36,992 nt of DNA from an uncultured Rhodospirillales bacterium (GTDB lineage Bacteria; Pseudomonadota; Alphaproteobacteria; Rhodospirillales; CAJXLG01), in the NCBI GenBank assembly GCA_913055885.1, contig CAJXLG010000004.1, positions 1 to 36,992 of the forward strand, read 5' to 3'. Shown here in pieces: positions 1-36,992 of this stretch (within the stretch, counting starts at the first letter, position 1; each line of letters starts with the position of its first letter). A model generated the notes under the pieces. That model saw only the letters and a program-made list of their open reading frames with translations, was not told the origin of the DNA and ran no database searches. Position numbers and translations under genes: made by a program.

Positions 1-101
1 GAGCGGCTCGGCTATTGTGAAAAAGGCGCCCTATCTGGAGCTGACCTTCCCTGCGGAAGCAATGCCGGAATTGCAGGACGGCGGCAAGATAAACGACCAG
101 T

Positions 102-290
102 TCAATCATCCTGTTCGTCCCTCCGTTCCCGCTCCATCTCTTTGCGCCGTTCTTCCACCCGGAGCCGACGGCGGTCCCGTTCCAGGAGGACACGCCGCCG
201 ATTGATCCGATTCTTCAGCCACACGTCCATGGCCCTGTGCGCGATGCCCAGAACGACCAGCCCGACGGTTATGATGGCGACGGACCCCAC
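102..290 (-). CDS. small hypothetical membrane-anchored protein
   Basis: ORF with an N-terminal hydrophobic segment (MGSVAIITVGLVVLGIAH) followed by a highly charged Arg/Glu-rich tail; no family recognised. Confidence 0.4.
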   Translation of the reverse strand: MGSVAIITVGLVVLGIAHRAMDVWLKNRINRRRVLLERDRRRLRVEERRKEMERERRDEQDD

Positions 291-362
291 CCGGGCCCAA
301 TCGTGCTCAAAATGCTGAAGGAAATTTAACGCAGGCCAGTCTATGCGTCACGCCCCGACCCT

Positions 363-650
363 TCACCCCTGTCCGGGCAGCACCTGTTTCACGGGCCGCA
401 CCTCGACGCGCTCGAACAGCCCGGCCTTGTTGTAGGGGTCGGCGTCGGTGAAGGCATGGGCGTCGGCCAGGGTGTCGAAGTCCATGATGAGCAGGCTGCC
501 CACCATGCCCTCGCCGTCCGGGGTCAGGAGCGGCCCGGCGAAGACCACCCGCTCCCCCTGCGCCTTGATGTGGGCCAGGTGCGCGTCGCGGTTGGCGGCG
601 CGCACAGCCTCATGAGCCGGCTTGTCGACGCACTGGATCACCACCCGCAT
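363..650 (-). CDS. YciI family protein
   Basis: MRVVIQCVDKPAHEAVRAANRDAHLAHIKAQGERVVFAGPLLTPDGEGMVGSLLIMDFDTLADAHAF...DPYNKAGLFERVEVRPVKQVL; YCII-like domain. Start placed at the internal Met (650). Confidence 0.85.
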   Translation of the reverse strand: MRVVIQCVDKPAHEAVRAANRDAHLAHIKAQGERVVFAGPLLTPDGEGMVGSLLIMDFDTLADAHAFTDADPYNKAGLFERVEVRPVKQVLPGQG

Positions 651-1317
651 CGCTCGCCTCCCCGGCGTTCCCGTCGGCCTCGGTCCCGGCCACGACGTTG
701 CGCGGCCCTTCGCCCAGGCTCCGCCGCACGTAGCCGAGAAGCCGTTCCACGCTCTCGTCCTCGGACAGCACGTCCGTGTCCACCTCCAGCTCGGGCGCCG
801 CGGGCGCCTCGTAGGGCGCGGAAATGCCGGTGAACTCGGGGATCTCGCCGCGGCGGGCCTTCTGATAGAGGCCCTTGGGATCGCGCTCCTCGCATACCGA
901 AAGGTCGGCCTGGACGTAGATCTCGTGGAAGAACTCCGGGGCGATGGCCCGCACCCGGTCACGGTCCGCGCGGTACGGCGAGATGAAGGATGTGATGACG
1001 ATGGTGCCGCTCTGGGCGAAGAGCTTGGCCACCTCGCCGATGCGGCGGATGTGTTCGCTGCGGTCCTCGGGCGAGAAGCCCAGGTCCGAGGACAGGCCGT
1101 GGCGCACGTTGTCGCCGTCCAGGACGAAGGTGTGATAACCGCGCCGGAAAAGCTCGTGCTCCAGGGCGAGGGCCAGTGTCGTCTTGCCCGATCCCGACAG
1201 CCCCGTCAGCCACAGAATGCCGCTTTCGTGGCCGTTGCGGCGCCAGCGCTGCTCCGGCGTGATGCGGTGATCCACATGGAAAATATTGGTGGATTTGGTG
1301 GTGTTCTGCTCGCTCAT
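610..1317 (-). CDS. cysC: adenylyl-sulfate kinase
   Basis: Walker A GLSGSGKTT, DGDNVRHGLSSDLGFSPEDRSEHIRRIGEVAKLF, and KGLYQKARRGEIPEFTGISAPYEAP, all characteristic of APS kinase. Confidence 0.95.
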   Translation of the reverse strand: MSEQNTTKSTNIFHVDHRITPEQRWRRNGHESGILWLTGLSGSGKTTLALALEHELFRRGYHTFVLDGDNVRHGLSSDLGFSPEDRSEHIRRIGEVAKLFAQSGTIVITSFISPYRADRDRVRAIAPEFFHEIYVQADLSVCEERDPKGLYQKARRGEIPEFTGISAPYEAPAAPELEVDTDVLSEDESVERLLGYVRRSLGEGPRNVVAGTEADGNAGEASDAGGDPVRRQAGS

Positions 1318-2339
1318 CGGCTGTCGGGCTCCCTGGCCGGCGCGGTCATGGCGGCTTCCGCCCGGAAAGGACGGGCAAGAAGATCCTGGATCACACGGTC
1401 AATCGACTTGTCATGATTTAACACGCCGTCCACGGCCTGGCAAACGGGAAGCTCCACGCCCAGGCGTTCCCCCATCGCCGTGACGGGGCCGGCGCTGTAC
1501 ACCCCCTCGGCCACGGAGCACCGTTCCCCCAGCACCGCTGCCAGCGTTTGCCCTTCGCCGAGCGCCGCGCCAAGGGAGAAGTTGCGCGACTGCATGGCGT
1601 TGCAGGTGAGGGTGAGGTCGCCCAGCCCCGACAGCCCCATGAGGGTCTGCGGCCGGCCGCCAAGGGCCGTGGCGAGGCGGGTGAGCTCCGCGAGGCCGCG
1701 CGTGATGAGGGCGGCGCGGGCGTTCTCGCCGAGCCGGCGGCCGTGCACGATGCCGCAGGCGATGGCCATGACGTTCTTCACGGCGCCGCCCACCTGGGCG
1801 CCGATGACGTCGTCGCTGAAATAGGGGCGGAAGGTGCGGGTGCCCACGGCGTGCACCAGGTCGTCTTCCAGGGCCGCATCGGCGCAGGCCAGGGTCACCG
1901 CCGTGGGCAGGCCGGCCGCCACCTCGCCGGCGAAAGTGGGGCCCGAAAGCACGGCCACCGGGGCGCCGGGCACGGCGGCCGCCACCGCCTCCGACATCAG
2001 GGCGCCCGTCGCCTGCTCGATGCCCTTGGCGCACACCACCAGCGGCACGCCCTCGCGGCGGTGCGGCGCCAGACGCTCCGCCACCCCGCGCAGGTGCTGC
2101 GCCGGCACCACCAGGAGCAGGGCGTCGGCGGCGGCGGCCGTCGCCGGGTCGCTGGTGGCGGCGATGCCGTCGGGCAGGGTGACGCCGGGCAGGTACCACG
2201 GGTTGTGCCCCTCGCGGGCCAGTGTTTCCGCCACGTCCGGCTCGCGCGCCCAGAGGGTGACGCGCCGGCCGGCGCGGCGGATGGTGGCGGCCAGGGCCGT
2301 GCCCCAGGCGCCCGCCCCGATGATGCCGATGTGTTCCAT
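1314..2339 (-). CDS. gpsA: NAD(P)H-dependent glycerol-3-phosphate dehydrogenase
   Basis: IGIIGAGAWGTALA N-terminus, LSGPTFAGEVAAGLPTAVTLA, GAVKNVMAIACG, and LSGLGDLTLTC. Confidence 0.95.
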   Translation of the reverse strand: MEHIGIIGAGAWGTALAATIRRAGRRVTLWAREPDVAETLAREGHNPWYLPGVTLPDGIAATSDPATAAAADALLLVVPAQHLRGVAERLAPHRREGVPLVVCAKGIEQATGALMSEAVAAAVPGAPVAVLSGPTFAGEVAAGLPTAVTLACADAALEDDLVHAVGTRTFRPYFSDDVIGAQVGGAVKNVMAIACGIVHGRRLGENARAALITRGLAELTRLATALGGRPQTLMGLSGLGDLTLTCNAMQSRNFSLGAALGEGQTLAAVLGERCSVAEGVYSAGPVTAMGERLGVELPVCQAVDGVLNHDKSIDRVIQDLLARPFRAEAAMTAPAREPDSR

Positions 2340-2370
2340 GACCGTTCCCCGATCCGCGTGATCGCGCATT

Positions 2371-3387
2371 CTAACCGGTGAGTTCCGTCAGGGGCCAGCG
2401 CGGGCGCGCCGCCGCGTCCAGCCCGTCCGTCAGGCCACGCCGCAGGCGCTCCACTCCGGCCCAGGCGATCATGGCCCCGTTGTCCGTGCACAGCGGGACG
2501 GGCGGCGCGTGCAGCGGGACGCCGGCGCCGTCCGCCACCCTTTCCAGGCGCGCCTTGAGGGCCCGGTTGGCGGCAACGCCGCCGGCCACCACCAGGCGCG
2601 GCGCGCCGGTTTCGGCGAGCGCGCGGGCGCAGCGGTCGGCCAGCACGTCGCCCACGGCTTCCTGGAAGGCGGCGCACAGGTCGGCGACGTCGCGGTCGTC
2701 GGGCGCCCCCGGCGGCAGGCCTTCCACCGTGTGGCGCACCGCCGTCTTCAGGCCGGAGAAGGAAAAATCGCAGCCGGGCCGGCCCTTCATGGGGCGCGGC
2801 AGGGGGAAACGCGCCGCGTCGCCGTCGCGGGCCGCCGCCTCCACGGCCGGGCCGCCGGGATAGCCCAGGCCCAGCATGCGCGCCACCTTGTCGAAGGCCT
2901 CGCCCACGGCGTCGTCGATGGTGCCGCCCAGGCGGCGGCACCGCCCCACGTCCTGAACGTCGAGGAGCTGGCAGTGGCCGCCCGAGGCCAGCAGCAGCAG
3001 ATAGGGAAAATCGACGCCGTCGGTGAGGCGCGCGGTGAGGGCGTGCCCCTCCAGGTGGTTGGCCGCCACCAGCGGCCGGTCGTGGACGGCGGCGATGGCC
3101 TTGCCCGTCATGAGGCCCACCAGAAGGCCGCCGATGAGGCCCGGGCCGGCGGTGGCGGCGATGCCGTCCAGGTCGGCGAAGGCGAGCCCGGCCTCTTCCA
3201 TGGTGGCGGCCACCACGCGGTCCGTGCGCTCCAGGTGGGCGCGCGCGGCGATCTCCGGCACCACACCGGCATAGGGCGCGTGCGCCTCGAGCTGGCTGTG
3301 CACGCGCGCGGCCACGATGCGCCGGTCCGCCGTCACCACGGCGGCGGCGGTCTCGTCACAGCTCGTCTCGATGCCCAGAACGCGCAT
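2371..3387 (-). CDS. tsaD: tRNA (adenosine(37)-N6)-threonylcarbamoyltransferase complex transferase subunit TsaD
   Basis: [40 protein letters not shown], and [15 protein letters not shown]. Confidence 0.96.
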
Positions 3388-3428
3388 GGGGGCCGTTTAC
3401 CACCTGGGCCGCGACAAAGCCAGGGTCG

Positions 3429-3457
3429 TTGACAGCGGCGCCGGCCCGCCCTATGGT
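3429..3457 (+). promoter_or_regulatory. putative sigma70-type promoter upstream of rpmJ
   Basis: TTGACA (3429-3434), 17-nt spacer, TATGGT (3452-3457), about 40 nt upstream of the rpmJ ATG. Confidence 0.55.
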
Positions 3458-3499
3458 CCGCCACTTCCAACCGGACCACGGGAACCAGGGAGCGGACCC

Positions 3500-3625
3500 A
3501 TGCGCGTGCGCAACTCGCTGAAGGCCGCCAAGAAGCGGGACAAGAACTGCCGCGTCGTGCGCCGCCGCGGCAAGGTCTACGTCATCAACAAGCAGAATCC
3601 CCGCCTCAAGGCCCGCCAGGGCTGA
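3500..3625 (+). CDS. rpmJ: 50S ribosomal protein L36 (C-minus type)
   Basis: 41-aa [41 protein letters not shown]. Confidence 0.93.
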
Positions 3626-3654
3626 CCGCCCGGCACGGCGGGCAGGGGGAAGCC

Positions 3655-3907
3655 ATGCCCGTCACGACGCTGAAGGCGCGCCGCGCGGAGACGATCCGGC
3701 GGAAACGGCGCGCCATCGGCGATCTCCTCCCGGCGCTGGCCGAAACGGCCCGGCGCCCGGGGGGCGTATCTTGTCCACGGGTCGGCGATACGCGAGGCGG
3801 GCGCCCACCCGCGGCCGGAATCGGACGTGCGCCCGCGCGACCTGTGCGGGCCGAAACCGCCGGCGCGGGCCGGGGCGGAAGGGCGGGTGTTGCCCGGGGC
3901 GGCGTGA
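3655..3907 (+). pseudogene. remnant of a MNT-type nucleotidyltransferase gene (frameshifted, apparently internally deleted)
   Basis: Frame 1 reads MPVTTLKARRAETIRRKRRAIGDLLPALAETARRPGG. After the G6 run at 3759-3764, the +1 frame continues GAYLVHGSAIREAGAHPRPESDVRPRDLCGPKPPARAGAEGRVLPGAA* (GS...R...SDV motif) and stops at 3905-3907. Confidence 0.5.
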
Positions 3908-3914
3908 CGATTGC

Positions 3915-4295
3915 CTACCCCTCTTCCGCCAGTGTCACCTGGACGGTATCCCCGTCGCGGGCACCCTGAAGGGCGCGCGCGCTGTCCAGGCAGCGGCCCC
4001 AGATGTTGCACGGCGCCGCCAGGCGGATCTCGGTGCCCTGCGAGATGGGCGTGGGGCCGAAGCCGATGGCAATGGCCTGGCCGCCCTCCCAGAAGGCCAG
4101 CTCGCCGCATTCCACCACGGCCCGCGCGTCGGGCTCCTCTTCCACGGTGAAGGGCACGCTGAAATAGACCTCCTCGCCCCAGGTACGGGCGGTGGATTCG
4201 ATGGGCAGGTTCTCCAGCACCGTGCGGCCGGTGGGGGTGTCGTAGACCTCCCCCGTCAGGCTGGTTCCCCCCACCGTGATGCGGATACGGCTCAT
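3915..4295 (-). CDS. cyclophilin-like fold protein
   Basis: MSRIRITVGGTSLTGEVYDTPTGRTVLENLPIESTARTWGEEVYFSVP...ELAFWEGGQAIAIGFGPTPIS...CNIWGR; resembles the cyclophilin-like family (PF04126-type). Confidence 0.8.
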   Translation of the reverse strand: MSRIRITVGGTSLTGEVYDTPTGRTVLENLPIESTARTWGEEVYFSVPFTVEEEPDARAVVECGELAFWEGGQAIAIGFGPTPISQGTEIRLAAPCNIWGRCLDSARALQGARDGDTVQVTLAEEG

Positions 4296-4447
4296 GGCGT
4301 GCCTCCCTGGTCTTGTCCGGCGATGATGGTGCCATCACCCTAACGCGCGTCGCCCGCGCGCCAAAAGGTGGCGGTCCCGGGGCTGGACGGCACGCGCCGA
4401 CCCTGCCATAGTATTGCCGCTTTTGACGGGCGTGGAGGTAAACGGTC

Positions 4448-4798
4448 ATGAGCGCAGCGATCCGTCTGTTCACCCGGATGCGCGGCCGTCTGGTGGGGAC
4501 CGACGACCAGGGCAACCAGTACTACACCGAGCGCACGCCGGTGCCGGGGCGGCGCGGCCGGCGCTGGGTGGTGTACAACGGCGAGCCCGAGGCGTCGCGC
4601 GTGCCGCCGGAATGGCACGCCTGGCTGCACTGGCTGACGGACGACGCGCCCCTGGCCGCCGGCGGGCACGCCTGGCAGCGGCCGCACCGCCCCAACCGGA
4701 CGGGCACGCCGCGCGCCCACGTGCCGCGCGGCCACACCGCCCGCGGCGGCGCCCGCACCGCCGCCACCGGGGATTACGAACCGTGGCGTCCCGAGTAG
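4448..4798 (+). CDS. NADH:ubiquinone oxidoreductase subunit NDUFA12
   Basis: TRMRGRLVGTDDQGNQYYTERTPVPGRRGRRWVVYNGEPEASRVPPEWHAWLHW; alphaproteobacterial NDUFA12 family. Confidence 0.92.
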   Translation: MSAAIRLFTRMRGRLVGTDDQGNQYYTERTPVPGRRGRRWVVYNGEPEASRVPPEWHAWLHWLTDDAPLAAGGHAWQRPHRPNRTGTPRAHVPRGHTARGGARTAATGDYEPWRPE

Positions 4799-4804
4799 GG
4801 TTTC

Positions 4805-5290
4805 ATGGGCGACCGCCGGAACTTCCAGGCCGTGGTGGGCGCGCTGGTGCTGCTCGCCGTCGTGGCGGTGGGCGTTTTGTCGTCCATGCACGATCCGGCG
4901 AACAACGGCTATCGCGTCCACGCCACGTTCGACGAGGTCTCCGGCCTGAGCGTGGGGTCGCCCGTGTGGCTGGGCGGCCTGCCGGTGGGCGAGGTGGTGG
5001 CGATGGAGCTCGGTGATTCCCTGAGGGCCCGTGTCACCCTGCGCATCGAGGGGGACGTGGCCCTGCCCACGGACACGGCGGCGGCCATCAAGACCCAGGG
5101 CATCCTGGGCGACAAGCACGTGGCCCTGCAGCCCGGCGCCGCGTTCGACAGCATCGAGCCGGGCGGCACCATCGCCTACACCCAGGACGCCCTCATCGTG
5201 GAGGAACTGTTGCAGCTCGTGGTGAGCCGGGCGCGCGCCCGGAAAGGGGCCGGCGCCGGCGAGGACGACAACGGCCAGCCGAAGGACTGA
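4805..5290 (+). CDS. MlaD/MCE family lipid-transport protein (copy 1)
   Basis: N-terminal TM, then YRVHATFDEVSGLSVGSPVWLGGLPVGEVVAMEL...KTQGILGDKHVALQPG; single MCE domain. Confidence 0.88.
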   Translation: MGDRRNFQAVVGALVLLAVVAVGVLSSMHDPANNGYRVHATFDEVSGLSVGSPVWLGGLPVGEVVAMELGDSLRARVTLRIEGDVALPTDTAAAIKTQGILGDKHVALQPGAAFDSIEPGGTIAYTQDALIVEELLQLVVSRARARKGAGAGEDDNGQPKD

Positions 5291-5301
5291 CGAAGACGTT
5301 G

Positions 5302-5805
5302 ATGGGCCGTCACCTGATCGAGAGCATCATGGGCGGGGTGGTCCTCCTGGTGGCCATCATGTTCCTGGTGTTTGCCTGGAACACGGCCGACCTGAGGACC
5401 GTCCAGGGGTATGAACTGTCGGCCGCGTTCCTCCGGGTGGGTGGCCTGGAAGTGGGCTCCGACGTGCGCGTGAGCGGCATCAAGGTGGGGACCGTCACCA
5501 GCGAACACCTGGACAAGAAGACCTATGACGCCATCGTGCGGATGAACATCCGCCCCGGCGTGAAGCTCCCCGCGGACACCGTGGCCAAGGTGGCCAGCGC
5601 CGGCCTCATGGGCGGCACCTACGTCAAGCTCGAGCCGGGCTCGGCCGCCGAGACCCTCGACCCCGGCGACCGCATCAAGCACACCAAGGACATCAAGTCC
5701 CTGGAGGACCTGGTGGGCGAGATCATCTTCCTGGCCACCGACCAGGGCGGCAAGAGCGGCGACGGGCAGGGGGGTGGCGGCCTGGGTGGCGGCCTGGGGC
5801 AGTGA
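5302..5805 (+). CDS. mlaD: outer membrane lipid asymmetry maintenance protein MlaD (MCE family, copy 2)
   Basis: N-terminal TM, YELSAAFLRVGGLEVGSDVRVSGIKVGTVTSEHLDKKTYDAIVRMNI...VASAGLMGGTYVKLEPG; Gly-rich C-terminus. Confidence 0.9.
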   Translation: MGRHLIESIMGGVVLLVAIMFLVFAWNTADLRTVQGYELSAAFLRVGGLEVGSDVRVSGIKVGTVTSEHLDKKTYDAIVRMNIRPGVKLPADTVAKVASAGLMGGTYVKLEPGSAAETLDPGDRIKHTKDIKSLEDLVGEIIFLATDQGGKSGDGQGGGGLGGGLGQ

Positions 5806-5809
5806 CGCC

Positions 5810-6262
5810 ATGACGCGCGCCGCTTTCTCCGCGCTGGTCCTCGCGGCCGTGCTCCTGATCCTTCCGGGGCCGGCGCGCGCCACCTTCATCGACGGCGACG
5901 TGGCCGTGCTCAACTGGCTGGACAAGGTGACGGCCCGCGTGCGCACCATCCGTGTCCCCGTGGGCACCACCCACAAGCTGCGCACCCTGCGAATCACGGT
6001 GCACGCCTGCCGCCGCCGGCCGCCCGAGGAGCCGCCGGAGAGCGCCGCCTTCCTCACCATCCGCGAGGTGAAGCCGGACAGGGCCGACCGAGAGGTCTTC
6101 TCGGGCTGGATGTTCGCCTCGTCACCCGCGCTGAATGCCATGGAACACCCGGTGTACGACGTGTGGGTGCGCGAGTGCGTCATCACGGACAAGGAACGCA
6201 AACCCGAGCCGGACGCGCCGGGACAGCGCGGCGGCGACACGGTGAAACAGGGCGACGGTTGA
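5810..6262 (+). CDS. DUF2155 domain-containing protein
   Basis: Signal peptide, then [52 protein letters not shown]...[28 protein letters not shown]. Confidence 0.88.
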
Positions 6263-6286
6263 CAGCACCGGGCGCGGCCGTATACT
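6259..6286 (+). promoter_or_regulatory. putative sigma70-type promoter upstream of rplU
   Basis: TTGACA (6259-6264), 16-nt spacer, TATACT (6281-6286); the -35 box overlaps the stop codon of the upstream DUF2155 gene. Confidence 0.65.
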
Positions 6287-6348
6287 CGCCCACCCCTGAC
6301 ACGGTTGAATCCGGCCGAGACAAAGCAGAGCCCAGGAAAGGCGAGCTC

Positions 6349-9183
<2,835 letters not shown>

Positions 9184-9184
9184 C

Positions 9185-10150
9185 GTGGCGGCCCCGGCGA
9201 ACCCGCACGACAAGCTTTTCCAGGCGCTCCTGGACGATCCGGAACGGGCGCGGGCCCTTTTGCGGGATCATCTGCCGCCGGCCATTGTCGCCGAGCTGGC
9301 TGACGATCCGCCGGAGCCCGTCGAGGGCAGCTTCGTGGACCAGGCCCTCCAGGGCAGCCAGAGCGACCGGTTGTTCCGGATGGCGCTGAAGGACGGCCGC
9401 GACGCTTATATCTATACCCTTCTCGAACACAAGAGCCGCCCCGACCCCCGAACGCCGGTCCAGTTACTTACCTACATGGCCCGCATCTGGGAAAAATGCA
9501 TCGCCGAGGCGGAAAGCGGACCGGCGGCCCTGCCCGCCATCATTCCCGTGGTCTTCTATCACGGACAGACGCCGTGGACCGTGCCCGCCTCGGTGGTGGA
9601 CTGGCTGGACGCGCCCGAGGCCGTTCTCGACCACGTGCGGGATTTCCGCTACATCCTGCGCGATCTGGGTCCTGTGGATGACACGGAACTGGCCGGCGAA
9701 CGCGCGGTGCGGGCGGGTCTTGCCGCGCTGAAACACGCTTACGATCAGGGTGTGCCGTTGCGGGTGGTGATCGCCCTGTTGCACGATACGCCCGACGGCA
9801 GCCTTTTCGAGCGGCAGGTGCTGGAATATGTCGGTGCCGTCTACGACATGACGGCCGAGGCCCTGGAAGACGCGGTGAAACAGGCCAAACCGGAACGGTG
9901 GGAGGAGCTCATGGGTACGCCGGCCGAGGAATGGATGCGTCGTGGCGAGGCGCGCGGCAAGGCCGAGGGCAAGGCCGAGGGCAAGGCCGAGGCCGTGCTC
10001 CGCATCCTGCGGGGCCGCTTCGGCACCGTGCCCGCCAACGTCGCGGACCGGGTGCAGGACGCCGATGGCGATGCCCTCGACACCATGCTGGATCGGGCCC
10101 TGACCGCGGAGCGCCCGGAAGAGGTGACGGAGGCACCGGGCCGCCATTGA
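9185..10150 (+). CDS. Rpn family recombination-promoting nuclease/putative transposase (PD-(D/E)XK)
   Basis: [65 protein letters not shown] (E-x-K nuclease motif), [14 protein letters not shown]-terminal GKAE repeats. GTG start 1 nt after the proB stop. Confidence 0.9.
9911..10150 (+). CDS. possible intragenic in-frame small Rpn product (C-terminal region, RpnS-like)
   Basis: In-frame ATG at 9911 preceded by GGTGGGAGGAG (9896-9906; GGAGG ends 5 nt before the ATG); would encode 79 aa [38 protein letters not shown]... Confidence 0.4.
9956..9991 (+). repeat. 3 perfect tandem copies of the 12-bp unit GGCAAGGCCGAG inside the rpn gene
   Basis: Direct reading: (GGCAAGGCCGAG)x3 encoding [12 protein letters not shown]. 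Confidence 0.95.
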
Positions 10151-10209
10151 AGGGCGTGATCCAGGCGTGGCGCGCGGCAAGGTCTTGAAGGGAACAATAG
10201 GGAAGAAAA

Positions 10210-10235
10210 CCGGGGGATATGGCGATATCCCCCGG
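10210..10235. repeat. perfect 11-bp stem-loop upstream of proA
   Basis: CCGGGGGATAT-ggcg-ATATCCCCCGG; followed a few nt later by a second inverted repeat, CCGCCC-ggac-GGGCGG. Confidence 0.75.
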
Positions 10236-10325
10236 ACCCCCGCCCGGACGGGCGGTTGGTGCAAAGCCCCGTCGTCTGCGTTAAGGTACGGCGCGACGGA
10301 ATCGCCAGACAACGAAGGACGACCC

Positions 10326-11609
10326 ATGGCCGCCGAACAACAAAACGAAGAGCAGGACGTTGCCGGCCTGATGCACCAGATCGGGCGCACGGCGCGCCAG
10401 GCCGGGCAGGAGCTGGCGCTCACCAGCAGCGAGGCGCGCACCGCCGCCCTGCGCGCCACGGCCGACGAGCTGCGCAAGCGCAGGGACGCCATCAAGGCCG
10501 CCAACGCCCGGGACCTGGAGGAGGGGCGCGACAAGGGCCTGTCCAGGGCCATGATGGACCGCCTCACCCTCGACGATGACCGCATCGAGGGCATGGCCGC
10601 CGGCGTGGAGACCGTCGCCGACCTGAACGATCCCGTCGGGCGCGAACTGAACGCCTGGGAACAGCCCAACGGTCTGCGCATCGCCCGCGTCGCCGTGCCC
10701 CTGGGCGTCATCGGGGTGATCTACGAAAGCCGCCCCAACGTCACGGCCGACGCCGCGGCGCTGGCCCTCAAGGCGGGCAACGCCTGCATCCTGCGCGGCG
10801 GCTCGGAAAGCTTCCACTCGTCCCGGGCCATCCTCACCGCCCTGGAGAACGGCATGGAGGCGGGCGGCCTGCCGCGCGGCTGCGTCCAGATGGTCCCCAC
10901 CCGCGACCGCGCCGCCGTGGGCGAGATGCTGAAGATGTCCGAGCACATCGACGTCATCGTGCCGCGCGGCGGCAGGTCCCTCATCGAGCGCATCACGCGG
11001 GAAAGCCACATCCCGCTGTTCAAGCACCTGGAGGGCATCTGCCACACCTACGTGGACAGCGCCGCCGACGCCGACAAGGCCGTCGCCCTCGTGCACAACG
11101 CCAAGCTGCGGCGCACGGGCATCTGCGGCGCCACGGAGACGCTGCTGGTGGCGCGCTCGCGCAAGGACGACCTGCTGCCCGCCATCCTGGACGACCTGCA
11201 CGCCGCCGGCTGCGAGATCCGCGGCACCCGGGAGGTCATGCAGGCATGGCCCGGGGCCCACGAGGCCACCGAGGCCGACTGGGACACGGAATACCTGGAC
11301 GCCATCCTCTCCGTGAAGGTGGTGGACGGCGTGGACGAGGCCATGGCCCACATCCGCCGCCACAGCTCCTCCCACACCGAGGCCGTGGTGACGGAGGACG
11401 CCTGGACGGCGGACCGCTTCCTGGCCGGCGTGGACAGCGCCATCGTCATGCACAACGCCTCCACCCAGTTCGCCGACGGCGGCGAGTTCGGCATGGGCGC
11501 CGAGATCGGCATCTCCACCGGCCGCATGCACGCGCGCGGCCCGGTGGGCGTCGATCAGCTCACCATCTACAAGTACGTGGTGCGGGGAAGCGGCCAGGTC
11601 CGGCCGTGA
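10326..11609 (+). CDS. proA: glutamate-5-semialdehyde dehydrogenase
   Basis: [114 protein letters not shown]. Confidence 0.96.
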
Positions 11610-12247
11610 GGCGCGCGGCGCCCCCCACCGTCGCGGGCGACGGCCGGCGCACCCGCGTCGGCCTCCTGGGCGGGTCGTTCAATCCCGCCCACGACGGCCA
11701 CCGCCACATCTCGGAAATGGCCCTCAGGCACCTGGCCCTGGACGAGGTGTGGTGGCTGGTGGCGCCGCAGAATCCCCTCAAGCCGGCGGCGGGCATGGCG
11801 CCCCTGGCGGAGCGGCTGGCCACGGCCCGCGCCGTGGTGCGCCATCCCGCCGTGTGCGTCACGGCCCTGGAGCAGGCGCTGGGCACGCGCTACACGGTGG
11901 CCACCGTGCGCGCCCTGCGGCGGCGCTTTCCGCGCGCCGCCTTCGTCTGGCTCATGGGGGCCGACAACCTCATCCAGGTGCCGCGCTGGCGCGACTGGGG
12001 CGGGCTGTTCCACAGCATCCCCATTGCGGTGCTGGCGCGTCCGTCCTATTCTCTGCGGGCGGCCACCGGCAAGGCGGCGCAGCGGTTCGCCCGCCACCGG
12101 CTGCGGTCTTCGGAGGCCACGACGCTGGCCGATGCCGCGCCGCCGGCGTGGGTCTTCCTGCGCATCCCGCTGCACCGCGAATCCGGAACGCGCCTGCGGG
12201 CGCTGGGCCGACACCACCATGACGTCAGGACCGCATATGGAGAGTGA
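11606..12247 (+). CDS. nadD: nicotinate-nucleotide adenylyltransferase
   Basis: [65 protein letters not shown] start overlapping the proA stop. Confidence 0.93.
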
Positions 12248-12635
12248 AACGGGCGATACGGCAGGCCGCACGCTGACCGGCGCCGAGATCAGCCGGATGG
12301 CGCAGGATTCCCTCGACGGCGACAAGGCGGAGAACGTCACCGTCATCGACCTGCGGGGCAAGACCAGCTTCGCCGACACCATGATCGTGGCCTCCGGCCG
12401 CTCGGGGAAGCACGTCTCGGCCATCGCCGAGAACCTGCACCAGACCCTCAAGGACCACGGCGTAAGCCCCCTGGCCATGGAGGGCCAGGAGCAGGCGGAC
12501 TGGGTGCTCATCGACGCGGGCGACGTGCTGGTGCACGTCTTCCGGCCCGAGGTGCGCGAGTTCTATAACCTGGAGCGCATGTGGGCCGGCCCCGCGGAGG
12601 CCGGCGAGGGCGCGGCGGACGCCGTGAGCGCCTGA
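12237..12635 (+). CDS. rsfS: ribosome silencing factor
   Basis: SLDGDKAENVTVIDLRGKTSFADTMIVASGRSGKHVSAIAENL...EGQEQADWVLIDAGDVLVHVFRPEVREFYNLERMW. Confidence 0.95.
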   Translation: MESETGDTAGRTLTGAEISRMAQDSLDGDKAENVTVIDLRGKTSFADTMIVASGRSGKHVSAIAENLHQTLKDHGVSPLAMEGQEQADWVLIDAGDVLVHVFRPEVREFYNLERMWAGPAEAGEGAADAVSA

Positions 12636-12636
12636 G

Positions 12637-13083
12637 GTGCGGCTGCTGGTGGCCGCCGTGGGGCGCGCCCGCAAGGGCGATCCCGGGGCGGCCCTGTTCC
12701 ACACCTACGCCGACCGCTCGCCGTGGGCCCTGGAGCTCAGGGAAATCCCCGCCCGGAACAAGGGCGTGGCCGACGAGGGCGAGCGGCTGCTGGCGGCGCG
12801 CCCCCCCAACGCCGCCACCGTGGCCCTCGACGAACGGGGCCGGGCCCTCACCAGCGAGGCCTTCGCCGAAACCCTGGACGCCTGGCGCGTGGACGCCGTG
12901 CCGGCCGCGGCCTTCCTCATCGGCGGTGCCGACGGCCACGCCGACGCGGTCCTGCGCGCGGCCGACCTGCGCCTTTCCCTGGGGCCCATGACGTGGCCCC
13001 ACATGCTGGTGCGCGCCATGCTCGCCGAACAGCTCTACCGCGCCCAGATGATCCTCCAGGGGCATCCGTACCACCGGGGGTGA
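12637..13083 (+). CDS. rlmH: 23S rRNA (pseudouridine(1915)-N(3))-methyltransferase RlmH
   Basis: GTG start; E-I-P-A-R...E.ERLLAA, VALDERGRALTSEAFAETL, FLIGGADGHADAV, LSLGPMTWPHMLVRAMLAEQLYRAQMILQGHPYHRG. Confidence 0.95.
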   Translation: MRLLVAAVGRARKGDPGAALFHTYADRSPWALELREIPARNKGVADEGERLLAARPPNAATVALDERGRALTSEAFAETLDAWRVDAVPAAAFLIGGADGHADAVLRAADLRLSLGPMTWPHMLVRAMLAEQLYRAQMILQGHPYHRG

Positions 13084-13104
13084 CCCCCCCCGGCCTGCCC
13101 GACC

Positions 13105-15210
13105 TCACCGGCTGGCCCGCGCCACCGCTTCCAGCACCCGCGACGGCGTCAGCACCTCCGGCAGCAGGATGGGCTCGCTCACCCCCGGGCCGTAGACGGC
13201 GTTGAAGGGAATGCCGTAGCGGTTGAACCGGGCCAGGTAGTCGGCGATGCGCTGGTCCGGTCGTGTCCAGTCGCCCCGCATGAGGGCCACGTCCGGCCGC
13301 TTGAGGCGGCTCACCACCGCCTTGTCGTGCAGGGCGTTGGCCTCGTTCACCTGGCACGTCAGGCACCAGTCCGCCGTCACGTCCACCAGCACCACGTGCC
13401 CCTCGTCCACCAGGGTGTCGATGCGCGCCGGCCGGAAGGCCCGCCAGTCGAGGGCGCCCTTGTCCGCCTTGGGATGGACGCTGGGCGGCCCGGCGGCGTC
13501 GGCGAAGCGGCTCTCCGGCACCCAGAAGGCGGCCGCCAGCAGGAGGGCCGTCACCGCGCCGGCGGCGTAGCGCCGCCAGCCGTGCGTCCCCGCGGCCAGG
13601 CCCAGGCGGCCCACGGCGAGGAGCAGGGCGAGGGCCACGCTCCCGGCGCCCAGGCGGCCCGCCACGCCGGCCAGCACCCACAGCAGCCACGCCGCCGTGG
13701 CCACCAGCGCCAGGCCCAGCACGCGCCGCACCCAGGTCATCCACGGGCCGGGGCGCGGCAGGTGCGTCGCCAGCATGGGCACGGCGGCCACCAGGAAGTA
13801 GGGCACCGCCATGCCCACGCCCAGCACGCCGAAAACGGCCAGGATCTCCGGCCACTGGCGCGACAGGGCGAAGCCCACGGCCGTGCCCAGGAAGGGCGCC
13901 GAGCACGGCGTCGCCAGCAGGGTGGCGAAGGCGCCCGACAGGGCGTGCCCGGCCAGGGAGTGCGGCGTCCCGTGGCCCGACGACGCCGCCGCCAGGAAGC
14001 GGGGCAGGGGGATTTCGTAGAGCCCCAGGAGATTGCAGGCGAAGAGCACCACGATGGTGGCGAGGAAGACCAGGAACAGTGGCTGCTGGAACTGGATGCC
14101 CCAGCCGATGGCCGCCCCCGCCGTCTTGAGCCCCGCCAGGGCGCCGCCCATGACCAGGAAGGTGGCGACGATGCCCGCCGCCGAGGCCAGGAAGGCCAGC
14201 CGAACGCCGCGCCGTTCGGCGCCGCCCATGCCGATCACCGACAGCAGCTTGATGGACAGCACCGGCAGCACGCACGGCATGATGTTGAGGATCAGCCCGC
14301 CCAGCAAAGCGAAGCCCAGCACCGTGGCGAAAGCCGGGGCATGGTCCGTGTCCGCCGCCACGGTACCGGACCGGGTGACGTGCCGCCGCGTCTCCAGGGC
14401 GCGCGGCGCGTCCACCAGGGTGAGGGTCAGGGTGCGGCCGGCGAGTCTGGCCTTCCTGCCGCCGGTGACGCGCACCGGCACGCGGAACACGGCGCGCCGG
14501 CCGCCCGCCTCGACGGTGGTTTCCGGCACCCCGAAGGCCAGTTTGTCCGGCCCCTCGACGAAGAGATCGGGATCGTCGAACGCCTTTTCCGCCGTGGCCA
14601 CCACGCGCAGGTGCTCGCCCTTGCCGCCGGCGGCGACGCGCTGCACGGCGAGGCCGGCGCGCGTGCCCCGTCCGGGGACGCGGTTCAGCCAGCGCTCGAT
14701 GGTGTGGGCGTGCGGCGACGCTTCGGCCGGCCCGGCCGGCAGGTCCAGGGCGAGGTCCGCCTCGCCCGGCACGCACACCTCCTTGCATGCCAGATAGCGC
14801 ACGTGCGCCCGCAGGCGCAGGGGGGCGCCCGGCGTTTCCGGCTTGAGGGCCAGGGGATAGACCACGTCCCCGGCGTAGCCGATGCTCTGCACGCCCAGCA
14901 CCGTGAAGCGTTCCGGCATGGGCCAGCGCATGTCGGCGGATGCCAGGTTGCGCGAGTCGCCCCAGTCCAGGCGCGGCGGGTAGCCGGCCGTGCCCGCCTC
15001 CCGCCAGTAGACCTTCCATCCCTTGTCCAGGCGGAATTGCAGGCCGGCGCGCAGGCTGGCGCGCTCGCCGGTTCCGGTGGTGGCGGCGATGAGGCGCACG
15101 GCGGCGCCGGCGTTGGGATTCTCCGCCCAGGCCGACTGCGTGGCGGCGGCCGCCGGCCGGACGGCGAACAGGGCGAGGAGAAGGACGGCGAGAAGGGTCG
15201 CGGGGCGCAT
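13105..15210 (-). CDS. DsbD-family thiol:disulfide interchange protein (ScsB-like)
   Basis: Signal peptide, N-terminal sensor-like domain with LACKEVCVPGEA, multi-TM core with NIMPCVLPVLSIKLLS and TPCSAPFLGTAVGFAL, C-terminal thioredoxin-like domain with VDVTADWCLTCQVNE. Confidence 0.9.
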   Translation of the reverse strand: MRPATLLAVLLLALFAVRPAAAATQSAWAENPNAGAAVRLIAATTGTGERASLRAGLQFRLDKGWKVYWREAGTAGYPPRLDWGDSRNLASADMRWPMPERFTVLGVQSIGYAGDVVYPLALKPETPGAPLRLRAHVRYLACKEVCVPGEADLALDLPAGPAEASPHAHTIERWLNRVPGRGTRAGLAVQRVAAGGKGEHLRVVATAEKAFDDPDLFVEGPDKLAFGVPETTVEAGGRRAVFRVPVRVTGGRKARLAGRTLTLTLVDAPRALETRRHVTRSGTVAADTDHAPAFATVLGFALLGGLILNIMPCVLPVLSIKLLSVIGMGGAERRGVRLAFLASAAGIVATFLVMGGALAGLKTAGAAIGWGIQFQQPLFLVFLATIVVLFACNLLGLYEIPLPRFLAAASSGHGTPHSLAGHALSGAFATLLATPCSAPFLGTAVGFALSRQWPEILAVFGVLGVGMAVPYFLVAAVPMLATHLPRPGPWMTWVRRVLGLALVATAAWLLWVLAGVAGRLGAGSVALALLLAVGRLGLAAGTHGWRRYAAGAVTALLLAAAFWVPESRFADAAGPPSVHPKADKGALDWRAFRPARIDTLVDEGHVVLVDVTADWCLTCQVNEANALHDKAVVSRLKRPDVALMRGDWTRPDQRIADYLARFNRYGIPFNAVYGPGVSEPILLPEVLTPSRVLEAVARASR

Positions 15211-15242
15211 GGACCGTATCGCACCAGGGGCCGCCCGCCCCG

Positions 15243-15827
15243 TCAAGCGGAACCGCCCGCGTGATCGGGCTCGCGCGCCAGGGCATCGCGCAGCCCGGTG
15301 ACCACGCGTTCCAGTTCCTCCAGCCGCGCCGTGATTTCCGGGTTCTCCGTCTCCGGGTCGATGCGCCGCACCACGTCGTGGGTGTGGCGCACCAGGGCGG
15401 CCACCGTGTCCTCGGTGGTGGCGCCCGTGCCCTCGGCGGCGCCGGTGCCGGCCGCCGCGCCGTGAACGCGGTGGGCCGTGCGCAGGTGGTTGATGAGCAC
15501 GCGGATGACGCCGTGCATGAAATTGTCGAGCGTCTTCAGGTGCGCCTGGAAGGCGGCGGCGGGGATGCGCACCAGGACGGCGTTGCGCACCACCTCGGCC
15601 GTGGCCATGCGGGGCGCCGGGTCGATCACGGCCATTTCGCCGAAGATGCCGCCCGGCCCCAGGACGGCGAGTTCCACCGGGTGGCCGTCCACCTCCTGGA
15701 CCAGCCGCACGCTGCCGGATTCGATCATGTAGGCCACGTCGCCCGCCTCGCCCTGCCGGAACAGGACGGTGCCGGCGCTGTAGCTGCGCCGGTCGGCGAT
15801 GGCCCTGTCGCCCGCGGTGGTGCTCAT
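15243..15827 (-). CDS. cyclic nucleotide-binding domain protein (Crp-like effector domain, no evident HTH)
   Basis: YSAGTVLFRQGEAGDVAYMIESGSVRLVQEVDGHPVELAVLGPGGIFGEMAVIDPAPRMATAEV; start placed at MSTTAGD. Confidence 0.85.
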   Translation of the reverse strand: MSTTAGDRAIADRRSYSAGTVLFRQGEAGDVAYMIESGSVRLVQEVDGHPVELAVLGPGGIFGEMAVIDPAPRMATAEVVRNAVLVRIPAAAFQAHLKTLDNFMHGVIRVLINHLRTAHRVHGAAAGTGAAEGTGATTEDTVAALVRHTHDVVRRIDPETENPEITARLEELERVVTGLRDALAREPDHAGGSA

Positions 15828-15975
15828 GGCCCGCCTCCCGCGCTCCCGCCAGCACGCCAGCCAGGATGCCACGCCACGGCCGGCGCGTTAAGCGCCCCCG
15901 GGCCGTTTGACGGTGCGGGGCGGCCGGGCGTAAAGTCGCCGAAACACCTCCCGGACAGAGGACGCAATCATCCCC

Positions 15976-16542
15976 ATGCACGGAACCGAAGGCTATCTGG
16001 CCGGCTCCCTTCTCATCGCCATGCCCAGCATGGGCGACACCCGTTTCGAGCAGACGGTGGTTTACGTGTGCGCCCACTCCGACGAGGGCGCCATGGGCCT
16101 CATCATCAATCGCTCCATGGAGAACGTCGCGTTCAGCGACGTGGTGGAGCAGCTCGACATCGAGGGATCGGGCGCCGTGCCCGACATCGAGGTGCACGCC
16201 GGCGGCCCGGTGGAGACGGGGCGCGGCTTCGTCCTGCACACCACGGACTACCAGCACGAATCCACCATGCCCGTGGCGGACGGCATCGCCCTTACCGCTT
16301 CCATCGAGATCCTGAAGGCCATGGTGGAGGGACGCGGCCCGCGCCGCAGCCTGCTGGCGCTGGGCTACGCCGGCTGGAACGCCGGCCAGCTCGACCAGGA
16401 ACTGCGCGACAACGCCTGGCTGGTGGCGCCCGCCGACCCCGACCTGATCTTCTCCTCGGCCCTGGAGACCAAGTGGCAGCGGGCGCTGGGCAAGCTGGGC
16501 GTGGACGTGAGCATGCTCTCGGGCGCCGCCGGGCACGCCTGA
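15976..16542 (+). CDS. YqgE/AlgH family protein
   Basis: YLAGSLLIAMPSMGDTRFEQTVVYVCAHSDEGAMGLIINRSME..., GGPVETGRGFVLHTTDY, GYAGWNAGQLDQELRDNAWLVAPAD. Confidence 0.93.
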   Translation: MHGTEGYLAGSLLIAMPSMGDTRFEQTVVYVCAHSDEGAMGLIINRSMENVAFSDVVEQLDIEGSGAVPDIEVHAGGPVETGRGFVLHTTDYQHESTMPVADGIALTASIEILKAMVEGRGPRRSLLALGYAGWNAGQLDQELRDNAWLVAPADPDLIFSSALETKWQRALGKLGVDVSMLSGAAGHA

Positions 16543-16616
16543 CACGGGGCGCTCGCGCCCCCGGCGCGCCGGTTGCACGGCCGGCCCGCCTGCCCTAACG
16601 TCCCTGCCGGTCATAA

Positions 16617-18080
<1,464 letters not shown>

Positions 18081-18104
18081 GAAACATGACGCGGCGGCCC
18101 CTCC

Positions 18105-19127
18105 CTATTTCAGGTAGTCCTGCACCAGCCGTTCGGCGATCTGGACGGTGTTGAGCGCCGCCCCCTTGCGCAGGTTGTCGGCCACCACCCACATGGCGAG
18201 GCCGTTCTCCACCGTGGAATCCTGGCGGATGCGGCTGATGAACACGGGGTCCTCGCCGGGGACCTCGGCGGGCGTGACGTAGCCCTCGTCCACGCGGTGG
18301 TCCACCACGGAGATGCCTTCGGATTCGCGCAGCAGCTCGCGCGCGTCGTTCTCGTCCACGGGCTTGTCGAACTCCAGGTTCAGCGATTCGCCGTGGCCGA
18401 TGAAGATGGGCAGGCGCACGCAGGTGGCGGCGACCCGGATCTGCGGGTCCATGATCTTCTTGGTCTCCGCCACCATCTTCCACTCCTCCTTCGTGGAGCC
18501 GTCGTCCATGAAGGCGTCGATGTGGGGGATGCAGTTGAAGGCGATCTGCTTGGTGAACTTGTTCCTGGTCTCGTGGACGGGCTGGTTGGTGTAGATGCCG
18601 CGCGTCTGCTCGAACAGCTCGTCCATGGCCTCCTTACCGGAGCCGGACACGGACTGGTAGGTGGAGACGACGCAGCGGGTCAGCCCGTACTTGTCGTGCA
18701 ACGGCTTGAGCGCCACCACCATCTGGATGGTGGAGCAGTTGGGATTGGCAATGATGTTCTTCTTCGTATAGCCGGCGATGGCCTCCGGGTTCACTTCCGG
18801 CACCACCAGGGGCACGTCCGGGTCCATGCGGAAGTGGGAGGTGTTGTCCACCACCACGGCGCCCGCCTCGGCGGCGCGCGGGGCGAATTCCTTGGACACG
18901 CTGGCCCCCGGCGAGGACAGCACGATGTCCACCCGCGAGAAGTCGAAGGTGTCCAGGTCCTCGATGGTGAGCACGCGGTCCTCGCCCACGGTCACCTGCT
19001 GGCCCGCGGAGCGGGAGGAGGCGACGGCGTGGATCTGGTCGGCGGGAAATTCCCGCTCGTCCAGGAGCTGGAGCATCTCCCAGCCAACGTTGCCGGTGGC
19101 TCCCACGACGGCGACACGGTAACCCAT
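18105..19127 (-). CDS. asd: aspartate-semialdehyde dehydrogenase
   Basis: MGYRVAVVGATGNVGWEMLQLLDEREFP, SSPGASVSKEFAPRAAEAGAVVVDNTSHFRMDPDVPLVVPEVNPE, NPNCSTIQMVVALKPLHD; matches proteobacterial Asd. Confidence 0.96.
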   Translation of the reverse strand: MGYRVAVVGATGNVGWEMLQLLDEREFPADQIHAVASSRSAGQQVTVGEDRVLTIEDLDTFDFSRVDIVLSSPGASVSKEFAPRAAEAGAVVVDNTSHFRMDPDVPLVVPEVNPEAIAGYTKKNIIANPNCSTIQMVVALKPLHDKYGLTRCVVSTYQSVSGSGKEAMDELFEQTRGIYTNQPVHETRNKFTKQIAFNCIPHIDAFMDDGSTKEEWKMVAETKKIMDPQIRVAATCVRLPIFIGHGESLNLEFDKPVDENDARELLRESEGISVVDHRVDEGYVTPAEVPGEDPVFISRIRQDSTVENGLAMWVVADNLRKGAALNTVQIAERLVQDYLK

Positions 19128-19253
19128 GGCACAATCTTTCGTTTCTTGATGGTTCGCTTTTCGGCCCGGGCCGGTTGGCGCACAGGTTAGGGACACGGGC
19201 GCCGTGGCGCAAGGCCCCTTTCGGCGCCCGGCCGCACGCGGTACAAACGGGGC

Positions 19254-20186
19254 ATGAACGACACCCCGCGCCTCAGAATCGGCACGCGCGGCTCCCCCCT
19301 GGCCCGCGCCCAGGCGGATGCCGCCGCCCGCGGCCTCGCCGCCAGCCACCCCGACCTGGCGGACGGGACCGCCCTGGAAACGGTCGTCATCAAGACCACC
19401 GGCGACACGGTCCAGGACCGGCCGCTCGCCGAGGTGGGCGGCAAGGGCCTGTTCACCAAGGAACTGGACGAAGCGCTGCTGGACGGCCGCATCGACATCG
19501 CCGTGCATTCCATGAAGGACGTGCCCACGTGGCTGCCCGACGGCATCGCCCTGGGCGCCGTGCTGGAACGCGAGGACCCGCGCGATGCCTTCATCAGTCC
19601 CGTGGCCGAATCGCTCGACGCCCTGCCCGGGGGCGCCGTGGTGGGCACCGCCTCCCTGCGGCGGCGCACCCAGGTGCTGGACCGCCGCCCGGACCTGCGC
19701 GTGGAGACCTTCCGCGGCAACGTGCACACCCGGTTGCGCAAGCTGGAGGACGGCGAGGCGGCGGCGACGCTGCTCGCCTACGGCGGCCTGCGCCGGCTGG
19801 CCATGGCGCACGCCGCCACGGCGGCGCTCGACCCGGACGTGCTGCTGCCGGCGTGCGCCCAGGGCACGGTGGGCATCGCCTGCCGCGCCAACGACACGGC
19901 CGTGCTGGAGCGCCTGGCGCCCCTCGACGACCGCGCCAGCGCCGCCGCCGTGACGGCCGAGCGGGCCTTCCTGGAGGTGCTGGACGGCTCGTGCCGCACG
20001 CCCATCGCCGGGCTGGCGGAAATGGCCGGCGGCCGCGTGCGCTTCCGCGGGCTGCTGGGCGCCGAGGACGGCAGCCGCGTGGTGCGGGCCGAACGGGAGG
20101 GGGCGGCGGCCGACGCCGAGCCCCTGGGCCGTGACGCCGGCTGGGCCATACGGCGCGACGCGCCCGAGCTTCTGCCCGGGGCGTGA
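19254..20186 (+). CDS. hemC: hydroxymethylbilane synthase
   Basis: LRIGTRGSPLARAQA, GGKGLFTKELDEALLDGRIDIAVHSMKDVPT, SLRRRTQVLDRRPDLRVETFRGNVHTRLRKL, FLEVLDGSCRTPIAG. Confidence 0.97.
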   Translation: MNDTPRLRIGTRGSPLARAQADAAARGLAASHPDLADGTALETVVIKTTGDTVQDRPLAEVGGKGLFTKELDEALLDGRIDIAVHSMKDVPTWLPDGIALGAVLEREDPRDAFISPVAESLDALPGGAVVGTASLRRRTQVLDRRPDLRVETFRGNVHTRLRKLEDGEAAATLLAYGGLRRLAMAHAATAALDPDVLLPACAQGTVGIACRANDTAVLERLAPLDDRASAAAVTAERAFLEVLDGSCRTPIAGLAEMAGGRVRFRGLLGAEDGSRVVRAEREGAAADAEPLGRDAGWAIRRDAPELLPGA

Positions 20187-20231
20187 GCGGCCCCGGGGGG
20201 TGGCCGCAGCCAGGACGAAAGGGGGACCGCC

Positions 20232-20945
20232 ATGGACCAGGAATGCGCCCTCATCACCCGCCCGCGCGAGGATGCCGGGCCCCTGGCCGACGCCTTGTGG
20301 GAGCGGGGCATCGACTCGCTCATCGAGCCCATGCTGGAGATCACCAACCTGCCGGGTCCGGAAATCGACATGGAGTCGTATCAGGCGGTCCTCCTGACGA
20401 GCGCCAACGGCGCCCGGGCGCTGGGCTTCCGCACGGCCGACCGGGAAACACCCGTGCTGGCCGTGGGCGACGCCACGGCGCGTGCCGCCGAGGACCACGG
20501 CTTCATCAACGTGGAGAGCGCCGGCGGCAACGTGCACACCCTGGCCGACCTGGTGCGCCGCCGCCTGGACCCGGCCGACGGCGCGCTTCTGCACGTGGCC
20601 GGCTCGGCCACGGCGGGCGACCTGGCGGGCAGCCTGGCGGCCTATACCGTGGCGCGCCAGGTGCTCTACGAGGCGGCGCCCGTGCGCGCGCTCAGCCGGC
20701 GCGCCGCCGATGCCCTGGCCGCCGGGCGCATCACCATGGCGCTGTTCTACTCGCCCCGCACGGCGGCCACCTTCGCCGACGTGGCGGCGCCGCACATGGG
20801 CTGCCTGCACGACATCACCGCCTACGCCCTGAGCCCCAACGTGGCGGAGCGCCTCGCCGACCTGCCGTTCAGGACGGTGCGCGTGGCGGAAGAACCCACG
20901 CAGGCGGCCCTGCTGGCCGCCATCGACGGCGACCGCCGCCGATGA
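20232..20945 (+). CDS. hemD: uroporphyrinogen-III synthase
   Basis: ALITRPREDAGPLADALWERGIDSLIEPMLEI, LLTSANGARAL, VGDATARAAEDHGFINVESAGGNVHTLADL; directly follows hemC. Confidence 0.92.
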   Translation: MDQECALITRPREDAGPLADALWERGIDSLIEPMLEITNLPGPEIDMESYQAVLLTSANGARALGFRTADRETPVLAVGDATARAAEDHGFINVESAGGNVHTLADLVRRRLDPADGALLHVAGSATAGDLAGSLAAYTVARQVLYEAAPVRALSRRAADALAAGRITMALFYSPRTAATFADVAAPHMGCLHDITAYALSPNVAERLADLPFRTVRVAEEPTQAALLAAIDGDRRR

Positions 20946-21325
20946 CCGGGGCCGCCGGCAACGGGGCGCGCGCCGTCCGGCTGCGCCTGCGCTTCACGGT
21001 GGGGCCGGACCTGGACGTGGGCCCCGGCCGCATGGACCTGCTGGAGGCCGTGGCGGAGACGGGCTCCATCTCGGCGGCGGCGCGGCGCATGGGCATGTCC
21101 TACCGGCGCGCCTGGGTCCTCATCGACCACATGAACCAGCACGCCGCGAAGCCGCTGGTGGAAAAGGCGGGCGGCGGCCGGCGCGGCGGCGGCACGCGTC
21201 TCACCGATGCCGGCCGCGCCATCCTGGACCACTACCGCGCCATGGAGAAACGCGCCGGCGAACTCCTCGCCGAGGAAACGGCGCGCCTGGAAGCCCTGCT
21301 CAACGGCACGGGCGAGGGGGGGTGA
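20942..21325 (+). CDS. ModE-type winged-helix transcriptional regulator (N-terminal domain only)
   Basis: GPGRMDLLEAVAETGSISAAARRMGMSYRRAWVLIDHMN...GGTRLTDAGRAILDHYRAME; no MOP domain in this 127-aa ORF. Confidence 0.85.
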   Translation: MTGAAGNGARAVRLRLRFTVGPDLDVGPGRMDLLEAVAETGSISAAARRMGMSYRRAWVLIDHMNQHAAKPLVEKAGGGRRGGGTRLTDAGRAILDHYRAMEKRAGELLAEETARLEALLNGTGEGG

Positions 21326-21368
21326 AAAGGCTCCGGCGCGCCACCGGGACCGCCGGCAAGCCGGGCCC

Positions 21369-21397
21369 TTGACAGCGCCGGGGCGCGTGTGTAGATC
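21369..21397 (+). promoter_or_regulatory. putative sigma70-type promoter of tRNA-Leu
   Basis: TTGACA (21369-21374), 17-nt spacer, TAGATC (21392-21397), about 40 nt upstream of the mature tRNA 5' end. Confidence 0.55.
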
Positions 21398-21438
21398 AAG
21401 GGGTGTCGGCCGGGCGGGCGGTCCCCGCCGGCCGATGT

Positions 21439-21525
21439 GCCCAGGTGGCGGAACTGGTAGACGCGCAGGTTTCAGGTACCTGTGGCCTTTCGGCCGTGGA
21501 AGTTCGAGTCTTCTCCTGGGCACCA
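21439..21525 (+). tRNA. tRNA-Leu (anticodon CAG)
   Basis: GCCCAGG...CCTGGGC-A-CCA acceptor stem with encoded CCA; D-arm GGCGGAACTGGTAGACGC; anticodon stem-loop CAGGT-TTCAGGT-ACCTG; long variable arm TGGCCTTTCGGCC; T-arm GTTCGAGTC. Confidence 0.95.
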
Positions 21526-21614
21526 TTCTTTTTGTCCCTTTTCGCGCCGGCGCCTTTCCGCCGGCATGTCTTTGTCCCGCCCCTTTACCGCATGCCATAG
21601 CGCGAGGCAGCACC

Positions 21615-22226
21615 GTGGCCAATCATCTGCACGAAGGCGATCTTCCCGCGGGCTTCGACCCGGGCGGCGCGGTCGCGGTGGATACCGAGACCATGGGCCT
21701 GAAACTGCACCGGGACCGGCTGTGCGTGGTCCAGGTGTCGGCGGGGGACGGCGACGCGCACGTGGTGCACTTCCCCCACGGGCCGGGCGAGGCGCCCAAC
21801 CTGAAGGCGCTCATGGAGGACGAGCGGGTGCTCAAGATCTTCCATTTCGCCCGCTTCGACGTGGCCGTGCTCCAGGCCAACCTGGGGGTGGCGTGCCGGC
21901 CCGTGGTGTGCACCAAGATCGCCTCCAAGTTGGCGCGCACCAACACGGACAAGCACGGCCTCAAGGACCTGTGCCGCGACCTCCTGGGCGTGGAACTGTC
22001 CAAGCAGCAGCAGACCTCGGACTGGGGCGCGCCCGGGCTGACGGAGGAGCAGGTGGCCTACGCGGCGTCCGACGTGCTGCACCTGCACGCCCTGTGGGGC
22101 CGGCTGGAGGGGCTGCTGGAGCGCGAGGGACGCCGCCGCATGGCCGGGGCGTGCTTCGACTTCCTGCCCTGGCAGGCCACCCTCGACATCGCCGGCTGGC
22201 AGGACGAGGACATCTTCGCCCACTGA
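21615..22226 (+). CDS. nrnC: short RNase D-like 3'-5' exoribonuclease (NrnC type)
   Basis: AVAVDTETMGLKLHRDRLCVVQVSAGDGDAHVVHF, KIFHFARFDVAVL, TKIASKLARTNTDKHGLKDLCRDLLGVELSKQQQTSDWGAPGLTEEQVAYAASDVLHLHAL; ~200 aa, lacks HRDC. GTG start. Confidence 0.9.
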   Translation: MANHLHEGDLPAGFDPGGAVAVDTETMGLKLHRDRLCVVQVSAGDGDAHVVHFPHGPGEAPNLKALMEDERVLKIFHFARFDVAVLQANLGVACRPVVCTKIASKLARTNTDKHGLKDLCRDLLGVELSKQQQTSDWGAPGLTEEQVAYAASDVLHLHALWGRLEGLLEREGRRRMAGACFDFLPWQATLDIAGWQDEDIFAH

Positions 22227-22234
22227 AGCCTTTT

Positions 22235-22265
22235 CCGTCCAAACGGGCGCGGCCCGTCTGGACGG
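22235..22265. terminator. inverted repeat downstream of nrnC (possible terminator)
   Basis: CCGTCCAAACGGGC-gcg-GCCCGTCTGGACGG (14-bp arms, one mismatch). Confidence 0.55.
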
Positions 22266-22325
22266 GCGTTCAGTCGCCACGCAGGCTCCCGCCCCTGACC
22301 GGGGCGGGGCGCCGTCGCGCCCTGA

Positions 22326-22361
22326 GAGCGTTTTCCGATCCTGTCCGGTCGGAAAACGCTC
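22326..22361. repeat. 13-bp perfect inverted repeat (intergenic palindromic element)
   Basis: GAGCGTTTTCCGA-tcctgtccgg-TCGGAAAACGCTC. Confidence 0.85.
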
Positions 22362-22444
22362 CAGGCGGACGTTGATCGCGCGCGGTTCGGGTTTCATAAT
22401 CCGGGACGAACCACGCGCCGCAACGGTCGGGAAACGCGGATCGA

Positions 22445-23437
22445 GTGACACGCCACGCCGACACCCCCGCCCCGGCGCCCGCCGCCGGCGGCCTGGCCAC
22501 CGGCCGCGGCGTCCTGCGCACGGAGGCCGAGGCCCTGGAACGCGTCGCCGCCCATCTCGACGGCGGCTTCGAGCAGGCGCTTGCCCTCCTGGGGGGCCTG
22601 AACGGCCGGGTGGTGGTCACGGGCATGGGCAAGAGCGGGCACATCGCCCGCAAGATCGCCGCCACCCTGGCCTCCACGGGCACGGCCGCCTTCTTTGTCC
22701 ACCCCGGCGAGGCGAGCCACGGCGACCTGGGCATGATCGCCCGCGAGGACGCCGTGCTGGCGCTGTCCAATTCCGGGGAGACGGCCGAGCTTTCCGACAT
22801 CATCGCCTACACCCGGCGCTTCGCCATTCCGCTCGTGGCGCTCACGGCGCGCCGGCGCTCCACCCTGGCCGACGCCGCCGACGCCGCGCTGGTCCTGCCG
22901 GGGTTCGCCGAGGCGTGCCCCATGGGCCTGGCGCCCACCACCTCCACCACGATGGCCCTCGCCCTGGGCGACGCCCTGGCGGTGGCGCTCCTGGAGGGCA
23001 AGGACTTCACGGCGGCGGACTTCCAGCTCTTCCATCCCGGCGGCCGGCTGGGCCAGCAGCTCCTCCGGGTGTGCGACCTCATGCACAGGGGCGACGAGGT
23101 CCCCCGGGTCGCCACCGACACGCCCATGAGCGAGGCGCTTCTGGAGATGACGGCCAAGCACTTCGGCTGTGCCGGCGTGGTGGACGCCGCGGGGCGACTC
23201 GCCGGCGTCATCACCGACGGCGACCTGCGCCGCCACATGGACGCCCACCTTCTGGGCCGCCCGGCGGGGGAGGTCATGACGGCCAACCCGCGCACCATCG
23301 ACGATCACGCCCTGGCCGCCGAGGCCCTGCACGCCATGAACACCACGGCCATCACCAGCCTCTTCGTGCCCGACGAGGCGGGCCGGCCGCAGGGCATCCT
23401 GCACATCCACGACTGCCTGCGCGCGGGGGTGGCATGA
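22445..23437 (+). CDS. kdsD: KpsF/GutQ family sugar-phosphate isomerase (arabinose-5-phosphate isomerase)
   Basis: GRVVVTGMGKSGHIARKIAATLASTGTAAFFVHPGEASHGDLGMI, LSNSGETAEL, two C-terminal CBS domains; GTG start. Confidence 0.94.
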   Translation: MTRHADTPAPAPAAGGLATGRGVLRTEAEALERVAAHLDGGFEQALALLGGLNGRVVVTGMGKSGHIARKIAATLASTGTAAFFVHPGEASHGDLGMIAREDAVLALSNSGETAELSDIIAYTRRFAIPLVALTARRRSTLADAADAALVLPGFAEACPMGLAPTTSTTMALALGDALAVALLEGKDFTAADFQLFHPGGRLGQQLLRVCDLMHRGDEVPRVATDTPMSEALLEMTAKHFGCAGVVDAAGRLAGVITDGDLRRHMDAHLLGRPAGEVMTANPRTIDDHALAAEALHAMNTTAITSLFVPDEAGRPQGILHIHDCLRAGVA

Positions 23438-23453
23438 GCGCGGGAGAGGCGCC

Positions 23454-24110
23454 TTGACGGCCCGGGCCGGCGCCGCCCCCCGCCCCGAAAACGGCCAGCA
23501 GCGGGCCGGCGGCACGCGCTACAGCCGCTTCGTCACCGCCATGAAGGTGGTGCTGCCGGCGCTCGCCGTGGGCCTCATCGGCGTGGTGGTGCTGTGGCCG
23601 CGCCTGCAGGAGCAGGCGGCCGGTTTCCGGCTGGGCTTCTCCGGCGGGGGCGGCGGGACTGCCAGCCGCCCGGAACTGGTGAACGCCCGCTATCTGGGCA
23701 CGGACGACAACAAGCGCTCCTATACCGTGACCGCCGACAAGGCCGATCAGGTGGGCAACGACGGCGCCCTGGTGTCCCTCAGCGCGCCCAAGGGCGACAT
23801 CGCCCTCAACAACGACGGCTGGATGATCGTCGATGCCCGCAGTGGCCTGTACAACAAGGACACCAAGACCCTCGACCTCATGGGCAAGGTGACCCTCTAT
23901 CACGACAAGGGCTACGAGGTGCACACGCCCTACGCCCGGGTCCATCTTGACGCCAGGCGCGCCGAGGGCGACCGTGAGACGCGGGCCCAGGGCCCCTTCG
24001 GCCGGGCGCGCGGCGAAGGGTTCCGCGTGCGCGACCGCGGCAACACCGTCATCTTCACCGGGAAGAGCCACGTTCTCCTGCACGCCGACACGGGAGGCGG
24101 CGGATCATGA
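23454..24110 (+). CDS. lptC: LPS export ABC transporter periplasmic protein LptC
   Basis: RYSRFVTAMKVVLPALAVGLIGVVVLWPRL N-terminal anchor; YLGTDDNKRSYTVTADKADQV...; between kdsD and lptA. TTG start supplied by the ORF track, uncertain. Confidence 0.85.
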   Translation: MTARAGAAPRPENGQQRAGGTRYSRFVTAMKVVLPALAVGLIGVVVLWPRLQEQAAGFRLGFSGGGGGTASRPELVNARYLGTDDNKRSYTVTADKADQVGNDGALVSLSAPKGDIALNNDGWMIVDARSGLYNKDTKTLDLMGKVTLYHDKGYEVHTPYARVHLDARRAEGDRETRAQGPFGRARGEGFRVRDRGNTVIFTGKSHVLLHADTGGGGS

Positions 24111-25093
24111 GGCGCGCGGCGGCCCGCATTGCCCTCTGCCTGCTGGCGCTGGCAGCCGCCGGCGGGCCGGCGCACGCCTTCGATTTCGGGCGGAGCGGCG
24201 ACGCGCCCATCGCCATCGACGCCAACCGGGGCGTGGAATGGCGCCGCGAGGAACGTGTCTTCATCGCCCGCGGCAACGCGCGGGCCGAGCGCGGCGACGT
24301 CACCGTCAACGGCGACGTTCTCACCGCCCACTACCGCCGCACCGACAAGGGCGAGACGCGGGTGCACCGCCTGGAGGCCGAGGGCGACGTGGTGGTCCGC
24401 TCGGAGCGCGCCACGGCCTTCGGGGACAGCGGCGTGTACGATGTGGACAAGGGCGTCATGGTGCTGCACGGCAAAAAGCTGCGCCTGGAAACGCCCGACC
24501 AGGTGGTGACGGCGCGCGACAGCCTGGAGTATTGGGAAAAGCGCGAAATGGCGGTGGCGCGCGGCGATGCCCGCATGGAAAGCGACCGCGGCACCCTCAC
24601 GGGCGACGTGCTCACGGCGCGTTTCCGGGAGAACGACGCCGGCAAGCGCGTCATCCGGCGCGTGGACGCCTTCGGCGATGCCGTGTCCAAAGGGCCTGAC
24701 GGTACCGTGCGCGGCGACCACCTCGTCGCCCACATGACCGACGGGCCGAACGGCCGCCGCACGGACCGCATGGACGCCCGGGGGCACGTCGTGGTAAAAA
24801 CGAACGGCAACATTGCCCGCGGCGAGCGCGGCGCCTACGACCCGCAGAAGCGGATGGCCACCCTGGCCGGCAACGTCCGGGTCACCCAGGGCGAGAGCCA
24901 GCTCAACGGCGCCTACGCCGTGATCAACATGAAGACCGGTGTGAGCCGGCTGTATCCGGTGCCGCCCGGCGAGGCGGGCGATCGCGCCGGGGAAAAGGCG
25001 CCCCGGGTGCGCGGCCTCCTGGCGCCGCGTGACGACAGGGACGCCGGAAAGGCGCCGGATGCGTCCCGAACGGGGGGAGGGGACGACGAATGA
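24107..25093 (+). CDS. lptA: OstA/LptA family lipopolysaccharide transport protein (extended)
   Basis: Signal peptide; PIAIDANRGVEWRREERVFIARGNARAERGDVTVNGDVLTAHY... and a second OstA-like stretch to GNVRVTQGESQLNGAYAVINMKTGVSRL. Confidence 0.9.
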   Translation: MRRAAARIALCLLALAAAGGPAHAFDFGRSGDAPIAIDANRGVEWRREERVFIARGNARAERGDVTVNGDVLTAHYRRTDKGETRVHRLEAEGDVVVRSERATAFGDSGVYDVDKGVMVLHGKKLRLETPDQVVTARDSLEYWEKREMAVARGDARMESDRGTLTGDVLTARFRENDAGKRVIRRVDAFGDAVSKGPDGTVRGDHLVAHMTDGPNGRRTDRMDARGHVVVKTNGNIARGERGAYDPQKRMATLAGNVRVTQGESQLNGAYAVINMKTGVSRLYPVPPGEAGDRAGEKAPRVRGLLAPRDDRDAGKAPDASRTGGGDDE

Positions 25094-25869
25094 GCGGCGA
25101 TTCGCGGGTCCCGGCGGACGGCGACGGCCCCCGGCTGGTCGCCGACAACAGTGGCCTGTGGGCCGAGGACCTGGGCAAACGGTTCAAGCGCCGGCAGGTC
25201 CTGCGCGGCGTGGACATGAATCTCAAACGCGGCGAGGCCGTGGGCCTGCTGGGCCCCAACGGGGCCGGCAAGACCACCTCCTTCTACTGCGTCATGGGGC
25301 TCGTCACCCCCGACACCGGGCGCATCTGGCTGGACGGCCAGGAGATCACCGGCCTGCCCATGTACCGCCGGGCCCGCCTGGGCCTGGGCTATCTGCCCCA
25401 GGAAGCCTCCATCTTCCGCGGCCTTTCCGTGGAGGACAACCTACGCGCGGTGCTGGAGATGATCCTGGCGGACCGCGAGCAGCAGGAGGCGCAGCTCGAC
25501 GCCCTTCTCGGCGAGTTCGCCATCGGCCACCTGCGCAAGGCGCCCGCCCTGTCCCTCTCCGGGGGCGAGCGCCGCCGCGTGGAGATCGCCCGGGCGCTGG
25601 CGTCGCAGCCGCACTACATCCTGCTGGACGAGCCGCTGGCCGGCATCGACCCCATCGCCGTGGGCGACATCCGCGAGCTGGTGACACACCTGAAGGCGCG
25701 CGGCCTGGGGGTGCTCATCACCGACCACAACGTCCGTGAGACCCTGGACATCATCGACCGCGCGTATATTCTGCACGAAGGGTCGGTGCTCATGGAGGGG
25801 CCGCCCTCGGACATCGTCGCCCATCAGGACGTCCGGCGCGTCTACCTGGGCGAGCGGTTCAGCCTGTAG
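25090..25869 (+). CDS. lptB: LPS export ABC transporter ATP-binding protein LptB
   Basis: GLLGPNGAGKTTSFYCVMGLVTPDTGRIWLDGQEIT, LGYLPQEASIFRGLSVEDNL, LSGGERRRVEIARALA, LLDEPLAGIDPIAVGDI. Confidence 0.97.
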   Translation: MSGDSRVPADGDGPRLVADNSGLWAEDLGKRFKRRQVLRGVDMNLKRGEAVGLLGPNGAGKTTSFYCVMGLVTPDTGRIWLDGQEITGLPMYRRARLGLGYLPQEASIFRGLSVEDNLRAVLEMILADREQQEAQLDALLGEFAIGHLRKAPALSLSGGERRRVEIARALASQPHYILLDEPLAGIDPIAVGDIRELVTHLKARGLGVLITDHNVRETLDIIDRAYILHEGSVLMEGPPSDIVAHQDVRRVYLGERFSL

Positions 25870-25893
25870 CGGCGTGCGGGAACAGGGAGCGAC

Positions 25894-27441
25894 ATGATGC
25901 TGGCACCCCGGCTGGACATCCGGCAATCCCAGCAGCTTGTCATGACCCCCCAGTTGCAGCAGGCCATCAAGCTGCTGCAATTCAACAACCTGGAAGTGGC
26001 CGCCTACGTGGAACAGGAGCTGGAGCGCAACCCGCTCCTGGAGCGCGCCGACGGCGACGACGAGGCGGACAGCGCCGTGTCCGAGGCGCTGGAGGCGGAT
26101 GCGGCCCAGGCCGGCGTGGACGGCGCCAACGGGGCGGAGACGGCCCACCTGGTGGAGCCCGTGGCCGGCCAGGCGGACGCCCCCCTGGACGTCGAGGACG
26201 ACAACACCTGGACCAACGACAGCCCCACCGACGCCGGGACGGCGGAAGCGCCGGCGCAGGCCGACGGCGGCTTCGACACGGCGTTCGACGACTGGGGCGG
26301 CGGCGGCCGGCGCGATTTCGACGACGAGATGCCCGGCCTGGAACAGACCGTCTCGGGCGCCACCACCCTGCGCGAGCACCTGGAGAGCCAAGTGAACATG
26401 ACCTTCCCCGACCCGGGGGACCGCCTCATCGCCTCGCGGCTGGTGGAGCTCCTGGACGAGGCGGGCTACGTGGCGGGCGCCCTGGACGCCGTGGCGGAAC
26501 AGCTCAACTGCCCCGTGGCGCAGGTGGAGGCGGTGCTCGAGCGGTGCCAGCAGTTCGACCCGGCCGGGCTGTTCGCCCGCGACCTGCCCGAGTGCCTGGC
26601 GCTCCAGCTCGCCGACCGCGATCGCCTCGACCCGGCCATGCGCACCCTCCTGGACAACCTGGACCTCCTGGGCCGGCACGATTACCAGACGCTGGCCCGC
26701 CGCTGCGGCGTGGATTCCGAGGATCTCGCCGACATGGTGGCGGAGGGGCGCAGCCTCGACCCCAAGCCGGCGCTCGCCTTCGGCGGCGAGTCGGCGCAGC
26801 CCGTGGCGCCCGACGTCCTCATGCGGCCCGATCCCGCCAGCGGCGGCTGGGCCGTGGAGCTGAACCCCCACACCCTGCCGCGCGTGCTGGTGAACAACAC
26901 CTACTACGCCGAGGTGAGCGGCAACGCTTCGGGCGATGCCAGGCAGTATCTCAACGAACAGCTTCAGTCCGCCAACTGGCTGGTGAAGGCGCTGCACCAG
27001 CGGGCACAGACCATCCTCAAGGTGGCCAGCGAACTGGTGCGCCAGCAGGACGCCTTCTTCCGCCACGGGGTGCAGGCGCTCAAGCCCCTGATCCTGCGCG
27101 ACATCGCCGAGGCCGTGGACCTGCACGAGAGCACCGTGAGCCGCGTGACGGCCAACAAGTACATCCTGACGCCGCGCGGCATCTACGAGCTCAAGTATTT
27201 CTTCACCCAGGCCGTCGCCGGGGCCGACGGCGAGTCCCATTCGGCGGAGTCGGTGCGCCACCGCATCCGCACCCTCATCGACGACGAGGCGCCGGACAGC
27301 GTCCTGTCCGACGATCGCCTGGTGGCCATCCTCAAGAGCGAGGGCATCGACGTGGCCCGGCGCACGGTGGCCAAGTACCGGGAATCCATGAACATTCCGT
27401 CGTCCGTGAAGCGCAAGCGGCAGAAGCGGCTGAGGGCGTGA
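25894..27441 (+). CDS. rpoN: RNA polymerase sigma-54 factor
   Basis: LDIRQSQQLVMTPQLQQAIKLLQFNNLEVAAYVEQELERNPLLE; RpoN box-like ARRTVAKYRESMNIPSSVKRKRQ; DLHESTVSRVTANKYILTPRGIYELKYFF. Confidence 0.97.
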   Translation: MMLAPRLDIRQSQQLVMTPQLQQAIKLLQFNNLEVAAYVEQELERNPLLERADGDDEADSAVSEALEADAAQAGVDGANGAETAHLVEPVAGQADAPLDVEDDNTWTNDSPTDAGTAEAPAQADGGFDTAFDDWGGGGRRDFDDEMPGLEQTVSGATTLREHLESQVNMTFPDPGDRLIASRLVELLDEAGYVAGALDAVAEQLNCPVAQVEAVLERCQQFDPAGLFARDLPECLALQLADRDRLDPAMRTLLDNLDLLGRHDYQTLARRCGVDSEDLADMVAEGRSLDPKPALAFGGESAQPVAPDVLMRPDPASGGWAVELNPHTLPRVLVNNTYYAEVSGNASGDARQYLNEQLQSANWLVKALHQRAQTILKVASELVRQQDAFFRHGVQALKPLILRDIAEAVDLHESTVSRVTANKYILTPRGIYELKYFFTQAVAGADGESHSAESVRHRIRTLIDDEAPDSVLSDDRLVAILKSEGIDVARRTVAKYRESMNIPSSVKRKRQKRLRA

Positions 27442-27450
27442 AGAGCAAGC

Positions 27451-27479
27451 TTGACACCATCGCGGGCCACGCCTAGCGT
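27451..27479 (+). promoter_or_regulatory. putative sigma70-type promoter upstream of hpf
   Basis: TTGACA (27451-27456), 17-nt spacer, TAGCGT (27474-27479). Confidence 0.4.
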
Positions 27480-27569
27480 CGCGCCTCTATCGGCTCGAAC
27501 GCTGCCGGCCCCCCTCCCCGCAAGGGGGCGTCCCGGCCCGGAGAGCCGGACCTTTCCAAGGGTGACATC

Positions 27570-28205
27570 ATGCGGGTTTCCACGACCGGCAAGCAGATGG
27601 ACGTCGGCCAGGCGCTCCGCACCCATGTGGAGCAGCAGGTCCCGGCCGTCGTTCACAAGTACTTCGACAAGGCCACGAACGCCACGGTGGCCTTCACGCG
27701 CGAGGCCTACTTCTTCCGCTGCGACATGACGGTGCACGCCGACCGCGGCCTGGACGTGCGCGGCACCGGCCAGGGGCCCGACGCCTACACGGCGTTCGAG
27801 GGGGCGCTGGACCGCGTGGGCAAGCAGCTCCGGCGCTACAAGGAACGCCTGCGCGAGCACGTCAAGGGCGGCGGCGAGACGCTGCCCGCCCACGAGTACG
27901 TCCTGGAGGGCCCCGCCGCGCCGGGGCCGGCGGAAGGGGCGGAAACGGAGACAGGGGCGGAAACGGAGACAGGGGCGGAGACGGAGGCGCCGCCCGGAAC
28001 CCCCTATCCGGAGGCCGACAACCCCGTCGTCATCGCCCAGACGCCGGGGGAGATCCCGGTATGCACGGTGGAGAACGCCGTCATGCGCCTGGACCTCGGC
28101 GCGGAACCCGCGATCATGTTCCGCAACGCGGGCAACGACCGTCTCAACGTGGTCTATCGCCGGCCCGACGGCAACGTCGGCTGGATCGATCCCCAGGTGC
28201 CGTAG
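27570..28205 (+). CDS. hpf: ribosome hibernation-promoting factor, long form
   Basis: RVSTTGKQMDVGQALRTHVEQQVPAVVHKYFDKATNATVAFTREAYFFRCDMTVHADRGLDVRGTGQGPDAYTAFEGALDRVGKQLRRYKERL; C-terminal domain AVMRLDLGAEPAIMFRNAGNDRLNVVYRRPDGNVGWIDP. Confidence 0.94.
   Translation: MRVSTTGKQMDVGQALRTHVEQQVPAVVHKYFDKATNATVAFTREAYFFRCDMTVHADRGLDVRGTGQGPDAYTAFEGALDRVGKQLRRYKERLREHVKGGGETLPAHEYVLEGPAAPGPAEGAETETGAETETGAETEAPPGTPYPEADNPVVIAQTPGEIPVCTVENAVMRLDLGAEPAIMFRNAGNDRLNVVYRRPDGNVGWIDPQVP
27936..27987 (+). repeat. about 2.8 tandem copies of an 18-bp unit in the hpf linker
   Basis: GGGGCGGAAACGGAGACA x2 (27936-27953, 27954-27971), then GGGGCGGAGACGGAGG; encodes GAETET repeats. Confidence 0.9.
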
Positions 28206-28231
28206 CGCCGGTCGTCAGGGAGTGCCGCGGA

Positions 28232-28696
28232 ATGGATATCGCCGACCTGCTCGGTCTCGAGGACGTTTATACGGACCTCGGCGTGACCAGCAAGAAACAG
28301 GCCCTGCAGGCGCTGGCCCGCCACGCCGCCGGGCGTGTGGCCCTTCCCGAACGGGCCATCTTCGACGTCCTCCAGGAACGGGAGCGCCTGGGCTCCACCG
28401 GCGTGGGGGGCGGCGTCGCCATCCCGCACGGCAAGATGGACAGCCTGGACCGCCTCTACGGCGCCTTCGCCCGCCTGGAGCGGCCGGTGAACTTCGAGGC
28501 CGTGGATGACGAACCCGTGGACCTGGTCTTCCTGCTGCTGGCGCCGGAAGAGGCGGGGGCGGAGCACCTCAAGGCCCTCGCCCGCGTGTCCCGCCTGCTG
28601 CGCGACGCCACGGTCTGCGAAAAGCTGCGCGGCGCCGAGGACAATGAGACCGTCTACAACATCCTGGTGAACGGCCCCTCCAGCCGGGCGGCGTGA
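28232..28696 (+). CDS. ptsN: PTS IIA-like nitrogen-regulatory protein PtsN
   Basis: KKQALQALARHAAGRVALPERAIFDVLQERERLGSTGVGGGVAIPHGKMDSLDRLYGAFARLERPVNFEAVDDEPVDLVFLLLAPEEAGAEHLKALARVSRLLRD. Confidence 0.95.
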   Translation: MDIADLLGLEDVYTDLGVTSKKQALQALARHAAGRVALPERAIFDVLQERERLGSTGVGGGVAIPHGKMDSLDRLYGAFARLERPVNFEAVDDEPVDLVFLLLAPEEAGAEHLKALARVSRLLRDATVCEKLRGAEDNETVYNILVNGPSSRAA

Positions 28697-29164
28697 TCAC
28701 GGGCGGCCGCCGTCCGCTCCCGTGCCGTCCAGCCGTTCCTGCCATTCCGCCCGCGACAGGACGAACTGCTGCTGGTACTGGGCGCTGGTCCAGTGCCGCT
28801 TGATGAAGGCCAGCACCGCCCGGCGCTGCCGGGCGTCGAGGGTGTCGCCGAAGGCCGGCATGCGCCCCTTGCCGTCGCGGATGAGGGCGAGGAGCCCGGC
28901 GTCGGGCTTTTCGTAGGTGCTGCCGGCGGCGTCGTGTGGCGGCGCCGGCCGGGCGCCGCCGGGGGCCTGCCGCTCGCCGCCCAGCTTCGGGCCGTGGCAG
29001 TCGGCGCAGTGCTGGCGGTAGAGGGGTCGGCCGCGCGCCGCCAGGGCCCGGTCGCGCGGCACGGGCCGCGTTTCGTCCGGGGCCAGGGTGGACCAGACGT
29101 CCCGGATCACCCCGGCGCCCAGGATGAGCGTCGCCGCGAAAATCACCAGAAGCAGGAACCGCAC
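28697..29164 (-). CDS. c-type cytochrome
   Basis: N-terminal anchor; RGRPLYRQHCADCHGPKLGG (CxxCH) and GRMPAFGDTLDARQRRAVLAFIKRHW (distal Met ligand). Confidence 0.9.
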   Translation of the reverse strand: MRFLLLVIFAATLILGAGVIRDVWSTLAPDETRPVPRDRALAARGRPLYRQHCADCHGPKLGGERQAPGGARPAPPHDAAGSTYEKPDAGLLALIRDGKGRMPAFGDTLDARQRRAVLAFIKRHWTSAQYQQQFVLSRAEWQERLDGTGADGGRP

Positions 29165-29352
29165 CGCCCCCTCCCCGCCGTAAGCGCCGCCGCAGGCCGC
29201 CGGCGATGGTAACGCGCCCGCCGCGTCCCGTCATTGCCGGGATGTGATCCGACAGCCCGGTGCGCACGGCCGCCGCCCTCTGGCCTGTGCCCGTGTGAAG
29301 TGCTACACGACACCGCGACGCACCAGGCCCACAGCCGCCGGGAGGACGTGCC

Positions 29353-32307
29353 ATGACCCGCCAGGCGACAGCATCCGGCGCCGACGCCCTTTACGACCAT
29401 ATCGCGGAGACCCTGGCCCACCGGCCGCACGATCCCTTCGACAACCCGGTGCGGCGCAGCGCCCGCGACCTGGGCCAGGCCCTCATCGCCGGCCGGCACG
29501 ACCTGGACGGCACCATGCCGCAGCTCGTCCAGCGGCTGACGCTGGACGCCTTCCGCTACCGGGCGCGGCGGCTGCGCGACTATCTGGGCGAGTGCGGTCC
29601 GGAAGCCAACGCCGCCACCTTCCGGTCCGTGGTGGGCGCCTTCGCCGAATCGTCCGGCTCCGGCCGGGCGGGCTTCGAGGCCTTCCGCCGCCTGGTGGAG
29701 CGCGAGCTCCTGGGCATCGTGGTAACGGGTCACCCCACCTTCGGCATGTCGTCGGAGCTCACGCGCGTGCTGGCGCGGCTGGCCACGGGCATCGGCCGCG
29801 GCGGCACGCCCCTGGACGAGGCGGGCGTGGCGGCGCTGGAGGAGACGGCGGCGGAGCAGGTGCACGGCCGCCACCAGCGCCTGGACCTCAAGGCCGAGCA
29901 CGATTTCGCCCAGGAGGCCATCGCCAACGTCCAGGACGCCATGCGCCGCGTCTACGGCACCATCGTGGCGACGGCGGCGGAACACTACCCCGAGTACTGG
30001 CGCGAGCTGACGCCGCGCCTGATGACCGTGGCCAACTGGGTGGGCTACGACATCGACGGCCGCGCCGACATTCCGTGGTACCGCACCCTGCACATGCGGC
30101 TGTCGTGCGCCGTGGTGCAGCTCGAACGCTACCGGGCGTCGGCGCGCGCCCTGGCCGAGGCGGCCGCCGGGGCCGAGGGGGAATCGCACGAGGTGCTGCA
30201 GGCCGTGCGCACCCTGGAGACCACCATGCTCACGGCCCTGGAGACCCTGCGCGGCGACGTCGAGGCGCTTGCCAAGATCGAGGACGAGTCGCGCGACACC
30301 GTCGTCCACGCCGCCGAACGCATGGCCACCACGCGCGACACCCGGCTGGCCGACCCCGCCCGCCTGACGGCCCTCCTGGACCCGGTGGTGGAGGGGGCCG
30401 GCGATCAGGACGTGGCCCGCCAGGCCGCCGTCCTGCGCGCCGAGATCGCCAACTTCGGCCTGGCCACGGCGCACGTCCACGTGCGCCTCAACGCCTCGCA
30501 GGTGCACAACGCCGTGCGCAAGCAGGTGGGCATGGAGAGCACGCCGGACGCCCCGGGCGTGCGCCGCCGCGTGCTGCGCGCCCTGGACGACCTGCTGGAC
30601 CGGGTGGAGCCGGTGACGGTGAACTTCGGCTCCATCCTGGGCGAGACCATGACGGCCCGCCGCCTGATGATGGTGGTGGCCAAGATGCTGCGCTACGCCG
30701 ACTCGCGCACGCCCATCCGCTTCCTCATCGCCGAGTGCAACGACGCCTTCACCGTGCTGGCGGCCCTCTATCTCGCCAAGCTCTTCGGCGTCGAGGACCG
30801 GGTGGACATCTCGCCCCTGTTCGAGACGGAAGACGCCCTGCGCCACGGCCACGACATGGTGCGCGAGCTCCTGCGCAACGAGCACTACCGCGCCTATGTG
30901 GAAAAGCGCGGGCGGCTGTGTCTGCAGACGGGCTTTTCCGATTCCGGGCGCTACATGGGCCAGACGGCGGCGTCGCTCGCCATCGAGCGGCTGCGCGTGA
31001 AGCTGGCCAAGGTGCTGCGCGACGAGTTCGACCTGACGGGGGTGGACGTGGTGATTTTCGACACCCACGGCGAATCCATCGGGCGCGGCGCCCATCCCGA
31101 GGGCTTCGCCCAGCGCCTGGAATACGCCTATCCGCCCTTCAGCCGGCACCGCTTCGCCTGCGCCGACATCCCGGTGAAGCAGGAGCTGTCCTTCCAGGGG
31201 GGCGACGGCTACGTCTTCCTGGCGACGCCGGAAATGGCGCTGGCCACCACCTGCCGCCTGCTGGAACACGCCCTGGCCATCCCGCACGACGCCTGCGACA
31301 TCGCGGCGCGCACGCGCCACGGCGACCACTTCTACGAGGACACGGAGTATTCCCTGGAGTTCTTCCTGACCATCAAGGACTTCCAGGACCGCCTCATGGA
31401 CAGCCCCGCCTACGCGGCCCTGCTCCAGGCCTATGGCCCCAACCTCTTCTTCCCCACCGGGTCGCGCAAGGCCAAGCGCCAGCACGACACGGCGGGGCGC
31501 ATCGAGGAGAGCCACCCCAGCCAGATGCGCGCCATCCCGCACAACGGCATCCTGCAGCAGATGGGCTTCCTGGCGAACTCCGTCTCCGGGGTGGGGGCGG
31601 CCATCGCCACGGACCGCGACCACTTCGCCGAGGTGTACCGCAACTCGGCGCGGCTGCAGCAGCTCATGGCCCTGGTGGCGCACGCTTGGCGGCTGTCGGA
31701 CCTGGACGCCTTCGACGCCTACACGGCCCTGTTCGATCCGCAGTTCTGGCTGGCCATGGCGCGCGCCGAGGCGGACGGCACCGTGCGCGAGCAGTTCCTC
31801 CGGCTGTCGCGCTTCCACGGCGACGCCGGCCGCCACCACATGCTCGACCAGGTGCAGCGCACCCTGACGCGCGACGCCGTGGAGCTGGAGACCGGCCTCC
31901 AGGGCCTGGGCGGGGCGCGCGCCCTGACGCCCGAGGTCATGGACGCCATGGACCCCACGCTGCGCATGCTGCACACGGTGCGCATCGCCCTGATCATCCG
32001 GCTCTACGACCTGGCGGCGCGCATCCCGCGCTTTTCCGGCCAGCCGGACGTGACCATCGAGGACGTGGTGAACGGCCTGCTGTCGCTGGACGTGGAGAAC
32101 GCCGTGGCCAGCCTGCGCCGCGCCTTCCCGCGCGCCCCGGCGTCGGAGAACCTGGAGGCCTTCGGCGAGCCCGCCACCTACCGGGCGGAGCGCGAACAGG
32201 GCTACGAGGAGGAACACCGGGAACTCTTCGAGCCCATGCTCCAGTGCCACGAGCTCATCCGCCGCGTCTCCGCCGCCATCGCCCACGTCATGGGGGCTGT
32301 CGGATAG
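29353..32307 (+). CDS. phosphoenolpyruvate carboxylase family protein (divergent)
   Basis: 984 aa; VVTGHPTFGMSSELTRVL, SPLFETEDALRHGHDMVRELL, TGFSDSGRYMGQTAAS, IFDTHGESIGRGAHPEGFAQRL, PTGSRKAKRQ, RAIPHNGILQQMGFLAN can be lined up with PEPC motifs, but several active-site positions differ. Confidence 0.85.
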   Translation: MTRQATASGADALYDHIAETLAHRPHDPFDNPVRRSARDLGQALIAGRHDLDGTMPQLVQRLTLDAFRYRARRLRDYLGECGPEANAATFRSVVGAFAESSGSGRAGFEAFRRLVERELLGIVVTGHPTFGMSSELTRVLARLATGIGRGGTPLDEAGVAALEETAAEQVHGRHQRLDLKAEHDFAQEAIANVQDAMRRVYGTIVATAAEHYPEYWRELTPRLMTVANWVGYDIDGRADIPWYRTLHMRLSCAVVQLERYRASARALAEAAAGAEGESHEVLQAVRTLETTMLTALETLRGDVEALAKIEDESRDTVVHAAERMATTRDTRLADPARLTALLDPVVEGAGDQDVARQAAVLRAEIANFGLATAHVHVRLNASQVHNAVRKQVGMESTPDAPGVRRRVLRALDDLLDRVEPVTVNFGSILGETMTARRLMMVVAKMLRYADSRTPIRFLIAECNDAFTVLAALYLAKLFGVEDRVDISPLFETEDALRHGHDMVRELLRNEHYRAYVEKRGRLCLQTGFSDSGRYMGQTAASLAIERLRVKLAKVLRDEFDLTGVDVVIFDTHGESIGRGAHPEGFAQRLEYAYPPFSRHRFACADIPVKQELSFQGGDGYVFLATPEMALATTCRLLEHALAIPHDACDIAARTRHGDHFYEDTEYSLEFFLTIKDFQDRLMDSPAYAALLQAYGPNLFFPTGSRKAKRQHDTAGRIEESHPSQMRAIPHNGILQQMGFLANSVSGVGAAIATDRDHFAEVYRNSARLQQLMALVAHAWRLSDLDAFDAYTALFDPQFWLAMARAEADGTVREQFLRLSRFHGDAGRHHMLDQVQRTLTRDAVELETGLQGLGGARALTPEVMDAMDPTLRMLHTVRIALIIRLYDLAARIPRFSGQPDVTIEDVVNGLLSLDVENAVASLRRAFPRAPASENLEAFGEPATYRAEREQGYEEEHRELFEPMLQCHELIRRVSAAIAHVMGAVG

Positions 32308-32321
32308 GCCCCGCCCCTGCC

Positions 32322-32990
32322 CTACCGGAGCGGCCGCCCCGTCTCGTCTTCCGCCCGGCGGGCCACGGCGTGCGCGAAGCCGGGAAGACGGCCTTCGGCA
32401 TCGGGTCGGGCGTTGGCGGCGGCTTCCCGGAGAAGGCTGGATGTCGGCAGAATGGGCGAATACGGGTCGGCGGGGTCCTCGCGCAGGACGCCGTCCATGG
32501 CCGCTTGTCGGTTCTTCACCAGAAACGGGGCGTTGAGGTTCAGAACGGCGATCATGGTCTTTGCCGCCGTGTCCCCGTCGTCGGCGGGCTCGATCGTGCC
32601 GTCCCACAGGAACCGGAAACGGCGCTCGCACGCCGGGTCCTGCGGGTCCACGTGCCGGACGTCGTCGAACCACTTGCCCTTGGCGTGGCCGCACACGCGG
32701 GGTTCCCGGGAATGGCCTTCCCGCTGGCAAGAGGCGTGGAGGTTGCCGTAGTCGAAGATGCGGTCGGGGTAGTCGCGGCGCGGCCGGAAGTGCTCGATGT
32801 GGCTGTCGCCGCGCGCTACCGGTCGGCCACAGTAGCAACAGATCCAGCCCTGTTCGGCCAACAGGGCGTGAAAAAGGGCGTCTTTTTCGGGGTTCTGGAG
32901 ATGGTTCCAGGCGCGCCCGTCGTCGTTCGCCGTCCGGGCAAGCCACGCCGTGAAGGTGGCAGGCGGGCTTCCTTTCGCGACATGTTTCAT
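32322..32990 (-). CDS. ptuB: HNH endonuclease, PtuB-like (Septu / TIGR02646-type)
   Basis: WICCYCGRPVARGDSHIEHFRPRRDYPDRIFDYGNLHASCQREGHS...CGHAKGKWFD: zinc Cys pairs and HNH core; 4-bp ATGA overlap with the upstream AAA ATPase. Confidence 0.85.
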   Translation of the reverse strand: MKHVAKGSPPATFTAWLARTANDDGRAWNHLQNPEKDALFHALLAEQGWICCYCGRPVARGDSHIEHFRPRRDYPDRIFDYGNLHASCQREGHSREPRVCGHAKGKWFDDVRHVDPQDPACERRFRFLWDGTIEPADDGDTAAKTMIAVLNLNAPFLVKNRQAAMDGVLREDPADPYSPILPTSSLLREAAANARPDAEGRLPGFAHAVARRAEDETGRPLR

Positions 32991-34258
32991 GCCTGGGCCC
33001 GCGCCCGTCGGTTCAACACGGCCTCGGCGCGCGCCAAGGGCGGCAGGTCGCCGTAATCGGCCCGCATGCGGTCCAACTCGGCACGCGCCGACTCCGGGTC
33101 CTCATCCTCGATGGCCCGGAACAGGGCGTCCAGTTCCCGTTGGACTTCCGGATTGCGTTCCGCGACGCCGAGCACCTGTTGCAGAAGCAGGCTGCTGTCC
33201 ACGCCGTAGGTCATTTCCGGCTGCTCGGCGGTGATTTCCCCGTTTTCATCCGGATACAATACCCAAACGTCCTCGGCCCGCACATGGCTCAGGACCTGGG
33301 GCGAATGGGTGGTCACCAGGAATTGGCAGTTGGGGAAGATTTCTTCCAGCCTGGGCAGGATGATCCGCTGCCACTTCGGGTGCAGGTGAAGCTCGATCTC
33401 GTCGATCATTACCACCCCGCCGCCTTCCAGCGGATTTTCCAGATGCGGATTCAGCACCGCCAGCCGCCGGGCCAGATCGCCGATGAGGGCCAGGAAGCAT
33501 TGTTCCCCGTCCGACAATTGTTGAACCGTGAGTTCCTCGCCCGATTCCTTCTTCAGGGTCATGCGCAGGGGCCGGCGCCGCACCCGCAGGTCATGAAAGC
33601 CCGTGAAGGCCTCGATGGCCCGCCGAACGGCCGCCAGGGCAACATCTGTGTGGGCAGGGTCGTCCCGGCGTTGTTCGTTTTCCAGGTCTTCCCGCTTGCG
33701 GAACCATGTGAAAAAGCTCCGGAAATCGGCGCCGCCGGGCTCCAGGGCCCCGTCGTAGGCCGTCATGGGATCGTCGCCTACCTGTTGGCGGACGCGTAAG
33801 GGAACATCCACGACGGCACGTTTGACGTCGTAATAGACAGCAGTCGGATATGAGATTTGATTTTCATCACTAGCATAAAAATAATCATTAACAATACCCG
33901 TTACATTGTCCACAGAAACATTATCTATTATCGCACTTACTTTTCTCTTGCTTCTTCTTCGAGATTTTCGCCAAGTGGATTCCCTGCAATACACTAACCC
34001 CTTTGACAGTATATAGCACTTGCTAGAATTATTTTTTAAGTCGTTCTGACCGATAGAACGAGCTTTTTTTGGGGTTCCGCTGATCGCACAGATGACATCT
34101 GAAACAAGAATGGCAACAGCTTCCAAAACGGCGGACTTCCCCGCGCCGTTGGCGCCGACCAGGACCGTCGTCCTACCCAACGGCAAATCAAGGCTTTCGA
34201 TCGCCCGGAAATTTCTCAGGGAGATTTCCTGCAGCCACAGGGGCGAGGTTTCGGACAT
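32987..34258 (-). CDS. ptuA: AAA family ATPase, PtuA-like (Septu)
   Basis: SLRNFRAIESLDLPLGRTTVLVGANGAGKSAVLEAVA (Walker A), QLSDGEQCFLALIGDLARRLAVLNP (signature), GGVVMIDEIELHLHPKWQ (Walker B), QFLVTTHSPQVLSHV. Confidence 0.85.
   Translation of the reverse strand: MSETSPLWLQEISLRNFRAIESLDLPLGRTTVLVGANGAGKSAVLEAVAILVSDVICAISGTPKKARSIGQNDLKNNSSKCYILSKGLVYCRESTWRKSRRRSKRKVSAIIDNVSVDNVTGIVNDYFYASDENQISYPTAVYYDVKRAVVDVPLRVRQQVGDDPMTAYDGALEPGGADFRSFFTWFRKREDLENEQRRDDPAHTDVALAAVRRAIEAFTGFHDLRVRRRPLRMTLKKESGEELTVQQLSDGEQCFLALIGDLARRLAVLNPHLENPLEGGGVVMIDEIELHLHPKWQRIILPRLEEIFPNCQFLVTTHSPQVLSHVRAEDVWVLYPDENGEITAEQPEMTYGVDSSLLLQQVLGVAERNPEVQRELDALFRAIEDEDPESARAELDRMRADYGDLPPLARAEAVLNRRARAQA
33841..34080. 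other. AT-rich segment within the ptuA coding region
   Basis: Hand count 89 G/C in 240 nt (about 37% GC), against visibly GC-rich sequence on both sides, including the rest of the same gene. Confidence 0.9.
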
Positions 34259-34296
34259 ATTCAGGGCCCGGGCCGTTTGAAACGCTCAACGGAAAT

Positions 34297-34325
34297 TTTG
34301 TAGCGTCCGCACGCTGGGAACTCAA
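34297..34325 (-). promoter_or_regulatory. putative promoter for the ptuA-ptuB operon
   Basis: On the minus strand: TTGAGT (34325-34320), 17-nt spacer, TACAAA (34302-34297), ~39 nt upstream of the ptuA ATG. Confidence 0.4.
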
Positions 34326-34371
34326 GCCCGCAGGACCATCATGGTGCGCGGGTGTGGGTCGGCGGGCCCCT

Positions 34372-35031
34372 TCACCGCCCGGTCAGGAGATACACCCGCT
34401 CCTGGAGCGCCGTCAGGCCGTCGTCGCGGAAGCCCGGGTGCTCCTCCAGCACGTCCCAGTCGCGCAGGCATGCCAGGTGGTGCGCCGGGCCCAGGAGGGC
34501 GTCCAGCTCGTCGCGCTGCACCGAGAAGGGCGGGCCCTGCATCTGGCCCTCGGGGTAGGAGAGGGCGACGAGCAGGGCCGGCGGCCGGTGCGGCAGCAGG
34601 GTCTGCATGTGCGCCGCGTAGTAGGGGCGCTGCGCCGGCGGCAGGGCGATGAGGGCGGCGCGGTCGAACACCGCGTCCACCGGCCCCAGGGTGCAGGCGT
34701 CCAGGTCGAAAAAGTCGCCCGCCAGAAGCTCCACCCCGGCGGCGTGGAACTGGGTGAAGCGGGGCCGTTTGTGAACCACCGGCGTCAGGCCGTGCTCGGC
34801 ATAGAAGGCGCGGCAGGCGTCCTCGGAAAGCTCCACGCCCACCACCCGGTGACCGCGCGTCCGCGCCAGCCAGTACAGGTCCAGGCTCTTGCCGCACAGG
34901 GGCACGAAGACCCGGGCGTCGGGGCGCGCGCCCACGCGGTCCCAGAAGGCCGTGAGGTGCGGGTTCACCTGCTCCAGGTGCCAGCCGATGCGGTTGCTCT
35001 GCCAGCGTTCCAGCCAGAAGGCGCGGTCCAT
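34372..35031 (-). CDS. tpm: thiopurine S-methyltransferase
   Basis: MDRAFWLERWQSNRIGWHLEQVNPHL, RVFVPLCGKSLDLYWLARTRGHRVVGVELSEDAC, FFDLDACTLGPVDAVFDRAALIALPPAQRPYYAAHMQTLL. Confidence 0.95.
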   Translation of the reverse strand: MDRAFWLERWQSNRIGWHLEQVNPHLTAFWDRVGARPDARVFVPLCGKSLDLYWLARTRGHRVVGVELSEDACRAFYAEHGLTPVVHKRPRFTQFHAAGVELLAGDFFDLDACTLGPVDAVFDRAALIALPPAQRPYYAAHMQTLLPHRPPALLVALSYPEGQMQGPPFSVQRDELDALLGPAHHLACLRDWDVLEEHPGFRDDGLTALQERVYLLTGR

Positions 35032-35036
35032 GGGTC

Positions 35037-35678
35037 TCAGCCTGCCGGGTTGATGAGGGGTGTCTGCGGGATGGCGGCGTCGTCCACCAGCACCCGCTCG
35101 TTTTCCACGCGCGCCCGGCCCTCGGCGATGAGGCGCACGGCCAGCGGGTAGATCCGGTGCTCGGCGGCCAGCACGCGGTCCGCCAGGGTGTCGGCATCGT
35201 CGTCGGGATGCACGGGCACCGCCGCCTGCGCGATGATGGGGCCCTCGTCCATGGCCGGCCGGGTGAAGTGGACGGTGCAGCCGTGCAGCCGCACGCCCGC
35301 CGCCAGGGCCTGCTCGTGGGTGTGCAGGCCGCGGAAGGCGGGCAGCAGCGACGGGTGGATGTTGATGAGGCGATCGCGCCAGCGTTCCACGAACCCGTCC
35401 GTCAGGAGCCGCATGAAGCCGGCCAGGCACACCAGTTCGGCGCCGGCGTCGGCCAGGGCGTCGGTCACGGCCGCCTCGAAGGCCTCGCGGCTGTCGTACT
35501 GCTTGTGGTCCACCACCAGCGTGGGGATGCCGCGCGCCGCCGCCTTGTCCAGGCCGGGCGCGCCGGGCCGGTTGGACAGCACGAGGGCGATCCCGGCGGG
35601 ATAATCGGGATCGGCGGCGGCCGTGAGCAGGGCTTCCATGTTGCTGCCCCGGCCGGAGATGAGGATGGCCGTCTTCAT
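35037..35678 (-). CDS. purN: phosphoribosylglycinamide formyltransferase
   Basis: MKTAILISGRGSNMEALL, LAGFMRLLTDGFVERWRDRLINIHPSLLPAFRGLHTHEQALAAGVRLHGCTVHFT. Confidence 0.96.
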   Translation of the reverse strand: MKTAILISGRGSNMEALLTAAADPDYPAGIALVLSNRPGAPGLDKAAARGIPTLVVDHKQYDSREAFEAAVTDALADAGAELVCLAGFMRLLTDGFVERWRDRLINIHPSLLPAFRGLHTHEQALAAGVRLHGCTVHFTRPAMDEGPIIAQAAVPVHPDDDADTLADRVLAAEHRIYPLAVRLIAEGRARVENERVLVDDAAIPQTPLINPAG

Positions 35679-35688
35679 GCGTGTCCTG

Positions 35689-36852
35689 CTACCGGATGGC
35701 CCAGGCGTCGGCCGCGCCCTGCACGCGGCAGCGGGCGCCGTCCGTATCGGTCTCGCCGACGACGCGGCCGATGGTGTAGACGGTCTCGCCGTGGGCGCGC
35801 AACACGTCCGCCGCCGCCTCGGAATCGCCCGGGCCGCACACGGCCACCATGCCGATGCCGCAGTTGAAGGTCCGCACCAGGTCGTCGGCGGGCACGCCGC
35901 CGCGTTCCGCCAGCCAGCGGCATTCCGGCGGCAACGGCCACTGGGCGGCGTCCAGGTCCACGGCCATGCCCTCGGGCAGGACGCGCGGCACGTTTTCCAC
36001 CAGGCCGCCGCCCGTGATGTGCGCCAGGGCCTTGAGGGTGCCGGCCTGATGCGCCGCCAGGGCGGGGCGGGCGTAGATGCGCGTGGGCGTCAGCAGGGCC
36101 TCGCCCACCCCGGTTTGCGGCTGCCAGGGCGCCGGGTCGTCGGGGCCCAGGTTCTCCCGGTCCAGGACCTTGCGCACCAGCGAGAAACCGTTGGCGTGCA
36201 GGCCGTCGGACGCGAGGCCCAGCACCACGTCGCCGGGCATGACGGCGGCGCCGCTCAACAGCGTGCCGCGCTCGGCGGCGCCCACGCAGAAGCCGGCGAG
36301 GTCGTACTCGCCGCCCGTGTAGAGGCCGGGCATTTCCGCCGTTTCGCCGCCGATGAGGGCGCATCCGGCGCGGCGGCAGCCCTCGGCGATGCCGCCCACC
36401 ACGTCTCGCGCCACGGCGCTTTCCAGGTGGCCGGTGGCGTAATAGTCCAGGAAGAACAGCGGCTCGGCGCCCTGCACCACCAGGTCGTTGGCGCACATGG
36501 CGACGAGGTCGATGCCCACGCCCTGATGGCGTCCGGCGGCCACGGCCAGCTTGACCTTGGTGCCCACGCCGTCCGTGGCGGCCACCAGCAGGGGATCGCG
36601 GAAGCCGGCGGCGCGCGGGTCGAAGACGGCGCCGAAGCCGCCCAGGGCCGCCTCGGCACCGGGGCGCCGGGTCTGTTCCGCGAGGGGGGCGATGGCCTGG
36701 ACCAGGGCGTTGCCGGCGGCGATGTCCACCCCCGCCGCGCGGTAGCTCTCCGGGCTTTCGGCGCTCTTGCGAATGGCGTCGTCGTTGGGCAAAACGGACT
36801 CGGTGTGGCTTGCGGTGCGACAATCGGCTGCGGGAATCGCCTCGGAAAGCAT
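35689..36852 (-). CDS. purM: phosphoribosylformylglycinamidine cyclo-ligase
   Basis: SYRAAGVDIAAGNALVQAI, LVAATDGVGTKVKLA, VGIDLVAMCANDLVVQGAEPLFFLDYYATG, ALIGGETAEMPGLY, HITGGGLVENVPRVLP; start chosen at MLSEAIP, exact start uncertain. Confidence 0.94.
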   Translation of the reverse strand: MLSEAIPAADCRTASHTESVLPNDDAIRKSAESPESYRAAGVDIAAGNALVQAIAPLAEQTRRPGAEAALGGFGAVFDPRAAGFRDPLLVAATDGVGTKVKLAVAAGRHQGVGIDLVAMCANDLVVQGAEPLFFLDYYATGHLESAVARDVVGGIAEGCRRAGCALIGGETAEMPGLYTGGEYDLAGFCVGAAERGTLLSGAAVMPGDVVLGLASDGLHANGFSLVRKVLDRENLGPDDPAPWQPQTGVGEALLTPTRIYARPALAAHQAGTLKALAHITGGGLVENVPRVLPEGMAVDLDAAQWPLPPECRWLAERGGVPADDLVRTFNCGIGMVAVCGPGDSEAAADVLRAHGETVYTIGRVVGETDTDGARCRVQGAADAWAIR

Positions 36853-36874
36853 AACGCATACGGGGGACAGTGCA

Positions 36875-36992
36875 ATGGGGCGCTCTTTCACGGCCCGGCT
36901 CGCGGGGCTCCTCGTCGTCGCCGCCCTGGTGCTGGCGGCGGCCGGGCCGGCGCGCGCCGCGGGGGTCTTCACGGTCCCGGGCGTGGACGTGG
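36875..36992 (+). CDS. signal-peptide-bearing protein, N-terminus only (possibly DUF2066 family), truncated by the window edge
   Basis: MGRSFTARLAGLLVVAALVLAAAGPARAAGVFTVPGVDV...; divergent from purM, a position often occupied by a DUF2066 gene in alphaproteobacteria. Confidence 0.5.
   Translation, partial: MGRSFTARLAGLLVVAALVLAAAGPARAAGVFTVPGVDV

Follow-up and report, generated by a model that had tools for sequence, protein, structure and literature searches.

An in-frame internal start in an alphaproteobacterial rpn gene is predicted to give an RpnS-type antitoxin

The closest described systems are the rpn genes of E. coli, in which a full-length nuclease (RpnL) and a small in-frame C-terminal product (RpnS) are made from the same gene. 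Methionine 244 of E. coli RpnA is the proven RpnS start, and the combined substitutions K240R, E241D and M244L abolish the small product, RpnAS (PMC10327210). Published RpnS proteins carry four-residue repeats 8-20 residues after the initiating methionine (PMC10327210), and the RpnAS structure, RpnA residues 244-292, is available as PDB entry 7TH0. Experimental demonstration of RpnS comes from the E. coli genes and from a single C. difficile gene for which E. coli served as the expression host. No report was found of toxicity, inhibition or phage defence for an alphaproteobacterial Rpn protein of the DUF4351 type.

The DNA analyzed here, referred to as the window, is a stretch of 36,992 nucleotides from an uncultured Rhodospirillales bacterium. 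One of its genes, rpn, was originally predicted to contain an internal antitoxin start. The features considered are as follows.

8068 to 9183, + strand: proB, directly upstream of rpn, its stop one base before the rpn GTG.
9185 to 10150, + strand: rpn, an open reading frame with a GTG start and its stop ending at 10150, encoding a full-length RpnL-type nuclease of 321 residues.
9200 to 9748, + strand: PD-(D/E)XK nuclease domain (Transposase_31, Pfam), with an invariant D61 and an E81-H-K83 motif.
9900 to 9907, + strand: internal Shine-Dalgarno sequence GGGAGGAG, inside Trp-Glu-Glu codons, duplex energy -9.9 kcal/mol.
9911 to 10150, + strand: RpnS-type internal open reading frame, in frame with rpn, a predicted antitoxin of 79 residues plus stop, its start aligned to E. 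coli RpnA M244.
9935 to 9937, + strand: a second in-frame ATG with a weaker AGGA-type Shine-Dalgarno sequence, a possible minor alternative start (71 residues).
9944 to 9991, + strand: four-residue repeats (12-nt repeats in the DNA), in the long first RpnS helix (AlphaFold helix 246-279).
9965 to 10087, + strand: DUF4351 (PF14261), E=3.3e-6, 27.5 bits against a cutoff of 25 when the 79-residue product is searched.
About 10326 to 11609, + strand: proA, downstream of rpn.

The rpn product combines the features of the Rpn family (PF04754 / COG5464), a Transposase_31 domain with its catalytic residues. The Pfam match covers residues 6-188 (E=1.5e-48), and a second match, to DUF4351, lies near the C terminus. 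Active-site residues were assigned by the known PD-(D/E)XK motif pattern; D61 is identical in all 65 sequences compared and the alignment shows that E81-H-K83 is retained. The RpnA model PRK09857 gave 54.7 bits (NCBIfam cutoff 583) and TIGR01784 gave 37.5 bits (cutoff 52.1), and the match to PRK09956 was likewise below threshold. Because neither the RpnA equivalog model nor TIGR01784 reached its cutoff, the protein is, as judged from these profiles, a divergent Rpn relative and not an RpnA ortholog. PADLOC has no model that matched the protein, a phmmer search of the PDB returned chance-like matches only, and a scan of viral contigs for Rpn gave no match; a scan of genome contigs returned two distant relatives.

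The ATG at 9911-9913 is codon 243 of the 321, 726 nt or 242 codons from the GTG at 9185, and the frame that it opens runs for 79 codons to the stop at 10148-10150, as had been predicted. The DNA 5' of it reads CGGTGGGAGGAGCTC-ATG, so that GGAGG (9901-9905) is followed by five nucleotides (AGCTC), which bears out the spacing originally given. The small product was also said to begin just past the nuclease domain. It does not: the Pfam domain ends at about residue 188, and the product begins about 55 residues beyond that end, after a helical region. The ATG at 9935 was considered as the principal start and was ruled out by its weak Shine-Dalgarno duplex, -5.9 kcal/mol, which 19% of internal ATGs match, and by its unconserved methionine, found in only 12 of 70 homologs. 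Local RNA folding around the internal start was not unusual (z 0.26). A search of 9100-10350 for sigma-70-like promoters found none, the sigma-70 consensus being possibly not that of the host.

The strength of the internal signal was evaluated against a background drawn from this genome, 20 stretches of 20 kb and the window, about 437 kb in total. The 16S 3' end was sought in the incomplete assembly and was absent, and the anti-Shine-Dalgarno sequence was therefore assumed. Shine-Dalgarno sequences of this strength occur in 14% of gene-start regions and in 2% of matched internal controls, and this enrichment supports their use by the host. A duplex at least as good (-9.9 kcal/mol or lower) precedes 41 of 1883 internal in-frame ATGs in 257 genes (2.2%), corresponding to a chance expectation of about 0.11 per gene of the length of rpn. 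Moreover, when the seven upstream codons were recoded synonymously with genome codon usage, 72% of the recodings gave an equal or better Shine-Dalgarno sequence. The signal in the single sequence is thus weak evidence and falls short of significance on its own, and the window sequence alone was rejected as proof, both the background and the synonymous shuffles being compatible with chance.

These figures raise the possibility that the Shine-Dalgarno-like run and the methionine are a by-product of a Glu-Glu-x-Met sequence at the edge of a helix, encoded in a GC-rich gene, and that no initiation occurs there. GAG makes up 71% of the glutamate codons of the genome, and recoding usually retains the motif (P 0.72). 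This explanation was weighed against homologs gathered from the same order, class and phylum and aligned (about 70 relatives), in which the junction reads approximately P-x-E-E-x-x-M/M-S-x-x-A-x-E-W. A start codon (ATG, GTG or TTG) is found at the column of the window methionine or one codon earlier in 66 of 70 homologs, and in three of them TTG replaces ATG as the only start codon, which also counts against a by-product. At the first glutamate within codons -5 to -3, GAG is used in 66 of 69 sequences, against 36.3 expected (sd 4.0) from each gene's own use of GAG and GAA. Among the 43 columns with at least 15 glutamates, column 238 has GAG in 44 of 46 (z 6.4) and the next highest column has z 3.1, whereas the glutamate six codons past the start prefers GAA (GAG in 11 of 38, z -3.4). 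The excess goes beyond mere relatedness, because all alignment columns share one tree. A by-product would not account for an excess confined to the internal-start site, for GAG being nearly fixed at this column even where about half of the glutamate codons are GAG, or for homologs that read GAG GAG GAA GAA at the site, and this explanation is regarded as very unlikely.

The duplex energies gave the same picture. In 52 sequences of less than 70% identity the energy at the site was -9.2 kcal/mol, compared with -5.8 in synonymous shuffles (z -8.5); with 33 sequences from the first 51 loci, mostly of the same class, z was -6.8. This test is mildly biased in that it takes whichever of two start codons is better. 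In a control that makes no such pick and slides along the gene, z was -9.5 at the internal start; a second peak of -5.2 lay three codons upstream and comprised partly the same bases, and the remainder ranged from -3.5 to +4.2. All 43 homologs with a start codon and a glutamate at the key column have GAG there, while two of the three glutamates at this column in the four homologs without a start codon are GAA. These four (L052, L056, L071 and L072) come from other classes and have a PGEAEHYA-like sequence at the site; a separate rpnS that might compensate was not seen in their examined DNA, and another mode of nuclease control may operate in them. Taken over the alignment, the comparative evidence for an internal start is far beyond chance and indicates that selection maintains the start as a signal in the nucleotides, both within this class and in others of the phylum. 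The in-frame start and Shine-Dalgarno sequence between the nuclease and C-terminal domains, the arrangement that defines an RpnL/RpnS gene, are both found here.

Shine-Dalgarno-like motifs inside genes have been proposed to slow ribosomes. The motif in rpn might then represent a translational pause between domains that aids co-translational folding, with no start of translation, and its location at a domain boundary in the AlphaFold2 model is in keeping with this. However, pausing does not require a start codon just past the motif, whereas 66 of 70 homologs retain one there, and the homologous E. coli site yields a protein (PMC10327210). M243 aligns with M244 of E. coli RpnA, RpnB and RpnE and with M242 of RpnC, and the aligned E. 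coli start codons all sit behind AAGGAG or GGAGGGGAG. Furthermore, a free-standing gene starts at the same methionine. In one relative (L049:2582-2818) a separate DUF4351 open reading frame lies directly downstream of rpn and begins MSIAIRQWQEEGRLQG at the methionine that is internal in rpn; the sequence ahead of this separate frame is unrelated. In another (L060:2545-2808) a free-standing DUF4351 frame, again directly downstream of rpn, is a partial duplicate of the rpn 3' end that keeps GAGGAGG and the ATG, and the nuclease part is missing. Because both copies begin there, they support the methionine as the natural N terminus of a small protein. A pause without initiation is considered highly improbable, and translation of RpnS from the ATG at 9911 in this organism is strongly inferred from the comparisons above.

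The C-terminal part of the protein is also of the kind expected for RpnS. A C-terminal domain related to RpnS is present in the form of DUF4351, which was matched by 46 of 55 homologous tails. In the 79-residue product the four-residue repeats start at residue 12, within the published range, and are hypervariable, numbering from 2 to 10 copies among the homologs that have a run; two sequences have none. An hhalign comparison of the homologous tails with E. coli RpnS gave a probability of 91.7% (E 7.9e-7), a match that is partly repeat-driven. AlphaFold2 modelled the full protein with a mean pLDDT of 91.9 as a nuclease domain, a helical region, the long helix 246-279 and short helices; confidence is low near residues 241-260, and the fold boundary is at about residue 243. 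When the 79-residue product was modelled alone, helices were placed at 4-37, 42-50, 53-65 and 69-73. In its layout the predicted fold appears to resemble the described RpnAS architecture, but a Foldseek search of the PDB with the full model and the 79-residue model gave no significant match, and 7TH0 was not returned. The product had been predicted to consist of a GKAE linker and the C-terminal domain; the domain is there, in the form of DUF4351, but GKAE lies in the helix 246-279 and is not a linker.

The genes proB, rpn and proA are consecutive on the + strand. In four of the seven relatives examined (L110, L111, L113 and L115) proB and proA adjoin or overlap, and this suggests that rpn was inserted between them, into the proline operon. 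A gap of about 170 bp separates the two genes in L114 and one of about 580 bp in L112; proB was not seen in the examined DNA of L109. Between rpn and proA there is an 11-bp inverted repeat, CCGGGGGATAT-GGCG-ATATCCCCCGG (10210-10235), which resembles a terminator for the minus strand, on which a T-rich run follows it; in about 437 kb of genome sequence it was not found complete a second time. Beyond the window, the genome carries rpn six more times, as copies or fragments (contigs C5, C62, C64, C73, C84 and C161). At least one of these adjoins housekeeping genes, hslU- and dapB-like open reading frames around L001 that were read by eye. A close copy on C73 (L004 1-75) breaks off at about residue 218, where it passes into a repeated sequence that two other contigs also carry, as if its antitoxin half had been cut off by a mobile element. 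The window also contains a Septu-type pair identified by PADLOC, a PtuB-like HNH nuclease (32322-32990, - strand, E 4e-64) and a PtuA-like ATPase (32987-34258, - strand, E 3e-130), with a four-base overlap.

Taken together, the data are best explained if rpn is a genuine RpnL/RpnS gene-within-a-gene toxin-antitoxin module, with its antitoxin and phage-defence roles assigned by homology, a reading to which a probability of about 0.82 is given. The gene would make two proteins in one frame. Initiation at the GTG at 9185 would give RpnL, a DNA nuclease of the PD-(D/E)XK type whose C-terminal domain is helical, and ribosomes loading at 9900-9907 and starting at the ATG at 9911 would give RpnS, a long repeat helix followed by the DUF4351 helices. 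Judging from the E. coli homolog RpnA, the repeat helix of RpnS may pair with its identical counterpart in RpnL, which would hold the nuclease inactive, and infection or another stress may free the nuclease to act against phage or host DNA. Both the binding and inhibition of RpnL by RpnS and the functions in antitoxin action and phage defence are inferred by homology. The Shine-Dalgarno sequence of the RpnL GTG is weak, -5.3 kcal/mol compared with -9.9 for the internal one, and in 54 of 60 homologous genes the internal sequence outdoes the best available to RpnL. With a strong internal site and a weak RpnL start, RpnS is expected to be in excess over RpnL.

The internal start could also be real, and RpnS made, in a copy of rpn that is decaying or domesticated and no longer acts as a toxin or in defence. 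The genome holds several rpn copies, one of them truncated at a repeated element, and the window copy is located in a housekeeping operon; its full-length frame, catalytic motif and Shine-Dalgarno sequence are all intact, and this reading is judged unlikely. More speculatively, and with little expectation that it is correct, translation of RpnL might be coupled to the end of proB, the GTG being one base past the stop and its Shine-Dalgarno sequence weak, while ribosomes load independently for RpnS at the strong internal Shine-Dalgarno sequence, wiring the module into a housekeeping operon. If so, the ratio of toxin to antitoxin would track translation of the proline operon and its shut-off.

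What is new here is the evidence, at the nucleotide level, of selection on the internal start in this branch. Since the start is conserved at the codon level, the majority of Rpn genes in this group probably carry an antitoxin of their own. The combined GAG and Shine-Dalgarno signature offers a simple means of supporting or rejecting internal starts elsewhere, one that does not require ribosome profiling.

Among known systems, Cas10d/Cas11d of type I-D CRISPR (cited in PMC10327210) likewise gives two products in one frame by internal initiation; the proteins are unrelated, and the second product is a partner subunit and not an antitoxin. The free-standing rpnS genes (E. coli rpnES/ypaA and the DUF4351 proteins) have the same domain starting at the same methionine, whereas the window antitoxin is internal only, with no separate copy in the 175-bp gap to proA. 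The closest likeness is to E. coli RpnA/B/C/E (Zhong et al. 2023, PMC10327210). The E. coli RpnS proteins have 49-60 residues, whereas the window product has 79 and a C-terminal part of the DUF4351 type; the E. coli genes have an internal transcription start, whereas no sigma-70-like internal promoter was found in the window rpn; and the window comes from a GC-rich bacterium belonging to a different class, with rpn between proB and proA. The nuclease family, the internal start at the homologous codon, the Shine-Dalgarno sequence in the codons just upstream, the four-residue repeat helix and the predicted C-terminal helical domain are shared. The original proposal that the site follows the E. 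coli RpnL/RpnS design is thus supported by the alignment to M244, the conserved start and Shine-Dalgarno sequence, DUF4351 and the repeats.
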